Positions 1 to 64,000 of a stretch of 64,000 bases of DNA are shown here, piece after piece. The stretch spans positions 1,116,001-1,180,000 of the forward strand of contig NZ_QCXS01000002.1 in assembly GCF_003260015.1 (NCBI RefSeq), given 5' to 3'. The notes below the pieces were generated by a model that was not told the origin of the DNA, made no database searches, and worked only from the letters and a program-made list of their open reading frames with translations. Source of the stretch: Nakamurella deserti (GTDB taxonomy: Bacteria; Actinomycetota; Actinomycetes; Mycobacteriales; Nakamurellaceae). The stretch's first letter is position 1; each line of letters starts with the position of its first letter. The position numbers and the translations under genes were made by a program.

Positions 1-1353
1 TACGGCCGCAGTCTGGTGAACCGGTCCGTCATCGGCCTGCTCAAGGCCCACCGCTTCGCCCGCCAGATCGACGACGTGGAACTGCCCCTGGAGGACACGC
101 TGCCGGTGTTGCGGACGTTGGCCGCGCTCGACCTCGGCGCCGCCTCGATCGATCTCGCGCGGTTGTCCGCGGCCTACCGCACCGACGGGGCCGGGCGCTC
201 CCTGGAGGACTACCTCCGAGCCGAGCTGGCGCCGGTCGTCGGCGGCCGCGGTCGGAGCGTCTCGCACAGCACCGATGTCGTGCTGTACGGCTTCGGTCGC
301 ATCGGGCGGCTGCTGGCCCGCATCCTGATCGAACACGCCGGTGGCGGCCAGAACCTGCGGCTGCGTGCGATCGTGGTGCGCAAGAGCAACGTGCCGACAG
401 CCAACGACATCGTCAAACGGGCGAGCCTGCTGCGCCGCGACACCATCCACGGCCCGTTCGACGGCACCATCACCGTCGACGCCGAGAACAACACCATCCT
501 CGCCAACGGCACCCTCATCCAGGTCATCTACTCCGACGACCCGTCGACGGTCGACTATCCGTCGTACGGGATCGACGACGCCATCGTCATCGACAACACC
601 GGCAAGTGGCGCAAGCCGGACGGCCTCTCGCTGCATCTGCAGTCCCCGGGGGTGGCCCGGGTGCTGCTCACCTCGCCGGGCGGCGGCGGCCTCAAGAACG
701 TCGTCCACGGCATCAACCACACCGACATCACGCCGGACGACACCATGATCACCGCGGCGTCGTGCACCACGAACGCGATCACGCCGGTGCTGAAGGTCGT
801 CAACGACCGGTGGGGGATCGTGCACGGGCACGTCGAAACCGTCCACTCCTTCACCAACGACCAGAACCTGGTCGACAACTTCCACGCCGGTGACCGCCGC
901 GGTCGCTCCGCGGCGCTGAACATGGTGATCGCCGAGACCGGCGCGGCCAAGGCGGTCGCCAAGGCCCTGCCCGAGCTCGCCGGCAAGCTCACCGGCAGCG
1001 CGATCCGGGTCCCCACCGCCGACGTCTCGATGGCCATCCTCAACCTCACCCTGGAGCGGCCCACCACCAAGAGCGAGGTGAACTCCCATCTGCGGTCGGT
1101 CTCGTTGGACTCGGATCTGCACCAGCAGATCGACTACATCGAATCGCCCGAGGTGGTGTCCAGCGACTTCGTCGGATCCCGGCACGCCGGGGTGGTCGAC
1201 GGTCTGGCCACGATCAGCAACGGCACCGATCTGGTGCTCTACGTCTGGTACGACAACGAGTTCGGCTACAGCTGCCAGGTCATCCGGGTGCTCGAGGAGA
1301 TGGCCGCGGTGAACCCGCCGAAATTCCCGCGGCTCCTCGTCGGCACCGGCTGA
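1..1353 (+). CDS. gap: Glyceraldehyde-3-phosphate dehydrogenase, long actinobacterial form (5' end outside window)
   Basis: Catalyses NAD(P)-dependent oxidation of glyceraldehyde 3-phosphate to 1,3-bisphosphoglycerate, or the reverse, in cytosolic glycolysis/gluconeogenesis. The reading frame is open from base 1 with no convincing start, so the N-terminus lies upstream; about 450 codons remain. About 90 residues of N-terminal extension precede the Rossmann motif LYGFGRIGRLLARIL. The catalytic cysteine lies in ITAASCTTNAITP and the C-terminal signature WYDNEFGYSCQV is intact. This matches the roughly 480-residue GAPDH type found beside the shorter canonical enzyme in many actinobacteria (established knowledge). 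The next gene is on the same strand about 107 bp away. Which cofactor it prefers cannot be read from the fragment. Confidence 0.95.
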   Translation, partial: YGRSLVNRSVIGLLKAHRFARQIDDVELPLEDTLPVLRTLAALDLGAASIDLARLSAAYRTDGAGRSLEDYLRAELAPVVGGRGRSVSHSTDVVLYGFGRIGRLLARILIEHAGGGQNLRLRAIVVRKSNVPTANDIVKRASLLRRDTIHGPFDGTITVDAENNTILANGTLIQVIYSDDPSTVDYPSYGIDDAIVIDNTGKWRKPDGLSLHLQSPGVARVLLTSPGGGGLKNVVHGINHTDITPDDTMITAASCTTNAITPVLKVVNDRWGIVHGHVETVHSFTNDQNLVDNFHAGDRRGRSAALNMVIAETGAAKAVAKALPELAGKLTGSAIRVPTADVSMAILNLTLERPTTKSEVNSHLRSVSLDSDLHQQIDYIESPEVVSSDFVGSRHAGVVDGLATISNGTDLVLYVWYDNEFGYSCQVIRVLEEMAAVNPPKFPRLLVGTG

Positions 1354-1460
1354 GCCGAGCGGACACCCCCGGTCCGGAGGCCACTCCCGGCGGGGTGGCC
1401 GTGGCTGCGCCGTCGGCGCAACTGTGGCCGCACCGGTCGGCTCGTGGCTATGGTCGGCGC

Positions 1461-2369
1461 ATGGACGATGCGGCGACCACCGGGACCATCGACTCCGTCG
1501 ACGTTCTCGTCGACGCACTGGACTCCTGGACGGCTCGGCTGTTCCCCGACCCGCCCCGGGGCGAACTCATGGTCGCGGCGCTGCGGGCGGAGTTCGGCGG
1601 CGACGGCCGTCTCCTCAGCGGGCCGGCGGTCGCCTCGGTGGAGGCGCTGGCCCGGCGGTTCTGCCGGCACCTGGACCTGTTCTTCGAGCCCGGCGGCGGG
1701 CTCACGCCGGACGTCGACCCGCCCGGCTGGCCCACGGTCGACCCGGCAGAGGTGCGTGCGGCGGGCGGTTTCGTGTCGCAGGTCCGGCGGGAGCCCACCG
1801 GCCACGGCACCCTGGTCCTGGACCAGCTCGCCGGCGTCGCCGCGGCCGCGCCGTTCCTCCGCGCGGCCTTCGCCGTGCTCGACGGCGCGTCGGGACTCGT
1901 GCTGGATCTGCGCGACAACGGCGGCGGCGACCCGGCGACGGTCGGTATGGTGCTCGACTGGCTGCTCGGACCGGAGCACGTGCACTTCGCCGACGTCGAG
2001 TACCGGGACCGGGTCCGGCAGTGGTGGACGCCGGGCTCCGGGGTGACGACCGTGCCGGCCGACGTGCCGGTGACGGTGCTCGTCGGACGGGGCACCTTCT
2101 CCTCCGCAGAAGGTCTGGCCTACTTCCTGCAGAGCACCGGCAGGGCCACCGTCGTCGGGTCGGTCACCCGCGGCGCGGCGGACCACATCACCCCCGTCGT
2201 CGTGCTCCCGTCCGTCCGGGCGCACCTGGCCGAGGCCGTGTACCGCGATCCACGAACCGGCACCAACTGGGAGGGCACCGGGGTGGTGCCTGACGTCCGG
2301 TGTGACGACGCGGAGGCGCCGGCGGTGGCGCACCGGGTGCTCCGGGCGGCACGGACGCCGACGGGGTGA
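1461..2369 (+). CDS. S41-family (C-terminal-processing/IRBP-like) peptidase
   Basis: A 302-residue protein resembling the catalytic domain of S41 serine peptidases. The N-terminal helical part (about residues 10-70) is followed by the S41 core: LDLRDNGGG near residue 150 and the nucleophile-serine region GRGTFSSAEG near residue 210. Then comes VGSVTRGAADH, where CtpA-type proteases carry a GKG lysine, so this belongs to the retinoid-binding/tricorn-like branch rather than the Ser-Lys CtpA branch. There is no signal peptide from the ATG at 1461, so it is probably cytosolic. In-frame starts further upstream exist, but the ATG begins the conserved part. Its substrate is unknown. Confidence 0.75.
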   Translation: MDDAATTGTIDSVDVLVDALDSWTARLFPDPPRGELMVAALRAEFGGDGRLLSGPAVASVEALARRFCRHLDLFFEPGGGLTPDVDPPGWPTVDPAEVRAAGGFVSQVRREPTGHGTLVLDQLAGVAAAAPFLRAAFAVLDGASGLVLDLRDNGGGDPATVGMVLDWLLGPEHVHFADVEYRDRVRQWWTPGSGVTTVPADVPVTVLVGRGTFSSAEGLAYFLQSTGRATVVGSVTRGAADHITPVVVLPSVRAHLAEAVYRDPRTGTNWEGTGVVPDVRCDDAEAPAVAHRVLRAARTPTG

Positions 2370-2412
2370 CCGCAGCTGCCGTCCGATGACGGACCGGGGC
2401 CAGCGTGGCGCG

Positions 2413-2692
2413 ATGAGTTTCGCTGTGTCGGCCGAGGCCTACCAGCACTACATGGGCCGCTTCGCCGAACGGCCGGCCCGGCGGAGCGTCCGGATGCCGG
2501 CTCCGCAACCCCGGGACCGGGTGGGATCCCTGCCCGGCGGGCGTCGGCCCGGCGCGGGCGTACGTCGCGCGTCTGGACGACGCTGCGCGAGCCGCGCTGC
2601 GCCGGCGCTGCCGCGAATTCCTGCCGGCGGGGCCCTTCGACGTGGACGCCATCGCCTGGACGGTCACCGCACGGGTGCCGGCTGGATCTTGA
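2413..2692 (+). pseudogene. SAM-dependent methyltransferase remnant with large internal deletion
   Basis: The ATG at 2413 opens with MSFAVSAEAYQHYMGRF, the typical N-terminus of a class I methyltransferase family (usual form: S-A-D-A-Y-x-x-F-M-G-R-F/Y). About 60 bp later, in a different frame, a typical C-terminus of the same family appears (about 2557-2692): AYVARLDDAARAALRRRC followed by REFLPAGPFDVDAIAW and a TGA at 2690. The SAM-binding core that should lie between them (about 170-200 residues) is absent. The simplest reading is an internal deletion plus a frame change. It sits between the S41 gene and the first META lipoprotein. Identity rests on family resemblance seen by eye. Confidence 0.7.
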
Positions 2693-2749
2693 CCACGTGC
2701 AACCCCCTGCGCACCGGTCGCGTCCTCCAGGTGACTCGGAGGAGCAGCG

Positions 2750-4033
2750 ATGAGACATCGGACGACGGCCGCGGTGACCGCCCTGGTCCTGACCCTGACC
2801 GGATGCGCCGTGACTGCGGTGCCCGGCGTCTCGGAAGAGTCCGGCACCACACCGGCCGACACACCGGCGGCGACCGCGACGGCAACCGCGCCGGCAGCGG
2901 GGCCCTCCGTCGTCGGTACCTGGACGGTGGTGGCCGCCACGGGCATCGGGTGGCGGCCGGCTCTCCCGGCGCGTGTGGAGATCACCCGGGACGCCGTGGC
3001 CGCCACCATGGGCTGTCGGATGCTGATCGCCCCCACCGCGAGCCCACCCGACGTGGCCGGCGCGGCGGTGACGGTGTCCGGCGGCCCGGTGGACTTCGGT
3101 CTGCGCCCGTCGGACTGCGGGCCCGACCTCGACGTCGCCGAAGAGGAACTGGCCGACCTGCTCACCGGGTCGATGCGCTGGGAGGTGGCGGGGGAGCAGG
3201 CCACACTCACGGCGACCGACGGTGAGTCGACATCGCTGTCGCTGCAGCGGGTCCTGGGACCCGCGGCGGACGATCCCGACACGTTCGCCGACCCGGGGCT
3301 CGAGGGATCGTTCAACCTGCTGTACTGGACGTCGTACGAGAGTTCGCTCCCCGTCGGGACGGAGCCGCCGCCCGATGACGCCCGCACCGTGCCCAGCGGT
3401 CCCACTCTCGTTCTCACCATGGCCGACGGGCGAATCACCGCCGAGGGCAACTGCGGGACCGTCACCGGGACCTTCGCCCTCGAGGCGGGACACCTCGAGG
3501 TCGACGACCTCGCGCCGGTACCGGACGCGGCTGCAGTCGACTGCGACGCGTGGTCGCGTGAGTTCGACGACCGGGTGACGGCACTCCTGGCGGGTGCTCC
3601 GGTGCTGCACCGCACCGGCGACGAGGTCTCGGTGTCGTCACGCAACGACCGCAACGGTGTCACCGTCAGCCGGATCGCGGTGCCGGCGGACGCCGCCTTC
3701 GCCGACCGCGACTGGATCCTGCAGAGCTACCGACGGGCCGGCGGTCCGGTCGAGCCGGCGCCGGGCGGGGTCCGGGCGGTCCTGCGCTACAGCGACAACC
3801 GCCTGTCGCTCACCGGCGGGTGCAACGCCGGCGGCGGATCCGCCTACATCGCCGACGGCGTCATCCGCACCAACGGTCTCATGTCGACCGCGAGGGGCTG
3901 CGGCGATCCCCTGGAGGCGGTCGACGAGGTCATGCTCGAGCCCTTCGCCGATGCGCCGCCGGCCTACCGCATCGACGGGAACACGCTGACGATCACGTCC
4001 GACACCATCACCGTGACCTACGAAGGGGGATGA
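2750..4033 (+). CDS. META-domain (HslJ-like) lipoprotein, first of a pair
   Basis: A 427-residue exported lipoprotein. A clear signal peptide ends in the lipobox LTLTGC (cysteine near residue 20), followed by a low-complexity Thr/Ala/Pro linker to about residue 50. Three META/HslJ-like repeats can be seen: one beginning VVGTWTVVAATG, one beginning GLEGSFNLLYW, and the most typical, DWILQSYRRAGGPVEP, with LSLTGGCNAGGGSAY near residue 360. A strong GGAGGAG lies 5 nt upstream of the ATG at 2750. The stop overlaps the start of the next lipoprotein (ATGA), so the two are translationally coupled. Proteins of this type are envelope proteins of poorly defined role; HslJ in E. coli is linked to heat and novobiocin resistance. 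Confidence 0.85.
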   Translation: MRHRTTAAVTALVLTLTGCAVTAVPGVSEESGTTPADTPAATATATAPAAGPSVVGTWTVVAATGIGWRPALPARVEITRDAVAATMGCRMLIAPTASPPDVAGAAVTVSGGPVDFGLRPSDCGPDLDVAEEELADLLTGSMRWEVAGEQATLTATDGESTSLSLQRVLGPAADDPDTFADPGLEGSFNLLYWTSYESSLPVGTEPPPDDARTVPSGPTLVLTMADGRITAEGNCGTVTGTFALEAGHLEVDDLAPVPDAAAVDCDAWSREFDDRVTALLAGAPVLHRTGDEVSVSSRNDRNGVTVSRIAVPADAAFADRDWILQSYRRAGGPVEPAPGGVRAVLRYSDNRLSLTGGCNAGGGSAYIADGVIRTNGLMSTARGCGDPLEAVDEVMLEPFADAPPAYRIDGNTLTITSDTITVTYEGG

Positions 4034-5022
4034 CGATGGTCATGCTGCGCACGGTCATCGGGACCGCTCTCGTCACGGTGGCGCTCGCCGGTTGCGCGCC
4101 GGCCGCGACACCCCGGAGCGCCGACAGCGGCGAGACCGTCCCTGTGCCGAACGGGTCGCCCGGACAGGCCGGCACGACGGCGATGACCACCGCGGAGCCG
4201 AGCCCGCCGGGTACCGCCGGGTCGCCCGTGACGAACGCGCCCGAGCCCGGGGACGAGTTCGACGGGGTCTACCGCGTCACAGCCGACGCAGCCGTCACCG
4301 CCCTCACCGTGGTCATCCAGGACGGGAGCCTGCTGCTGACCGCGGGCTGCGACGGGCGGAGCGGCCGGGTCTCAGGTGCGGACGGCCGCCTGCAGGTCAC
4401 TCTCCAGGAGGAGCCGCCGCAGATGTCCGGCCCGTACACCGACCATCTCGGCACGACGCACACCGCGACACCCACTCCGGAGCCCGCGACACCGGACCTC
4501 TGCGGGGACGCGACCGCCGCTGACCTGGAGACCGCCACCGAGGTACTGACCGCTGCGCTTTCGGTCGTCCGCAGCGGCAGGGACCTCGTCCTGTCGCCGG
4601 CCGACGGTCCGGGCCTGACCCTCATCCGACAGGAGCCGGCGCACGAGGTCACCGGTCGGCGCTGGGAGTTGGCCGACTACCGCCGCGCGGGAGGGGAGCG
4701 CGTGCCGCTCGGACCTGACGTCAGCTCCTGGTTCGAGATCTCGGAGGTGGAGCTGACGGGATCCACCGGCTGCAACGCCGTCTTCGGCGCGGTCCTCGCC
4801 GCCGCCGCGCAGTTCCGCAATTTCGGCCTCGGCCGCACCGAGAAGGCCTGCGCCGAGGAGGTCATGGTGGTCGAGAACGCCGTGACGGAACTGCTGTACC
4901 CCGTCACGGACGGGATGCCGGGAGTCAGCACGTACACCCTCTCCGAGGGCTTCCTGACGTTGACCTCGGACGCGGGGGAGCTGCGTTACCGCGACGCGGG
5001 ACCCGCCCGCGGGACCGGCTGA
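4030..5022 (+). CDS. META-domain lipoprotein, second of a pair
   Basis: A 330-residue lipoprotein with signal peptide and lipobox (VALAGC, cysteine near residue 21) followed by a Pro/Thr/Ser linker. Its C-terminal third matches the repeats of the preceding protein: RRWELADYRRAGGERVP and ELTGSTGCNAVFG, the META-type substrate-loop region. The start overlaps the upstream stop as ATGA. ATGs at 4036 and 4042 are also possible, and the purine-rich AAGGGGG at 4023-4029 fits 4036 slightly better. It probably arose by duplication of the upstream gene or one of its repeats, and both products should sit on the outer face of the cytoplasmic membrane. Confidence 0.82.
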   Translation: MTMVMLRTVIGTALVTVALAGCAPAATPRSADSGETVPVPNGSPGQAGTTAMTTAEPSPPGTAGSPVTNAPEPGDEFDGVYRVTADAAVTALTVVIQDGSLLLTAGCDGRSGRVSGADGRLQVTLQEEPPQMSGPYTDHLGTTHTATPTPEPATPDLCGDATAADLETATEVLTAALSVVRSGRDLVLSPADGPGLTLIRQEPAHEVTGRRWELADYRRAGGERVPLGPDVSSWFEISEVELTGSTGCNAVFGAVLAAAAQFRNFGLGRTEKACAEEVMVVENAVTELLYPVTDGMPGVSTYTLSEGFLTLTSDAGELRYRDAGPARGTG

Positions 5023-5068
5023 CCGGGTCGCCGTGCGCGGGCGGACACGTCGGCGCATCCTGAGCACC

Positions 5069-5863
5069 ATGGCTCTCGATCTGCACCGGGCCGCCCTGGA
5101 GCGGTTGCCGGACCTGCGCACCGCCACCACCCCGAAACGGGTGCGGGCCCGCCATCGTGGGCGCACCGTCCTCGACACCACCCGGGCGCTGCTCGTCTGG
5201 GAGCCGCGCCGGGTCACGCCGCAGTACGCGGTGCCGGCCGCCGAACTCACCCTCGGACTCGTCCCGACGGCTCCGACGCCGCTGCCGCCGGACCTGCCGC
5301 CAGTGCTCCCGCCGGGTCGGTTCTGCTGGCACACCACCCCCGGTCGCGCGTTCGCCGCCGCCGACGGTCCCGCGGACGTCGAAGTCGCTTTCCGTCCCGA
5401 CGACCCCGACCTGGACGGTCGGATGCTGCTGGACTTCGGCCGCTTCGACTGGATCGAGGAGAACCAGCCGGTCGTGAGCCACCCCCACGACCCGTTCGCC
5501 CGTATCGACGTGCTGGCCAGCGAGCGCCACATCCGGGTGGAACTCGGCGGTCGGCTGCTCGCCGAGTCCGGGCGCCCGGTGGCCCTGTTCGAGACCGGCC
5601 TGCCGGTCCGGTACTACCTCCCGCGGGAGGACCTCCGGATGGACCTGCTGCATCCGTCACCGACCCGGACCACCTGCGCCTACAAAGGTGTCGCCGGGTA
5701 CGTCAGCGCCGATCTGCCCGGCGGCGACGACATCGCCTGGACCTACGAGGATCCGCTGGACGATGCGGCGAGAGTCCGTCAGCTGTGGGCGTTCTGGTCC
5801 GAGCGGGTGGAGCTGTACGTCGACGGCACGCGCTACGACGCCGCGATGCTCCCCGATCTGTGA
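5069..5863 (+). CDS. DUF427 (NTP_transf_9) domain protein, tandem
   Basis: A 264-residue cytosolic protein with two copies of the DUF427 beta-rich fold. The first (about 25-110) contains RGRTVLDTTRALLVWEP. The second (about 140-255) is the typical form, with DVLASERHIRVELGG, LFETGLPVRYYLP, TTCAYKGVAGYVS and SERVELYVDG. The function of the family is not established, though some members are linked to nucleotidyltransferase-like folds. The ATG at 5069 is preferred to a GTG at 5033 because homology starts right after it. It ends 10 bp before the convergent sigma-factor gene. Confidence 0.85.
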   Translation: MALDLHRAALERLPDLRTATTPKRVRARHRGRTVLDTTRALLVWEPRRVTPQYAVPAAELTLGLVPTAPTPLPPDLPPVLPPGRFCWHTTPGRAFAAADGPADVEVAFRPDDPDLDGRMLLDFGRFDWIEENQPVVSHPHDPFARIDVLASERHIRVELGGRLLAESGRPVALFETGLPVRYYLPREDLRMDLLHPSPTRTTCAYKGVAGYVSADLPGGDDIAWTYEDPLDDAARVRQLWAFWSERVELYVDGTRYDAAMLPDL

Positions 5864-5872
5864 GCCGGTCCC

Positions 5873-7117
5873 TCACCCAGGCAGCGCCTCCGCGCGCTGC
5901 CGTAGGAACTCCCGGACGGCCGGGTCCGTCGCCAGCGCGGCGGCGCGGACGTACGCCGACCGGGCGTCGGCGGGCCGCGCGGCGGCGGCCAGCAGGTGGG
6001 CCCGCACCGCCCAGGCCGGTTGGAAGGTCTGTGCCGCCGCGCCCAGACCGTCCAGCGCCGCGAGCCCGGCGGCAGGGCCCTCCACGTGACCCACCGCGGA
6101 GGCCCGGGCGACCCGGGCGCCGAGCGTCGGCGCCACCACGCACAGCGCCTCGTAGAGCACCCGCAGGGCCTGCCAGTCGGTCCGGCCGGTGACGGCCCGG
6201 GCGCAGTGCACCGCCTGGATGGCCGCTTCCAGCCGGAACCGGCCGGGCACGCCCGTGCCCGCGCGCCGCAGGTACGCCTCGCCCTCCGCGATCAGCGCAG
6301 GGTCCCACGAGGCCGGGTCCTGCTCGTCCAGGGGCACGTACTGCCCGGGGCGCCGGCCCGGATCCCGGGCCCGCGCCAGGGTGATCATCGCGGCCAGGCC
6401 CCACACCTCGGGCTCGTCGGGCAGCATCCCGGCCAATGTCACCGCCAGATACGCCGCCTCGTCGGCGATGTCGCCGGCGACGTCCGCGTCCGGTCGCGTC
6501 CGGGCGATCGCGAAGGCGCCGTACACCGCCTCGAGCACAGGTCCCAGCCGGTCGGTCAGCACCTCCCGGGGTGGCACCACGAACGGGATACGGGTGTCCC
6601 GGATCCGCCGCTTGGCCCGTACCAGCCGCTGCGCCATCGCCGCCGGTGCCACCGCGAACGCGGCGGCGATCTGCGCGGCCTCGAAACCCAGGACGGTCTG
6701 CAGCAGCAACGGCGTCCGGATGGCCTCCTCGATCGCCGGATGGGCGCAGACGAAGAGCAGGGCCAGCCGGCGATCGGGGATGCGGTCCGGATCGAGGTCG
6801 GTGAAGACGTCGGCCGACGGATCGGGCCGGTCGGACCGCCGGTCGTCGAAGGCCAGCGGGACGGTGCTGCGATGGGCGACGGACTTCCACAGGTCGCGCT
6901 GCCGGTTGCGGGCCACCGTGATCAGCCACCCCTCGGGATTCGACGGCACACCGTTCTCCGGCCAGCTGCGCAGCGCCTCTTCGAAGGCCCCCGACAACGC
7001 GTCCTCGGCGAGTTGCAGATCGCCGTGCAGTGCCGCGAGGACGGCGACGAGCCGGCCGTAGGAGGTGCGCGCGGTGCGGGCCGCGACCGCGCGTACCTCC
7101 CCGTCGGCCGTGGTCAC
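5873..7117 (-). CDS. ECF-type RNA polymerase sigma factor with DUF6596-like C-terminal extension
   Basis: A 414-residue sigma factor of the extended ECF type. Region 2 lies at about residues 10-80 (DLQLAEDALSGAFEEAL, then NPEGWLITVARNRQRD), and region 4 at about 120-190 (LGFEAAQIAAAFAVAPAAMA, then LVRAKRRIRD). The last 200 residues form the helical extension typical of sigma factors paired with YciI/DGPF proteins. The GTG at 7117 overlaps the stop of the YciI gene (GTGA), indicating translational coupling. There is no anti-sigma factor nearby; in this subfamily the extension and the YciI-like partner are thought to take that role (inference). Confidence 0.88.
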   Translation of the reverse strand: MTTADGEVRAVAARTARTSYGRLVAVLAALHGDLQLAEDALSGAFEEALRSWPENGVPSNPEGWLITVARNRQRDLWKSVAHRSTVPLAFDDRRSDRPDPSADVFTDLDPDRIPDRRLALLFVCAHPAIEEAIRTPLLLQTVLGFEAAQIAAAFAVAPAAMAQRLVRAKRRIRDTRIPFVVPPREVLTDRLGPVLEAVYGAFAIARTRPDADVAGDIADEAAYLAVTLAGMLPDEPEVWGLAAMITLARARDPGRRPGQYVPLDEQDPASWDPALIAEGEAYLRRAGTGVPGRFRLEAAIQAVHCARAVTGRTDWQALRVLYEALCVVAPTLGARVARASAVGHVEGPAAGLAALDGLGAAAQTFQPAWAVRAHLLAAAARPADARSAYVRAAALATDPAVREFLRQRAEALPG

Positions 7118-7491
7118 GCGTTCGGCCGCCAGGCGCCGTCGGCGTAGAACACCGCACCCGGCCGCACCTCGACCGCACCCCATTCGACCGAGGGTGCCTG
7201 CTGCGCCCAGCCGAGCGCGGCATCCAGGTCGGGGACGTCGACCACGAAGCTGCCACCGAGCTGCTCCTTGGTGTCGGCGTACGGGCCGTCCTGGATGTGC
7301 AGCCGACCGTCGCGGGTCCTGACCGTGGTGGTGCTCGCGGATGGCTGGAGCACCTCGGCCGACAGCAGCACACCGGCCGCGGACAACGCGTCGGCGTAGG
7401 CGGCGAAGGCGCGCTGCCCGTACTCCTGTCCCTCGGGACCGAGCTCCTCGGGCGACATCTCCGGGTAGTGCAGCAGCAGGGTATAGCGCAT
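7114..7491 (-). CDS. YciI/DGPF-domain protein
   Basis: A 125-residue protein of the YCII superfamily. It begins MRYTLLLHYPEMSPEELG and contains the defining DGPYADTKEQLGGSFVVDV segment (residues about 75-95), followed by the typical C-terminus ending in GAVEVRPG. A purine-rich GGAAGGAA lies just upstream of the ATG at 7491. It is the first gene of a two-gene operon with the ECF sigma factor, overlapping it by 4 bp. This pairing recurs across actinobacteria and proteobacteria (established). Whether the protein is an enzyme or a regulator of the sigma factor is unresolved. Confidence 0.88.
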   Translation of the reverse strand: MRYTLLLHYPEMSPEELGPEGQEYGQRAFAAYADALSAAGVLLSAEVLQPSASTTTVRTRDGRLHIQDGPYADTKEQLGGSFVVDVPDLDAALGWAQQAPSVEWGAVEVRPGAVFYADGAWRPNA

Positions 7492-7628
7492 GGGGTGTTC
7501 CTTCCCGTGGGGCGGCGTCCGCTGCGGACCCGCCGTCGATGGTGACACCTGCATGACGAGCCGGCACCGCCCCGATCGACATCGTGGGCGCAACGGTTCG
7601 GTCCGGGCAGCGGATCCGCCGACGCCCG

Positions 7629-7871
7629 TCACACCGGGCCGGGTTGGGTGACCATCAGCACCGTGCGGGGATCCGCGGCGAGCAGGTCGACCGTCCGCTC
7701 AGCAGGCGCCGTGCCCGGGTGGGCGGTCGGTTCCTCGACCAGCAGGATCGACGCCGGGCTCAACAGCGCCGGGGCCGCTTCGAGCCGCGCCGGCCCACCG
7801 GCCGACAGCCGCTCGCCGGGTTCACCGATCCACCCGTGCAGACCCACCGTTGCGAGCACCGGATCGAGACC
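7629..7871 (-). pseudogene. Remnant of an ABC transporter ATPase C-terminus (CydC-like)
   Basis: The last 80 codons of a frame ending in TGA at 7629 look like the end of an ABC-type nucleotide-binding domain of the CydC family. LDPVLATVGLHGWI corresponds to the segment before the signature motif, ERLSAGGPARLEAAPALL is a decayed LSGGERQRLALARALL, and ILLVEEPTAHPGTA corresponds to the Walker B/D-loop LLLDEPTAHLD. The Walker A half and all membrane segments are missing. The upstream end runs into the 3' end of the alpha/beta hydrolase gene. The altered signature and Walker B aspartate argue it is not functional. Confidence 0.5.
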
Positions 7872-7905
7872 GGCTCGCAGCAGTGCGTTCGGCCGTCGGC
7901 CGAAC

Positions 7906-8721
7906 TCAGGACGCTCGGCTGCGCACCCGGAGCAGGATCGCTTCGGAGACGTCGTCCGGTCGGGTCTCGGGCAGGAAGTGTCCGGCGTCGAGCTCGACGA
8001 AGCGGTAGTCGCCCGAGACCTGCCCGGCGGTCCGCTCGGCGGCGGTGCGGCCCAACGCGGCGTCGTGCCGACCCCAGACGTACGTGGTCGGCACGGTGAC
8101 CTCACCGATCGGTGTGCCGGCGGCGAAGGGCACCGCGCGGTACCAGTTCAGCGGGCCCGTCAGCCGGCCCCGCAGACCCGCGAGGTACTCGTCGGCGAGG
8201 TCGGCGGGCAGGCCCATGGAGCGCAACGAGCGGCCCAGGACCAGCGGCAGCACCGCCTCGGGCAGCAGCGGTGCCTGGAACAGGCCGATGTACCAGGACC
8301 GCAGTGCCTGGTCGCTGCGCAGCAGCGACGCCGCCATCGCCGTCGGGTGCGGGGTGGACAGCACGGTGAGCGAGGCGATGCGGTCGGGGTGCCAGGCGGC
8401 CGCCGCCCAGGCGACGGCACCGCCCCAGTCGTGACCGACCAGATGTACCCGGTCGAGTCCTGCGGTGTCCAGCAGCGCCCGTACGTCGTCCACGAGATCG
8501 ACGGTGCGGTACCGGCTGCGACCGGCCGGGGTGTTCGCGGGGGCGTACCCGCGTTGGGTCGGCACCAGCGTGCGCAGGCCGTTGGCGTTCAGGGCGCGAC
8601 CGACCGCGGAGAACGACGACGGCAGCTGCGGGAAGCCGTGCAGCAGCACGACGGCGGTGGCGTCGCGGTCGCCGTCGTCGAGGACGGGGAACGTGAGACC
8701 GTCCCGGGTGAAGGAGTCCAT
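7906..8721 (-). CDS. Alpha/beta hydrolase, epoxide-hydrolase/dehalogenase-like
   Basis: A 271-residue cytosolic alpha/beta hydrolase. The oxyanion motif VVLLHGFPQLPSSF (about 25-40), the nucleophile elbow LVGHDWGGAVAW with an aspartate nucleophile (about residue 98), a cap region around 125-185, and the catalytic histidine in DAGHFLPETRPD near the C-terminus are all present. The GHDWGG elbow is typical of epoxide hydrolases and related dehalogenases rather than serine esterases. A GAGAGG ribosome site sits 6 nt before the ATG at 8721. Its substrate cannot be told from the sequence. Confidence 0.85.
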   Translation of the reverse strand: MDSFTRDGLTFPVLDDGDRDATAVVLLHGFPQLPSSFSAVGRALNANGLRTLVPTQRGYAPANTPAGRSRYRTVDLVDDVRALLDTAGLDRVHLVGHDWGGAVAWAAAAWHPDRIASLTVLSTPHPTAMAASLLRSDQALRSWYIGLFQAPLLPEAVLPLVLGRSLRSMGLPADLADEYLAGLRGRLTGPLNWYRAVPFAAGTPIGEVTVPTTYVWGRHDAALGRTAAERTAGQVSGDYRFVELDAGHFLPETRPDDVSEAILLRVRSRAS

Positions 8722-9020
8722 GGTCGACCTCTCGCAGCGGCAGCAGATGCCCTGCCTCTACCCGCCGCCGCCGTGCGGCGCGCGCAGCGGACCGGCTTCC
8801 CCCGCCCGGCCCTGTCGTGGCGGTAATGCCGTGGCCTCCGGGAGCGCACCGACGTACCGTGCTCGGGACGGCCGCCGGGGCCGCGACGCACCAGGACGGA
8901 CACCGTGAACGCGACGACGAGGCGACAACCACCGAGACGGAGTGCCTCCCGCACTCCGTCCCGGCGTCGCTGACCCCCGCTCACCACCGCCCTCCCGGCG
9001 GACACCCCTGAGGGACTCCC
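8722..9020. other. Intergenic region between divergent hydrolase and rtcB genes
   Basis: About 300 bp separate the minus-strand hydrolase from plus-strand rtcB. Short open frames exist on both strands, but none has a convincing ribosome site or family resemblance. The interval presumably holds two divergent promoters. I could not assign clear -10/-35 boxes. Confidence 0.4.
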
Positions 9021-10190
9021 GTGATCCAGATCAACTCCCGGCTGCTCAGCTGGGCCTCCATCCTCGACGAGCTGTCGCTGGCCCAGGCCGAGCGCACCGC
9101 CACCATGCCGTTCATCCACCCGCACCTGGCGTTGATGCCGGACGCCCACCTCGGCAAGGGAGCCACCGTCGGCTCGGTCATCCCCACGCTGGGTGCCATC
9201 ATCCCGGCAGCGGTCGGGGTCGACATCGGGTGCGGGATGCGGGCCGTGCGTACCGGTTTCACCCGTGCCGACCTCGTCGGCCGGGACCTCACCCTGCTGC
9301 GGCAGTCGATCGAACGCGACATCCCGCTGTCGGCGGGACAGCAGAACCGTCGGCTGCGGGAGACCGCGGAGAACCGGGTGGCCGAGCTGGAGTCGGTGGC
9401 GGCGGAGCTGCTGCCGGTCATCGACGGGCGTTCGTCCCGCTGGCGCCTGCAGCTGGGGTCCCTGGGCAGCGGCAACCACTTCCTGGAGGTGACGCTGGAC
9501 GAGCTGGACCGGGTGTGGCTGTTCCTGCACTCCGGGTCGCGGGGTGTGGGCAACCGGATCGCCCAGCACCACATCGGGGTCGCCCAGCGGCTGGCCGAGA
9601 AGTGGTGGATCCCGCTGCCCGACAGGGATCTCGCGTACCTGGTCGAGGACACACCCGAGTTCGACGCCTACATCACCGAACTCACCTGGGCGCAGCACTT
9701 CGCGCTGCTCAACCGCGACGAGATGATGGACCGGATGATCCGCTGCCTGCGGTACTGGATCGACGCCGAGGTGGAGGTGTTCGACGACATCAACTGCCAC
9801 CACAACTATTCGGCCTCGGAGCGGCACTTCGGCCGGCAGGTCTGGGTGTCCCGGAAGGGCGCCATCAACGCCGAGGCCGGACGTCCGGGACTCGTTCCGG
9901 GATCGATGGGGACGGCGTCGTTCGTCGTGGTCGGAAAGGGCAACCCGGCGTCGCTGAACTCGTCACCGCACGGCGCCGGGCGGGTGCAGTCGCGGTCCAG
10001 CGCCCGCCGGACGTTCACCGGCGACGAACTCCGGGCGGCGATGCGGGGCATCGAGTACCGCGACTCCGACCAGTTCATCGACGAGATCCCGGCGGCGTAC
10101 AAGCCGATCGAGCGGGTGATGGACGATGCGGGGGATCTGGTCGAGGTCGTGCACGAGCTGCACCAGATCGTCAACGTCAAGGGCGCCTGA
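9021..10190 (+). CDS. rtcB: RtcB-family RNA-splicing ligase
   Basis: A 389-residue RtcB-type 3'-phosphate/5'-hydroxyl RNA ligase (GTP- and Mn-dependent). Visible motifs in order: MPDAHLGKGATVGS (about 35-50), VGVDIGCGM with the metal-binding Asp and Cys, LGSGNHFLEV (about 150), HSGSRGVGNRIAQHH, DINCHHNY (about 255), the GSMGTASFVV loop, and SPHGAGR, whose histidine corresponds to the guanylylated residue of archaeal RtcB. The start is GTG at 9021, with GAGGGA about 7 nt upstream. No archease, RtcA or RtcR neighbour is visible. In bacteria it is used in RNA repair under stress. Confidence 0.93.
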   Translation: MIQINSRLLSWASILDELSLAQAERTATMPFIHPHLALMPDAHLGKGATVGSVIPTLGAIIPAAVGVDIGCGMRAVRTGFTRADLVGRDLTLLRQSIERDIPLSAGQQNRRLRETAENRVAELESVAAELLPVIDGRSSRWRLQLGSLGSGNHFLEVTLDELDRVWLFLHSGSRGVGNRIAQHHIGVAQRLAEKWWIPLPDRDLAYLVEDTPEFDAYITELTWAQHFALLNRDEMMDRMIRCLRYWIDAEVEVFDDINCHHNYSASERHFGRQVWVSRKGAINAEAGRPGLVPGSMGTASFVVVGKGNPASLNSSPHGAGRVQSRSSARRTFTGDELRAAMRGIEYRDSDQFIDEIPAAYKPIERVMDDAGDLVEVVHELHQIVNVKGA

Positions 10191-10251
10191 GCCTGCGCCG
10201 TCGACAGGTTTCCGGAGTCGACGTCCGCGGAGCCACCCCCGGATCCTTCCC

Positions 10252-10276
10252 GCCGTGGCGGGACTCCCGCCACGGC
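10252..10276 (+). terminator. Hairpin terminator after rtcB
   Basis: A perfect 11-bp inverted repeat (GCCGTGGCGGG at 10252-10262 and its complement at 10266-10276) with a 3-nt loop, 61 bp after the rtcB stop. It has no T-tract, as is usual for GC-rich actinobacterial terminators. Confidence 0.65.
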
Positions 10277-10371
10277 CCCGGGGGCGGCAGGGGTGGCCGG
10301 GGTGCCCCGCGGGTACCAGCTGCACGAACGGACGGCGCCCGACACCGGCGTCCACGAGACCGGAGGCGCAG

Positions 10372-10578
10372 ATGGCACACATCGAGCAGATCAGGACGCG
10401 GGTGGCGGAGATCGCCGACACCTGGCCGGACCGTCCGCGGGACGAGGTCGCTCCCTGGGTCGAGGAGTTGCGGGGATACACCGAGGAGATCGGCACCGAC
10501 GACCATCCGGACGCCGGCGAGCTGTCGGCCCAGATCCTGCAGCTCATCGACAACATCGAGAACCTCAACGGCAGCTGA
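10372..10578 (+). CDS. Small acidic helical protein, unknown function
   Basis: A 68-residue protein, acidic and probably wholly helical (MAHIEQIRTRVAEIAD to the C-terminus IDNIENLNGS). No transmembrane segment or known motif. The ATG at 10372 has a good ribosome site (CGGAGG, 7 nt upstream) and coding-like third-position GC. It lies behind the rtcB terminator, so it is probably transcribed alone, and ends 13 bp before the convergent membrane-protein gene. I do not recognise the family. Confidence 0.65.
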   Translation: MAHIEQIRTRVAEIADTWPDRPRDEVAPWVEELRGYTEEIGTDDHPDAGELSAQILQLIDNIENLNGS

Positions 10579-10591
10579 GCGCCGGGTCCCG

Positions 10592-11734
10592 TCACCGCAG
10601 CGGCAGCTCCCGGTCGCCCAGACCGATGAGCGACCCGACGAGGGCGCCGTCGCCCACCAGGCCGGCCACGCACAGCGGTAACGCGCCCTGGTAGGGCACC
10701 GGCTGCCGGGTCACGACGTCGACCCGTACCCGGCCGCCGAAGGTGGGGTCGGCGCGGCCGGTCATGGTGGCCGCGAGCTGCACGCAGGCGGCGGCCCGGT
10801 CGTCGGCGGACCCCACCCACGACCGGTCCGGCCAGCCCAGCACCTCGGTCCGGTGGGGCAGATCGCAACGGGACAGCGCCGCGGAGCCGTCCGGTCGGCA
10901 GTTCGCCCCGAGCGACGGCGGGCGCGGGACGGGTGACGTCGACCGCCAGCGCAGCGGACCGGCCCACGACGCGTCGTCGGCCGCGACGACCACACACGAG
11001 AGCCACCGCCACCGCGGCGGGCTGCCGTCGTCAGGAGCGCGCAGCAGGGCCGGCACCACCCGTGGCGGTACCGGCAGCCACGGGGTGGCGTCCCCGGGTG
11101 GCGTGATGTACTCCTGCGCCGCCCGCCAGCACGCGGTGACGAGGTGCTCGGTGACGCCACCCATCGCCCGGTCCGGGCCGTCCGACGGTCGATCGAGGTA
11201 CCGGGAGAACCGCGAGAGTCGTTCCACGATCGGATCGTCGGCCCGCCAGGCGGCCACCACCTCGGCCCGGTGCGGCCCCGCGCAGTCGACGACACCGCCG
11301 TCGGCCGTTGCCGGGTCGACCGCCGGGCCGGCGGCCGCCGGGTCGGACGGAACCGACAGGCAGCTGCCCACCGCCGGTGGCTCGGGCAGCGGTGCCCGGG
11401 CCGCCGCCGCACCCCACGGGCGGGCCAGCAACGCCGGTACGGTCACGCCCGCGAGGAGGGCGAGTGCGAGCAGCAGCACGCCCATCGGGCGCGACCGGAT
11501 GGAGACGGGGCCTCCTGCGGCGCCTCCCGGCGTCACCGGCACGACCGGGAGCGCTGCGTCGGGGGAGAGTCCGGGCGGGTCGGCCGACGGGCGGGAGGAC
11601 ACCGCACCATCATGCCCGTGGGGCGTTCGCGCCGACCCGGCGACGTCCGGGCCGTGGTGGTTCCGCGGCGCACCGTGCGGCGGTGCGGGAACGTCGGCCG
11701 ACCCGCGGCTGCCGAACACCGCCGAACCCGTCAC
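10592..11734 (-). CDS. Septum-formation-like membrane protein
   Basis: About 380 residues with a proline-rich cytoplasmic N-terminus, one transmembrane helix (MGVLLLALALLAGVTVPALL, about residues 85-105) and an extracellular domain rich in paired cysteines: VGSCLS, VVDCAGPHRAEVVAAW, RCDLPHRTEVLGW and LPLCVAGL. The C-x-x-P/G-H-R-x-E-V repeats are typical of the actinobacterial septum-formation family. The start is uncertain: the ATG at 11734 gives a long proline-rich leader, and a GTG near 11601 would remove about 45 residues without touching the conserved part. It lies downstream of the sortase gene on the same strand, suggesting a shared role at the cell surface (inference). Confidence 0.7.
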   Translation of the reverse strand: MTGSAVFGSRGSADVPAPPHGAPRNHHGPDVAGSARTPHGHDGAVSSRPSADPPGLSPDAALPVVPVTPGGAAGGPVSIRSRPMGVLLLALALLAGVTVPALLARPWGAAAARAPLPEPPAVGSCLSVPSDPAAAGPAVDPATADGGVVDCAGPHRAEVVAAWRADDPIVERLSRFSRYLDRPSDGPDRAMGGVTEHLVTACWRAAQEYITPPGDATPWLPVPPRVVPALLRAPDDGSPPRWRWLSCVVVAADDASWAGPLRWRSTSPVPRPPSLGANCRPDGSAALSRCDLPHRTEVLGWPDRSWVGSADDRAAACVQLAATMTGRADPTFGGRVRVDVVTRQPVPYQGALPLCVAGLVGDGALVGSLIGLGDRELPLR

Positions 11735-11881
11735 CGGGTGCCGTCGGTGGACTGCGCCTCACCGACCCGTTCCGGCGTGGTTCCGACACGCCGACCCGGC
11801 GAGCGGGGCGGGCGTGGAGACGCCACCGCCTCCGGTGGATCGTCGGGGAGACGTCGCGCCCGGACCCGACGGCCCCGGCGG

Positions 11882-12673
11882 TCAGCCGGTGACGGGTACG
11901 GCGGTGACCGCGACGTTGTCCTCGTAGGAGCCGCGGTCGCGGTCGAACGGGCCGCCGCAGGTCACCAGGACCAGCGTCGGCGGGCCCGACCGGTCGAACA
12001 GCGCGGCGGGCAGCGGCGCCGACTTGGGGAACGTCTGGCGGGCGGTGACCGCGTAGGCGACCGTCCGGCCGGACGCGGTGGTCACCGTGACGAGGTCGCC
12101 CTCGACGAGGTCGCGCAGGTGCACGAAGAAGCCGACGCCGGCACTGGCGGAATCCACGTGGCCGTCCAGCACCGTGGTCCCCGCGGCCGCGCCGACCCAC
12201 GCACTCGCGGCCCACCAGCCCACCCGACGCGGGTCCTCCGGAACCTGGAGCGTCCCGTCGACGGCGAACACCTCGTCGATCGGGGCGGACACGGCCAGCC
12301 GGTCCAGCCTGACCTCCACCGGCCGGTCCGCCGCCGGGACCGCCGGCGTCACCGGACCGCCGGCTTCCGGGGCGTCCGTGCCGGTGGCGGGATCGGCTTC
12401 CACAGCGGTCGGCGGGGATCCGCCGTCGGTCGTCCCGGGCCCGGCCGGGGTCGCCACCGTCGTCCCGGGTACCGCCGGCGTCGGCGACGAGGGCTCGGCC
12501 GGGGAGAAGGCCGGCTCGGTGGTGGGGACGGACGGGGCCACGACAGCGGTCCGTGGAGCCGCGTCCGTACCGAAGTCCGCAGCCGGTGCCGCGCTCAACC
12601 GCGTGGCGCCGACCGCCGTCAGCGTGACGCCGGCGACGACCGCCGCGAGCCCCCACCGTCTTCGCAGCGTCAT
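11882..12673 (-). CDS. Class F sortase
   Basis: A 263-residue membrane-anchored transpeptidase that would join surface proteins to the cell wall. It has an N-terminal transmembrane anchor (WGLAAVVAGVTLTAVGA), a long Pro/Thr/Ala-rich stalk (about 35-115), then the sortase barrel. The catalytic histidine is in VLDGHVDSASAG and the cysteine in LVLVTCGGPFD. The C-terminal segment reads GSYEDNVAVTA; I see no arginine in the YxDN position that I associate with this segment, though arginines lie just upstream in DRDRG. The ATG at 12673 precedes the anchor. The only sorting-signal-like sequence in the window is the LAYTG remnant at 15857-16045. Confidence 0.87.
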   Translation of the reverse strand: MTLRRRWGLAAVVAGVTLTAVGATRLSAAPAADFGTDAAPRTAVVAPSVPTTEPAFSPAEPSSPTPAVPGTTVATPAGPGTTDGGSPPTAVEADPATGTDAPEAGGPVTPAVPAADRPVEVRLDRLAVSAPIDEVFAVDGTLQVPEDPRRVGWWAASAWVGAAAGTTVLDGHVDSASAGVGFFVHLRDLVEGDLVTVTTASGRTVAYAVTARQTFPKSAPLPAALFDRSGPPTLVLVTCGGPFDRDRGSYEDNVAVTAVPVTG

Positions 12674-12726
12674 GACGACACAGTCTGCCGTGCTGCCGGA
12701 GTCACTGGAAGAGATGACACCCACGG

Positions 12727-12753
12727 GTTTAGCGGGGAGGTGATGACGGGCAT
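12727..12753 (+). promoter_or_regulatory. Possible SigB/SigF-type promoter before the DUF4142 gene
   Basis: GTTT at 12727 and GGGCAT at 12748 are separated by 17 nt, close to the alternative-sigma (stress) consensus GTTT-N15-17-GGGTAT of actinobacteria. They lie about 40 bp upstream of the GTG at 12795. Seen by eye only; chance matches in such GC-rich DNA are common. Confidence 0.3.
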
Positions 12754-12794
12754 CGGGAAGTGTGACCCGTACCACCAGTCGAAAGGTGTGACCC

Positions 12795-13499
12795 GTGACC
12801 GCACGATCGATACCGGCGCCCCGAACCACGCGCCCGACCTCCCGCGGCTGGTGGGTGGGTCTGTTCACCGCCGCCGCCCTCGTCGCTCTGCCCGGCGCCG
12901 CCCTCGCCGCCGCCCCGTCGACCCAGGACACCACCTACCTGACGTCCAACATCCAGACCAGCCTGGCCGAGGTCACCATCGGCAACCTCGCGCTGTCCAA
13001 GTCCGACGACCCGGGTGTGCAGGAGCTGGCCGACATGACCATCGCCGACCACACGGCGGCGCTGGCGAAGGCGACCGCCGTGGCTCAGCAGGTCGGGATC
13101 CCGGTTCCCACCGAGCCGAGCGCGGAACAGAAGGCGCAGGCGGCCCAACTGGAAGCGGCGTCCGGCGCCGCCTTCGACCAGCTCTACGCCCAGATTCAGG
13201 TGGCCGGTCACACCAAGAGCGTCGCGTCGACCAACACCGAGATCAGCAGCGGCAGCGAACAGGCGGTCATCCAGTACGCCACCGAGTACCTGCCCGTCGC
13301 GACGCACCACCTGGAGATGTCGCAGGACGTCCTGGACGCCACCGGCGGCAGCCCGACCGCGGTGCCCGCCGGCACCGGCGGGGACGCGGCCGACGGTGTC
13401 GACCCGGCAGCCGGTTGGCTGCTCGGTCTCGGCGTCGTCGCGGCGGCCGGTGGCATCCTGCTGCTGCGTGGACGCGGCGCTCGGCAGAACTCGCACTGA
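12795..13499 (+). CDS. Exported DUF4142 protein with C-terminal membrane anchor
   Basis: A 234-residue protein with a signal peptide (GLFTAAALVALPGAALAA, cleavage near residue 38) and a DUF4142 four-helix region (about 45-180) beginning QDTTYLTSNIQTSLAEV and including MTIADHTAALAKA and THHLEMSQDVL. A Gly/Ala-rich linker leads to a C-terminal hydrophobic helix followed by RGRGARQ. The tail looks like a cell-wall sorting signal but lacks an LPxTG-type box, so simple membrane anchoring is more likely. The GTG start at 12795 has an AAAGG ribosome site. The gene is divergent from the sortase, 121 bp away. Confidence 0.85.
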   Translation: MTARSIPAPRTTRPTSRGWWVGLFTAAALVALPGAALAAAPSTQDTTYLTSNIQTSLAEVTIGNLALSKSDDPGVQELADMTIADHTAALAKATAVAQQVGIPVPTEPSAEQKAQAAQLEAASGAAFDQLYAQIQVAGHTKSVASTNTEISSGSEQAVIQYATEYLPVATHHLEMSQDVLDATGGSPTAVPAGTGGDAADGVDPAAGWLLGLGVVAAAGGILLLRGRGARQNSH

Positions 13500-13516
13500 C
13501 GGTCGTCGCCCGGGAG

Positions 13517-13543
13517 CTGCCGGGGTCGTCACGATCCCGGCAG
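13517..13543 (+). terminator. Hairpin terminator after the DUF4142 gene
   Basis: CTGCCGGG at 13517-13524 pairs with CCCGGCAG at 13536-13543 across an 11-nt loop, 17 bp after the stop. A moderate 8-bp stem without a T-tract. Confidence 0.5.
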
Positions 13544-13627
13544 TCCCTCGGGCGGTCCGTCGCCACGATGCGTCCGCCCGGCCGCCAGGGTGGACCGGCG
13601 TCCTGAAAACCAGCTGCGGGACCTGCG

Positions 13628-14320
13628 GTGGTCGGATTGACTGACCCGATGCCGGTCCTGCCTCTGCACACCTCCCGCCTGCTCCTGCGGGTCATGCGCT
13701 CCACCGACGCGGCGGTCCTGGCCGCGTACCGCAACGATCCCGCCGTCGCCCTCCACCAGGACTGGGATCTCCCGTTCGCGCTGACCGACGCGGTCGCGTT
13801 GCTCGAGAAGCAGGACGATGTCGACGATCTCGTTCCCGGACGGTGGTTGCAGATCGGCCTCGAGACCGCTGACGGCACGGTCGTCGGCGACGCGGCCGTC
13901 GGCATCGACAGCACGGGCGCGATCGCCGTGCTCGGCTACTCACTGGCGGTCGAGCACCAGGGCCGGGGTTACGCCACCGAAGCCGCCACCGCCCTGATCG
14001 ACGCCGTCTTCGCCGGCACCACGGTGCACCGGATCCTGGCGACCGTGGACCCCGCCAACCACGCATCGCTGCGGGTCGTCGAGCCGCTGGGCTTCCGTTA
14101 CGAGGGTCTGGCCCGGCGGGCCGCGCCGGTCCGTGGCGCATGGGCCGACGACCTGCGGTTCGCCCTGTTGCGGGAGGACCGCACGGCCTGGCTGAACCGG
14201 ACGACGTCACCGCCGACGGAGGTCGATCTGGTGCCCCTCACGGCGGATCGTCTGGCCGAGGTCCGGCGGCTCGAGACGTTCCGCTTCCAGCGTGCGTTCG
14301 TCGCCCCGGTGGACGCCTGA
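13628..14320 (+). CDS. GNAT acetyltransferase, first half of an interrupted tandem-GNAT gene
   Basis: A 230-residue product with a complete RimJ/RimL-type acetyltransferase domain: HTSRLLLRVMRSTDAAVL at the N-terminus, the acetyl-CoA loop LAVEHQGRGYATEAAT, and NHASLRVVEPLGFRYEG (about 145-160). After about residue 195 a second domain begins (VDLVPLTADRLAEVRRLE, then FQRAFVAPVDA) and is cut at once by TGA at 14318-14320. Translation in the same frame continues directly into the rest of a second GNAT domain. Start: GTG at 13628 or ATG at 13649. The first domain may still work alone. Confidence 0.75.
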   Translation: MVGLTDPMPVLPLHTSRLLLRVMRSTDAAVLAAYRNDPAVALHQDWDLPFALTDAVALLEKQDDVDDLVPGRWLQIGLETADGTVVGDAAVGIDSTGAIAVLGYSLAVEHQGRGYATEAATALIDAVFAGTTVHRILATVDPANHASLRVVEPLGFRYEGLARRAAPVRGAWADDLRFALLREDRTAWLNRTTSPPTEVDLVPLTADRLAEVRRLETFRFQRAFVAPVDA

Positions 14321-14707
14321 CTCGCCCAGGCGCTGATCCCCGGTGAGCGCGACGGCCGACCGGTGGTGCCGTGGTACCGCGCCGTCGTCGCCGACGGGGC
14401 TGTCGTCGGCTTCGTGATGCTGGCCGAAGCCGACGCCGGCACTCCGGTTCCCTACCTGTGGCGGCTGCTCGTCGACCGCAGCCACCAGCGACGGGGCATC
14501 GGCCGACAGGTCGTCGCGCGCGTGGTCGACGGCCTCGCCGCCCGCGGACACACCGCGTTGTTGGTGTCCTGGGCGTCCGGACCCGGTGGACCCGAGCCGT
14601 TCTACCGTGGACTCGGCTTCGAGCCGACCGGTGAGAGGGACGGAGACGAGACCGTCGCCCGCCTGGAGTTCGGCCACCACGGCAGACGGGGCGACAGCCA
14701 GGTGTAG
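14321..14707 (+). pseudogene. Second GNAT domain, separated from its N-terminus by an in-frame stop
   Basis: In the same frame as the preceding gene, immediately after its TGA, the sequence reads LAQALIPGERDGRPVVPWYR, then AVVGFVMLAEA and LWRLLVDRSHQRRGIGRQ, the acetyl-CoA binding loop, and ends FYRGLGFEPTGE plus a short tail to TAG at 14705. The first strand and helix of this domain lie before the stop. Without the stop the protein would be 359 residues with two GNAT domains, a known architecture. A GTG at 14363 could start translation, but the product would lack the N-terminal part of the fold. Confidence 0.65.
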
Positions 14708-14798
14708 GGGCGGCGCGGCACCGCGAGCCACCCGATGGTCATGGTTCCACGCGCGGACGGCGTCGCGTCGAGGTCGTCACCCGCGGTACGGATCCTCG

Positions 14799-15647
14799 TC
14801 AGTCTCCCCTCGGCGCGCCGCGGACGGCTCCGAGCGGCTCCGGTGCCGACCGGGTCCCGGCTGCCCGCGCTGCGGCGACGGCTCCGTCGACGAGCGCCAG
14901 GATCGCCGCCGGCCGGTCGGACTGCGGTGCGTGTCCGGCGCCGAACAGCGGGGTGAACCGGGCCGTGGGGATCAGCACCCGGAACCGTGGTGTCTGCCCG
15001 CCGGCGAGCACATCGGCGGTGCCCTGCGCGAGCACGACGGGGATGTCGGGGATCCGCAGGTCGGTCGGGACGTCGCTCAGGACGGCGTGCCAGAGCAGCC
15101 GCCAGAAATCGCCGGCGCCGGCGATCCCGTCGCGCAGCGCCAGAGCCTCGGGGCGACTGGCGCGCCACGGCATGGACCGCAGACCCGTCAGGAGGACCGT
15201 GCGACCCCACCGGGACCGGGACGCCGGTTCGATCAGCCGCCGGCTGGATCGCAGCACCATCCGGGTACCACCCAGAAGCGCTCCCTCGTAGAGCCTCTCG
15301 GGCGGCAGGCCGAGCCCGGAGGGGGCGATGGCCACCACCGACAGGGCGCGGCCGCGAGCCGCGAGCTCCAGCGCGATGCGCCCGCCGAGGGAGTTGCCCA
15401 CTAGGTGCACCCGGTGCAGCCCCAGATCGTCGAGGTCCGCCTCGATCGCATCGGCGAGCGCGGCCACCGAGGGGACACCGGTCACGGCGGGGGACGCTCC
15501 CTGCCCCGGGAGGTCCGGTGCGAAGACCGCGTACCGGTCGTCGAGGGCGGGGCGCAGGGCGGTGAAGTCGGCGTGGGTGCTGCCGATGCCGTGGAGCAGC
15601 ACCAGCGGCTCGCCGTGACCGGCGTGATCCCAGAACAGGCGGGGCAT
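14799..15647 (-). CDS. Alpha/beta hydrolase, serine type
   Basis: A 282-residue alpha/beta hydrolase. The oxyanion motif is LVLLHGIGSTHADF (about 15-28), the nucleophile elbow VHLVGNSLGGRIALEL with serine near residue 86, an acid in AQGTADVL (about 220), and the catalytic histidine in GAGHAPQSDRP (about 247). It resembles general esterases/lipases and C-C hydrolases; its substrate is unknown. The ATG at 15647 has GTGGAGGTG about 7 nt upstream. It converges with the broken acetyltransferase gene. Confidence 0.85.
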   Translation of the reverse strand: MPRLFWDHAGHGEPLVLLHGIGSTHADFTALRPALDDRYAVFAPDLPGQGASPAVTGVPSVAALADAIEADLDDLGLHRVHLVGNSLGGRIALELAARGRALSVVAIAPSGLGLPPERLYEGALLGGTRMVLRSSRRLIEPASRSRWGRTVLLTGLRSMPWRASRPEALALRDGIAGAGDFWRLLWHAVLSDVPTDLRIPDIPVVLAQGTADVLAGGQTPRFRVLIPTARFTPLFGAGHAPQSDRPAAILALVDGAVAAARAAGTRSAPEPLGAVRGAPRGD

Positions 15648-15816
15648 GGGGGCACCTCCACGGAGAGGCGCCGGCGGCTGCGGCGCGTCCCGTCAGGACG
15701 ACCGTCGGGGTTCGATCGGCCCGGAGCGTGTCGGCCCCGTCTCAGAGGTGGGTACCCAGCGTCCATCGCGGTGCGCGCACCGACCGGCTGTGATCCGACC
15801 GACAGGCCGGACGTGC

Positions 15817-15849
15817 GGAAGGCCCGGCCGTCGGTCGGCCGGGCCTTCC
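15817..15849. terminator. Strong hairpin terminator downstream of the LAYTG remnant
   Basis: A perfect 14-bp stem, GGAAGGCCCGGCCG at 15817-15830 with its complement at 15836-15849 and a TCGGT loop. It lies 7 bp past the stop of the minus-strand LAYTG reading frame. Confidence 0.75.
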
Positions 15850-15856
15850 GTCCCGC

Positions 15857-16045
15857 TCAGGAGCCGGAGCGCCGCCTGCGCACCCGGCCGGGGAGCACCA
15901 GCAACCCGGCGCCCGCCAGGAGCAGCAGCAGGCCGATCGGGATCAGCCGGCCCACCGGCTCGCCGGTGTAGGCGAGCGTGCCGCCGCCCTGACCGCTACC
16001 GCCACCGCCGGTGCCACCGCTCGACCCCGACGCCGCCGCTGTCAC
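15857..16045 (-). CDS. Orphan LAYTG cell-wall sorting signal (probable surface-protein remnant)
   Basis: A 62-codon frame from a GTG at 16045 encodes a Gly/Ser-rich stretch and then LAYTGEPVGR, a hydrophobic helix (LIPIGLLLLLAGAGLLVL) and the basic tail RVRRRRSGS. This is a complete LPxTG-type sorting signal of the LAxTG variety recognised by actinobacterial sortases. There is no signal peptide, so as it stands the product could not be exported. In-frame codons upstream of the GTG (GGRLRVDVTAAASG) look like the end of a larger surface domain. It is most likely the stump of a cell-wall-anchored protein, or the end of a fusion (the same frame runs back into the methyltransferase stop). A terminator follows at once. 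Confidence 0.5.
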   Translation of the reverse strand: MTAAASGSSGGTGGGGSGQGGGTLAYTGEPVGRLIPIGLLLLLAGAGLLVLPGRVRRRRSGS

Positions 16046-16078
16046 GTCGACCCGGAGTCGACCGCCGGCGGACGGGCC

Positions 16079-16909
16079 TCAGTCCGGGTACACCCGATCG
16101 ACGCGGACCAGGGAGGTGAGGGGCACCGTGGCGGTCCCGCGGCGGTGTGCTTCGGCGCGGGCGACCGCGGCCAGTGCCATCAGCCGCCGCCGACGTTCGG
16201 CGGGCGGCAGGACCGCGTACGCGGAGTAGGTGCCGTACAGCTCGGCCAGGTCGTCGGGGGTGATCCGGCGGACCCACGGGAACGACGCGGTCTCGGTCCG
16301 GACGCCGGCCGGTCCCGGCGCGTCCGGCTCCGGTCCGGCGTGCGGGTCCACCGGTGCCGGACGCGACAGGTCCATCGCGGCGAGCTCGTGCTCCCAGGGT
16401 TGCGTCGGCGTCGGGATGTGGCCGATGAGACCCAGCCGGCCGCCCGGCCGGAGGATCCGACGCACTTCCGACCAGGCCCTCACGGGGTCGAACCAGTGCC
16501 AGGCCTGCGCCACCACGACGGCGTCGACGCTGGCGTCGGCCAACGGCAGTTGCTCGGCCGGCGCCCGGTGGGCGGTGACCGTCGGGTGCCGCCGCCGCAG
16601 CACCGCCAGCATCGCGGCGTCCGGCTCGACCGCCACCACCGTCAGCCGCCGGGCGACCAGTGAATCGGTGAGCTTGCCGGTGCCCGCGGCGATCTCGGCC
16701 ACGGTGCGCGCGGCCGGATCGAGCAGCCAGTCGACCGCCGCGTCCGGATACCCGGGGCGCAGCCGATCGTAGGCGGCGGCGACGGAACCGAACACCGACG
16801 CCCGGGCCGCCGTTCCCCCGTCGCCGGACGTCCGGGTCAGCCCGTCCCCTGGATCTTGTCCGCGGCGATGGTCAGGATGAGCCGTTGCTGGTCCCGGCCG
16901 CCGTACCAC
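16079..16909 (-). CDS. Class I SAM-dependent methyltransferase
   Basis: Up to 276 residues. The conserved part begins VFGSVAAAYDRLRPGYP. SAM-binding motif I reads VAEIAAGTGKLTDSL, acidic motif VVAVEPDAAMLAVL, motif of strand 4 VDAVVVAQAWHWFDP, and RRILRPGGRLGLIG follows. The C-terminal half is the helical region of Methyltransf_11 proteins. The start is uncertain: ATG 16909 overlaps the upstream PPOX gene by 73 bp, while a CTG at 16840 overlapping its stop, or GTG 16795, would leave the conserved domain intact. It lies in a minus-strand series with the PPOX gene. The methyl acceptor is unknown. Confidence 0.82.
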   Translation of the reverse strand: MVRRPGPATAHPDHRRGQDPGDGLTRTSGDGGTAARASVFGSVAAAYDRLRPGYPDAAVDWLLDPAARTVAEIAAGTGKLTDSLVARRLTVVAVEPDAAMLAVLRRRHPTVTAHRAPAEQLPLADASVDAVVVAQAWHWFDPVRAWSEVRRILRPGGRLGLIGHIPTPTQPWEHELAAMDLSRPAPVDPHAGPEPDAPGPAGVRTETASFPWVRRITPDDLAELYGTYSAYAVLPPAERRRRLMALAAVARAEAHRRGTATVPLTSLVRVDRVYPD

Positions 16910-17229
16910 GGGTACGGGCGGCCGGTGTAGCGCTGCGCCAGCGCCTCGATGTGATCGGCACCGCCGTCGGTGGTCGTCCGCACGACGCGCCCGCGCACCT
17001 CGAAGTAGCGCGACGGGTCCGCCGGATCGGACACCGTCACGGCCACCCGGGGGTCACGGGCGACGTTGCGGTCCTTCTGGTATCCGACCACCGTGTTGAC
17101 GAGGACGTTCTCGCCGTCGGTGTCGACCCAGGTCTGCGTCAGTTGTGGTGCGCCGTCGGGCATCAGCGTCGCGACGTAGCAGGGGCTCGACCCACGGAGC
17201 AGGGCGAGAAGGGCAGGGGGCAACTGCAC
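16837..17229 (-). CDS. PPOX-class F420/flavin-dependent enzyme
   Basis: A 130-residue split-barrel protein of the pyridoxamine-5'-phosphate-oxidase-like family, most like the short F420-dependent type. It contains YVATLMPDGAPQLTQTWVD (about 18-36), KDRNVARDPRVAVTVSDP (about 55-70), FEVRGRVV and a C-terminal RLILTIAADKIQGTG. The GTG start at 17229 has GGAGG 6 nt upstream. The methyltransferase follows with overlap. F420 rather than FMN use is inferred from family resemblance. Confidence 0.85.
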   Translation of the reverse strand: MQLPPALLALLRGSSPCYVATLMPDGAPQLTQTWVDTDGENVLVNTVVGYQKDRNVARDPRVAVTVSDPADPSRYFEVRGRVVRTTTDGGADHIEALAQRYTGRPYPWYGGRDQQRLILTIAADKIQGTG

Positions 17230-17265
17230 GGGAACCTCCGGGTCGTGGGCACCCGCCAGTATCGG

Positions 17266-17586
17266 TCAGCCGGCGGTGCGTGCGGGGGACGGTGCCTCCG
17301 GCGTGGTGCCGGGATCGACCGGTCCCGCCGGGTCCGCGACCGCGTCGGCGACGAAGGCCAGCACCTTCGCCGCCGGCATCTCGCAGGGTTGCAGGCGGTC
17401 GCCGTCGTAGAGGTTGGCGCTGATGACGTCGGTGCCGCCGAGTTCCTCGGCGTACAGCTTCTGCACCCGGCCGCCCGCCGCCCACGTCCTGGAGACGCCG
17501 TACCGCCGGCCCCGATAGGTCATGGACGACCATCCCCGTGGGATCCGGCCGAAGAGGGCGTCGACGGTGCTCACCCGGTCCAGCAT
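17266..17586 (-). CDS. Conserved actinobacterial hypothetical protein
   Basis: A 106-residue cytosolic protein from ATG 17586. The core RGWSSMTYRGRRYGVSRT, QKLYAEELGGTDVISANLY and LQPCEMPAAKVLAFV looks like a small conserved family I have seen only as hypothetical, sometimes labelled peptide methionine sulfoxide reductase without support. There is no obvious catalytic motif beyond the single cysteine in PCEMP. It sits 16 bp upstream of the recQ stop, on the same strand, as the likely last partner of recQ. Confidence 0.7.
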   Translation of the reverse strand: MLDRVSTVDALFGRIPRGWSSMTYRGRRYGVSRTWAAGGRVQKLYAEELGGTDVISANLYDGDRLQPCEMPAAKVLAFVADAVADPAGPVDPGTTPEAPSPARTAG

Positions 17587-17602
17587 GCCCCGTCCGTCGC
17601 GG

Positions 17603-19321
17603 TCAGGCTGCGTTCCGGTGACCGGTGACACCGTCGTCGGCGATCAGCAGGCCGTGGGTGCGTACGGCCTCGGCGTCCAGGGTGCGGTAGCCGACGTCGT
17701 CGAACAGCACGGTCAACCGGTCCGGCTCGACCGACATCACGACGCCGTGTCCCCACCGCGGGTGCCGCACAGGACTGTTGACCGCGGTCGGGCCGTCCGC
17801 GTCCGGGTGCCGACAGGCGGTACCCGCTGCGCAGGTGTCGCAGTTGCCGCAGGGCTCGGTGAGTTGCTCACCGAAGTAGCCGAGCAGGAACTGGCGCCGA
17901 CAACCCGTGGTCTCGGCGAAACCGCGCATCATCTCGACCCGGGACCGGATCAGCTGCTGGTGCGCGTCCGCGGCCTCCCGGCACCGTTCCAGCGCGGTCC
18001 GGGTGTCCAGATCCGGGTCGATCCAGTCGACCGCCGTTCCGTCCGAGGCCACGGCGCCGACCTGTTCGAGGAGGTTGAGCGCCCGGGTGCGCCGAGCCGG
18101 GCCGGCGTCGATGCGCCGACCCAGCTCCGTGGGGGTGACCGGCGTCGCGGAACCCCGCAGCACGCCGGCGATCTCGCGGATCGCGTCCTCCGGGAGTCGG
18201 GAGGCGGTGAGGAAGGTCTGAAGATGCAGGTCCTCCGGGCGGTACCAGAGATCCACCTCGGCGGGATCGCCGTCCCGACCGGCCCGGCCGATCTGCTGGT
18301 AGTACGTGTCCAGGGATTCCGGGACCGCGGCGTGGACGACGAACCGCACGTCGGGCACGTCGATCCCCATCCCGAACGCCGAGGTGGCGACCACGATGTC
18401 GATCTTCCCGGCGAGGAAGTCCTCGTGGACCCGGCGGCGCTGCGTCGCGCGCAGACCGGCGTGGTACGCGGCCGCCGACAGCCCGTGCACCGTCAGCTCG
18501 GCGGCGTAGTACTCGGTGTCACGGCGGCTCGCGGTGTAGACGAGGCCCCGGTGCGGTCGGCCGGCGGCGAGCTCCCGGACACGCTCCACGACCGCCAGCC
18601 GCTTCCGGTCGTCGTCCGCGGTGCGGTCGACGGTCAACCGGAGCTCCGGCCGATCGAATCCGGCGACGACCCGGCAGGGGTCCCGCAGGCCGAGCCGGGC
18701 CTCGATGTCGTCCCGTACCGGTGGTGCGGCGCTCGCGGTCAGCGCCACCACGCGCGGGCGCCCGAGCCGCTCGACGACCCCGCCCAGCCGCAGGTACTCC
18801 GGGCGGAAGTCGTGGCCCCAGGCGGACACGCAGTGCGCCTCGTCCACCACGAGGAGTCCGACCCCGAGGGTCGCGAGGGCGTCGGTCACGTCGTCACGGG
18901 CCAGCTGTTCGGGCGAGACGAAGAGGTACTTCGCCGACCCGTCCCGGACGGCCGACCAGGCGGCGTCGCGCTCCGCGACCCGCTGTGCCGAGTTGATCGC
19001 GACGGCGGCCGGTGCCGAACTCGCGGCCAGCCCTTCGATCTGGTCGTGCTGCAACGCCAGGAGCGGCGACACCACCACCGTCAGGCCGTCGATCAGGACG
19101 GCGGGGACCTGATAGATCGCCGACTTCCCGGCCCCGGTCGGCAGCACCGCCAGGACGTCCCGGCCGGCCATCAACTGTTCCATCGCACGCAACTGGTCGG
19201 GCCGCAGTTCGTCCCAGCCGAACACCGTCGCCGCGGTCTCCGTCAGCTCCCGGCTGACCTGCGCCGACACCGGGGTGTCGTCCACCGTCGACGCGCAGCC
19301 GGGGGCCAGCGGAGTCGTCAT
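17603..19321 (-). CDS. recQ: RecQ-family ATP-dependent DNA helicase
   Basis: A 572-residue 3'-5' helicase for DNA repair and recombination. Motif 0 (FGWDELRPDQLRAM), Walker A LPTGAGKSAIYQVP (about 60-75), the DEAH box VDEAHCVSAWGHDFRPEY, motif III LTASAAPP, motif V VATSAFGMGIDVP and motif VI YYQQIGRAGRDG are all intact. The zinc-binding part shows CRRQFLLGYFGE, then CGNCDTC (about 470-495). There is no clear HRDC domain; the tail carries instead a small region with HPRWGHGVVMSVEPDRLTVL, a sequence common in actinobacterial RecQ. The ATG at 19321 overlaps the preceding small gene by ATGA. Confidence 0.94.
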   Translation of the reverse strand: MTTPLAPGCASTVDDTPVSAQVSRELTETAATVFGWDELRPDQLRAMEQLMAGRDVLAVLPTGAGKSAIYQVPAVLIDGLTVVVSPLLALQHDQIEGLAASSAPAAVAINSAQRVAERDAAWSAVRDGSAKYLFVSPEQLARDDVTDALATLGVGLLVVDEAHCVSAWGHDFRPEYLRLGGVVERLGRPRVVALTASAAPPVRDDIEARLGLRDPCRVVAGFDRPELRLTVDRTADDDRKRLAVVERVRELAAGRPHRGLVYTASRRDTEYYAAELTVHGLSAAAYHAGLRATQRRRVHEDFLAGKIDIVVATSAFGMGIDVPDVRFVVHAAVPESLDTYYQQIGRAGRDGDPAEVDLWYRPEDLHLQTFLTASRLPEDAIREIAGVLRGSATPVTPTELGRRIDAGPARRTRALNLLEQVGAVASDGTAVDWIDPDLDTRTALERCREAADAHQQLIRSRVEMMRGFAETTGCRRQFLLGYFGEQLTEPCGNCDTCAAGTACRHPDADGPTAVNSPVRHPRWGHGVVMSVEPDRLTVLFDDVGYRTLDAEAVRTHGLLIADDGVTGHRNAA

Positions 19322-19704
19322 CGGGAGGCCGCCGTGCGCGAGGTGTGCGGGAGCCCGGGTTCGCCGGGGACCCTGCGGAACCCGACTCCGGGTGTGCCCC
19401 CGGTCCGCGGACCGGCCCACGGCGTCCCGCCGGCCACGGCGGGTACCCCGGCCCGTGCGGGACGGACGACACCACCGGACCGTGCGGCCGCCACCGGGTG
19501 CCGCACCACCGACCGTGCGTCCGCGTCCCGGACGGCCGCGGTGTGGACCGGGTGGGCCCGTCCGGAGGTGCGTGGGGCCTGCCGCCCCCCGGCGTCGGCG
19601 CTGCGGCTGTGGACGGCCCGGGCATCCGCCGCCCCGCGGTCGTGGTCGGGGATGGTGCGGTCGCGGTCGTCGGCGATGACGTCCGGCGTGTCCGGCGTGA
19701 CCAT
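19318..19704 (-). CDS. Arg/Ala-rich 128-residue protein translationally coupled to recQ
   Basis: The frame begins at ATG 19704 with a near-ideal ribosome site (GGAGGA, 5 nt upstream) and ends with its TGA overlapping the recQ start (ATGA). The product begins MVTPDTPDVIADDRDRTIPD and then becomes basic and low in complexity (Arg, Ala, Gly, Pro), without hydrophobic segments. I recognise no family. The composition is what shadow frames show in GC-rich DNA, but the ribosome site and the overlap favour real translation, perhaps as a leader that feeds ribosomes to recQ. Confidence 0.45.
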   Translation of the reverse strand: MVTPDTPDVIADDRDRTIPDHDRGAADARAVHSRSADAGGRQAPRTSGRAHPVHTAAVRDADARSVVRHPVAAARSGGVVRPARAGVPAVAGGTPWAGPRTGGTPGVGFRRVPGEPGLPHTSRTAASR

Positions 19705-19874
19705 GGTGTTCCTCCGGGGTGTCGGTTCCACGGCGGCACCGATGCCGGCGTCCGGGCGTGGTGGAGCAGCGGTGCGCAAGGTTTCACACCGGGGCGGGCC
19801 TGTCGGGAGTGCCGACGGGCTCGGCGATGTCGGGGCTGTACCCACTGCGCCGGAGCTTCCAATCCCGCCGCCGG

Positions 19875-21011
19875 TCAGGGGATGTAGGCGTGCAGGAACG
19901 TGGTGAAGCTGTAGCCGACCACGGCCAGCGGCGCGACGACCATGGAGGCGCGACGCAGCCGCCGGTGCTGCAGCAACCACGCCACCCCGATCAGCAGCGG
20001 CACCGCGGACGCGGCGTACCGCTCGAAGGAGTTGAAGTTACGGGCGGTCATCCCGAGCAGAACGGTGGCCACCGCGAACGCCCACCACGACGTCGGCAGC
20101 ACGGGGCGGGCGAGCACGAGCACCGTCACCGCCGCCACCACCCAGCACAGGTGCACCAGCGGTGCCGCTTCCCGGAGGTCGCCGGCGAACAGCGACGACA
20201 CCCCGTGGGCCACCGTGCCCAGCGGGTTCACCGTCAGGCCGCCGCGCAGCCCGGGAACGGTCTGGGCGGTGAGGGGCCCGAGCAGATCCCCGAACGTCCG
20301 CCAGGACCACACCAGGTACGCGGCCATGCCGGCGGCCGGAGCGAGGACGGCCGTGGCGCGGCGGAGGCGTTCACCGGCGCCCGCCTCCCGTACACCGCGG
20401 AGGGCTTCGAGGAGGATCGGCAGGGTCAACACGATGCCGGTCGGCCGCAGCGCCCCCGCCACCAGTCCCGCCACGATCACCGGCCACCACCGTCGGGAGC
20501 GCACGGCGAGCAGCACCGTGCACACCAGGATGCCGAACACGCCCTCCGCGTACCCCATGACCAGGACGAACCCGGCGGGGGACAGCGCGACGATCCAGGG
20601 CAACCGGTCGGCGACCGCCCGGGAGAACCCGGCGGACAGGGCGACCCGGTGCACCAGCAACGCGTAACCGAGAGCGGCCACGTTGCTCTGCAGGACGAGG
20701 GCGGCACCCAGGTCGCCGCCGAGCGGCCACCCCAGCCCACGGGCGATACCGGGCAGCACCGGGAAGAATCGTCTTCCCTCGACCGCGATGCCCGCGTAGC
20801 CGTGCTGGGCAATGTCGAGGTACCAGGCGGCGTCCCAACCGAGCAGATCGGCGCGCCGTACCGGACCGGTGACGAGGTGGGAGGCGACGAACCCCAGTGC
20901 GATCAGCAGCCGTGCGACGACGAAGGACACCAGGACAGGCCGCCAGGGGAGTCGGGTGAACCCGTCCCAGGACACCTGCGCCACCCGTGCGTACCGGCGC
21001 CCGCCGGTCAC
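19875..21011 (-). CDS. Multi-pass mannosyltransferase-like (GT-C) membrane protein
   Basis: About 378 residues with eight or more predicted transmembrane helices. It has the GT-C/PIG-V-type features: the first-loop acidic motif WDAAWYLDIAQHGY (about residue 50-63), RRFFPVLPGIARG, and later ALRPTGIVLTLPILLEAL. The end ARNFNSFERYAASAVPLLIG resembles the PIG-V/Gpi18-like mannosyltransferases found in actinobacteria. It would use a polyprenyl-phosphate sugar at the outer membrane face. The start is GTG 21011, only 3 bp from a possible GTG of the divergent glycosyltransferase. It belongs to the 19.9-25 kb envelope-glycan cluster. Confidence 0.82.
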   Translation of the reverse strand: MTGGRRYARVAQVSWDGFTRLPWRPVLVSFVVARLLIALGFVASHLVTGPVRRADLLGWDAAWYLDIAQHGYAGIAVEGRRFFPVLPGIARGLGWPLGGDLGAALVLQSNVAALGYALLVHRVALSAGFSRAVADRLPWIVALSPAGFVLVMGYAEGVFGILVCTVLLAVRSRRWWPVIVAGLVAGALRPTGIVLTLPILLEALRGVREAGAGERLRRATAVLAPAAGMAAYLVWSWRTFGDLLGPLTAQTVPGLRGGLTVNPLGTVAHGVSSLFAGDLREAAPLVHLCWVVAAVTVLVLARPVLPTSWWAFAVATVLLGMTARNFNSFERYAASAVPLLIGVAWLLQHRRLRRASMVVAPLAVVGYSFTTFLHAYIP

Positions 21012-22543
21012 GACGTGTCCGCCCGGGCGCGCCGGCGGGCCCACGTGGTGAGTGCCCCCAGTGCCACCGGCTCCCGCGGGGCGGGGCGCCCGCGGCTCGC
21101 CCGGCCCATTCCGGCACTCCTGTCGCTGCTGGTGGTCATCGGTTGCCTGCTGCGGTCGACCAGCCCGTCACCGCTGTGGCTGGACGAGGCGCTGTCGGTC
21201 AACATCGCCTCACTTCCCGTCCCCGAGCTGCTGGACGCCCTGCGCCACGACGGGTCCCCGCCGCTGTACTACCTGATCCTGCACGGCTGGATCGGCATCT
21301 TCGGGTCCGGTGCCACGGCGGTCCGCGCGCTGTCGACGGTGCTGGCCCTGGTGGCGATCCCGGTCGCGTTCCGGGTGGGCCGACTGTTCGGTGGGCGATC
21401 GACCGGCGCCGTGCTGGTGGTGCTGGTGGCCACCAACCCGTTCCTCATCCGGTACGCGACCGAGACCCGGATGTACGCGCTGCTCGCGCTGTGGGTGCTG
21501 CTCGGCGTCCTCGCGCTGCGGCGGGCGGCCCTGCGCCCCACGGTCGCGCGGCTGCTCCCGGTCGCGGTGCTCAGCGGGCTGCTGATGCTGACCCACTACT
21601 GGTCGTTCTTCGTGCTGGGGGCGGTCGGTGCCGTGCTCGCCGTGCGCGCGGTGCGGGGCCCGGCCCGGAGTGCCGCCCGTCGACTGCTCGCGGCCGAGGT
21701 CGCCGGTGCGGCGCTGTTCCTGCCGTGGACCGCCGGTTTCCTGTTCCAGCTGCGTCACACCGGCACACCCTGGGCGCCCCCGCCCGGGCTGCGGGAGATC
21801 CTGACCACCGTGCCGGTCTGGGCCGGCGGCACGACGGTCGCCGGTGTGGTGCTCGCCGTGGTCCTGCTGGCCACCGCCGCCGTGGCGACCGTCCCGTCCG
21901 AGGTCACCGCGGGCCGCCGGCTCGGGTTGCGGCGGGGCGGCCGCCCGGGGACCGCGGGGGTGCTGCTGCTGTGTTCGCTGGGCGCTCTGGTGGCCGCCGT
22001 CCTGGCCAGCCGGCTGGTCGGTGCCGGTTACGCCGTCCGGTACACGGTGGTGTTCGTGCCGCCGATGCTGCTGGCGGTGGCCCTGGGCCTGCAGCGCCTG
22101 CGGCCCCGAGCGCGAGGCGCCGTGCTGACTCTCGTCGCGGTGCTCGGGATCGCCGCCGCCGTGACCGGGGCGCTGACCGACCGCCGCACCCAGGCGGGCG
22201 TGACGGCGAGCCTGCTGACGGACAGCCTGCAGCCGGGCGATGCCGTGGTCTACTGCCCCGACCAGCTGGGTCCGTCCGTGAGCCGGCTGCTGCCCACGGA
22301 CGTACCGCAGTACGTCTATCCGTCCCTTGCCGGCCCCCGGCTGGTCGACTGGGTCGACTACGCCCAGCGCAACGACGCCGCGTCCCCGACGGGTGTCGCG
22401 CAGCAGGTCGACCGTCAGGTCGCCGGACGGGTGTGGCTGGTCACCGACTCCGGTTACCTCACGTTCGCCGACTCCTGCGAGCGCTTCGCCGACGCGCTGA
22501 CCGCGCTGCGGGGGACGTCGACCGTCGTGCAGCACTCGGACGG

Positions 22544-24226
<1,683 letters not shown>

Positions 24227-24485
24227 TGCATCTCCGGGGTGCACTGGAAGCAGAGACACCCCGGTCCGATGTCGTCGATACCGTCCCCATACCCAGCCGA
24301 CCCGCACTCGGAGCGGCCCCCGGCGAGAATCTCGGCGACCCCGGGGGCGTGGTGACGGTCGCGGGCGGCGTGCGGCACCGGGTCATCGGTGTCCGTCGTC
24401 CCGTGGGGGGAGTCGCCCGGCGAGAAGACCCGCCGGAACCCGTTTGTGGCCGGTCGGCGGCCGACAGATGGTGGGACGGAACACC

Positions 24486-25013
24486 TCAGACGACGCTCGA
24501 GGTGAGGCCCCCGTCCCGGCGGTCACTGTCACGGTCACGACCACCGGCGGCACCCGCGGTGCCGTCGTCGTCGATGCTGGCGGCGCTCGCGCCGGCGAAC
24601 AGGGCGCGGCGGGCCAGGAAGTTCCACGCGAAGACGACACCGGTGGCCACGAGCTTGGCAGGAAGCAACGGCACACCCCGGACGTCCACCAACAGCCACA
24701 GCATCGCCCACAGGAGGAGCAGGCCCACGACACCGATCGCCGCCGAGAGCAGGTGGCGCAGCACCGGTGAGCCGATCCGCGGTCCGCGGAACGCGAACCG
24801 CCCGCTGAGCACGGTGGTGATGGCCAGACCGGCCAGGAATCCCACGGCGGCCGCGGGCAGATGCCCCAGACGCCCGCTGAGCCACAGCAACAGCCCCGTG
24901 TCCGCCACGAACGCCACACCCGCGACGCCGCCGTAGCGGAGGAGTTCGGCCACTGCGGGAGGCATCCGGCGTCGGCCTGCCGGACGTGACAGGCCGGGTG
25001 GTGTCCCGCTCAC
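24486..25013 (-). CDS. GtrA-family membrane protein
   Basis: A 175-residue protein with four transmembrane helices typical of GtrA, thought to flip or assist polyprenyl-linked glucose or to take part in arabinogalactan/teichoic acid export. The family signatures are LLRYGGVAGVAFVADTGLLL (helix 1), FLAGLAITTVLSGRFAF (the N-x-x-x-x-R/F-type loop) and VVFAWNFLARRALF (helix 4). A charged hydrophilic tail follows. The GTG at 25013 has GGAG 4 nt upstream; ATG 24965 is an alternative. It lies 260 bp upstream of the flavoprotein gene. Confidence 0.85.
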   Translation of the reverse strand: MSGTPPGLSRPAGRRRMPPAVAELLRYGGVAGVAFVADTGLLLWLSGRLGHLPAAAVGFLAGLAITTVLSGRFAFRGPRIGSPVLRHLLSAAIGVVGLLLLWAMLWLLVDVRGVPLLPAKLVATGVVFAWNFLARRALFAGASAASIDDDGTAGAAGGRDRDSDRRDGGLTSSVV

Positions 25014-25233
25014 AGAGCTCCGTCGGGTCGCGGCGTTCCCGGACGGCATCGGCAGGCGGTCACACCGGCCGTCCACGGCTGAGGAGTCTCTACCCCGTCG
25101 GGCGTCGCGGTGCACGGGCGGAGGCCGATCCGTCGTCGGAACGGCGTCACGGCACCCGGACGGCGGCCCCGCCGTACCGGCCCGGCCGGGACATCGGCTC
25201 GCCGTGTCGTCGTGTCGCCGTGTCGTCGCGCGA

Positions 25234-26091
25234 TCAGACCACGACCACCGTGCTGGCGCCGAGCGCCACGGCGACCACCAGAGCACTCATCACCACCGCC
25301 GGCAGGACCTCGTCCTGGGCGACGATCTGGCGCAGCCGACGACTGCGGATGAGGACCAGGTCGACGAGCAGCACCACGACGACGAGCCCGAGGAACCCGG
25401 CCACGAAGGTCACCGCGAAACCGAGGAGTCCGCTGCCCCAACCGCTGAAATCCCCGGCGATGGCACTGCGCAGCACCAGTCCCAGCCCGATCAGCACGCC
25501 GGCGGAGACGATGGCGCCGGCCAGCGGCGGCGTGGCCCCCCGGCGCCGGCCGAGCGGCAGCACCAGTCCGAGCAGCCGGTAGGCCAGGACCAGGGCGACC
25601 AGGCCGAGGACGGCGAACACCGCGGTGGACGCGATCGCCTGCCCGAGAGACGGCGCCGAGCCGCTCAGGGCGGCGTGCAGCACCAATCCGGCCGCGAGGT
25701 ACATGCCCGCCTTGACCACCGCCGAGGAGACCGAGGCCCGGTCCAGCGCGGCCAGCCCGCCGGGGTGCCGGACGAGCGCATCGACGACGAAGTTGAGCCC
25801 CACCAGCACCACGACGATCGCCGCGCCCCAGCCCAGCAGCGCCCCCACGTCGTTCCACCCACCGTCGGTGACCCCCAGCAACGGCACCGTCGCGATCGCC
25901 TGCGCCAGCACGATCGCCACCCGCACCAGTGCGTAGGGGAGGTTGCCGCGGTCGAAGAGCTCCTTTTCGTCGTCGAACCGGGTGAGCGCGTTGACCAGTT
26001 CCCACAACGCCACCAGCAGTGCCACGAACAGCACCACCTTGAGCGCCGCGAAGCCGTAGTCGCCCCACGTCGGAACGGTGTCGATGGTCAT
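25234..26091 (-). CDS. DUF350 integral membrane protein (YjfL-like)
   Basis: A 285-residue protein with about eight hydrophobic helices arranged as two DUF350 repeats, each with paired helices: GFAALKVVLFVALLVALWEL (helix 1), VGALLGWGAAIVVVLVGLNF, and in the second half LAGAIVSAGVLIGLGLVLRS. The ATG at 26091 follows the ATP-grasp gene by 13 bp. E. coli YjfL belongs to the same family, next to YjfM and YjfC. The function is unknown, but the association with a glutathionylspermidine-synthase-like enzyme is repeated here. Last gene of the three-gene unit. Confidence 0.85.
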   Translation of the reverse strand: MTIDTVPTWGDYGFAALKVVLFVALLVALWELVNALTRFDDEKELFDRGNLPYALVRVAIVLAQAIATVPLLGVTDGGWNDVGALLGWGAAIVVVLVGLNFVVDALVRHPGGLAALDRASVSSAVVKAGMYLAAGLVLHAALSGSAPSLGQAIASTAVFAVLGLVALVLAYRLLGLVLPLGRRRGATPPLAGAIVSAGVLIGLGLVLRSAIAGDFSGWGSGLLGFAVTFVAGFLGLVVVVLLVDLVLIRSRRLRQIVAQDEVLPAVVMSALVVAVALGASTVVVV

Positions 26092-26104
26092 CAGGTGGTC
26101 CTGT

Positions 26105-27412
26105 TCAGCCGGAGGGCGGGGTGTCGATGATGCAGTGCGGCGCGAAGCAGCTGAGGTTGTCGGTGATGAGCCCGTCGCTCTCGCGGATACCGAGGCCGGC
26201 GGCCTCGCCGTCGACCAACCAGACCCCGAGGACGGGGTGGTGCGGACCGTCGACGCCGGCGAAGTCGGGCAGCGGGGCCAGCAGCTGGCGGACCGAACCC
26301 TCGCTGCCGTACGGCCCGCCGCGGGAGGCGATGGTGACACCGTCACGGACGAGCCGGACGTTGGCGCCCTCCCGGGACAGCAGCGGCTTCTCGGCGAAAC
26401 TGCGGAACCCGGCCGGCTCCTCACCGGCGAAGTAGGTCGGGAGCAGGAATCGGGAGAGCTCCGGGTCGTCCCCGAAGAGCTCCCACAGCACCGCCAGGAC
26501 TCCCTTGTTGCTCCACAGCATCGAGTACGGCGGCTGGATCCAGACGGTGCCATCCGGCTGGACGGCGTTCCACAGCACCGTCTTCCCGAACGGGTCGTGA
26601 GCCAGGTTCTCCCACGGGTACAGCTTGAAGATGACGTCGATCCCGCTGCTGTCCTGGTCGAGGATGCGCCCGGGGTGCACGGCGATGCCGTTCAGCGGGA
26701 CGAGTTCGCTGCTCTGGGCCACCTTGATGTCCTCGGTGTGCAGGAAGGCGACCTCGTAGCCGGCCTCCCGGGCGGCGTCGGCCATGCACAGCACGGTGAA
26801 CCTGTCCTCGCCGGACTCGTCGAGTGAACTCCAGGCGAAGTGCACCGTCCGGATCCGGCGGCCGGAGCGTTTCTCGAACGACGTGAGGTTGCGGCGCCAG
26901 GCCTGGACGAGCGCGTCGTAGATGTTGTTCCACTGGTCACGGTGTGCCGCCGCCGCGTTGCCGAGCAGCCAGTTCCACTGCACGACCGCTGACTCCACGA
27001 GACTCGTCGGGGTGTCGGCGTTGAACTCCAGCAGCGTGGGCACCGCCAGGCTCGGGTCGGCCGGGCCCCCGGGAGGCTGCCCGAACCGCAGGTCGAGCCG
27101 GCCGTAGACGCTCGGCGACTCCTCCGCCCACGACTTCTCGATGGCCGGCACCGCCCACGCCGGGATCGCCAGCTTGTCGTACAGCCGGTGCTCGATGATG
27201 TGGTCGCCGGCGTCCACCAGCATCCGTCCCAGCAGCGTGTTCGCCGTGGCGGCCAGCAGCTCGGTCTCGGCGGTGGTGAGCGAGTAGTACTGCGCCTCCC
27301 GCCAGTAGGAGGTCGCACCACGACCGGTGAGCGTCTCGTTGTAGACGAGCCCGTCACTTGCGATCTGCGCCTCCCAGCCCGGGCGCAGCACCCCGTCCTC
27401 GTGACGGCGCAT
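26105..27412 (-). CDS. Glutathionylspermidine-synthase-like ATP-grasp protein (YjfC/YgiC-like)
   Basis: A 435-residue cytosolic protein with the C-terminal ATP-grasp (synthetase) domain of glutathionylspermidine synthase, but without the CHAP amidase domain. Motifs: WREAQYYSLTTAETELL, PTLLEFNADTPTSLVES (the E-x-N-x-D-T-P-T signature near 120-135), WNWLLGNAAAAHRDQWN, FKLYPWENLAHDPFG, MLWSNKGVLAVLWELF, EKPLLSREGANVRL (metal/ATP site) and a C-terminal GLGIRESDGLITDNLSCFAPH. The start overlaps the upstream stop as TGATG. YgiC/YjfC proteins are assumed to ligate a carboxylate to an amine, but substrates are unproven. Confidence 0.88.
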   Translation of the reverse strand: MRRHEDGVLRPGWEAQIASDGLVYNETLTGRGATSYWREAQYYSLTTAETELLAATANTLLGRMLVDAGDHIIEHRLYDKLAIPAWAVPAIEKSWAEESPSVYGRLDLRFGQPPGGPADPSLAVPTLLEFNADTPTSLVESAVVQWNWLLGNAAAAHRDQWNNIYDALVQAWRRNLTSFEKRSGRRIRTVHFAWSSLDESGEDRFTVLCMADAAREAGYEVAFLHTEDIKVAQSSELVPLNGIAVHPGRILDQDSSGIDVIFKLYPWENLAHDPFGKTVLWNAVQPDGTVWIQPPYSMLWSNKGVLAVLWELFGDDPELSRFLLPTYFAGEEPAGFRSFAEKPLLSREGANVRLVRDGVTIASRGGPYGSEGSVRQLLAPLPDFAGVDGPHHPVLGVWLVDGEAAGLGIRESDGLITDNLSCFAPHCIIDTPPSG

Positions 27413-27807
27413 CAGCCACCCGACCCGGTGGCGCCGCCGGAGCCCTTGCCGATGCCGCCGGACCGGATGGTCGTCCCGGCGGCCTTGCCGGTACCGGGCA
27501 GGCCCGCCCTGACCCGCGCGGCGGAGTCGGCCGGGTTGATCCGGGTGCCGCCGGTGGTGGGGATGTAGGAACCGCGCCCGAACCCGCCGGTGGCCAGGAA
27601 CAGGAAGAAGAAGCCGCCGCCGTAGCCGTTGCGCTCGTCGCAGTTGGAGTCGTCGACCACCTGGTTGTTGGCGTCCACGCAGTAGGCGGTCTGCTCGTCG
27701 TCGTCGCCCGAGCTGCCGCAGGCGGCCACCGACGGCACCACCAGGACGCCACTCAGGGCGAGACCGATCAATCGGGGACGGAGCGGCCGCCGCTCGGGCA
27801 CCGGCAT
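27412..27807 (-). CDS. Small Gly-rich lipoprotein (YjfM/DUF1190-like position)
   Basis: A 131-residue lipoprotein. The signal sequence ends in VPSVAACGSSGDDDE with the lipobox cysteine near residue 30. Then comes AYCVDANNQVVDDSNCDE, a cysteine-containing motif, followed by a Gly/Phe-rich segment (GYGGGFFFLFLATGGFGRGS) and a Gly/Thr/Ser tail. DUF1190 lipoproteins of enterobacteria hold the same place next to YgiC/YjfC. The similarity here is mainly size, lipobox, aromatic-Gly stretch and context. An AGGAGG site lies 6 nt before the ATG at 27807. First gene of the unit, coupled by overlap to the ATP-grasp gene. Confidence 0.8.
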   Translation of the reverse strand: MPVPERRPLRPRLIGLALSGVLVVPSVAACGSSGDDDEQTAYCVDANNQVVDDSNCDERNGYGGGFFFLFLATGGFGRGSYIPTTGGTRINPADSAARVRAGLPGTGKAAGTTIRSGGIGKGSGGATGSGG

Positions 27808-27988
27808 CGGGTTCCTCCTGTTCGTGCGGCGGGCCCGGTCGACCGGATGCCGGGACCACGGGGAGCCGTGCCGGTCACGCGCCGCCACGCTGACGCGGTC
27901 CAGTGTCCACGAGAGCCCCGGTGCGGGCCGCACCCGGGGCGCCGTGTCGCGCCTGGCGCCGCGGCCCGGTGGTGCATCCGGTTGCTGT

Positions 27989-28016
27989 TTGACCCGGACC
28001 CGGCCCCGGGTAGATT
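27989..28016 (+). promoter_or_regulatory. Candidate housekeeping-type promoter for the GAF-ANTAR gene
   Basis: TTGACC at 27989-27994 and TAGATT at 28011-28016 are separated by 16 bp, close to the vegetative sigma consensus, in the 379-bp divergent interval 27808-28186. It would leave a leader of about 165 nt before the GTG at 28187. The rest of the interval shows no gene or repeat that I can support. Confidence 0.45.
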
Positions 28017-28186
28017 TCGCACCGGGTTCAACCAGATGCCCCCGCAGTGTCCGCTCCACCGACTGTCCGTCGGTCATGCAGACGCACCCTGTCGTCCCGA
28101 GGGCGTGCCATGTCCGAGTTCTCGTCCCCCGTCACCCCGTGTCCGCGTGCCGATACCGGCACCCCCTCGCCGCAGCGGGTGAGCTC

Positions 28187-29095
28187 GTGAGCGCGCCCAC
28201 CACCGGCAGCGGCGACCGCCTCGCCGACCAGCTCGCGGCGCTGACCACTCTGGTGGCGGTCCCCGCGGAGGAGGCGGGCGACCAGTTGGTCGAGACGCTC
28301 GAGGTCCTCGTCGGCATCGTCCCCGGCGCGCGATGGGCCACCCTCGGGGAGCGCAAGCGCCGCGTCCGCCCGCAGACCGTCGCCTCGACCGGTGAGCCCG
28401 GTTGGCTGGCCGACGCGGTGCAGTTCCACCTCGGCGAGGGGCCGACGCTGCAGGCGATGGACCGCCGCCAGCCGGTCGTGGTCTCCGACGCGACCCGGGA
28501 TCCGCGGTGGCCGCGGTTCGCCGCGTCGGTCGCGGCCCAGCTGCGCGTGCGGTCGGTGCTGTCGGTGCCGTTGCGGGGCGTACGCGGGAAGGACGCCTCG
28601 CTCAGTCTCTACGGGGACATCAGCGACGCGTTCGACGGCGCGGCCGTGGAGGTGCTGCCGATCGCGGTGGCGTCGGCGGACATCACCCTGGCCGGGCTCC
28701 GCCAGCGGCAGCGCGCGCAGAACCTCACCCGCGCGCTGGCCAGCAACCGTCGGATCGGGGTCAGTGTCGGGATCCTGATGGCCCGGCACCAGTGGACCGA
28801 GGAGCAGGCGTTCGACGCGCTGGGGGAGGTCAGCCAGGCGCTCAACCGCAAGGTCGCCGATCTCGCCGAGGAGGTGTGCCTGACCGGGACGCTGCCGTCC
28901 CCACCCGAGGGCGTCGCGCCCGCGGAGCCGCGCACGCCGCGGCCGCCCCGCGCCGACGTCCGGGCGCGCAGCCACCAGCCCGGCCGGCACGGCACCGCCG
29001 GGAACGACGCGGGCCCGGTGCGGGGTGCGTCGCGGCCCGGGGACGGCAGCGGGGTGCCCGCACCGTCGACGCGGCGTCCGCCCGCGACCGGGTGA
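28187..29095 (+). CDS. GAF and ANTAR domain transcription antiterminator
   Basis: A 302-residue cytosolic regulator. The GAF domain spans about residues 20-165 (WLADAVQFHLGEGPTLQAMD, then RSVLSVPLRGVRG), and the RNA-binding ANTAR three-helix domain about 178-235 (LTRALASNRRIGVSVGILMA, then TEEQAFDALGEVSQALNRKV, then ADLAEEV). ANTAR proteins bind paired RNA hairpins to prevent termination. The last 65 residues are a Pro/Arg-rich low-complexity tail. The GTG at 28187 begins the conserved part. The end of the gene takes part in a 42-bp direct duplication (29051-29162). The GAF ligand is unknown. Confidence 0.88.
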   Translation: MSAPTTGSGDRLADQLAALTTLVAVPAEEAGDQLVETLEVLVGIVPGARWATLGERKRRVRPQTVASTGEPGWLADAVQFHLGEGPTLQAMDRRQPVVVSDATRDPRWPRFAASVAAQLRVRSVLSVPLRGVRGKDASLSLYGDISDAFDGAAVEVLPIAVASADITLAGLRQRQRAQNLTRALASNRRIGVSVGILMARHQWTEEQAFDALGEVSQALNRKVADLAEEVCLTGTLPSPPEGVAPAEPRTPRPPRADVRARSHQPGRHGTAGNDAGPVRGASRPGDGSGVPAPSTRRPPATG

Positions 29096-29162
29096 CGGAC
29101 CGGCGCCCGTTCCCGCCCCCGGGGCGCCCGCATCGTTGCCGCGGCGTCCGCCCGCGACCGGG
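29051..29162 (+). repeat. 42-bp imperfect direct duplication at the end of the GAF-ANTAR gene
   Basis: Bases 29051-29092 (the last codons of the gene) are repeated at 29121-29162 with 38 of 42 positions identical; the final 22 bases are identical. The spacing is 70 bp. It looks like a local duplication of the coding end into the downstream spacer. Confidence 0.75.
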
Positions 29163-29314
29163 CGGTCCTCCGGGTCGCCCGACATGTCGCGACCCATGAT
29201 GTCGTCGCTCCGGTGACGGGTGGCGCCTGTCCGATTCGTCCGTTCAGCGGGTCGGCCTCACCGTTCGGGCGCCGACGGCCGCCCACGGTGACGGTGCGGT
29301 CGCGTCCGCCGGAA

Positions 29315-29342
29315 TTGCCCCACCCCCGGCTTGTGGTTAGCG
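29315..29342 (+). promoter_or_regulatory. Weak candidate promoter for the amylopullulanase gene
   Basis: TTGCCC at 29315-29320 and TTAGCG at 29337-29342 are separated by 16 bp, 43 bp upstream of the ATG at 29385. No clear carbon-control operator is visible. Low confidence in this sequence context. Confidence 0.3.
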
Positions 29343-29384
29343 TCACAGGTGTTTCGCCCACCACCCAGCGTCGGGAGCGTGTGT

Positions 29385-32300
29385 ATGTCGGTCGTCCCTG
29401 CCCTCGGACAGCCCGGAGTCGGACGGGGACGACGCCGACGACGTGGCCTTGCCGCCGTCACCGCGCTGACGCTCACCGCGTCGCTGGCCGGTCCGTTGCC
29501 CGCGTCGGCCGCGCCGGAACCGACCGCGGCCACCGTGTCGGCCACCCTCGCCGGCAGTTTCCAGAGCGAGCTCGGCTGTGAGGCCGACTGGGCCCCGTCC
29601 TGTGACGCCGCCGACCTGACCGACAACGGCGACGGCACGTCGAGCGCGTCGTTCGAGCTGCCGGCCGGGGCGTGGGAGTTCAAGGTCGCCCTCGACGACA
29701 GCTGGGACCTCAGCTACGGACCCGGCGGCGTCGAGAACGGACAGGACAACATCCCGGTCGTCCTGGAGCAGCCGACGGCGATCACGTTCGCCTTCGATCA
29801 CACCTCGCACCTGGTGTCGATTACCCCCACCGAGCAGCAGCCCGGACTCCAGGACTCCGATGCCGACCTGGCCGCTGCCAGCCTCCGCGACGACCTGAGC
29901 CGCGAGCAGTTCTACTTCGTGATGGCCGACCGGTTCGCCAACTCCGACCCGGCCAACGACACCGGCGGCTACGACATCCCGCCCGGCACGCCGGCCGGCG
30001 ACGAGCGCCTGGTGACGGGCTTCGACCCCACCGCCAAGGGCTTCTACCACGGTGGCGACATCAACGGCATCACCGCGAAACTCGACTATCTCAAGGAACT
30101 CGGCATCACCTCGGTGTGGATGACGCCGTCCTTCAAGAACAAGCCCGTCCAGGGGGAGGGAGACGGCATCAGCGCCGGCTACCACGGCTACTGGATCACC
30201 GACTTCACCCAGATCGATCCGCACCTGGGCACCAACGAGGACCTCACGGGTCTCATCGACGCCGCCCACGCCCGTGGCATGAAGGTGTTCTTCGACATCA
30301 TCGCCAACCACACAGCCGACGTCATCTCCACGCCCAGCGAGTACATCACCAAGGCGGAGGCGCCCTACGAGGACGCGACGGGCACCGTCTTCGACGACCG
30401 TGACTACGCCGGCGGCGACACCTTCCCGGCGCTGGATCCCGCTGTGTCGTTCCCCTACGTGCCGACGTTCCCGACCCCCGCGGACGCGACCGTCAAGGTG
30501 CCCGCCTGGTTGAACGACCCGACGTACTACCACAACCGCGGCAACGCGGCCTTCGACGGCGGCGAGAGCGACATCTACGGTGACTTCGTCGGTCTGGACG
30601 ACCTGTTCACCGAGAACCCCGAGGTCACCGACAACCTCATCGAGACCTACCGGTACTGGGCCGAGTTCGGCATCGACGGTTTCCGCATCGACACCGTCAA
30701 GCACGTCAACATCGAGTTCTGGCAGAAGTTCGCCCCGGCCATGCGCGAAGCCGCCGCCGCCGTGGGCAAGGACAAGTTCTTCATGTTCGGGGAGGTGTAC
30801 GACACCGACCCGGTCGACATGTCGCGGTACACCACGGAGGGCGACCTCCAGGCCACGCTGGACTTCGGCTTCCAGGAGCAGGCGAAGAACTTCGCCAACG
30901 GGCGGTCCACCAACGTCCTGCGGGACCTGTTCGCCGACGACGACTACTACACCGACGCGAACTCCAACGTGTACTCGACCCCGACCTTCCTCGGCAACCA
31001 CGACATGGGACGCATCGGTTACTTCCTGAAGAGCGCCGGCACCGAGGCCGACCCGGTCGGACCGGAGGAGCTGCTGGCCCGCGACCAACTGGCGCACTCC
31101 CTGATGTACCTCACGCGCGGTCAGCCGGTCGTCTACTACGGCGACGAGCAGGGTTTCGTCGGCGACGGCGGCGACCAGGACGCCCGGCAGGACATGTTCC
31201 CCAGCCAGGTGGCCACCTACAACGACGACGACCTCATCGGCACCGACGCCACCACCGCGGTCGACAACTTCGGCACCGACAACCCGGTGTTCCAGCACAT
31301 CAAGCAGGCGTCCGCGCTGCGTGCGGCGCACCCCACGCTGGCCGACGGTGCCCAGATCCACCGCTACTCCTCCGACGACGCCGGCATCTACGCGTTCAGC
31401 CGGATCGATGCCACCGAGCAGGTCGAGTACGTCGTGGCCGCCAACAACTCCGAGGCGCCCGCCACCGCGACCTTCGACACCTTCACCCCGGACGGCACGT
31501 TCGCCGGTCTGTACCCGGCGGGCGCCGCCGGCCTGACCAGTGACGACGAAGGCAGGGTGACCGTCACCGTGCCGCCGCTGTCGGTCGCCGTCTGGCAGGG
31601 CACCGCCCCCATCCCGGCGTCCGCGGCCGCACCGGAGATGACCTTCCGCAACGTGCCGGGCAGCACCGTCGGCGGCCGCGCCGAGGTCGGCGTCGCGGTG
31701 CCCGCCGGTGGCTTCAATCAGGTGTCGCTCGCCTGGCGGCCCGCGGGCACCGACGCCTGGACCGCTCTGGGTACCGACGACAACGCGCCCTACCGGGTGT
31801 TCCACGACGTCCGTGGCCTGGCGAAGGGCACCGTGGTCGAGTACCGCGCCGTGCTCGAGGACAACGCCGGCCACCTGTCGGTGGCGGCCACCTCGGCCGT
31901 CGTCGGTGATCCCGCGCCGCCGCCGGTCGATCCCGGTGAGCCCGGCGGGCCGGTCGAGCAGCCCGGCAGCGTGACGGTCGCCGGCACGCTGAACACCGAG
32001 ATGGGTTGCGCGTCCGACTGGGAGCCGTCGTGCGCGGCGGCGCACCTGACCCTGCGCGACGACGGTGTGTGGTCGGGGACGTTCACCCTCCCGGCCGGTG
32101 ACTACCAGTACAAGGCCGCGATCGACGATGCCTGGACCGAGAACTACGGCGCAGGTGGAGCTTTCAACGGGGGCAACATCTCGGTCACGGTGGCCGAGGG
32201 CGCGACCGAGATCACCTTCTGGTACGACCACGGCACGCACTGGATCACCGCCTCCCCGCCGACCCCCGTGGTCACCGCCGTCGGCTCGTTCCAGTCCGAG

Positions 32301-35243
32301 CTGGGTTGTGCGGCGGACTGGTCGCCGGAGTGCCTGCGCAGCTGGTTGCAGGACGTCGACGGTGACGGCATCTACACCTTCGCCACCGCGTCCATCCCGG
32401 CCGGCAGCTACGAGACGAAGGCGACCGTCGGCCTCAGCTTCGACGAGAACTACGGTGCCGGCGGCACCGCCGGCGGGGACAACATCCCGTTCACCGTTCC
32501 CGCGGGCGCCGTGACCCGCTTCACCTACGACTCCGTCAGTCATGCTCTGACGGTGACCAGTGGAGCGTCGACCGCCGCCGACCTGTCGACCGCCCGGGCG
32601 CAGTGGGTCCAGCGGGGCCTGGTGGCCTGGGACCTGCCGGCCGAGGCGGCCGGGTGGAGCTTCCGGCTCTACGCCGCGCCGGAGGGCGGCCTCGGGTTGG
32701 ACGCCGAGGCGGTGACCGGAGGTGACAGCGTCCCGCTGACGCTCGACCCCGCCGGGCTGCCGGCCGACACGGCGGCCGCCTGGCCGCAGCTGGCCGGGTA
32801 CGACGCGCTCCGCCTGCGGGACAGCGACGCCGGCGACCGCCGGCTGCTGCAGGAGATCCTCGGCGGGCAGATGGCGGTGGCCGCGTTCGACGACCTCGGC
32901 CGGCTCGTGGACGCCACCGGCGTCCAGACCCCCGGGGTGCTGGACGACCTCTACCGGGGAGCCACCTCGGCGACGCTCGGCGTCTCGTTCCTCACGCTGC
33001 GCTTCGGGTCCCTGCGGTTCAGCATGCCGTCGATGAAGGTGTGGGCCCCGACCGCCAAGACCGTGTCGCTGCGCATCGACCCGGTGGGCCCGGAGGGCGA
33101 GGTGGTCCTGCCGATGTTCCGGGATTCGCAGGGGGTCTGGTCGTCCCAGGCGTTGGCACCTCGCTTCGTCGGCGCCGCCTACGCCTACGACGTCACGGTG
33201 TACGTGCCGTCCGCCGGTCAGGTGCAGACCACGACGGTGACCGATCCCTACAGCGTCGCGCTCACCACCGACTCGAGGCGCTCGGTGGTGGCCGACCTGG
33301 CCGGCCCGGCGCTGCAGCCGGCGGGGTGGAACGACCTGCGCAAGCCCGCGCTCGCCCAACCCGAGGACTCGAGCATCTACGAGCTGCACATCCGGGACTT
33401 CTCCATCTCCGACACCACGGTGCCGGCGGCCGAGCGCGGCACCTACCTCGCCTTCACGCACCCGGAGTCCGCGGGCATGACCCACCTCGCGCAGCTGGCG
33501 GACGCGGGCCTGAACACCGTGCACCTGCTGCCTGCGTTCGACATCGCCACCATTCCCGAGAACCGTGCGGCGCAGCAGACTCCCGCCTGTGACCTGGCGG
33601 CGCTGTCGGCGGCCGACCCGGCCGGTACCGCACAGCAGGACTGCGTCAGCGCCGTCGCCGGTGCGGACGCGTTCAACTGGGGCTACGACCCGTTCCACTA
33701 CACGACCCCTGAGGGCTCGTACGCGACCGACCCCGAGGGGCCCGGACGGACCCGGGAGTTCCGGCAGATGGTGGCCGGGCTCAACGAGGCCGGCCTGCGG
33801 GTGGTGATGGACGTGGTCTACAACCACACCGCGTCGTCGGGCCAGGATCCCACGTCGGTGCTCGACAAGGTGGTTCCCGGCTACTACCAGCGGCTGTCGG
33901 CGACCGGCGCACTGGAGACCTCCACCTGTTGCGCCAACACCGCCTCCGAGCACGCCATGATGGAGAAGCTGCTGATCGACTCGGTGCTCACCTGGGCGGT
34001 GCAGTACAAGGTTGACGGTTTCCGCTTCGACCTGATGGGTCACCACAGCAAGGCCACACTGCAGAAGCTGCGGGCCGCGCTGGACAAGCTCACCGTGCGC
34101 AAGAACGGTGTGGACGGCCGCACGGTCTACGTCTACGGCGAGGGCTGGAACTTCGGTGAAGTGGCCGACAACGCGCGGTTCGAGCAGGCCACCCAGCTCA
34201 ACATGGCCGGTACCGGCATTGGCACCTTCAACGACCGGCTCCGGGACGGCGTGCGCGGTGGCGGCCCGTTCGACGAGGACCCGCGGGTCCAGGGCTTCGG
34301 CTCGGGCCTGTTCACCGATCCGAACGCCCTTCCCGCCAACGCCGGGGACACCGCCCGCCAGACCCTGTTGCAGTACCAGGACTGGATCAAGGTCGGCCTG
34401 ACCGGCAATCTCCGGGACTACCGGCTGGTCGACCGGACCGGGGCGACCGTCACCGGCGGCGACATCCCCTACGGCGCGGAGGGATCGGCGCCGGTGGGGT
34501 ACACCGCGGACCCGTCGGAGGTGATCACCTACGTCGACGCGCACGACAACGAGACGCTGTTCGACGCACTGACGCTGAAGCTGCCGGTGGGCACCACGAT
34601 GGCCGACCGGGTGCGGATGAACACCCTGTCGTTGTCGACCACCGCGTTGGGCCAGGGCCCGATGCTCTGGCACGCCGGGGCCGACCTGCTGCGCTCGAAG
34701 TCGTTGGACCGCAACAGCTACGACAGTGGCGACTGGTTCAACCGCATCGACTGGACCGGTCAGCAGAACACCTTCGGCTCGGGTCTGCCGCCCCGGCCGG
34801 ACAACGAGGCCAAGTGGCCGTTCATGGCACCGCTGCTGGCCGATCCGGCGTTGAAGCCGGCTCCGGCGGACATGGCGGCGGCCACCGCCGGCGCCCAGGA
34901 CCTGCTGCGGCTGCGGTTCTCCTCGCCGCTGTTCCGCCTCGGATCGGCCGCGTTGATCGGGCAGAAGGTCTCGTTCCCGTCCGGTGGTCCCGATCAGACG
35001 GCCGGACTCATCGTGATGGTCATCGACGACACCGTCGGACGCGATGTCGACCCCGCCCGGGATCGCATCGTGGTGGTGTTCAACGCGTCGTCGACAGCCC
35101 AGGAGGTGCCGGTGGCCGGAGCCGGTGACCTGGCCCTGAGCGCCGTGCAGGCGGCCGGTGCCGATCCGGTGGTCAAGCAGTCCACGGTGTCCGCCGACGG
35201 CGTCACCGTGCCGGCCCGCACGGTCGCGGTGTTCGAGGGCTGA
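29385..35243 (+). CDS. Secreted bifunctional amylopullulanase (alpha-amylase plus pullulanase)
   Basis: A 1952-residue exported starch/pullulan-degrading enzyme. The signal peptide ([20 protein letters not shown], preceded by RGRRRRR) ends near residue 43. Order: X25-type starch-binding module (about 50-150, [13 protein letters not shown]); GH13 alpha-amylase (about 165-740) with nucleophile in GFRIDTVKH, acid in FGEVYDTDP and [11 protein letters not shown]; Ig-like segment (about 750-845); two more X25 modules (about 860-955 and 960-1060); pullulanase N-domains and CBM48-like [16 protein letters not shown]13_14 pullulanase (about 1240-1850) with [34 protein letters not shown] and [13 protein letters not shown]-terminal beta domain. 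ATG 29385 is chosen because it puts the charged n-region first. No anchor follows, so it is released. A terminator follows. Confidence 0.95.
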
Positions 35244-35249
35244 TCCACA

Positions 35250-35288
35250 GGTGCCGTCCGCCCGGCCGCGGTCGCGGCGGGCGGCACC
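35250..35288 (+). terminator. Hairpin terminator after the amylopullulanase gene
   Basis: A 13-bp stem (35250-35262 with 35276-35288, GGTGCCGTCCGCC against GGCGGGCGGCACC, one G-T pair) starting 7 bp after the stop. Confidence 0.7.
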
Positions 35289-35311
35289 GTCCCGACGACG
35301 GAGGAGCGGCC

Positions 35312-35656
35312 GTGGCGGCCTCACCCGAGGAGATCGCGGCCGCGTTCTCCAGCCACCGGTTCACCGACGCCTTCCCCTATCTGGCCGACGCGGTGCGCTG
35401 GGTACTCGTCGGTGGCCCCGTGCTCGAGGGCCGGTCCGCGGTGATGCAGGCGTGTGCGTCGACCACGGCGGAGCTCGCGACGGTCACCACCGAGGTCGGC
35501 CGGTTCCTCCTCATCGCCGGCGACCGCGGCGTGGCCGTCGACGTGCTCGCGGACTTCACCGCCCCTGACGGCTCGACGAGCCGGGTGTCCTCCTGTGATC
35601 TGTACGTCTTCGACCACGGGTTGATCAGCGAGATCATGTCCTACACCGTCGAGTTA
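35312..35656 (+). CDS. NTF2/SnoaL-like protein with lost stop codon
   Basis: The GTG at 35312 has a GGAGGAG ribosome site and starts a cone-fold NTF2-like domain of about 115 residues: AAAFSSHRFTDAFPYLADAV, LVGGPVLEGRSAVMQAC, then SSCDLYVFDHGLISEIMSYT and VEL, where relatives end. Here no stop follows; the frame stays open through unrelated sequence and through the mannose-6-phosphate isomerase gene to 37243. I therefore end the feature at the last recognisable residue. The 3' side abuts the phospholipase D remnant, so a deletion that removed the true end is plausible. SnoaL-like proteins are cyclases, isomerases or binding proteins; the role here is unknown. Confidence 0.6.
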
Positions 35657-35719
35657 CCGTCTGACGACCGGACGCGCGGAACTCCGGGTCGGCCGTCCCG
35701 CCGCCGGACCGTCGTCGAG

Positions 35720-36088
35720 TCAGCCGTCGACGAGCAGCCCCCGGACCGGTCCGAGCAGCCGCTCGGCGCGGCGGGACACCGCCGGCAGCCGGGAGATCCG
35801 GGGCGGTCGTCGCCGGCGGGGGCCGCGTCGGAGTCCGTGTCGGCGTGGGCCTTCCACAGGGTGTCGATGACGGCGCGGGGATCCCCGTCGACCTCCGCGA
35901 CCGGCAGTCCCAGGTGTTCGGCCCACAGCTGCACGCGGGTGTGCCGGGTCAGGTCCGCCGTCCGGCGGGTCGAAGGCGGCACCGTGGCCCAGCGCGGTGA
36001 GCCGCCGCCGGTGGTGCCGGCGGACCGCCCGCTCGAGACCGTCGCCCACGACCTCGTCGATCCGGTCGAGGCCGGGCAGCGAGATCAC
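35720..36088 (-). pseudogene. Phospholipase D family pseudogene (both ends kept, centre lost)
   Basis: From GTG 36088 the minus strand reads LPGLDRIDEVVGDGLERAV, then RRHHRRRLTALGHGAAFDPP, which matches the N-terminus of actinobacterial PLD-like phosphatidyltransferases. Near 35965 the frame changes and the C-terminal part follows: DLTRHTRVQLWAEHLGLPV, then GDPRAVIDTLWKAHAD. After another frame change near 35820 come ISRLPAVSRRAERLLGPVRG and LLVDG before TGA at 35720. Both HKD motifs and about 400 residues between are missing. An internal deletion plus frameshifts explain this. Family assignment is by eye. Confidence 0.65.
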
Positions 36089-36259
36089 GCCCGCACCGCC
36101 CCGGTGCGGGTCGCATCCCCGTGGGTACCATCTGCGGGACGCGGACCACTGCTCACGGAGGCATCGTGCCGTACCGCCGTCACCGGTGCACACCCTGCCT
36201 CGCACCGGCCCGTCGGCGGGTGGTCCCACCCGCCGGATGCCGTCCGAGAGGACTTCACC

Positions 36260-37243
36260 GTGCACGTCGTCACCCTCCCCGCCAACTGTCCGCCGGACCG
36301 GTTCTACCGGGGCGGGCGACGGATCACCGACTTCCGCGGCGTCGCACCGGGAGGTGATCACGAACCGGAGGACTGGGTGGCGTCCACCACGGCCGTGTTC
36401 GGCCTGACCCGACCGGGTCGCACGACGCTGCCCGACGGCGTGGACCTCGACCGGGCGGTCCACGCGGACCCGGTCGGTTGGCTCGGCGACGCGCACGTGC
36501 ACCGGTTCGGCGCCGACACCCGGCTGCTGGTCAAGCTCCTCGACGCCGGTCAGCGGCTGCCCGTGCACGCGCACCCCGACGGCGCGTTCGCCGGTGCGCA
36601 CCTGGGGCGCCCGCACGGCAAGGCCGAGGCCTGGTTCATCCTCACCCCCGGTGTCGTGCACCTGGGGCTGACCGCCGCGGTGCCGCCCGACCAGCTCCGT
36701 CGGCTCGTCGACACCCAGGACATCGAGACGATGCTCGGTCTGCTCCACCGGGTGCCGGTGACGCCGGGCGACGTCGTGTACGTGCCCCCCGGGGTGCTGC
36801 ACGCCATCGGGGAAGGGGTGTTCATCGTCGAGGTCCAGGAACCGGAGGATCTGTCGATCCTGTTGGACTGGCGGGACTTCGACCTCGACGGGACCCGGGA
36901 CGGACACCTGGGTCTGGGCTTCGACCTGGCACTGCAGGCCGTCGAGCACCGTGCCCGCAGCACCGCCGAGCTGGCCGAGCTGGTGCGGCCGGCCGGCTTC
37001 GGCCCGTCCGTGCTGCCCGCGGCGTCCCGGCCGTACTTCCGTCTCGAGCGGGCCGCCGTCGACGGGCGGTTCGCCACCGACCCCGGGTTCGCGGTGCTGG
37101 TGACCCTCGCGGGATCGGTCGGGCTGACGGGGGGGCCGGAGCTGCCCGCCGGCACCACGGCGGTCGCCCCGCACGCCGCCGGCCCGCTCGTCCTCACGGG
37201 CGAGGGCGAGGTCCTGATCTGCCGGCCACCGGACGCCGGCTGA
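36260..37243 (+). CDS. manA: Mannose-6-phosphate isomerase, class I
   Basis: A 327-residue zinc enzyme interconverting mannose 6-phosphate and fructose 6-phosphate, supplying GDP-mannose or feeding mannose into glycolysis. The cupin metal ligands are visible in RLPVHAHPDGAFA (about 98-110), GKAEAWFILTPG (about 118-130) and YVPPGVLHAIGEG (about 173-185), followed by VEVQEPEDLSILLDW. The GTG at 36260 is chosen because AGAGGA lies 6-7 nt upstream and family similarity starts there. The open frame extends nearly 950 bp further upstream into the NTF2-like gene, but that is an accident of a lost stop. The length is that of the short Bacillus-type enzymes. Confidence 0.9.
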   Translation: MHVVTLPANCPPDRFYRGGRRITDFRGVAPGGDHEPEDWVASTTAVFGLTRPGRTTLPDGVDLDRAVHADPVGWLGDAHVHRFGADTRLLVKLLDAGQRLPVHAHPDGAFAGAHLGRPHGKAEAWFILTPGVVHLGLTAAVPPDQLRRLVDTQDIETMLGLLHRVPVTPGDVVYVPPGVLHAIGEGVFIVEVQEPEDLSILLDWRDFDLDGTRDGHLGLGFDLALQAVEHRARSTAELAELVRPAGFGPSVLPAASRPYFRLERAAVDGRFATDPGFAVLVTLAGSVGLTGGPELPAGTTAVAPHAAGPLVLTGEGEVLICRPPDAG

Positions 37244-37249
37244 CGCACG

Positions 37250-37331
37250 CCCCGGCCCGTCCGCCCCGGCCCGTCCGCCCCGGCCCGTCCGTCCGCCACG
37301 GCCCGTCCGTCCGCCGCGGCCCGTCCGTCCG
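37250..37331 (+). repeat. Tandem repeat, 14- to 18-bp unit, 5 copies
   Basis: CCCCGGCCCGTCCG occurs at 37250 and 37264, and an 18-bp version with an extra TCCG occurs at 37278, 37296 and 37314 with point changes at the third base. It starts 7 bp after the manA stop. Copy number is likely to vary between strains. Confidence 0.85.
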
Positions 37332-37439
37332 TTGCCGGCGGTCCGTCAGCGGGCGTGATCCGGTCCGTCCACGCCGCGAACCGGCCCCGACCTCGCGGCG
37401 GGCCACCCGCGCGCCGGTCGGTCGGGCACCCTGGACAGC

Positions 37440-38087
37440 GTGACCACTCCCGCGCACGACCCGTTCCCCGCCGGCTTCTTCGACCGCGCCGACCCGTCAC
37501 CGGACGCGGTGTTCTACGCCCCCACCCGGCTCGTCACGCACATCGACGACGGGGCAATCGCCGCCGTCGCCGAGCTCTACGCGGAGCTGGGACTGGACGG
37601 CAGCGCCGGGCCGCGGCGACTGCTCGACCTGATGTCGTCCTGGGTCTCCCACCTGCGGTCAGCTCCCGGTGAGCTCGTCGTGCTGGGGATGAACGCGGCC
37701 GAGCTCGACGCCAACCCGATGGCCACCGAGCGCATCGTCCAGGACCTCAACGACGACCCGCTGCTGCCGCTGCCGGACGCCTCGGTGGACGGCGTCCTGT
37801 GTTGCGTGTCCGTGGACTACCTGGTCCGGCCGGTCGAGGTCCTGGCCGAAGCGGCGCGGGTGTTGCGGCCCGGGGCGCCGGTCGTGCTCACCTTCTCCAA
37901 CCGGTGCTTCCCGTCGAAGGCGATCCGGGGCTGGTTGGAGACCGACGACGCCACGCACTGCGCCATCGTGGCGACCTATCTACGACTGGCCGGGGGGTTC
38001 ACCGAGCCCGAGGCGTCGTTGCGGACCCCGGGTGGCCGTCACCGGGGCGACCCGCTGTACGCCGTGGTGGCCCGCCGCCTCGGCTGA
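37440..38087 (+). CDS. Methyltransferase-domain protein
   Basis: A 215-residue cytosolic protein. RRLLDLMSSWVSHLR, LVVLGMNAAELDANPMATE and RIVQDLNDDPLLPLPDASVD, followed by LAEAARVLRPGAPVVLTFSN, match a class I methyltransferase group. The usual glycine-rich motif I is replaced by LDLMSSWVSH, a known variant in this group, so SAM binding may be altered or lost. The GTG at 37440 starts it. It is separated from manA by a repeat-containing spacer, and a second repeat follows. The substrate is unknown. Confidence 0.75.
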   Translation: MTTPAHDPFPAGFFDRADPSPDAVFYAPTRLVTHIDDGAIAAVAELYAELGLDGSAGPRRLLDLMSSWVSHLRSAPGELVVLGMNAAELDANPMATERIVQDLNDDPLLPLPDASVDGVLCCVSVDYLVRPVEVLAEAARVLRPGAPVVLTFSNRCFPSKAIRGWLETDDATHCAIVATYLRLAGGFTEPEASLRTPGGRHRGDPLYAVVARRLG

Positions 38088-38094
38088 ACACGCT

Positions 38095-38148
38095 GCGGCC
38101 GGACACCGCCGCGGCCGGACACCGCCGCGGCCGGACACCGCCGCGGCT
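38095..38148 (+). repeat. Tandem repeat, 16-bp unit, 3 full copies plus a partial one
   Basis: GCGGCCGGACACCGCC occurs at 38095, 38111 and 38127, and a degenerate copy begins at 38143. It starts 8 bp after the methyltransferase stop. Each unit is partly self-complementary (GGC...GCC), so it could also act as a terminator-like structure. Confidence 0.85.
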
Positions 38149-38233
38149 GGGCACTTGACCCACCGATCACGACGGTGTCCTGCCGCGTGCCGATGCATCG
38201 TCGCCGGCGGATCGTGACCCGCACCGGGACGGT

Positions 38234-38275
38234 GTATCGATTGACTTTCGATAGATGTCGAGCGAGACTCGATAC
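38234..38275 (+). promoter_or_regulatory. Operator-like inverted repeats before the DUF2975-Xre genes
   Basis: GTATCGA at 38234-38240 is the reverse complement of TCGATAC at 38269-38275, and an inner CGATA at 38249-38253 also pairs with TATCG at 38235-38239. A TTGACT (possible -35) lies at 38241. The region is AT-richer than its surroundings and directly precedes the start. It is probably bound by the Xre regulator encoded in the same operon (inference). Confidence 0.45.
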
Positions 38276-38755
38276 ATGTTCACGACGCGACGGGCCGTCG
38301 CCCTGCTCAAGGTGTTCCTCGCGGTGCTGTTCGCCGTCCTCGTGCTGTTCCAGGTCATGTCGCTCCCCGGTCAGTTCCGCTCGATGGCCGAGCAGTCGCC
38401 CGAGGACGCGTGGCTGCGCTGGCCGCTGACCGCGATCACCGTGTTCTGGGTGCTCTGCATCCAGGTGGTGGTGGTGTGCGTCTGGAAGCTGCTGACCCGG
38501 GTGCGTGACGACCGGATCTTCACCGAGGAGTCGCTGGTCTGGGTCGACGTGATCGTCTGGGCGATCGGAGCGGGCTGGATCGTGCTGGTGGGCGTCCTCG
38601 GGCTCGTCGGGTTCAACGCCGACGACCCCGGACTCCCGCTGCTGCTCTTCCTGCTCACCGTGGGAGTGACGGTGGTGGGTCTGCTGATGCTGGTGATGCG
38701 TGCGCTGCTGCGGCAGGCCACCGCCCTGCGGACCGACATGGAAGCGGTCATCTGA
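38276..38755 (+). CDS. DUF2975 membrane protein
   Basis: A 159-residue protein with four transmembrane helices (AVALLKVFLAVLFAVLVLFQ; PLTAITVFWVLCIQVVVVCV; WAIGAGWIVLVGVLGLVGF; LLFLLTVGVTVVGLLMLVM) and the DUF2975 features DDRIFTEESLVW between helices 2 and 3 and ATALRTDMEAVI at the end. The ATG at 38276 is preferred; an ATG at 38255 would overlap the putative operator and add 7 residues. The stop overlaps the start of the HTH gene (TGATG). This pair is a conserved two-gene unit in Gram-positive bacteria; its function is unknown. Confidence 0.88.
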   Translation: MFTTRRAVALLKVFLAVLFAVLVLFQVMSLPGQFRSMAEQSPEDAWLRWPLTAITVFWVLCIQVVVVCVWKLLTRVRDDRIFTEESLVWVDVIVWAIGAGWIVLVGVLGLVGFNADDPGLPLLLFLLTVGVTVVGLLMLVMRALLRQATALRTDMEAVI

Positions 38756-38961
38756 TGCCGATCGTGGTGCGGATCGACCTGGAGTTGGCCAAGCGCAAGA
38801 TGAGCGTGGGGGAGTTCGCGGAGCGGGTCGGGTTGACGCCGGCCAACGTGGCCGTGTTGAAGAACGGGCGGGCCAAGGCGGTGCGGTTCAGCACCTTGGA
38901 GGCCATGTGCCGGGTCCTGGACTGCCAACCGGGCGATCTGCTCGAGTGGGTCGACGACTGA
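38755..38961 (+). CDS. Small Xre/Cro-CI helix-turn-helix regulator
   Basis: A 68-residue protein that is almost only an HTH_26-type DNA-binding domain: RIDLELAKRKMSVGEFAERV, then GLTPANVAVLKNGRAKAVRF (recognition helix), then STLEAMCRVLDCQPGDLLEW. It is coupled by a 1-bp overlap to the DUF2975 gene. The likely job is autoregulation of the pair through the inverted repeats at 38234-38275 (inference). It resembles Bacillus YozG and similar partners of DUF2975. Confidence 0.92.
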   Translation: MPIVVRIDLELAKRKMSVGEFAERVGLTPANVAVLKNGRAKAVRFSTLEAMCRVLDCQPGDLLEWVDD

Positions 38962-39011
38962 CCCGGCGCGCGGGGGCGGGCGGCGCCGGTCCGGCCCGGG
39001 ATGGTGGCGGG

Positions 39012-39458
39012 TCAGCCGCCGGAGCCGGGCGCCGCGTCGCTGCCGCCGGCGTCACTGTCGCTGCCGCCGGCCTCACCGGTGCCGTCGCCGGCCTCGGTGG
39101 CGTCCAGCACGCTGACCGGGATGCCGTACGGCAGGAAGCGCACCTTGCGGTTGCTGTCGGTGTTGTGCTTGTTCGCGCGGAGGGCGTCCAGCTCGGTGGC
39201 GAAGACCTGCTCGACCCGGGCATCGCCGTCGGCGTTCACCGTGTAGACCGCCCAGACACCGTCGCCGGTCTCGCCGGCGGTCTCCGGCCGTGCCGTGGGG
39301 CGGCCGGTGCGGGCGGCGCCCTCGCCACCCCAGCCCGCACGGTCGCCGCCGAACACGGAGCCGAACTGGCCGAAGACGCCGCGCAGCTGCTCGCCGGCGC
39401 CACGGAGCATCCGGTCCAGGTCCTCCGGGTCGATGCCGAATCCTTCGTTGTTGGCCAT
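39012..39458 (-). CDS. Conserved hypothetical protein with acidic Gly/Ser tail
   Basis: A 148-residue protein. The N-terminus MANNEGFGIDPEDLDRMLRG and AGEQLRGVFGQFGSVFGG is helical and amphipathic. The middle part, WAVYTVNADGDARVEQVFAT, ELDALRANKHNTDSNRKVRF and LPYGIPVSVLDA, looks like a small folded domain often seen in actinobacteria, and the tail is acidic and rich in Gly, Ser and Asp. No membrane segment or catalytic motif. The ATG at 39458 has a very good GGAGGA site. It lies between convergent Xre and the signal peptidase gene on the same strand; the role is unknown. Confidence 0.75.
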   Translation of the reverse strand: MANNEGFGIDPEDLDRMLRGAGEQLRGVFGQFGSVFGGDRAGWGGEGAARTGRPTARPETAGETGDGVWAVYTVNADGDARVEQVFATELDALRANKHNTDSNRKVRFLPYGIPVSVLDATEAGDGTGEAGGSDSDAGGSDAAPGSGG

Positions 39459-39535
39459 GGGTCCTCCAGCGGGGCTCGTCGGCCGCGCGGTGCGGCTGTC
39501 TCCAGTGTGCGCCCGGCGGCCCCGCACCGGCGGGG

Positions 39536-40363
39536 TTAACCGCCGCTCCCCAGGTCGGGGGAGCCGATGACACCCCAGCGCGACACCGGCGCCACGACGA
39601 GAACGGCGTGACCGATCACGTCGTCGACCGGGACCGGTCCCCGGCACCCGGTCACCGGCTGGTCACCGCGGCAGCCCAGCGCGGAGTCGCCGGACGCACC
39701 GCGGTGGTCACCCATCAGCCACAGGGCGTCCGCGGGCACGGTCACCGGCCCGAAACACCGCTGCGACCTCGGTGCCGTGGTGCAGTCGTCCGTGCCGGTC
39801 ACGAAGGCCCAGTCCTCGTACAGGTACGGCTCGTCGAGCGACCGCCCGTCCACCGTCACCCGCCCGCGGGCGTCGCAACAGGCGACGGTCGGGCCGGCCG
39901 TGGCGATCACCCGCTTGACGAAGTCCTTCTCGTCCGGCGGCGCGACGCCGACCACCGAGCCGAGAGACCGGGCCACCGTCGCGAACCAGGTGGACGGACC
40001 CGGGGCCGCCGCCACCTCCGGCGCCCAGCTCGGCGGCCCGCGGAAGACGACGACCTCACCGGGCTTTGGATCGGAGAACTCGTACACGATCCTGTTCACC
40101 AGCACGCGGTCGCCGCCGGACGTGGCGCCGTGCAACGTCTGCTCCATCGAGCGCGACGGGATGTAGTAGACCTCGACCACGAAGGTCTGGATCACGAACG
40201 TCGCCAGGAAGGCGAGCACCAACAGGATGGGCAGCTCCACCCGGAACGGGCGGCGTCGCCCCGACCGGGGCCGCTCCGCCGGCGGGTCGGCGGCCCGCTC
40301 CGGTCCTGCGGTCCCGCCCTGCCCCGCCGGCGTCGCGTCCCCGTGTTCCCCCGTGTCGCTCAC
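39536..40363 (-). CDS. lepB: Signal peptidase I
   Basis: A 275-residue membrane-bound serine/lysine protease that removes signal peptides. A proline/arginine-rich cytoplasmic leader is followed by one transmembrane helix (ELPILLVLAFLATFVIQTFV, about 50-70). The catalytic serine is in IPSRSMEQTLHG, the lysine in KDFVKRVIATAGPTV, and box E reads WLMGDHRGASGDS. Two cysteine-containing insertions (VACCDARG; DDCTTAPRSQRCFG; ALGCRGDQPVTGCRG) between boxes are unusual. The GTG at 40363 gives the shortest reasonable leader. It is divergent from the luciferase-like gene. Confidence 0.92.
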   Translation of the reverse strand: MSDTGEHGDATPAGQGGTAGPERAADPPAERPRSGRRRPFRVELPILLVLAFLATFVIQTFVVEVYYIPSRSMEQTLHGATSGGDRVLVNRIVYEFSDPKPGEVVVFRGPPSWAPEVAAAPGPSTWFATVARSLGSVVGVAPPDEKDFVKRVIATAGPTVACCDARGRVTVDGRSLDEPYLYEDWAFVTGTDDCTTAPRSQRCFGPVTVPADALWLMGDHRGASGDSALGCRGDQPVTGCRGPVPVDDVIGHAVLVVAPVSRWGVIGSPDLGSGG

Positions 40364-40584
40364 GGAGCCAGTGTGCGGCTCGGCCGGGTGCGGGACCGCG
40401 CCGCGTCCACCGTGTCGGCTGCGAGCCCGGATCCCGTCATCCGTACCCGTCTCGGCCGCCCGACTGCCAGGATGTATGTGCGCGCATGGATTCGGGCGGC
40501 GTCCGGTATCGAATGCACCGGTCGTTCGGTTGAGCGCTACCAGACGGGCCGGACGGCGGTCGCGTCCCACGACAGGAGGACATC

Positions 40585-41613
40585 ATGTACGTCGGCGTCG
40601 ACAGCTTCGTCTCGACCGTGACCGACCCGGCCACCGGCAGGGTCGTCGGACCGGAGGAGCGCATCGAACACCTGCTCGAGGAGATCGCACTGGCCGACAC
40701 GTCCGGCCTGTACTCGTTCGGCATCGGCGAGCACCACCGCGAGGAGTACTACGACTCCGCCCCGCCGGTGATCCTGGGCGCGGCGGCGGCCCGGACGTCG
40801 CGCATCCGCCTCGGCAGCGCCGTCACGGTCCTCAGTGCCGCCGACCCGGTGCGGGTCTTCCAGCAGTTCGCCACCCTCGACCTCATCGCCAAGGGCCGCA
40901 TCGACCTCGTCGTCGGACGCGGCTCGTTCACCGAGGCGTTCCCGCTCTTCGGTCTCGAGCTGCGCGACTACGACACGCTGTTCGCCGAGAAGCTCGACCT
41001 GCTGCTGAAGATCCGCGACGAGACCCACGTGACCTGGTCCGGCCGGCACCGGCCGGCACTGACCGGGCAGGGGGTCTACCCGCGCCCCGCACAGGATCCG
41101 CTGCCCATCTGGGTCGGCGTCGGCGGCACGCCCGAGTCCTTCGTCCGGGCCGGCCTGCTCGGGCTGCCGCTGATGGTGGCGATCATCGGGGGTGAGCCCC
41201 GGCAGTTCGCCCCCCTGGTCGACCTGTACCGGCGGGCCGGCGCCGAGGCCGGTCACGCCCCGGAGCGGTTGCAGGTCGGGCTGCACGTGTTCGGCTACGT
41301 CGGGGAGAGCGTCCGCGAGGCGTCGGACACCATCTACCCGGGCTGGCACGAGATGTTCACGAAGGTGTCGCGGGAGCGCGGGTTCCGCGCCCCCACGCGG
41401 GCCCAGTTCGACGCGACCAGCGGCCCGGACGGGGCCTTCTTCATGGGGGACCCGGACACCGTCGCGACCAAGCTGCGCCGGGTGGCCGACCAGCTCGGTG
41501 GTGTCGACCGGGTCTCCATCCAGATGACCAACCCGCGGCTGGCCCACGCCGACCTGTTGCGCGGCATCGAGTTGCTCGGTACCGAGGTCGCCCCGCAGGT
41601 CGCGGGCGTCTGA
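40585..41613 (+). CDS. LLM-class flavin-dependent oxidoreductase
   Basis: A 342-residue luciferase-like (TIM-barrel) FMN/F420-dependent oxidoreductase. GLYSFGIGEHHREEYYDSAP (about 40-60), RIRLGSAVTVLSAADPVRVF and LIAKGRIDLVVGRGSFTEAF carry the family's flavin-binding pattern, and PQFAPLVDLYRRAG-type helices follow. The C-terminus FFMGDPDTVATKLRRVADQL is typical of the group lacking strict monooxygenase assignments. A strong AGGAGG site lies 5 nt before the ATG at 40585. The substrate is unknown. Confidence 0.9.
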   Translation: MYVGVDSFVSTVTDPATGRVVGPEERIEHLLEEIALADTSGLYSFGIGEHHREEYYDSAPPVILGAAAARTSRIRLGSAVTVLSAADPVRVFQQFATLDLIAKGRIDLVVGRGSFTEAFPLFGLELRDYDTLFAEKLDLLLKIRDETHVTWSGRHRPALTGQGVYPRPAQDPLPIWVGVGGTPESFVRAGLLGLPLMVAIIGGEPRQFAPLVDLYRRAGAEAGHAPERLQVGLHVFGYVGESVREASDTIYPGWHEMFTKVSRERGFRAPTRAQFDATSGPDGAFFMGDPDTVATKLRRVADQLGGVDRVSIQMTNPRLAHADLLRGIELLGTEVAPQVAGV

Positions 41614-41706
41614 GCCGGCCGGCCGCCGGGTGCGCGCCGCGCGTGTCCGCCCAGGGCGTACCGACCGGCCTGGGACCGCGTCGTCCCGACGTGATTGGCT
41701 GACGCC

Positions 41707-42723
41707 ATGACGACGACACGCGTGGTGCAGGTGGCGGGCCCCGGTGGGGCCCTCGAGGTGGTGGAGCGCGAGCTCCGGGGGCCCGGTCCGGGGGAGGTCC
41801 GGGTCCGGGTGGAGGCGTGCGGGGTGTGCCATTCCGACGCGTTCACGATCGAGGGGGGCATGCCGGGTATCGAGTACCCGCGGGTGCCCGGCCACGAGAT
41901 CGCCGGCCGGATCGACGCGGTCGGCGACGGGGTGGTCCCGTGGGAGGTCGGGCAGCGGGTCGGCGTGGGCTGGTTCGGCGGCAACTGCGGACACTGCGAT
42001 CCGTGCCGCCGGGGTGACCTGATCAGCTGCGTGAACGGCCAGGTCCCCGGGATCGCCTACGACGGCGGCTACGCCGACCACGTCGTGGTACCGCAGGGTG
42101 CACTCGCCGCCGTCCCGGACGACCTTGACGCCGTCGACGCCGCGCCGCTGCTGTGCGCCGGGGTGACCACGTTCAACGCCTTGCGCGAGAGTGGCGCCCG
42201 CGCGGGCGATCTCGTGGCCATCCTGGGGGTGGGCGGACTCGGCCACCTGGGCGTCCAGTTCGCCCGCCGGATGGGCTTCGAGACCGTCGCCATCGCCCGC
42301 GGGACGGACAAGCGCGAGCAGGCGCTGCAGCTGGGAGCCCACCACTACATCGATTCGACCACGACGGATGTGGCGGCGGCCCTCCAGGAACTCGGCGGCG
42401 CGGTCACCGTCCTGGCCACCGTGACCGCGCCCGACGCGATGAGTGCCGCCGTCGGCGGCCTGCGCCCGCGGGGCCGGATGGTCGTCGTCGGTGCGTCGGC
42501 GGACCCGATGCAGATCCCGCCGTTCGCGCTCATCCCCGGCAGCACCGGCGTCCTCGGACACGCCTCCGGCACGTCCAAGGACTCCGAGGACACGCTCCGC
42601 TTCAGTGCGCTGAGCGACGTCCGTCCCTTGATCGAGACGTACCCGTTGGCCGAGGCCGCCGCCGGCTACGCCCGGATGATGAGCGGCGACGCCCGTTTCC
42701 GGGTGGTGCTGACCACCGGCTGA
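41707..42723 (+). CDS. Zinc-dependent alcohol dehydrogenase
   Basis: A 338-residue medium-chain dehydrogenase/reductase. Catalytic zinc site: CGVCHSDAFTIEGG (Cys about 39) and YPRVPGHEIAGRIDAVG (His-Glu about 62). The structural zinc ligands are CGHCDPCRRGDLISC (about 92-106). The NAD(P)-binding motif is LGVGGLGHLGVQFARRMGF (about 175-190). It resembles AdhT/AdhP-like primary alcohol dehydrogenases. No good ribosome site precedes the ATG at 41707, so translation may be leaderless-like. Located before the polyol operon on the opposite strand. Confidence 0.92.
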   Translation: MTTTRVVQVAGPGGALEVVERELRGPGPGEVRVRVEACGVCHSDAFTIEGGMPGIEYPRVPGHEIAGRIDAVGDGVVPWEVGQRVGVGWFGGNCGHCDPCRRGDLISCVNGQVPGIAYDGGYADHVVVPQGALAAVPDDLDAVDAAPLLCAGVTTFNALRESGARAGDLVAILGVGGLGHLGVQFARRMGFETVAIARGTDKREQALQLGAHHYIDSTTTDVAAALQELGGAVTVLATVTAPDAMSAAVGGLRPRGRMVVVGASADPMQIPPFALIPGSTGVLGHASGTSKDSEDTLRFSALSDVRPLIETYPLAEAAAGYARMMSGDARFRVVLTTG

Positions 42724-42737
42724 CGGCCCACGGGCGG

Positions 42738-42940
42738 CTACTCGTCGCCCATCACCGGGCCTTCGACGACGTGTTTCTGCTCCGGTCGGGGCAGTTCCGG
42801 GACCACCTCGCAGTGCAGGTGGTCCCGGACGGCCGGCGGCAGCGAGCGGTGGAACAGCCCGGTGCGGCCAGCACGTCGTGACCGGCCGGCAGATCGACGG
42901 CACCGGAGTGGACGGGTGCCTCCGCTCCGGCGGACGGGTG
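42738..42940 (-). pseudogene. Possible protein-coding remnant
   Basis: The minus strand ending in TAG at 42738 reads RTGLFHRSLPPAVRDHLHCE, then VVPELPRPEQKHVVEGPVMG and DE. This has a composition much more protein-like than the other frames here. A second frame just upstream (about 42885-42940) reads APVHSGAVDLPAGHDVLA, which could be the same gene before a frameshift. I cannot name the family. It lies between the alcohol dehydrogenase and the HAD gene, both of which have clear ends. Confidence 0.3.
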
Positions 42941-42976
42941 TCGGTGCCCGCCTACGTCCCCGGCGGCGGCGTCCCG

Positions 42977-43816
42977 TCAGCTCCCGGCGGGCAGCAGGTG
43001 GTCGATACGCTCGATCACCCAGGTGGGCCGGACGGCGGAGGCGGCCAGCATGGGCAGTGTGGTCTCGCCGGTCAGGACCAGTGCGGAGTCCATCCCGGCG
43101 GCGATCCCCATCGCGATGTCGGTGCTCAGCCGGTCACCCACCATCACGCACTGGTCGGCGCGCAGCCCGATCCGGCGCATCGCCGTCTCCACCATCAACC
43201 GGTCGGGCTTGCCCGCGTTGACCTGGCAGCGCACCCCGGTGCAGGCCTCGATGGCCGCGACGATGGCCCCCGCGTCGGGCTCTCCGGCGCCGTTCGGGAA
43301 CGGGCAGTAGACGTCCGGATTGGTGGTCACCAGGATCGCCCGCTTGTGCACGGCCAGCGCGTCGAAGGCGATCTGCAGCTTCCGGTAGTCGAAACGCCGG
43401 TCGTAACTGGCGACGATGACGTCGATCTCGGCAGCGTCCTCGGACAACGTGAGCCCGGCGTCACGGAGCGCCCGCTGCAGCGGTTCCTCCCCGATGACGA
43501 AGATCCTGCGGTCCGCCGCGTGCTCGGTGAGCCAGGCCGTCATCGTCACGACGGTGTTGAGGATCTCCTCCGGCCGGGCGGGGATGCCCAGCCCGGCGAG
43601 CTTGTCGAGGTACATCTGCGGGTCGCGGGTCGGGTTGTTGCTCAGGTAGACGATCCGTGCGTTCCGCCGGCGCAGCTCCTCGATCAGCTCGCGGGCGCCC
43701 GGCAGCAGTTCCTTGCCGAGGTACACGGTGCCGTCGAGGTCGAAGATGTACCCGTCGTAGGTGCGGTCGGGTGCGGCGAGCAGCGTCCGCAGACCGACGG
43801 GGGTGTCGATGCTCAC
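42977..43816 (-). CDS. HAD-IIA family sugar phosphatase (AraL/NagD-like)
   Basis: A 279-residue cytosolic phosphatase. HAD motif I is YDGYIFDLDGTVYLGKEL (nucleophile Asp near 25), motif II ARIVYLSNNPTRDP, the C2a cap spans about 85-190 (RRIFVIGEEPLQRAL), motif III lysine lies in VNAGKPDRLMVE and motif IV is CVMVGDRLSTDIAMG. The GTG start overlaps the FGGY kinase stop (GTGA). In Bacillus subtilis the related AraL sits in the arabinose operon together with AraB and AraM; the same trio of families ends this operon. It may remove phosphate from toxic or dead-end sugar phosphates (inference). Confidence 0.9.
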   Translation of the reverse strand: MSIDTPVGLRTLLAAPDRTYDGYIFDLDGTVYLGKELLPGARELIEELRRRNARIVYLSNNPTRDPQMYLDKLAGLGIPARPEEILNTVVTMTAWLTEHAADRRIFVIGEEPLQRALRDAGLTLSEDAAEIDVIVASYDRRFDYRKLQIAFDALAVHKRAILVTTNPDVYCPFPNGAGEPDAGAIVAAIEACTGVRCQVNAGKPDRLMVETAMRRIGLRADQCVMVGDRLSTDIAMGIAAGMDSALVLTGETTLPMLAASAVRPTWVIERIDHLLPAGS

Positions 43817-45324
43817 CGGGCCTCCGCCATCGCGCCGAACAGTTCCCGCAGGGCGGGGTAGATGGTCGTGTAGACCGCGTACAGCCGGTCGTAGGCGGCG
43901 ACGTCGGTGTCCCCGGGCTCGAAGACCCGTGCGGTCCCGGTCATCTCGTGCGCGGCCTGCTCGATCGACGGGTGGATTCCGACCGCCGCCGCGGCGAGCA
44001 CGCCGGAGCCCAGGCAGGTGCTCTCCGGCTCCTTCACGACCTCGACCCGGCGTTGCATCACGTCGGCCAGGATCTGGCACCAGATGCGGCTCCGGGAACC
44101 GCCGCCGAGCGCCACGATCCGCGAGACTTGTTCACCCAGCGCATCTTCGGCGCCGGTGGTCAGGAACCGCTGCTCGAACGCCAGGCTCTCCAGGATCGCG
44201 CGGTAGACGTGGCTCTTGCCGTGCACCCCGGTCAGCCCGATCAGGGCGCCGCGGGCGTGGTGGTCCCAGTAGGGGGTCAGCGCGCCCGTCCAGTACGGCA
44301 GTGCGACCAGACCCTCACTGCCGGGCGGCAGCATCTCCGCCGCGGCCTCCAGGACCTGTTCCGGCGACAGGTCCAGGCCGAGCATCTGGGTGTTCACCCC
44401 GGCGAACTTCTCGACGAACCAGCGGATGTTGTAGGTCCCGCCGCCGATGAAGGTCTCCAGTGTGTAGCCACCGGGGAGACCCGCGGCCAGCGTCCGGAAG
44501 CGCACGTCGCTGGCGTAGGTGCGGCTGAAGGTGCCCGACACGATGCCGGTGCCCAGGTTGAGGTAGGCGGTCCCGGGCGCGGTGATGCCGCAGCCGAGCT
44601 GGGCCGACTGGCCGTCGCCGACCCCGGCGACCACGGGCAGTCCGGGCGGCAACCCGGTCTCGCGGGCGGCCGCCTCGGTCACGGCCCCGACGACGTCGCC
44701 GGGGGCGGCCAGGTCGGCGAACTGGTCCCGGTGCAGACCGGCGGCGGTGAGCAGGTCCTCGGCGTAGTCGAAGGTGCGCAGGTCGACCACGCCGAGCGGG
44801 TCGGCGCTGGCCCAGCTGGTCCGGAACTCCCCGGTCAGCCGGTTCACCAGGAAGCCCCCGACGTCGACCACACTGGCGGTGTGGGACAGGGTCTCGGGCT
44901 CGTGGGCGGCCAGCCAGAGCAGCTTGTACCAGGCCGGCGTGGGGTTCGGCGGCTTGCCGGTGACCGTGTGCACCTCCGGGGTGCCGTACTTCTGCACCTC
45001 TTCGGTGGCGCGGGTGTCGGCCCAGATCATCGCCGGCCGCAACGGCTGGCCGGTGCGGTCCAGGCAGGCGAAGGTCTCGCGTTGATGGGTGATGCAGATG
45101 GCGGCGATCCGCTCCCGGTCGACGGTCTGCACGGCCCGCCGGATGGCGATCCGGGTGGCCGTCCACCAGTCCTCGGGGTTCTGTTCGGCCCAGGTCGGCC
45201 GCGGGTGGGCCAGCTCGAAGCCTGATCGCGCCTCGGACAGGGCCACTCCGTGGGCGTTCCAGACCACGGCCTTGGCGGCGGTGGTGGAGCAGTCCACCCC
45301 GATCACCAGGTCACCGCGCGGCAC
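43813..45324 (-). CDS. FGGY-family carbohydrate kinase (second kinase of the operon)
   Basis: A 503-residue two-domain sugar kinase. N-terminal ATPase motif DLVIGVDCSTTAAKAVVWN; AICITHQRETFACLDRTGQ; ADTRATEEV; substrate-side GVGDGQSAQLGCGITAPGTA with the catalytic Asp near residue 240; C-terminal phosphate motif LGTGIVSGTFSR; adenosine motif IVALGGGSRSRIWCQILADV; and CLGSGVLAAAAVG. It is nearest xylulokinase/ribulokinase-type members. The GTG at 45324 has GGAGG 6 nt upstream and overlaps the preceding dehydrogenase by 14 bp. Two FGGY kinases in one operon imply either two substrates or a two-phosphorylation route. Confidence 0.92.
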   Translation of the reverse strand: MPRGDLVIGVDCSTTAAKAVVWNAHGVALSEARSGFELAHPRPTWAEQNPEDWWTATRIAIRRAVQTVDRERIAAICITHQRETFACLDRTGQPLRPAMIWADTRATEEVQKYGTPEVHTVTGKPPNPTPAWYKLLWLAAHEPETLSHTASVVDVGGFLVNRLTGEFRTSWASADPLGVVDLRTFDYAEDLLTAAGLHRDQFADLAAPGDVVGAVTEAAARETGLPPGLPVVAGVGDGQSAQLGCGITAPGTAYLNLGTGIVSGTFSRTYASDVRFRTLAAGLPGGYTLETFIGGGTYNIRWFVEKFAGVNTQMLGLDLSPEQVLEAAAEMLPPGSEGLVALPYWTGALTPYWDHHARGALIGLTGVHGKSHVYRAILESLAFEQRFLTTGAEDALGEQVSRIVALGGGSRSRIWCQILADVMQRRVEVVKEPESTCLGSGVLAAAAVGIHPSIEQAAHEMTGTARVFEPGDTDVAAYDRLYAVYTTIYPALRELFGAMAEAR

Positions 45325-46870
45325 CGGACACCTCCCGGTCCGACGCCTGCGCCGCGGCCACCGTGCGGTCGGCGGCCGCGAGCACCGCGGCCACATCGGC
45401 GGGCTCCCACCAGCCGAGGGCGATCAACAGGTCGACGACGGTGAACCGGTTGCGCATGTACGCGCAGTTGGTCACCGCCCAGGTCGCGTGGTCGGCGTCG
45501 ACCACCGACCGGACGTCGGTGAGCCGCGCGGTGGCGCCGGCCGCGGTGAGGGCCGTGGCCAGTGCGTCCGGCGTCCAGATCAGCGGCCGCAACCGGGCGG
45601 CGGCGGCCGGCCAGTCGGTGATCAGTGCGGCCAGGTTGTCCCGCAGGCCGTCCAGCGCCGCGGCCTTGCGACCGTAGTCCGACCAGCACTCGGCGCCGAT
45701 CGCCCCGGTCGGGTCCACGTCTGCGAACGCGGCGAGGACGGTGTCGCGGGAAGCGCTGAGCGGCGCCGACCGCAGCCGCTCGGCCAGGCCTTCGAGGGCA
45801 GCGCGGTCGGCGGTCTGCAACCGGTCGAACAGCAGCTGCCACGCCGAGGCCCCGACGACGCCGGCGGCACCCACCTGCTCGCCGTGCAGCCCGATGGGCC
45901 GGTGCGCGGCGCCGTTGGACATGTCGAGCATGTGACTGACCAGGTGCTCCACCCCGGACAGGCACGCGGTGCCGCCGGAGATGCCGGTGGCGATCCCGCG
46001 GACGGCCAGCGCACGGGCGAGACGGCCCGTGGCGTCCGGGCTCTCACCGAGTTCACCGGACCAGACAGCGACGTCGCGGCCGGCTTCGGCGAGCACCTCG
46101 ATGGGCGCCGGGTGGAACGAGGTGTCGGTGCCGACGAGGGACGCCAGCAGCCAGTCGGCGGGCGCGGTGAACATGGAGGTGAGCTCACCGAAGCCGGCGA
46201 CGTTCATCGCCCGCGGCGCGCCGTGCACGGTGTCGACGTCGGCCAGCACGATGTCGGGCCAGCGGGACGGAGTGGTGCGCTTGACCCCGTTGCGCAGCAA
46301 CACGGAGACGTCGTCGGTGAACCCGTCGACCGAGGCCGCGGTCTGCACGACGACCAGCGGCACTCCCACCGCGGCCGAGGCGACCTTGCCGATGTCGGTG
46401 ATCGTGCCACCGCCGATGGACACCACCGCGTCCACGCCCTGCGCCCGCTCCCGGGCCTGGTCGAGCACCGGTTCCGAGGCGTGCAGTTCCGGATGCCCGT
46501 CGTCCAGCACGATCTCGCGGACGTCGAAGCGCTCCGCGAGGGTGCGGCGGATGACCGGCTTGATCGGCACCGCGTGCCGCCGGATCGGGGTGCGGTCCAT
46601 CAGCAGGCCGACGACCGGACGCGACTCACCCGATCCCGTTGCGGCGTCCTCGCCGAGCATCTCGGTGACGGCGTCGGTGACCGCGGACCAGTCGAACGAG
46701 CCGATGCGCACCGAACGCATCCCGCAGCGGGGGAGCGCGCCCTCGGGGTCGGCGACGGCGACGACGCGCTGGGCGGCCACCACCGGGTCGTCGGCCGGCA
46801 ACCCGCGGGTACCGGCCGCGAGGTCGGCGGCCGCCTGCCGGCGACGGGCGAGAGGGTTCTGGACGGTCAC
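45311..46870 (-). CDS. Glycerol-1-phosphate dehydrogenase-like (AraM-type) iron-containing dehydrogenase
   Basis: A 519-residue protein of the glycerol-dehydrogenase/G1PDH superfamily. NAD-binding VDAVVSIGGGTITDIGKVAS (about 150-170) and the TAASVDGFTDDVSVLL loop that precedes the metal site are clear. Metal ligands are probably ADVDTVHGAPRAMNVAGFG (Asp), MSNGAAHRPIGLHGEQVG (two His) and nearby. It is about 100 residues longer than AraM or archaeal G1PDH, with extra sequence at both ends. The reaction would be sugar- or glycerol-phosphate to ketose-phosphate with NAD(P). The GTG at 46870 has AGGAG 8 nt upstream; an 18-bp repeat lies just above. Confidence 0.86.
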   Translation of the reverse strand: MTVQNPLARRRQAAADLAAGTRGLPADDPVVAAQRVVAVADPEGALPRCGMRSVRIGSFDWSAVTDAVTEMLGEDAATGSGESRPVVGLLMDRTPIRRHAVPIKPVIRRTLAERFDVREIVLDDGHPELHASEPVLDQARERAQGVDAVVSIGGGTITDIGKVASAAVGVPLVVVQTAASVDGFTDDVSVLLRNGVKRTTPSRWPDIVLADVDTVHGAPRAMNVAGFGELTSMFTAPADWLLASLVGTDTSFHPAPIEVLAEAGRDVAVWSGELGESPDATGRLARALAVRGIATGISGGTACLSGVEHLVSHMLDMSNGAAHRPIGLHGEQVGAAGVVGASAWQLLFDRLQTADRAALEGLAERLRSAPLSASRDTVLAAFADVDPTGAIGAECWSDYGRKAAALDGLRDNLAALITDWPAAAARLRPLIWTPDALATALTAAGATARLTDVRSVVDADHATWAVTNCAYMRNRFTVVDLLIALGWWEPADVAAVLAAADRTVAAAQASDREVSGAAR

Positions 46871-46883
46871 GACGGGACTCCTC

Positions 46884-46937
46884 GTTGAGCGGTGGAGCGA
46901 CGTTGAGCGGTGAAGCGACGTCGAGCGGTGGAGCGGT
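46884..46937 (-). repeat. 18-bp tandem repeat in the leader of the G1PDH-like gene
   Basis: Three 18-bp units, GTTGAGCGGTGGAGCGAC at 46884 and near-identical copies at 46902 and 46920, followed by degenerate GAGCGGTGGAACGG-like units to about 46975. They lie within the 125-bp gap between the lipoate-ligase-like gene and the G1PDH-like gene, starting 14 bp above its start. Confidence 0.8.
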
Positions 46938-46995
46938 GGAACGGTGCAGCGGTGTGGAACGGAGCGGGATCGAGTGGTCGAGCGGCGATTCTGGT

Positions 46996-47802
46996 TCAGG
47001 GGACGAGCGGTGGTACGGCCCGGCTGACCGCGAGCACGTCGGCCGGCAGTGCAGCGGGCTGTGTGGCGACCGAATGCGACAAGGTCGCCACCAGCTCGTC
47101 CACCAGGGTGGAGACCGGGCCGGTGAAGCCGAAGTCGGTCGCGGCGGCCACGGTCGCGGTGTCGACGGCGACACCGAGCTCGCGGTAGACGACCTCGATG
47201 ACCTCCCGCAGCGGCGCGGCGTCGGCGACCACGATGCTGCCACCGAGCAGCAGCGCGCCTCGCACCCGGCGGCCGGCGGTGCCGGCGATCTTGCCGCGGC
47301 CACCCCCGTTGACGCTGAACCGCCCGGGGCAGTACTCGTCCGGCACCGGGCCGAGCCGGGCGTCCACCCCGAGACCGACGAGGACCGCGGTCAGCACCTC
47401 GCCGAGCGCGGCCAACCGGCCGACCGGGTCGGTCCCGTGGTCGGGCAGCACGAGGTCGAAGCACACGGTGGACCGGTGGTAGGCCGCGGCCCGGCCGCCG
47501 GGGGCGCGGACGGCGGGTTCGAAGCCCAGTCCGGTCGCCGCGGTCGCCGCCGCGGCGAAGCCCGGTTCGCGGGTGTCCCGGCGGCTGAAGCCCACGGTGG
47601 GCAGCGGTCGGTACAGCCGCAGCCACGCCTCCCCGGGGCGGTCGGCGACCCGGCGCAGCAACGCGGGCCCGACGGCCAGGTCGGCGGCCGCGGAGGGCAG
47701 GTCGGCGTCCCGGACGACGCGCAGCACGCGCGCGTCGCCGATCAGCACGGCGAGCTGCGCGGGCAGCGACGCCGTGGACCCGACCTCCGCGGTGACGGTC
47801 AT
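46996..47802 (-). CDS. Lipoate-protein-ligase-like protein (BPL/LplA family)
   Basis: A 268-residue protein of the biotin/lipoate ligase fold. LRLYRPLPTVGFSRRDTREP (about 60-80), VRAPGGRAAAYHRSTVCFDL (about 98-118, corresponding to the RRxSGGGxVYH motif but with APGGRAA), and VNGGGRGKIAGTAGRRVRGA (about 165-185) containing the catalytic lysine in GKIAG. It probably loads lipoate onto the small lipoyl protein encoded at 52739-52984 (inference). ATG 47802 overlaps the E2 stop (ATGA). The altered first motif leaves open an octanoyl/lipoyl amidotransferase role rather than an ATP-using ligase. Confidence 0.85.
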   Translation of the reverse strand: MTVTAEVGSTASLPAQLAVLIGDARVLRVVRDADLPSAAADLAVGPALLRRVADRPGEAWLRLYRPLPTVGFSRRDTREPGFAAAATAATGLGFEPAVRAPGGRAAAYHRSTVCFDLVLPDHGTDPVGRLAALGEVLTAVLVGLGVDARLGPVPDEYCPGRFSVNGGGRGKIAGTAGRRVRGALLLGGSIVVADAAPLREVIEVVYRELGVAVDTATVAAATDFGFTGPVSTLVDELVATLSHSVATQPAALPADVLAVSRAVPPLVP

Positions 47803-48491
47803 CCCGCGATCCCGGTCCCGTCCTCCAGGACCCGCCGGATGGCGGACAGCAGCCCGGCCCCGGCGGCCCCGTCGACCGCGCGGTGGTCGCAGGTCAAGGT
47901 GAACGCGGCGAGCGGCCGGACGACGACCTCGCCGTCACGCACGACCGGGGTCTGCACGGTGCTGCCGACCGCGAGGATCGCGATCTGCGGCGGGTTCAGG
48001 ATGGCGTCGAAGCGGTCGATGCCCAGCATGCCCAGGTTGGAGACGGTGAACGTGCCGCCGGTGACGTCGGCCATCGACAACTTGCCGGTCCGGGCCCGGG
48101 ACACCACGTCCTTGCGCTTGGCGGCGATGGCGGCCAGGTCCTCTCCCTGCAGATCGGGGAGTACCGGGACGGTCAGCCCCTTCTCGGTGGCCACCGCCAG
48201 GCCGATGTTCACGCGGTCGAAGGTGGTGATCACGTTGTCGGCGAAGTGTGCGTTCAGCGCCGGGGTCTCGACCAGCGCGGTGGCGCACGCCTGCAGGATC
48301 GCGTCGGTCACGGTGCCGCCGACGGACTTCAGGTCCGCACCCAGCACCCGGCTCATGTCGACGTCCACCCCGAGGTGGAACACCGGCGCGGCCCACGCCT
48401 CGACCATCCGGCGGGCGGCGACCTTGCGCATCCCGGCCAGCGGCTTGGAAACTCCTTCGAGGGCGGCGTCCGGCGAGGTGGTGGCGGTCAT
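47799..48491 (-). CDS. E2 acyltransferase core without lipoyl domain
   Basis: A 230-residue 2-oxoacid dehydrogenase E2 catalytic domain. It starts KPLAGMRKVAARRMVEAW, continues through TVTDAILQACATALVETP, NVITTFDRVNIGLAVATEKG and TGGTFTVSNLGMLGIDRFDA, and ends with the active site LTCDHRAVDGAAGAGLL (His-x-x-x-Asp-Gly). The lipoyl domain and the peripheral-subunit-binding domain that normally precede this core in one chain are absent; the lipoyl domain is encoded separately about 4 kb upstream in the same operon. The ATG at 48491 overlaps the aldolase stop. It should form the 24-mer or trimer core of a complex with E1 at 53-55 kb. Confidence 0.9.
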   Translation of the reverse strand: MTATTSPDAALEGVSKPLAGMRKVAARRMVEAWAAPVFHLGVDVDMSRVLGADLKSVGGTVTDAILQACATALVETPALNAHFADNVITTFDRVNIGLAVATEKGLTVPVLPDLQGEDLAAIAAKRKDVVSRARTGKLSMADVTGGTFTVSNLGMLGIDRFDAILNPPQIAILAVGSTVQTPVVRDGEVVVRPLAAFTLTCDHRAVDGAAGAGLLSAIRRVLEDGTGIAG

Positions 48492-49357
48492 CGGGCGGCC
48501 GCCCCGGCGAGGGTGCGGGCGGTCCCCGCGCTGCCCATCGCCTGGAACTTGGCGACGGTGGCGTCGATCATCCGGCGCCGGCCCGCGTCGAGCACCTCCT
48601 CGAGCTGACGGTCGCCCTTGGCCCACTCCTCCTCCAGGCCCGCGCGGAAGGCGTGCCGCAGGTCGGTGTCACCGTTCATCTTGTGCACACCGTGCGCGAT
48701 GGCCTCCTTGACCTCGTCGTCGGGAACCCCCGAGATGCCGTGCAGCACCAGGGGAACCGGGACGACCTCACGGATCCGGGTGATCAGGTCCACGGCCAGC
48801 GGCTCCTGCTCCAGGCCCGGGATGACACCGTGCACCACGCCGGCCGAGATGGCCAGCAGGTCGACGCCGGTCTCGGCGACGAAGCGCTCGGCCTCGTGCA
48901 CGTCGGTGTAGTAGGACGCCCACTCGACCGGTGCGCCGACGTCGGGGATCTTGCCCAGCTCGGCCTCGACCGGGATGCCGTAGTCGTGGCAGAGCTCGAC
49001 GACCCGGCGGGTGATCCTGATGTTGTCCTCGAACGGCAGGTGTGCGGCGTCGAACATGATCGAGTCGAAGCCCAGCCGGACGGCCTCCAGCACCTCGTCC
49101 CAGGTGCCGTGGTCGAGGTGGATGGCGTACAGCGCGCCGGTGTCCTCGGCGTTGCGCACGGTCAGCTCGTAGGCCTTCTTCACGCCCATGTGCGGGATGA
49201 TCGCCCGGCCGACCTGCATGAAGATGGGGGCGTCGGCCTGCTCGGCGGCCTGTAGCAGCGCCTGGGTCGTCTCGTCGTTGTGCATGTTGAAACCGCCGAT
49301 GGCGTAGCCGCCGGTGCGGGCGGCTTCGACCCAGCGGAGCGGGTGGGGATCTCGCAT
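48488..49357 (-). CDS. Class II fructose-bisphosphate-aldolase-family protein
   Basis: A 289-residue zinc-dependent aldolase. Opening YAIGGFNMHNDETTQALL, zinc/active-site motif YAIHLDHGTWDEVLEAVRLG (about 80-100), IMFDAAHLPFEDNI, the zinc histidine in AGVVHGVIPGL, and VLHGISGVPDDEVKEAIAHG with KMNGDTDLRHAF for the phosphate site. It is shorter than fructose-bisphosphate aldolase A of E. coli and close to tagatose/ketose-bisphosphate aldolases used in special sugar pathways. It would split a ketose (bis)phosphate into dihydroxyacetone phosphate and an aldehyde. It follows the kinase and dehydrogenase genes in order. ATG 49357. Confidence 0.9.
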   Translation of the reverse strand: MRDPHPLRWVEAARTGGYAIGGFNMHNDETTQALLQAAEQADAPIFMQVGRAIIPHMGVKKAYELTVRNAEDTGALYAIHLDHGTWDEVLEAVRLGFDSIMFDAAHLPFEDNIRITRRVVELCHDYGIPVEAELGKIPDVGAPVEWASYYTDVHEAERFVAETGVDLLAISAGVVHGVIPGLEQEPLAVDLITRIREVVPVPLVLHGISGVPDDEVKEAIAHGVHKMNGDTDLRHAFRAGLEEEWAKGDRQLEEVLDAGRRRMIDATVAKFQAMGSAGTARTLAGAAAR

Positions 49358-49475
49358 GACGCGGTACCTCTTCTCGACAGGTGGTGCGGGACGGGTGGTT
49401 CCGGTGGCCGGGGCGGCCGGCCGCAGGCGTGGGGTCGGGCCGGCGGGGTGGCCGGCGGGCGACGGAGTGCAGACC

Positions 49476-50975
49476 TCAGGTGGTGGGGGCGTGCAGGCTG
49501 GGGAGTGTGCGGACGACGGCGTCGCGCCAGCCGGCCCGGCGCTCCTCGCGGGTGCCGACGTCGATCTGCGGGACGAACTCGTGCTCGCAGATCCAGGTCT
49601 GTTCGAGCTGGCCGATGTCGTCCCACATCCCGACGCCGAGGCCGGCGACGAAGGCGGCGCCGAGCGCGGTGCGTTCCAGCGACGTCGGGCGCTGGATGAC
49701 CTTGCCGGACAGGTCCGCGGTCAGCTGGCACAGCAGGTCGCTGCGGGCGGATCCACCGTCGACCTTGACGGTGTCCACCGGCACCCCGCCGGCCTCCAGG
49801 GCGTCGATGATGTCGGCCGTCTGGAAGGCCATGCTGTCCATCCCCGCCCGCACCACGTGCGCCGACGTCGACTCCAGGGTGAGCCCGACGATGGACGCCT
49901 TGGCCGCGCGGTCCCAGTGGGGGGCGCACATACCGCCGAAGGCCGGCACCACGTAGACCCCGGCGGAGTCGGGGACGAGGCGGGCCAGGTACTCGATCTC
50001 GTCGTTGGACTCGAACAGCCGGAGGTTGTCCTTCATCCAGGACAGCGTCTGGCCGGAGTGGAACACCACCCCCTCCAGCTCGTAGTCCGTGACCCCGCCG
50101 ATGGTCCAGCCGACGCTGGAGGTGAGACCGTCGACCAGCACGGCTTTCTCACCGGCGTTCACGGTCAGCACACCGGCGGTGCCGAAGGTGTTCTTCACCG
50201 AACCGGGGGTGAAACACGCCTGGCCGAACAGCCCGGCCTGCTGGTCGGCCAGGACGGCGCGCACCGGGACCTCGGCCCCCAGCACGTCGGCGGAACTGAA
50301 CCCGAAGTCGCTGTCCGACGCGACGGCCTCGGGGAAGATCTCCATCGGGATGTCGAGGGTCGCGCACAGCTCGTCGTCCCAGCGCAGCGACTCGAGGTTG
50401 AACAGCGCCGTCCGTGAGGCGCAGCTGTGGTCGGTCAGGTGCGACCGGCCGCCGGTGAGGTTCCACAGCAGCCAGGTGTCCGGGGTGCCGAAGGCGATCT
50501 CGCCGGCCTCGGCGCGGCGGCGCAGACCGGGGACGTTCTCCAGCATCCACACGACCTTGGCCGCGGAGAAGAACGAGTCGTTGCGCAACCCGGTGCGTTC
50601 CCGGAACAGCTCGTCCAGGCCGTCGGCGGACCACCGCTGGACGATCTCGTCGGTCTGCTTGGAGATCCACACCAGCGCGTTGTGCACCGGCGCCCCGGTC
50701 GCCCGGTCCCACAGCATCGCGGTCTCGCGGTGGGTGGTGACGGCCACGGCCGAGAGGTCGGCGCCGGTCACCCCTTGCGAAGTCATCGCCCGCCGGATCG
50801 TGGACAGCTGGTCGGCCCACAGCCGGACCGGGTCGAGTTCGACCCAGCCCGGCCGTGGGTTCTCCCAGACGACGTTGGCCCGCGACTCGCCGTGCATCGC
50901 GCCGGTGCCGTCGACGAGAATCGACCGGCAGCTGCTGGACCCCTCGTCGAGAGCCAGCACCAGCGGGCCGGTCAT
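49476..50975 (-). CDS. Glycerol-kinase-like FGGY polyol kinase
   Basis: A 499-residue kinase closest in outline to GlpK: LVLALDEGSSSCRSILVD, TTHRETAMLWDRATGAPVHN, HSCASRTALFNLESLRWDD, ADQQAGLFGQACFTPGSVKN, VVPAFGGMCAPHWDRAAKAS and TALGAAFVAGLGVGMWDDI. Against my memory of E. coli GlpK, the substrate residues Arg83, Glu84 and Asp245 are kept, but Tyr135 aligns with Phe (FFSAAK) and Phe270 with Val (FGTAGVL). That suggests a substrate other than glycerol, such as a larger polyol (inference). The start overlaps the GlpD-like stop (ATGA). Confidence 0.85.
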   Translation of the reverse strand: MTGPLVLALDEGSSSCRSILVDGTGAMHGESRANVVWENPRPGWVELDPVRLWADQLSTIRRAMTSQGVTGADLSAVAVTTHRETAMLWDRATGAPVHNALVWISKQTDEIVQRWSADGLDELFRERTGLRNDSFFSAAKVVWMLENVPGLRRRAEAGEIAFGTPDTWLLWNLTGGRSHLTDHSCASRTALFNLESLRWDDELCATLDIPMEIFPEAVASDSDFGFSSADVLGAEVPVRAVLADQQAGLFGQACFTPGSVKNTFGTAGVLTVNAGEKAVLVDGLTSSVGWTIGGVTDYELEGVVFHSGQTLSWMKDNLRLFESNDEIEYLARLVPDSAGVYVVPAFGGMCAPHWDRAAKASIVGLTLESTSAHVVRAGMDSMAFQTADIIDALEAGGVPVDTVKVDGGSARSDLLCQLTADLSGKVIQRPTSLERTALGAAFVAGLGVGMWDDIGQLEQTWICEHEFVPQIDVGTREERRAGWRDAVVRTLPSLHAPTT

Positions 50976-52642
50976 GACGTCGTGCCCACGACGACTCCCG
51001 CACCGAAGCTCTCCGAACGGGGACCGTCGGGGTCGGGGACCTTGAGCTTGTCCAACCACTCGCGGTACTCCGCGATCTGGGCGCGGACCTGCTCGTCGTC
51101 CCAGTCGAGGTGGTCGGCCAGGGTCTTGGCGATGTCGTCGAGCTGTTCCAGCGCGTGGCCGGGCTCGAAGGCCAGCAGCACCCGCCGGGCCAGCACGTCG
51201 GTCAGCGACCGGGCGAGGTCCTCCTCGACGGCGAAGACCAGCTCGGCGGCGAGCACCCCACTGGGGTGCACCACCCGGTTGAGCTCCGGACGGTGCTCCA
51301 CCAGCTGCCACAGCGCGAAGGTGCGGCTGCCGTAGAGATCGACCAGCCGGGTGGCCTGGTCGGCCGGCAGGCCGGTGCGGCCGGCCACGGACGCCTTGAG
51401 GGTGTCCAGGTCGACGAACTGCGCTCCGGGGTAGCGGCGCTTCTTGGTGGGCACCGGCGGGGCCTTGCGGCCCAGACGGGCGAAGGCGTCGTCCACGGTG
51501 TCCTGCGCGAGCTGCCGGTAGGTGGTCAACTTGCCGCCGACGATGGTGACCAGGCCGGGGAGGCCGTTCCCGGCGTGGTCGTGCAGCACGTGGCTGCGCG
51601 GTACCGACGACTCCGCCTTGTCCGGCACGTACGGCAGCGGGCGGACCCCGCTGAAGGTGTACAGCACGTCGTCCAGCGTGAGACCGGCCTCCGGGATCAG
51701 CGCGTTCACCTCGCCGAGAAGGTAGTCGACCTCACCGATGTCGCACCGCGCGTCGTCCGGATCGCCGTCGAAGCGGATGTCGGTGGTGCCGATCATGTAG
51801 CGGCCGCGCCACGGGATGATCAGCACCAGCCGGCCGTCCTGGCGGGACTCGTAGTACACGACGTCGGTCGGCGCGCCGGGGAACGGGTCCACGATGAGGT
51901 GGCTTCCCTTGGTGCCGCCGTTGAGCCGCGGCTGCCGGGGCAGCGACGGGTCGGCGATCAGGCGGTCGATGGCGGCGCCGGCCACGTTGTAGGTGACGAA
52001 GCCGCGGATCTCGAACCGCTCACCGGTCAGCGTGTCCACGGCCTTGACGCCGACGACCCGGCCGCGCTCGACCAGCGGCGCCTCCACCCGGGTCTTGGTC
52101 GCGATGACCGCGCCGGCCGCGGCGGCGTCCACCGCGAGCTCCACGCAGAGCCGCTCGGCGTTCTCCACCTGACCGTCGTAGAAGACGACCGAGCCCGACA
52201 GCCCGTCGGTCCCGACCCCGGTGAACCGCTGCAGGGTGCGCTTCTTCGACAACCTGCGGTGGTACGGCGGGGTCTTGACCAGCGACAGCGCGTCGTAGGC
52301 GATCATCCCCAGCTCGACCATCCAGCCGGGCCGGCGGTTGTGCTTGTAGACCGGGACCATCAACGGCTTGGGCTTGACCAGGTGCGGTGCGAGCTTGAAC
52401 AGCCGCTCCCGCTCGTTGAGTGATTCGAAGACCAGAGGAACGTCGTACTGCTCGAGGTAGCGCAAGCCGCCGTGGACCAGCCGCCCCGACCAGGCCGAGA
52501 CGCCGCTGCACAGGTCGTCCTGCTCGACGAGCACCACCCGCAGACCGCGCAGTGCGGCGTCCTGGGCGATGCCGACCCCGTTGATCCCGGCGCCGACGAC
52601 GATGACGTCGAAGGGCTCACCGGTGAGCTCGGGCCTGACCAT
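50972..52642 (-). CDS. GlpD-like FAD-dependent polyol-phosphate dehydrogenase
   Basis: A 556-residue flavoprotein of the aerobic glycerol-3-phosphate dehydrogenase family. FAD motif FDVIVVGAGINGVGIAQDAA (about 10-32), SGVSAWSGRLVHGGLRYLEQ, GTKGSHLIVDPFPGAPTD, IIPWRGRYMIGTTD and VTIVGGKLTTYRQLAQDTVD are in place, followed by the C-terminal DAO_C domain. It would oxidise the polyol phosphate made by the adjacent kinase, passing electrons to quinone at the membrane. Erythritol-phosphate dehydrogenase EryB is a relative of the same family, so glycerol 3-phosphate is not the only possible substrate. The ATG at 52642 has AGGAAAGGA upstream. Confidence 0.9.
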   Translation of the reverse strand: MVRPELTGEPFDVIVVGAGINGVGIAQDAALRGLRVVLVEQDDLCSGVSAWSGRLVHGGLRYLEQYDVPLVFESLNERERLFKLAPHLVKPKPLMVPVYKHNRRPGWMVELGMIAYDALSLVKTPPYHRRLSKKRTLQRFTGVGTDGLSGSVVFYDGQVENAERLCVELAVDAAAAGAVIATKTRVEAPLVERGRVVGVKAVDTLTGERFEIRGFVTYNVAGAAIDRLIADPSLPRQPRLNGGTKGSHLIVDPFPGAPTDVVYYESRQDGRLVLIIPWRGRYMIGTTDIRFDGDPDDARCDIGEVDYLLGEVNALIPEAGLTLDDVLYTFSGVRPLPYVPDKAESSVPRSHVLHDHAGNGLPGLVTIVGGKLTTYRQLAQDTVDDAFARLGRKAPPVPTKKRRYPGAQFVDLDTLKASVAGRTGLPADQATRLVDLYGSRTFALWQLVEHRPELNRVVHPSGVLAAELVFAVEEDLARSLTDVLARRVLLAFEPGHALEQLDDIAKTLADHLDWDDEQVRAQIAEYREWLDKLKVPDPDGPRSESFGAGVVVGTTS

Positions 52643-52693
52643 GGGAAGTTCCTTTCCTGGGGGTCGCGCCGCCACGTCGGCGGAGCGGGGGGG

Positions 52694-52730
52694 ACCCGGC
52701 CGGCCCGCGGGCGTCGCGGGCCGGCCGGGT
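52694..52730 (-). terminator. Strong hairpin inside the operon, between the lipoyl and GlpD-like genes
   Basis: A perfect 16-bp GC-rich stem (ACCCGGCCGGCCCGCG at 52694-52709 with its complement at 52715-52730) and a 5-nt loop, starting 8 bp past the stop of the lipoyl gene. It should act as a terminator, attenuator or mRNA stabiliser, dividing the operon into importer-E1-lipoyl and downstream catabolic parts. Confidence 0.7.
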
Positions 52731-52738
52731 CGGCTCGA

Positions 52739-52984
52739 TCAGTCGGCGGTCTCGATGACCGCGACCGGGGTGCGGACCTCCACGGTCTCGCCTTCGGGGA
52801 CGAGGATCTCGACGATGGTGCCGGCGGCGGGGGACTCCAGGGTCTCCTCGACCTTCTCGGCCTCGACCTCGGCCAGCGCCTCGTCCTCGGTGACCTCGTC
52901 GCCGACGCCGCGCAGCCACGCGGTGATGACGCCTTCGCTCATGCCCATGCCCCACTGCGGGAGCAGCACCTCAACGCGTGCCAT
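52739..52984 (-). CDS. Free-standing lipoyl-domain protein
   Basis: An 81-residue protein that is only a biotinyl/lipoyl domain: EVLLPQWGMGMSEGVITAWL, DEVTEDEALAEVEAEKVEET, then LESPAAGTIVEILVPEGE. Lys44 in EAEKVEE is the expected lipoylation site at the beta hairpin. It lacks linker, E1/E3-binding domain and acyltransferase, which are normally fused to it in E2. It lies directly after the E1 beta gene (51-bp gap), and the E2 core is a separate gene at 47799-48491. It is presumably a diffusible swinging arm of the dehydrogenase complex (inference). Confidence 0.92.
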   Translation of the reverse strand: MARVEVLLPQWGMGMSEGVITAWLRGVGDEVTEDEALAEVEAEKVEETLESPAAGTIVEILVPEGETVEVRTPVAVIETAD

Positions 52985-53035
52985 GACAGTTCCTCTTCTC
53001 GTGTTGGTGTGGTCGGTCGAATCGTGCGGGTGGCG

Positions 53036-54112
53036 TCAGCGCGCCGCGCCGGTGCTGAGCGCCTCGGCGTCCGCCCCGGGGGTGGACACGGAGCCGTTGC
53101 CACCGGCCGGGCGGGCGCCCACGGAGGCGCGCACGGCGTCGGCGATGGACTTGCGGTTCGGGTACAGCTGCTTCTCCAGTGCCGGGCTGAACGGGATCTG
53201 GATGTCCGGGGTGGTGACCCGGCGCACCGGGGCCTTCAGCGCGTCGAAGACGTGCTCGGACACCAGCGCGGAGATCTCCGCGGCGGCACCGCAGGTGCGG
53301 TGGGCCGGGTCGGCCACCACGACGCGGCCGGTCTTGGCCGCGGCGTTCAGGATGCCCTCGACGTCCAGCGGCACCAGCGTGCGGGGGTCGAACACCTCCA
53401 CCGAGATGCCCTCCTCGGCCAGCGCGTCGGCGGCGGCGACGGCCTCCGGGACCGCGCCGGAGACGGCGACGATGGTGGCGTCGGTGCCGGTGCGCAGCGT
53501 GCGGCCGACCCCGAACGGGATGCGGTACTCGTTCTCGTCCACCTCCTCCTTGCTGCCCCAGAGGACGCAGGCCTCGAAGATCAGGACGGGGTCGTCGGAG
53601 TCCACCGCGGTGCGCAGCAGGCCCTTGGCGTCGCTCGGGTAGGCCGGCGTGACGATCTTGAGTCCCGGCACGTTCATGAACATCGGGTACGGACGGTCGG
53701 AGTGGTGGGCGCCGGTGTTCAGGCCGTAGAACATGGCCGACCGGAACACCACCGGGACGCTGGCCTGGCCGCCGAACATGTACCGGTTCTTCGCCGCCTG
53801 GTTCACGAACTGGTCCATCGCCATGTACAGGAAGCTCGAGTAGGACAGGTCGACGATCGGGCGCAGCCCGGTCATCGCGGCGCCGATGGCGGCGCCGACG
53901 ATGACCTCCTCGGAGATCGGGGTGTTACGGATCCGGTTGCGGCCGAACTGCTGCAGGAAGTCGCCCTCCGAGGCACGGGACTTCCCGGAGCCGCCGGTGG
54001 TGCCGTAGACGTTGGCCTCCACGTCCTCACCGATGATGACCACGCGCTCGTCGGCGAGCATGGCCTCTTTCTGGGCGGCGCCGATCGCGCCGAGGTAACT
54101 CATGACGGTCAT
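53036..54112 (-). CDS. E1 beta subunit of acetoin/2-oxoacid dehydrogenase type
   Basis: A 358-residue transketolase-like pyrimidine-binding and C-terminal domain protein. SYLGAIGAAQKEAMLADERV, VVIIGEDVEANVYGTTGG (catalytic Glu near 28), NTPISEEVIVGAAIGAAMTG, GLNTGAHHSDRPYPMFMNVP and GLKIVTPAYPSDAKGLLRTA, with EVFDPRTLVPLDVEGIL in the C-terminal domain. It is most like AcoB/PdhB of the acetoin-type complexes. A Gly/Ser/Ala-rich tail of about 25 residues is extra. The start overlaps the alpha stop (ATGA). Confidence 0.92.
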   Translation of the reverse strand: MTVMSYLGAIGAAQKEAMLADERVVIIGEDVEANVYGTTGGSGKSRASEGDFLQQFGRNRIRNTPISEEVIVGAAIGAAMTGLRPIVDLSYSSFLYMAMDQFVNQAAKNRYMFGGQASVPVVFRSAMFYGLNTGAHHSDRPYPMFMNVPGLKIVTPAYPSDAKGLLRTAVDSDDPVLIFEACVLWGSKEEVDENEYRIPFGVGRTLRTGTDATIVAVSGAVPEAVAAADALAEEGISVEVFDPRTLVPLDVEGILNAAAKTGRVVVADPAHRTCGAAAEISALVSEHVFDALKAPVRRVTTPDIQIPFSPALEKQLYPNRKSIADAVRASVGARPAGGNGSVSTPGADAEALSTGAAR

Positions 54113-55143
54113 CGCACGTTCTCCAGGGTGCCGAAGGAGCTGCTGTGGTAGGTGTGCACGGCGAACTTCGAGTCCGTGTACAGGTCGTCGAAAGCGACGG
54201 AGGGGTCGGGGAAGGGGCTCGCATCGGTGAAGGCGACGGCCTCGTCGACCTCCCGCAGCACGTCGGCCTCGAGCGCGTCCATCTCCTCGGCGGTGGCCAC
54301 CCCGCGGCGGATGAGCTCCTCGCGGAACAGCACGATCGGGTCCTTGGAGACCCACTCCGCCTTCTCGTCCTGGTTGCGGTAGTCCACGCCGAGCCGGAGG
54401 CCCTCCGAGTGCTCGTTGAAGCGGTAGGTGACGATCTCGACCAGGGACGGGCCCTCGCCGGCCCGGGCGCGACGGACCGCCTCGGCGACCGCCTCGTAGA
54501 CGGCCAGCACGTCCTGGCCGTTCTCCACCCGGACACCCGGCATCCCGAAGCCGGCGCCACGGTCGGCGATGACACCCGACGTGACGGTGTGGGCCGGGGT
54601 GGACAGCGCGTACTGGTTGTTCTCGCAGAGGAAGATCACCGGCAGCTTCCAGACGCCGGACATGTTCATGCCCTCGTACAGGTTGCCCTGGTTGGCGGCG
54701 CCGTCACCGAAGAACGCCAGCGCGACGCGTCCGTTGTCCAGCACCTTCGACGACAGGCCGGCGCCGACGGCGATCGGGATGGACCCGCCGACGATGCCGG
54801 ACTCGCCCAGGCTGCCGACGGCGAAGTCGGCCAGGTGCAGCGAGCCGCCCTTGCCCTTGCAGACGCCGTCGGACTTGCCGACCAGTTCGGCCATCAGCGG
54901 GCCGAGCGGTGCGCCCTTGCCGATGGGGTGGCCGTGGCTGCGGTGGTTGCCGGTCATGTAGTCGGAGTCGCCGAGCGCCATGCAGGCGCCGACGACCTGG
55001 GCCTCCTGGCCGATGCTGGTGTGCACCGTGCCGGGGATCGCCCCGCGCTTGACCATCTTGGAGGCACGCTCGTCGAAGCGGCGGATGCGCAGCATCCGTC
55101 GTTGCATCTCGACCAGCGTCTGGTCGGACAGTTCCGTTGTCAC
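54109..55143 (-). CDS. E1 alpha subunit of acetoin/2-oxoacid dehydrogenase type
   Basis: A 344-residue thiamine-diphosphate E1 alpha chain. YMTGNHRSHGHPIGKGAPLG (active-site loop His), KGKGGSLHLADFAVGSLGES, the ThDP motif LAFFGDGAANQGNLYEGMNM (GDG...N, about 165-190) and ENNQYALSTP. RFNEHSEGLRLGVDYRNQDE is the phospho-loop region but without the regulated serines of eukaryotic PDH. It decarboxylates a 2-oxoacid or splits a diketone/acetoin, handing the acyl group to the lipoyl protein. GTG 55143. First enzyme gene after the importer genes. Confidence 0.92.
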   Translation of the reverse strand: MTTELSDQTLVEMQRRMLRIRRFDERASKMVKRGAIPGTVHTSIGQEAQVVGACMALGDSDYMTGNHRSHGHPIGKGAPLGPLMAELVGKSDGVCKGKGGSLHLADFAVGSLGESGIVGGSIPIAVGAGLSSKVLDNGRVALAFFGDGAANQGNLYEGMNMSGVWKLPVIFLCENNQYALSTPAHTVTSGVIADRGAGFGMPGVRVENGQDVLAVYEAVAEAVRRARAGEGPSLVEIVTYRFNEHSEGLRLGVDYRNQDEKAEWVSKDPIVLFREELIRRGVATAEEMDALEADVLREVDEAVAFTDASPFPDPSVAFDDLYTDSKFAVHTYHSSSFGTLENVR

Positions 55144-55278
55144 CGTTGGTGCCTTTCTGTGGGACGTCGTGGGCCGTCGCCCGGCGCTCGGTGCGCGTCC
55201 GGGGGGTCGGCGCGGTCGGGGTTCGGCCGGGCCGGGACCGGGCGTCACCGCGCCGGTCGGGAGTGCGGGTGGGGCCGG

Positions 55279-56292
55279 TCAGGCCGCTCGGAGTCGGTTG
55301 CCCTTCCGGTCGGTGAGGACGGCGGCCAGGATGACCGCGCCGATGACCACCGACTGCAGGTTCGGGTTGACGTGCAGCAGGGACAGACCGTTGTTCAGGA
55401 CGCCGATGATGAGCAGGCCGATGAAGGTGCCACCCATGGAACCGACGCCGCCGGAGAGGCTGGCCCCACCGATGACGACGACGGCGATGACGTTGAGCAG
55501 GTAGTTGGCGCCGGCGGTGGGCTGTGCGGAGTCCAGCAGGGAGATGTTGAGCCAGCCGGCCACCGCTGCCAGCCCGCCGGCGATCATGTAGACGCGGGTC
55601 TTGGCCCAGCGAACCGGCAGCCCGGAGAGCCGGGCGGCCTCCTCGTTGCCGCCGATGGCGTACAGGGCCCGGCCACCGGGCCGGTAGCGCAGCCACATCC
55701 CGATCACCAGGTAGACCACGACGAGCAGCAGGCCCTGCACCGGGATGGAACCGAACACGTCCGACGTCAGCGTGCCGAACCAGCTCGGGAACCCGTTGAT
55801 CGTGTTGCCCTTGGTGATGAACAGCGCCATGCCCGCGCAGGCGGACATGGTCGCCAGCGTCGCGGCGAACGCCTGCACCTTGCCGTAGGCGGTGAGCACG
55901 CCGTTGAGCAGTCCGACCGCGGTACCCAGGGCCAGGCCGAGGACCATCGCCACCGGCCAGGGGAGCCCGACGTTCTGGTAGAGCCAGGCACTGAACATCA
56001 TGGTCAGTGCCAGGTTCGCCGCCACGGAGAGGTCGATGCCGCCGATCAGGATGACCAGCGTGGCGCCGGCGGCCATGATCCCGATGTCGGAGACCTGCGA
56101 GATGATGTTGCTCAGGTTGCGGGTGGTGAGGAAGAACGGCGACAGGAACGACATCGCCACGATCATCACCACGAGGCCGACCACCGGTCCGCCGAGCCCA
56201 CGGGCGCGGGTCAGCACCATGGTGCCGAGGCCGGGTCGGGCGGCGGCGGCCGGATCGGTGTCCGGGGCCTGGGGGTCCGAGAGGGTCTTCAC
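55279..56292 (-). CDS. Ribose-type ABC transporter permease, system 1
   Basis: A 337-residue inner-membrane permease (RbsC family), about nine helices. FFLTTRNLSNIISQVSDIGI, GATLVILIGGIDLSVAANLA, GVLTAYGKVQAFAATLATMS, NEEAARLSGLPVRWAKTRVY and GGASLSGGVGSMGGTFIG are diagnostic of CUT2 carbohydrate importers. The GTG at 56292 lies 38 bp after the ATPase gene. It works with the ATPase at 56331 and the binding protein at 57949. The sugar/polyol ligand is undetermined. Confidence 0.92.
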   Translation of the reverse strand: MKTLSDPQAPDTDPAAAARPGLGTMVLTRARGLGGPVVGLVVMIVAMSFLSPFFLTTRNLSNIISQVSDIGIMAAGATLVILIGGIDLSVAANLALTMMFSAWLYQNVGLPWPVAMVLGLALGTAVGLLNGVLTAYGKVQAFAATLATMSACAGMALFITKGNTINGFPSWFGTLTSDVFGSIPVQGLLLVVVYLVIGMWLRYRPGGRALYAIGGNEEAARLSGLPVRWAKTRVYMIAGGLAAVAGWLNISLLDSAQPTAGANYLLNVIAVVVIGGASLSGGVGSMGGTFIGLLIIGVLNNGLSLLHVNPNLQSVVIGAVILAAVLTDRKGNRLRAA

Positions 56293-56330
56293 GGTCGATC
56301 GAGCTCCTTTGCCCGTCGTGTCGGGGCGGG

Positions 56331-57887
56331 TCACTGCTGACCCATCGGTACGGCCAGCTGCATGACCGCTTCGGCGGTGGCCTGTTCGCGGGTGAGGATG
56401 CCGCGCTGGCGGCCGCCGGACATCACCAGGACCCGGTGCGAGAGCCCCAGGACCTCCTCCAGCTCGGAGGACACCACCACGACGGCAACGCCCCGGGCGG
56501 CACAGTCGCGCACGATGCGGTAGATGGCCATCTTGGCGCCGACGTCGACACCCCGGGTTGGCTCGTCCAGGATCAGCACCTTGGGCTCGTGGACCAGCCA
56601 CTTGGCGAGCAGCACCTTCTGCTGGTTGCCGCCGGACAGGCGCACGACCGGCAGGTCCATGGAACCGCGGATGTCGAAGTCCTCCCGGCTCTTGGCCGCG
56701 GCGCGGTTGAGCAACCGCTGGGTGATCGCCCGGCCGCGGCCCATCTCGCGTTCCCAGGGCTGCAGGATGTTCGCCGCACTGGACAGACCCAGGTTCAGGC
56801 CCTGTCCCTTGCGGTCCTCGGGCACCATCACGATGCCCTCGGCGATGGCCGCGGACGGCGAGTGCAGCGCCAGCGGCCTGCCCTCGAGCCTCACCTCGCC
56901 CTCGTCGAAGCGGTCGGCACCGGCGATGGTGCGCACCATCTCGGTGCGGCCGGCACCGACGAGCCCCGCCACGCCCAGGATCTCGCCGCGGGAGACGGTG
57001 AAGTCCACGCCGGAGAAGGCGCCCCGCCGGCCCAGACCGCGGACCTCCAGGACGACGTCCTCGCGGTGCGGCTCGGGGGCGTGGTGCTCGAAGGCGAAGT
57101 CCCGCCCGACCATGGCCGAGACCATCTCCGGGGCGGGCACGTCACCGGTCTCCCAGTGGCGCACCAGCGCGCCGTCGCGCAGGCAGATGATCTGCGAGCA
57201 GACGTCGCGCACCTCCTCGAGGCGGTGGGAGATGTAGACGACGCCCACGCCGGTGGCGGCCATCCGCCGGATCTGGTCCAGCACGAGGTCGGTCTCGTGT
57301 CCGGTGAGGGACGCGGACGGCTCGTCGAAGATGACGTAACGCGGCTTGCGCGAGATGGCCTTGGCGATCTCGATGCTCTGCTGCGCGGCCATCGACAGAC
57401 CGGTCACCGGCCGGCGCGGGTCGAGGTCGATGCCGAGCACGTCCAGCACCTCCCGCGACCGGCGGACCATCGCGGCGGTGTCCACCCGGCCTCCGCGGAG
57501 CGGCAGGCGGCCGAGGAAGATGTTCTCCGCCACCGACAGCGACGGGACCATCCGGATCTCCTGGTGGATCAGCGCCACCCCCCGGTCCAGCGCCTCCGAC
57601 GGTGATGTCGGTGCGTAGGACTCGCCGTCCAGGGTCATGCTGCCGGCGGTGGGCGGCACGATCCCGGCGATCATGGAGCTGAGAGTGGACTTCCCGGCGC
57701 CGTTCTCACCGATGAGGCCGACGACGGCGCCGGCCGGGACGGTGAAGTCGACGCCCTTGACGACCTCGACGCCGGCGTAGGACTTGCGTAGCCCCGATCC
57801 GCTCAGCGCCCGGCCGGGGGCCGTGTGGATCGCGTCCGGGCGGGCGGCCGGGTCGGTGCGGGTCGTCGCAGGTGCGGCGTCGGACAT
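56331..57887 (-). CDS. Ribose-type ABC transporter ATPase, system 1
   Basis: A 518-residue RbsA-type protein with two nucleotide-binding domains. The first has Walker A LIGENGAGKSTLSSM (about 60-72), LIHQEIRMVPSLSVAENIFL, signature LSMAAQQSIEIAKAISRKP and Walker B VIFDEPSASLT. The second has the usual degenerate Walker A VAGLVGAGRTEMVRTI, signature LSGGNQQKVLLAKWLVHEP and LILDEPTRGVDVG. Only the first site is expected to hydrolyse fully. ATG 57887; 61 bp after the binding-protein gene. Confidence 0.94.
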   Translation of the reverse strand: MSDAAPATTRTDPAARPDAIHTAPGRALSGSGLRKSYAGVEVVKGVDFTVPAGAVVGLIGENGAGKSTLSSMIAGIVPPTAGSMTLDGESYAPTSPSEALDRGVALIHQEIRMVPSLSVAENIFLGRLPLRGGRVDTAAMVRRSREVLDVLGIDLDPRRPVTGLSMAAQQSIEIAKAISRKPRYVIFDEPSASLTGHETDLVLDQIRRMAATGVGVVYISHRLEEVRDVCSQIICLRDGALVRHWETGDVPAPEMVSAMVGRDFAFEHHAPEPHREDVVLEVRGLGRRGAFSGVDFTVSRGEILGVAGLVGAGRTEMVRTIAGADRFDEGEVRLEGRPLALHSPSAAIAEGIVMVPEDRKGQGLNLGLSSAANILQPWEREMGRGRAITQRLLNRAAAKSREDFDIRGSMDLPVVRLSGGNQQKVLLAKWLVHEPKVLILDEPTRGVDVGAKMAIYRIVRDCAARGVAVVVVSSELEEVLGLSHRVLVMSGGRQRGILTREQATAEAVMQLAVPMGQQ

Positions 57888-57948
57888 GCGCTTCTCCGTT
57901 TCTGGCTGGGACGGTGCCGGGATCCGGCGGGTGACGGGCGGCGCGGCG

Positions 57949-58953
57949 TTACTTGACGTCGGGGCCGTAGAACTGGACGACGTCGATGGTCGCGGCGTTG
58001 TCCTGGGTGACCAGCACGGTGTCCTGGTACTGCTCGGCCGGCACGGAACCGCCGCCGAGGATGGTCAGCGCGTCCTTCACCGACTGCTGCCCCATCACGT
58101 ACGGGACCTGCGCCTGGGTGGCGTTGGTGAGCTTGTCCTGGATGGCCTTCACCATGGTGGGGAAGCCGTCGATGCCCACCGTGACGATGGTCTTGCCGGC
58201 GTCCTTGGCGGCTTTCGCGGCACCCATGGCCATGGCGTCGCTCTCACCGAAGATGGCCTTGATGTCGGGGTTGGCCTGGAGCATGTTCTGTGCGGCCTTG
58301 TAGCCCTCGGTCTCGTCCCAGTTCGCCGCCTGCTTGGCGACCACGGTGACGCCCGGGGTCTTGTCCAGCGCCTGCTGGCAGCCCTGGCTGCGCTGCAGCT
58401 CGGCCGTCGCGCCGAGAACGCCCTGCAGGATTCCGATCTCGCCGGAACCACCGATCTGCTCGAACATCCAGGTGCAGAGGGCGTCGGCGGCCTTGACGCT
58501 GTCGGTGGCGATGTAGGTGGCGAGCTTGCCGTCGCCACTCTCGGGCTTCTGGTCGACCGCGATGACCGGGATCTCGGCCTTGTTGGCGGCCCGGACCCCG
58601 GCCGCGGCGGCGGTGGCGTCCTGGGCGATGAAGATGAGTGCGTCGACCTGCTGGGTGATGAGGTCGTTGACCTGGTTGACCTGCTGCGTCGAGTTGTTGT
58701 CGGCCGACAGCACGACGGTCTTGACGCCGAGATCGGCGGCCGCCTTCTCCATGCCGTCCACCGCGGCGATGTAGAACAGCGACTTCTGGTCGGCCACCGA
58801 GATGCCGATGGTGTAGTCGGAGGCGGCGGCCGAGCCGGCGCCGGCGGCTGTCGACGAGGGGGTGTTCTCCCCGGATCCTCCGCAGCCTGCGAGGACGAGC
58901 GTTCCCGCCATCCCCAGGGCCACTGCCAACCGACTGCGCTTCAAGGCGGTCAT
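57949..58953 (-). CDS. Ribose-type ABC sugar-binding lipoprotein, system 1
   Basis: A 334-residue extracellular binding protein. The lipobox is MAGTLVLAGCGGSGEN (cysteine near 24), then the periplasmic-binding-protein-I fold: YTIGISVADQKSLFYIAAVD, VDALIFIAQDATAAAAGVRA, IPVIAVDQKPESGDGKLATY, GEIGILQGVLGATAELQRSQ and AIFGESDAMAMGAAKAAKDA. First gene of the operon, downstream of the promoter at 59033-59062. It is of the ribose/galactose/polyol-binding type (CUT2); the ligand is not predictable by eye. Confidence 0.93.
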   Translation of the reverse strand: MTALKRSRLAVALGMAGTLVLAGCGGSGENTPSSTAAGAGSAAASDYTIGISVADQKSLFYIAAVDGMEKAAADLGVKTVVLSADNNSTQQVNQVNDLITQQVDALIFIAQDATAAAAGVRAANKAEIPVIAVDQKPESGDGKLATYIATDSVKAADALCTWMFEQIGGSGEIGILQGVLGATAELQRSQGCQQALDKTPGVTVVAKQAANWDETEGYKAAQNMLQANPDIKAIFGESDAMAMGAAKAAKDAGKTIVTVGIDGFPTMVKAIQDKLTNATQAQVPYVMGQQSVKDALTILGGGSVPAEQYQDTVLVTQDNAATIDVVQFYGPDVK

Positions 58954-58991
58954 TGCCTCTCCTCGGATCGGGTCGACGTCATCGTCGACTC

Positions 58992-59020
58992 TTGTGCGAA
59001 TAAATATCTCGCAGTAGCAT
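58992..59020 (+). promoter_or_regulatory. Candidate promoter for the SorC-type regulator gene
   Basis: TTGTGC at 58992-58997 and TAGCAT at 59015-59020 with a 17-bp spacer, in an unusually AT-rich patch. It faces right, toward the regulator start at 59128. An element GAATAAATATCTC lies in the spacer and may be an operator. Confidence 0.45.
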
Positions 59021-59032
59021 TTCTACGTGCTA

Positions 59033-59062
59033 AGCTTAGGCAGGGCCTGGATATGCTGTCAA
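59033..59062 (-). promoter_or_regulatory. Promoter for the polyol/dehydrogenase operon
   Basis: On the minus strand TTGACA (59062-59057) and TAAGCT (59038-59033) are 18 bp apart, a near-consensus vegetative promoter and by far the best in the window. It gives a leader of about 70 nt before the binding-protein ATG at 58953. The element GTGAATATCTAC at 59066-59077 lies just upstream of the -35 box. Confidence 0.65.
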
Positions 59063-59127
59063 CGAGTGAATATCTACCCGTCAGGGTGGCGGGTCCGCGT
59101 GCGCTGATTTCGGAGAGAGGAATCACG

Positions 59128-60108
59128 ATGGTCAAAGCTGCGCCACCGGCGAGTGCCCGACGGATGATCGCCACCGTCGCCTGGCTGTACCACACCCGCG
59201 GACTGCGCCAGAACGCGATCGCGGAGCGGCTGAACATCTCCCAGTCGCGGGTGTCGCGGCTGTTGGAGCAGGCGGTCGACCTCGAGATCGTGCGCACCAC
59301 CGTGGTCCTGCCCACCGACGAACAGTCGGTCCTGGAGCGCGAGCTCGAGTCGGCCTACGACCTGCGCAGTGCCCACGTGTACGACATCGGAGAGGTGCTC
59401 GACGAGGCCCAGCTGGTGCGCGAACTGGGTCAGCTGCTGGCTCTGCAGCTGCAGAGTGCGCCGCTGGACGCCGAGGTCATCGGGTTCACGTCCTGGAGCC
59501 GCACGCTGCAGGAGACCGTCCGTCACCTGCGCCCGCTGCGCAACTCCGGCACCCGGCACGTCGTCGAGATGCTGGGTGATCTCGGGCCGCCGGTCCTGCA
59601 GCACCTGGCCGCCCAGAACACCCAGCAGCTCGCGTCGCTGACCGGTGCCGAACCCCGGTTCCTGCGCATCCCGGGTGTGGTCCCCAACCGCGAGGTGCGG
59701 GAGACGCTGCTGGCCCACGACAGCCACGCCCGGCAGGCGCTGGCCACGCTGGACGAGATGGACCTGGCCATCACCGGTTTCGGGTCGGGCGACATCGTGG
59801 CGCCGCTGCGCGCGGGCGACAACTTCTTCACCGACGCGCAGGTCGCGTCGGTGAAGAAGCGGGGGGCGGTGGCGGAGGTCAACCTGCGCTACATCGCCGA
59901 GAACGGTGAGCCGATCCGGTCGGAGCTGGACGAACTGGTGGTCGGGGCCACCCTGGAACAGCTGCGGCGGGCCGAGCGACGGCTCGGCGTGGGCGGGGGA
60001 CCGTCGAAGTACCGGGCGGTGCGCGCCGCGTTGTGCGGGGGCTGGATCAACGTCCTGGTCACGGACTCCACGACCGCCCAGTGGCTGCTGGCGCACCGGG
60101 GGAACTGA
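59128..60108 (+). CDS. SorC/DeoR-family sugar-binding transcriptional regulator
   Basis: A 326-residue regulator. An N-terminal HTH (about 15-60: LYHTRGLRQNAIAERLNISQ, then SRVSRLLEQAVD) is followed by the SorC sugar-phosphate-binding domain (about 65-315: LAITGFGSGDIVAPLRAG, RRAERRLGVGGGPSKYRAVR, AALCGGWINVLVTDSTTAQW). The C-terminal GGxxKxxAI-like region is GGGPSKYRAVRAAL. The family includes EryD, the erythritol repressor, and DeoR/SorC regulators that respond to phosphorylated sugars. The ATG at 59128 has GAGAGAGG 8 nt upstream. It is divergent from the operon it probably controls. Confidence 0.92.
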   Translation: MVKAAPPASARRMIATVAWLYHTRGLRQNAIAERLNISQSRVSRLLEQAVDLEIVRTTVVLPTDEQSVLERELESAYDLRSAHVYDIGEVLDEAQLVRELGQLLALQLQSAPLDAEVIGFTSWSRTLQETVRHLRPLRNSGTRHVVEMLGDLGPPVLQHLAAQNTQQLASLTGAEPRFLRIPGVVPNREVRETLLAHDSHARQALATLDEMDLAITGFGSGDIVAPLRAGDNFFTDAQVASVKKRGAVAEVNLRYIAENGEPIRSELDELVVGATLEQLRRAERRLGVGGGPSKYRAVRAALCGGWINVLVTDSTTAQWLLAHRGN

Positions 60109-60175
60109 CGCGTCGCCCGTTCGGCCGCATCGCGGGCCGTGCCGCCCGTCAGGGCCGGCCGGCGTCCCCGACGCG

Positions 60176-60213
60176 ACGATGCCCCACATCCAGGGCGGGA
60201 TGTGGGGCATCGT
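60176..60213. terminator. Bidirectional hairpin terminator between the SorC regulator and pepD
   Basis: A perfect 16-bp stem (ACGATGCCCCACATCC at 60176-60191 with its complement at 60198-60213) and a 6-nt loop, lying between two converging genes whose ends are at 60108 and 60250. Confidence 0.85.
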
Positions 60214-60249
60214 CGTGTCCGGGGACGCTCAGCCGGCTCGTCGGGCGGG

Positions 60250-61713
60250 TCAGCTCAGCCGGCTCACGACCTCGCGGACCAGGGGCCACACCTTGGCCAC
60301 CGAGGTGTGGTTGACCGACTCCAGCGGCGAGTGCAGGGCGTGCAACTCCGTGCCGATCGAGATGATCTCCAGGCCGGGGATCTTGCGGCTGAACATGCCC
60401 AGCTCCAGGCTGCACTGCGACACGTGGATGTCGGGCTCGGCCCCGATGACGTCACGGTAGGCGTCGGCGGCGGTCTTGAGCAGCACAGAGTTCTCCTGGT
60501 AGGGGAACTCCGGGGCGTCGAGACCGTACTGCTCGACGGTCACGCCGCCGCCCGCGAGTGCGGCCAGTGCCCGCGCCCGGTCGAGGATCTCGTGTTTGCG
60601 GGAGGTGACCTGGGCGGTGATCGTGGACGCCAGACGGACGCCGTCGTCGGTCGGACGCAGTGTGCCCACGTTGTTGGAGCTCTCGACGACACCGGGGGTG
60701 AGCAGGCTCCAGCTGAGCACCCCGTTCGGGATCAGCGCGGTCAGCCGGGCGAACCGGGCGGTCGCGTCGGCGCTGAACGCACGCCCCGGTGCCTCGGCCT
60801 CGGCGACCTCGAGCCGGATGTTGTCGCCGGCCCGCTCGTACTCGCCGTGCAGGGTGGCGGCCAGGTCGGCGAGCAGTGCCTCGACGGCGTCGACGTCCTC
60901 GGGGCGCAGCGACAGCACGGCCTCGGCGTCGGCCGGGATGGCGCTGTTCTGGGTGCCCCCGTACAGACCGCTGACGCGGATGTCGTACGAGGCCAGCACG
61001 GTGTTCAGCGCCCGGGCCAGGACCAGGATCGCGTTGGCGCGCTCCAGGTGGATGTCGAACTCGCAGTGGCCACCGAGCAGCCCCCGGACCGCCAGCGACC
61101 GGGTCGCCGACAGCTCCGCCGGAACGGCCTCGTACTCGCCGGGAACGTCGACCAGGAAAGTGATGTCGCCGCTGCAGCCGGCGAGGATCTCGTTGTCGGT
61201 GATCCAGTTGAAGTCGATCATCCGGGTGCCGGTGAGCACCGACGTGTCGAACTGGCCGGCACCGACCTTGCCCTTCTCCTCCATGGCCGTCATGACGGCC
61301 TCCAGCGGCGGGTGGGGGAGGTCCTTCGAATCCAGCAGGGCCAGGATGTAGGAGCAACCGATGCCGTTGTCCGCCCCCAGCGAGGTGCCGTCGGCCTTGA
61401 TGAAGTCGCCGTCGACGACGAGCTTGATCGGCTCGGTGAGGAAGTCGATCTCGACGCCCTCGTTCTTCGCGCACACCATGTCCAGGTGGCCGTGCAGGAT
61501 CAGCGCGGGCGCGTTCTCCAGCCCGCCCTGACCGGGCTTGCGGACGACGACGCAGTGCTTCTCGTCCTGGAAGGCTTCCAGCCCGCGCTCCCGGGCGAAG
61601 TTCACCACCCAATCGGCGGCCTGCTTCTCGTTCTCCGAACCGCGGGGGATGTCGGACAGGATCTCGAAGAACCGCAGTACCTCCTGCGGCTGCAGCGATT
61701 CCAGGACGGGCAT
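60250..61713 (-). CDS. pepD: Aminoacyl-histidine dipeptidase (PepD)
   Basis: A 487-residue M20-family metallopeptidase hydrolysing Xaa-His dipeptides such as carnosine. Opening LRFFEILSDIPRGSENEKQA; zinc site LILHGHLDMVCAKNEGVEID (about 70-90), ADGTSLGADNGIGCSYILAL (bridging Asp) and AVMTAMEEKGKVGAGQFD (catalytic Glu near 148). Dimerisation-domain features and LHALHSPLESVNHTSVAKVW with a C-terminal zinc histidine follow. The ATG at 61713 lies 54 bp after an ABC permease gene, so it is the last gene of that operon. An unusual partner for a sugar-type importer. Confidence 0.94.
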   Translation of the reverse strand: MPVLESLQPQEVLRFFEILSDIPRGSENEKQAADWVVNFARERGLEAFQDEKHCVVVRKPGQGGLENAPALILHGHLDMVCAKNEGVEIDFLTEPIKLVVDGDFIKADGTSLGADNGIGCSYILALLDSKDLPHPPLEAVMTAMEEKGKVGAGQFDTSVLTGTRMIDFNWITDNEILAGCSGDITFLVDVPGEYEAVPAELSATRSLAVRGLLGGHCEFDIHLERANAILVLARALNTVLASYDIRVSGLYGGTQNSAIPADAEAVLSLRPEDVDAVEALLADLAATLHGEYERAGDNIRLEVAEAEAPGRAFSADATARFARLTALIPNGVLSWSLLTPGVVESSNNVGTLRPTDDGVRLASTITAQVTSRKHEILDRARALAALAGGGVTVEQYGLDAPEFPYQENSVLLKTAADAYRDVIGAEPDIHVSQCSLELGMFSRKIPGLEIISIGTELHALHSPLESVNHTSVAKVWPLVREVVSRLS

Positions 61714-61767
61714 GAGTGTTCTCCTCGATGAGATGTGCGGTGGATGTCGGTGTGTCGGAGCGCGAAC

Positions 61768-62799
61768 CTACTTGACCACGCCGACGCGCTTGCGGCTGAT
61801 GGTCAGGGCGACGGCGATGATGATGACGAGACCGTAGACGAGGCTCTGTGCCTCCGAGGGCATCCCGAGAGCGGCGGCCCCGATCGGGATGAGCGTGACG
61901 GTCAACGCCCCGAAGACGATGTTCACCGGGTTGGTGATCCCGCCGGTGATGGCGGTGCCGCCGACGATGGCGGCGGTGATGCCGGGGAGCAGCAGGTCAC
62001 TGCCGAGTCCGGTGGACGACGCCGAACCGGCCTGGGCGATGATCATGATGCCGGCGACCGAGGCGAACAGGCCGGACAGCGCGAACGCCACGACCTTCAG
62101 CGCCCGGGTGCGGATACCGGAGAACAGCGCACCGGTCTCGTTGAGGCCCACCGCGGTGAGGCTCTGCCCGAGGACGGTGAAGCGGAGCACCGCCCACATC
62201 ACCACCGCCAGGATCACCCCGACCCAGAACGCCGTCACCAGCGTGCCGATGGCCGAGCCGAAGAGCGGCGTCAGCAGGCTGGTGTCGTCGGCGTAGACGG
62301 TGGTCTTGTCGCTGATGATCAGCGAGGCGGCCTGCAGGATGCCGAGGGTGCCCAGGGTGAGCGCGAAGCTCGGGACCTGGAAGAACGCCACCAGGAAGCC
62401 GTTGACGGCGCCGATGAGCACGCCGAGGACGATGACCACGACGATGCCCGCGGCGCCCATCGGACCGAGCGTCTTCGCCAGCACGATGGCCGACAGCAGG
62501 GCGATGGCCGCGTTGGACAGGTCGATCGAACCGACGTGCAGGACGAGTCCCTGCCCGAGGGCGACGAGCAGGATCGCCGTGGCCTGGGTCGCCACGATCG
62601 CCAGGCCGTTTCCGCCCAGGAAGGCCGGTCGCAGGATGGCGACAAGAGCCAGCAGGACGATGAAGACGGCCAGCGGTCCGGCGGAGGCCCACAGGTCGAT
62701 CAGGCGCCAGCGCCGCTGCCGCTCGCCCGACGGGGGAGCCGCGGTCTTCGTGCTGCCGGTGGGGACGTGCGGACTGGTGACTGCGGGGGGCTGGGTCAT
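61768..62799 (-). CDS. Ribose-type ABC transporter permease, system 2
   Basis: A 343-residue RbsC-family permease with about nine helices: WASAGPLAVFIVLLALVAIL, GQGLVLHVGSIDLSNAAIAL (where most relatives have TGGIDLS), VAFFQVPSFALTLGTLGILQ, ALFSGIRTRALKVVAFALSG, and VGGTAITGGITNPVNIVFG. The hydrophilic N-terminus has about 30 residues. The ATG at 62799 is 1 bp after the ATPase stop. It differs clearly from system 1, so it is unlikely to be a recent duplicate. Confidence 0.9.
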   Translation of the reverse strand: MTQPPAVTSPHVPTGSTKTAAPPSGERQRRWRLIDLWASAGPLAVFIVLLALVAILRPAFLGGNGLAIVATQATAILLVALGQGLVLHVGSIDLSNAAIALLSAIVLAKTLGPMGAAGIVVVIVLGVLIGAVNGFLVAFFQVPSFALTLGTLGILQAASLIISDKTTVYADDTSLLTPLFGSAIGTLVTAFWVGVILAVVMWAVLRFTVLGQSLTAVGLNETGALFSGIRTRALKVVAFALSGLFASVAGIMIIAQAGSASSTGLGSDLLLPGITAAIVGGTAITGGITNPVNIVFGALTVTLIPIGAAALGMPSEAQSLVYGLVIIIAVALTISRKRVGVVK

Positions 62800-62800
62800 C

Positions 62801-64000
62801 TCACACCATCTTCTCGAGCAGGTCGAGGGTCGTCGGGGTGTCCTTGGTCAGGTCGAAGCGGGCGGTGACCTCGCCGTCCCGCAGGACCAGCACGTCGTCG
62901 CCCATCTCGAGGGCTTCCTCGAGCGTGTCGGCGAGCAGGATGACCGCGGCGCCGTTGTCCCGGGCGGCGCGGATCTGCTCGTTCACGGTCTCGGCCGCCC
63001 CCGGGTCCAGGCCGCGCAGCGGGTGGTCCAGGATCAGCAGTTGCAGGGACTCCGACTGCAGCCACTTGGCCATGACGACCTTCTGCTGGTTGCCGCCGGA
63101 GAATCGGCCCAGGTGCAGCTTGATGTCGTTGGGCCGCACGTCGAGCCGGTCGAACCACTCGCGCGCGAGGGTGGCCTGCGAGCGGCGGTTCAGCAGGAAC
63201 TTCGAGCCCTTGCCGGTGCGGGCGAGGGTGAGGTTCTCCGCGGAGTTGAAGCCGCCGACCATGCCCTCGACCTTGCGTTCCGCCGGGACGTAGGCCATGC
63301 CGGCGCGGGTGGCCTTGGCCGTCGACCACGACCGGAGCGTCTGCCCCCGGTAGCGGACCTCGCCCGAGTCGAACGGCTCGGCGCCGAAGACGGCTCGCAC
63401 CAGCGACTCCCGTCCGGATCCGAGAGTGCCGACCATGGCGACGCAGTGGGCGGCGCGCAGGGAGAAACTGACGTCCTTGTACTCGCCCTTGCGGGTCAGG
63501 TTCGACACTTCGAGGAGCGTCTCGGAGCCGCCGGGCCGGTTGGCGTCCGAGTGCTTCCTGGCCTTGGCCGCGTGGCCGATCATCAGCTTGAACAGGTCGT
63601 CCTCGGTGACGTCGCCGGTGGGCCGGTCGGCGACAATCTCGCCGTGGCGCATGACGATGATGCGGTCGCAGATGCGCCGGATCTCGTCGAGGCGGTGGGA
63701 GACGAAGATGACCGAACCGATCTCCTTCAGGGCGGCGATCTCGCGCTCGAGGATGGCGGTCTCGTTGCGCTCGAGCACGGCGGTGGGCTCGTCGAGGATG
63801 ACCAGGGGCGAGGTGTGGGCGATCTCGTCCACCCGCAGGGCCCGGGCGATCTCCACCATCTGGCGGTCCACGAACGACAGGTCGCCGACGATGGAGCGCG
63901 GGTCGATGTCGGCGCCGACCTTGGCCAGCACCTGGGTCGCCTCCCGGTTCAGCTGACCCCAGCGGTACCAGCCGAAGCGGGTGGCGTTGTCCGACGACGA
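62801..64000 (-). CDS. Ribose-type ABC transporter ATPase, system 2 (5' end outside window)
   Basis: The last 399 codons of an RbsA-type double ATPase; the frame is open to the window edge. First domain (partial): IVGDLSFVDRQMVEIARALR, VILDEPTAVLERNETAILE and VIFVSHRLDEIRRICDRIIV. Second domain: Walker A VGTLGSGRESLVRAVFG, YVPAERKVEGMVGGFNSAEN, signature FSGGNQQKVVMAKWLQSES and Walker B LLILDHPLRGLDPG, in which histidine replaces the catalytic glutamate. The second site should therefore bind but not hydrolyse ATP efficiently. Coupled to the permease by 1-bp spacing. Confidence 0.92.
   Translation of the reverse strand, partial: SSSDNATRFGWYRWGQLNREATQVLAKVGADIDPRSIVGDLSFVDRQMVEIARALRVDEIAHTSPLVILDEPTAVLERNETAILEREIAALKEIGSVIFVSHRLDEIRRICDRIIVMRHGEIVADRPTGDVTEDDLFKLMIGHAAKARKHSDANRPGGSETLLEVSNLTRKGEYKDVSFSLRAAHCVAMVGTLGSGRESLVRAVFGAEPFDSGEVRYRGQTLRSWSTAKATRAGMAYVPAERKVEGMVGGFNSAENLTLARTGKGSKFLLNRRSQATLAREWFDRLDVRPNDIKLHLGRFSGGNQQKVVMAKWLQSESLQLLILDHPLRGLDPGAAETVNEQIRAARDNGAAVILLADTLEEALEMGDDVLVLRDGEVTARFDLTKDTPTTLDLLEKMV

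Follow-up and report, generated by a model that had tools for sequence, protein, structure and literature searches.

Introduction

The closest described systems are found in Escherichia coli. In the yjfIJKLMC cluster, the genes for YjfL (DUF350), YjfM (DUF1190) and YjfC, a peptide--spermidine ligase, lie next to one another; a passage of PMC10948618 credits this gene context to Pederick. In ygiBC, which is located downstream of tolC and has no annotated DUF350 gene adjacent to it, a DUF1190 lipoprotein gene directly precedes that of a peptide--spermidine ligase. Peptide--spermidine ligase is the RefSeq name of both YjfC and YgiC, and a passage of PMC12568646, citing Pederick 2023, terms them peptidylpolyamine synthetases. 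Published excerpts also report YgiC to be without the activity of Gsp, in E. coli itself. A natural substrate of YgiC or YjfC was not named in the literature we searched; primary work on the ligases lies beyond that scope and may already propose a lipoprotein tail. In their section on polyamine-linked operons, Ravi et al. 2024 (PMC11237479) describe PSP/DUF350 operons that bring together a GSP-synthetase-like ATP-grasp protein, DUF350, a DUF1190 lipoprotein and AdoMet decarboxylase, with variants replacing the PspA dyad by DUF4247 and DUF2617, or by a band-7 protein.

We analysed such a locus in Nakamurella deserti, in a window (the whole stretch of DNA studied) of 64,000 nucleotides. A first-pass annotation had described it as an actinobacterial version of the yjfM-yjfC-yjfL unit.

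Results

Layout of the three-gene unit

The three kinds of gene that are adjacent in yjfIJKLMC are also adjacent in the window, and the lipoprotein gene directly precedes the ligase gene as in ygiBC. The features of the unit are as follows.

27412-27807, minus strand: lipoprotein, 131 aa, with lipobox Cys30, conserved Cys43 and Cys56, and C-terminus ...TTIRSGGIGKGSGGATGSGG
27718-27720, minus strand: codon of the lipobox cysteine, Cys30 of the lipoprotein
27415-27459, minus strand: codons of lipoprotein residues 117-131 (Gly/Ser tail, SGGIGKG motif, C-terminal Gly-Gly, proposed ligation site), with end-anchored conservation across partners
26105-27412, minus strand: GSP_synth-family ATP-grasp ligase, 435 aa, YjfC/YgiC-like by Pfam, identity and predicted fold
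25234-26091, minus strand: DUF350 membrane protein, 285 aa, with a repeated domain (Pfam PF03994, E = 2e-24)

The three genes exactly span 25234-27807 in the order lipoprotein-ligase-DUF350, whereas the order in yjfIJKLMC is L-M-C. The ATG of the ligase and the TGA of the lipoprotein overlap by one base (TGATG), as had been claimed at first pass, and all genes were confirmed at their exact positions; the DUF350 gene starts 13 nt past the ligase stop codon. A promoter and terminator scan found no promoter-like site on the strand of the unit (one was present on the plus strand) and no terminator-like site. The four flanking genes scanned encode GAF-ANTAR and pullulanase proteins upstream and GtrA and flavin amine oxidoreductase proteins downstream, and none of these four belongs to the yjfI, yjfJ (PspA) or yjfK families.

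The ligase

Residues 13-428 of the ligase matched the full length of the GSP_synth profile (PF03738, positions 1-371 of 371) with an E value of 1.3e-112, and the protein shares 36% identity with YjfC and 38% with YgiC. YgiC and YjfC were its nearest solved structures by sequence and also by fold: the predicted model (pLDDT 88.3, pTM 0.90) gave its best PDB matches with 7uk6 (YjfC, E = 3.6e-34) and 7uk8 (YgiC, E = 6.9e-31). The protein scored 74.6 bits against NF007801 (bifunctional glutathionylspermidine synthetase/amidase), for which the cut-off is 882. Residues R105, D107, E129, N131, K303, K342 and R410 were identical in all 159 aligned ligases from six phyla (numbering as in the window ligase, P0003, which is offset by +12 from the alignment). 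By position count along the alignment, the first four correspond to R316, D318, E330 and N332 of E. coli Gsp. We take these Gsp residues to be catalytic and the invariant ligase residues to be those that bind ATP and Mg.

The window ligase is thus an enzyme of GSP_synth fold in the YjfC/YgiC branch, for which we regard peptide--spermidine ligase activity as putative. The first-pass annotation had called the function of the enterobacterial unit unknown, a statement that is out of date: the type of enzyme can now be named because the fold is closest to YjfC and YgiC, which RefSeq names peptide--spermidine ligases and for which activity is reported. Its argument that actinobacteria generally lack glutathione, and that the enzyme must therefore join something else, is weak, since published excerpts report that YgiC does not share the activity of Gsp even in E. 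coli.

Recurrence of the ligase and its partner

The lipoprotein-ligase pair was also present in the four other genomes of the genus that carry the ligase (G004, G008, G010 and G012). The ligase was found in 10 of 41 genomes, and the partner profile matched in all 10 of these as well as in 1 of the 31 genomes without ligase, the latter weakly. In a search of the phylum, the ligase exceeded the cut-off in 25 of 396 genomes; profile A3, built from actinobacterial partners, matched in those 25 and weakly in 3 more (E = 1.2e-4 to 4e-4), with at most 11 candidates scored per genome. Given that A3 was built from ligase neighbours, this co-occurrence is partly circular.

A partner lay directly upstream of the ligase by rule in 110 of 114 loci, and 3 more were recognised by profile, one of them truncated. 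Partners in this set were selected by Gly motifs and cysteines; the last residue was not used. The seed partner profile matched 108 of its own 110 partners, missing L053 and L054. Among strong loci, a partner was present beside the ligase in 18 of 18 from Acidobacteriota and 12 of 13 from Bacteroidota; one was also present in 23 of 24 plasmid loci, which were hand-picked from 60 listed. No partner was found for 6 of 19 distant members of the ligase family that exceeded the cut-off, at L145 or at one Azospirillum locus. Beyond enterobacteria, the pair was found in Actinomycetota, Acidobacteriota and Bacteroidota, in one locus each of Verrucomicrobiota and Deinococcota, and in two loci each of Bacillota and Cyanobacteriota. 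The association that the first-pass annotation knew from enterobacteria thus recurs well beyond them, so the objection that it might not do so fails. The pairing is not attributable to chance, because it recurs both in the four other genomes of the genus and beside most related ligases examined.

The DUF350 gene scored 86.6 bits against PF03994 (cut-off, 26), and a search of the genome returned three matches, all within this gene, two of them adjacent and the third overlapping these two. Of 76 other loci, 37 had a DUF350 gene after the ligase, a proportion that led us to reject DUF350 as a constant member. For this count, the ORF of highest hydrophobicity close to the ligase stop codon was taken, which gave one in 76 of 80 loci; 55 of the 76 were scanned first as likely, a biased choice, followed by the other 21 (0 of 21). 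Besides the ligase, no neighbour family occurred in more than 33 of the 80 loci, in a list of families that were identified in part. The constant pair is the ligase and an exported partner, with DUF350 as a frequent third member. In relatives without the ligase, DUF350 was observed near a gene of the spermidine synthase family.

Body of the lipoprotein

The window lipoprotein has a VAAC lipobox, further cysteines at positions 43 and 56, and the aromatic-Gly stretch YGGGFFFLF. It matched profile A3, which includes this sequence, with an E value of 2.9e-27. Like DUF1190 lipoproteins, it is encoded beside a GSP_synth ligase and has a GGxG tail and a Gly-Gly end; YjfM, with the motif GGYG, ends in Gly-Gly, and YgiB has TRGGFG and ends in SRSMGG. 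The DUF1190 profile (PF06693), however, did not match the window lipoprotein (P0001) at E <= 10, and of five further partners scanned from outside proteobacteria, L099 alone did, at 0.093. Alignment of A3 with the DUF1190 profile A4 was limited to 20 columns of signal peptide. We therefore rejected membership in DUF1190, and the resemblance in context and tail allows only that the window lipoprotein may work in a similar manner.

When 32 sampled partners were stripped of their last 50 residues, they fell into 12 groups without BLAST links. A profile of actinobacterial bodies alone united three of these groups and matched 18 of 21 Acidobacteriota partners, with a weak link (2.7e-4) to a Bacillus subtilis partner, whereas it matched none of 15 Bacteroidota, 17 Pseudomonadota, 2 Cyanobacteriota and 13 distant partners. 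A Foldseek search with the lipoprotein model gave no match to solved structures at E <= 0.001. An unrelated fold of the lipoprotein had been set against the proposed unit at first pass: the body may indeed have an unrelated fold, and only the tail is shared. Similarly, the description of the locus as an actinobacterial yjfM-yjfC-yjfL version does not hold strictly: the three kinds of gene are there, but the lipoprotein is not DUF1190 by profile and DUF350 is present in about half of the loci.

The C-terminal tail

The lipoprotein tail is predicted to be flexible, with a mean pLDDT in the model that falls from 79-94 over residues 41-110 to 62 over residues 111-120 and to 45-46 over residues 121-131. 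G117 and G118 were invariant and G120 nearly invariant in 29 sequences. The strict motif R.?GG[FYWLIM]G was present in 116 of 166 partners, including 15 of 17 from Pseudomonadota and 20 of 21 from Acidobacteriota, and GGxG in 138 of 166, in 116 of which it was set back 7-14 residues from the end. None of 443 other conserved neighbour ORFs contained R.?GG[FYWLIM]G in the last 80 residues. A strict RGGFG rule was rejected, given that the window tail reads RSGGIGKG, the tails of its genus follow [RK]SGG[IV]GKG, and those of the Actinoplanes group read VVGKGG.

We next give the end statistics for 87 non-redundant partners of the 166; some loci are duplicated (L004 and L069 are apparently one contig), and distant partners, found mostly by filtering for the make-up of the tail and its last residues, were left out. 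For comparison, each protein had its final 12 residues shuffled, 5000 times in each of four sets. Penultimate Gly occurred in 75 of 87 partners (shuffle mean, 37.3; 0 of 5000 shuffles reached 75) and a Gly-Gly end in 46 of 87 (mean, 15.9; 0 of 5000). For Pseudomonadota, Deinococcota, Bacillota and Cyanobacteriota together, the Gly-Gly end was found in 18 of 22 (mean, 2.8; 0 of 5000). In each of the four sets, no shuffle reached the observed counts of GG, Gly at position -2 or G[GS]. Gly at position -1 in Actinomycetota (24 of 45) was not above tail composition, being reached by 1464 of 5000 shuffles. Among the 443 other ORFs, 11 ended in G[GS] and 19 in [GS][GS].

The final residue was variable: Ser ended 21 of the 45 non-redundant Actinomycetota partners and Glu 16 of the 21 from Acidobacteriota, while the end was VSS or ASS in 7 of 15 Bacteroidota and TIIT in the sole Verrucomicrobiota partner. 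With Gly-Ser (51) about as frequent as Gly-Gly (49) among 110 partners, and with the Glu ends of Acidobacteriota, a strict rule of C-terminal Gly-Gly was rejected. Tail types tracked the ligase tree, with 14 changes against a mean of 38.5 after shuffling, a pattern that shared inheritance alone could explain. Judged from their sequences, then, partners with unlike bodies have in common a flexible Gly/Ser tail, mostly with GGxG and with a conserved end, a feature that looks new.

Lipobox-like sites were found in most partners from Pseudomonadota (15 of 17), Actinomycetota (76 of 107) and Acidobacteriota (19 of 21), and some partners presumably carry Tat-like signals, judged by signature.

The amine

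The genome of the window gave no match for SpeD or SpeE, which speaks against home-made spermidine as the amine. Its one Orn_Arg_deC match is probably LysA, and we rejected home-made spermidine for this organism; the amine is probably an imported polyamine or another amine instead of spermidine made by SpeD and SpeE.

Discussion

We think it rather probable, from sequence conservation, that the unit caps a protein tail, the ligase joining a small amine to the C-terminal carboxylate of the lipoprotein before export. In the cytoplasm, the ligase with ATP would form an acyl phosphate on this carboxylate (Gly131 of ...GSGG), which would then be joined to an amino group of the amine, so that the tail would end outside the cell in a positively charged amide. 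The enzyme would dock at GGxG, with the Gly/Ser stretch as a tether reaching the active site. DUF350, where present, would have a role in handling or sensing the amine, or would bind to the lipoprotein, once capped, at the membrane. The suggestion at first pass that the ligase perhaps modifies the lipoprotein fits the conserved C-terminal signature of the partners. The lipobox-like sites and Tat-like signals fit export after modification; a cytoplasmic enzyme acting on an exported partner nevertheless makes the timing awkward. The variable last residue, the partners that lack the strict motif, the ligases for which no partner was found and the presence of DUF350 at about half of the loci also weigh against tail capping.

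It is unlikely, though worth weighing seriously, that the product of the ligase is instead a small, free peptide-polyamine metabolite, with the lipoprotein as a separate component (a metal binder or sensor, for example) and its tail serving only to dock the enzyme or another envelope protein. Gsp acts on the free tripeptide glutathione, and the setback of GGxG from the end (116 of 138 partners) suits docking. The DUF1190 partner is termed a "metal-chelating lipoprotein" in a passage of PMC11237479. Docking alone, however, does not need residues to be conserved by their distance from the C-terminus, as penultimate Gly is (75 of 87), and the tail is all that the partners of unlike body have in common. 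That the tail is an ordinary low-complexity linker or wall-spanning sequence, with ends alike by composition only, we consider quite improbable. Tails are Gly/Ser rich throughout, and Gly at -1 in Actinomycetota conforms to composition, but no shuffle gave as many GG, G[GS] or penultimate Gly ends as observed, and 11 of 443 other ORFs end in G[GS].

Ubiquitin precursors are cut after RGG. That a protease here would first cut inside the conserved motif (after RGG), leaving the ligase to act on a new Gly-Gly end and not on the encoded terminus, is very improbable: the internal motif of Pseudomonadota and Acidobacteriota partners would suit it, as would the conjugation to spermidine in eukaryotes of SUMO, which ends in LGG-COOH (passages of PMC12270671), but across the 80 loci, in a list of families identified in part, no gene, protease or other, is constant beside the ligase, and the encoded end is conserved in its own right.

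More broadly, GSP_synth-fold ligases might constitute a bacterial system of protein C-terminal conjugation in at least eight phyla, placing an amine on the free Gly-Gly or Gly-Ser end of dedicated exported proteins, with the substrate defined by its tail and not its body and with an ATP-grasp enzyme in place of E1/E2; we hold this wider proposal to be evenly balanced.

In Gsp and trypanothione synthetase, the carboxylate of a C-terminal Gly is joined to spermidine. The window ligase shares their ATP-grasp domain (ligase profile A2: Gsp, E = 2.8e-50; trypanothione synthetase, E = 1.3e-57), whereas the amidase domain of Gsp is absent from its 435 aa and its proposed substrate is a protein. Compared with yjfIJKLMC, the window DUF350 protein is about twice the length of YjfL (285 versus 132 aa) and the lipoprotein falls outside DUF1190 by profile. 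The section of PMC11237479 on polyamine-linked operons makes no mention of the C-terminal tail or of this actinobacterial lipoprotein family. Should the neighbour's tail prove to be what the ligase acts on, an orphan enzyme class of E. coli and many other bacteria would gain a specific and testable function, C-terminal amination of an envelope protein, which would also help to link DUF350 proteins and polyamines with lipoproteins. Passages of PMC12270671 describe SUMO and ubiquitin that carry spermidine at their C-terminal Gly-Gly carboxylate, the kind of position proposed here for the amine, but there by eukaryotic E1/E2 chemistry, with neither an ATP-grasp enzyme nor a lipoprotein. The tail-capped lipoprotein would be a bacterial counterpart to this recently reported SUMO-spermidine conjugate, an envelope protein whose charged, amidated end would come from an ATP-grasp enzyme with no E1/E2 cascade.

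Gene organization and the ligase

Three genes are consecutive on the reverse strand, listed here in order of transcription:

27807-27412, reverse strand, lipoprotein of 131 amino acids
27412-26105, reverse strand, GSP_synth ligase of 435 amino acids
26091-25234, reverse strand, DUF350 protein of 285 amino acids

The lipoprotein stop codon overlaps the ligase start codon (TGATG), and 13 nt separate the ligase stop from the DUF350 start. The coordinates and family matches thus confirmed the gene description in the first-pass annotation, which had the lipoprotein, ligase and DUF350 genes consecutive with the TGATG overlap. The lipoprotein (P0001) contains a lipobox cysteine (Cys30), cysteines at positions 43 and 56, and an aromatic-glycine stretch, and showed no match to Pfam or NCBIfam at E ≤ 10. 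A GAF-ANTAR gene (27824-29095, forward strand) adjoins the unit in divergent orientation and is a possible regulator; its ORF opens inside the intergenic stretch shared with the unit, which leaves the true start uncertain. At 29331-35243 (forward strand), an ORF of 1970 amino acids combines domains of the pullulanase and alpha-amylase types with three X25 stretches.

The Pfam GSP_synth family spans the ligase (E = 1.3e-112), which is 36% identical to YjfC and 38% identical to YgiC of E. coli. A ligase profile (A2) searched against the PDB matched YgiC (7uk8), YjfC (7uk6), trypanothione synthetase and the glutathionylspermidine synthetase Gsp, and a fold search with the predicted ligase model (pLDDT 88.3, pTM 0.90) returned 7uk6, 7uk8 and 7uka at the top, with Gsp next. 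Seven polar residues were identical in all 159 ligases compared, from six phyla; four of these align, as counted by hand along the alignment, with R316, D318, E330 and N332 of Gsp, which we take to be residues with a catalytic role. RefSeq names both YjfC and YgiC "peptide--spermidine ligase". In a passage of PMC12568646 that cites Pederick et al. 2023, the two enzymes are termed peptidylpolyamine synthetases, and YgiC is described in a passage of PMC12506659 as being without the activity of Gsp.

Partner proteins encoded beside the ligase

We surveyed 114 ligase loci (80 + 34) for a partner, that is, a small exported protein encoded beside the ligase. By a simple rule, such a protein was directly upstream in 110 loci; a profile search added partners in L019 and L027 as well as a truncated one in L050, and in the remaining locus, L036, the ligase match falls below the cut-off. 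Partners accompanied strong ligase loci in 18/18 cases in Acidobacteriota and 12/13 in Bacteroidota (none was found at L145), and 23 of 24 plasmid loci, which were our choice out of 60 listed, the one without being from Azospirillum. The position is variable, being mostly upstream of the ligase and downstream in Rhodobacterales and Roseomonas. Locus L089 (Actinomadura barringtoniae) has tandem partner genes (2766-3404 and 3596-3991), both RGGFG-tailed, before one ligase.

The ligase was present in 10 of 41 genomes, that of the window included, and over the cut-off in 25 of 396 genomes of the phylum. A partner profile (A3) matched the same 10 genomes plus one weakly, and the same 25 plus three weakly (E = 1.2e-4 to 4e-4). 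Given that A3 was made from ligase neighbours, partner presence beside the ligase is partly circular; the near-absence of A3 matches in ligase-free genomes is not circular, among the up to 11 candidates scored per genome in the 396-genome search. The ligase-partner pair is real and recurrent, and DUF350 often accompanies it.

A shared C-terminus on unlike proteins

Without their last 50 residues, 32 sampled partners formed 12 groups unlinked by BLAST at E < 1e-3, a number that overstates the independence of the bodies because a body-only actinobacterial profile unites three of the groups and matches 18 of 21 Acidobacteriota partners. This profile matched the B. subtilis partner weakly (2.7e-4) and none of the 15 Bacteroidota, 17 Pseudomonadota, 2 Cyanobacteriota or 13 distant partners.

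Gly/Ser-rich tails end the DUF1190, actinobacterial, bacteroidete, acidobacterial, bacillar and cyanobacterial partners. GGxG occurs within the last 60 residues in 138 of 166 partners, and 116 of the 138 have it 7-14 residues from the end; the strict motif R.?GG[FYWLIM]G was found in 116/166. Of the 87 non-redundant partners drawn from this set, 75 have Gly at position -2; at position -1, 47 have Gly, 32 Ser and 6 Glu. Partners of Pseudomonadota, Deinococcota, Bacillota and Cyanobacteriota end in GG in 18 of 22 cases. G[GS] ends occurred in 11 of 443 other conserved neighbour ORFs, none of which carried the strict motif in the last 80 residues.

Model confidence for P0001 is high for residues 41-110 (block means 79-94), lower for 111-120 (62) and low for 121-131 (45-46). 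A rival reading takes the tail to be meaningless low complexity. When the last 12 residues of each partner were permuted 5000 times, the observed counts of penultimate Gly, Gly-Gly and G[GS] ends were reached in no shuffle, for all partners and for each of three subsets; in Actinomycetota, Gly at -1 alone was not above composition (1464/5000).

In eight loci (L051, L055, L057, L059, L061, L065, L076 and L083; Actinoplanes group and Jidongwangia), a VVGKGG-type motif replaces GGxG and the ligase match is longer, about 1450 nt, so that tail and enzyme change together.

Distant Bacteroidota and Acidobacteriota ligases often have another exported partner, typically of 450-500 amino acids with a Gly/Ser/Arg tail, some bearing a Tat-like signal. 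Such a tailed partner was found in 13 of 19 distant loci over the cut-off and not in the other six; because the tail mostly served as a filter, the last residues found in this way do not count as independent evidence. For L155 the partner was picked by eye, and its last residue is Leu.

The DUF350 gene and the possible amine

Of 76 loci other than the window, 37 have DUF350 as the following gene (37/55 in a first scan of downstream ORFs and 0/21 in a second), so that DUF350 is a frequent, not a constant, member. It adjoins the ligase in 8 of the 10 ligase-bearing genomes among the 41. Six of the 41 (G018, G023, G024, G031, G033 and G035) have DUF350 without the ligase, all six with a Spermine_synth match 0.8-1 kb away, a nearness that independently ties DUF350 to polyamines. 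Profile searches of the window's genome gave no Spermine_synth or AdoMet_dc match and one Orn_Arg_deC match, so the amine would be imported or not spermidine. Another relative (G038:C45:17415-20091; this contig is probably that of L069) has a lipoprotein-ligase-DUF350 unit preceded on the same strand, about 0.5 kb upstream, by an Orn_Arg_deC_N decarboxylase gene. One downstream ORF among the 21 loci of the second scan (alignment A8) matched DUF4178, a family that a passage of Ravi et al. (PMC11237479) places in a DUF350 operon.

Proposed function and relation to known systems

In Gsp chemistry, the carboxylate of a C-terminal Gly is activated as an acyl phosphate, which an amine then attacks. 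Taken with the end-anchored conservation, this family chemistry suggests that the ligase caps the C-terminus of its partner with an amine. Capping would precede export, with GGxG as a putative docking element; we infer this timing and docking role as well as the amine. Two further rival readings are that the ligase product is a free peptide-amine and that cleavage at RGG precedes ligation. C-terminal capping would give the ligase-partner pair a testable substrate.

The literature searched, with three relevant papers outside the search, yielded no description of the common C-terminal signature or of the actinobacterial lipoprotein family. Part of the operon idea is in the literature: a passage of Ravi et al. 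2024 (PMC11237479) describes operons of ATP-grasp, DUF350, DUF1190 lipoprotein and AdoMet decarboxylase genes. Spermidine on a Gly-Gly end is already known for SUMO, according to a passage of PMC12270671.
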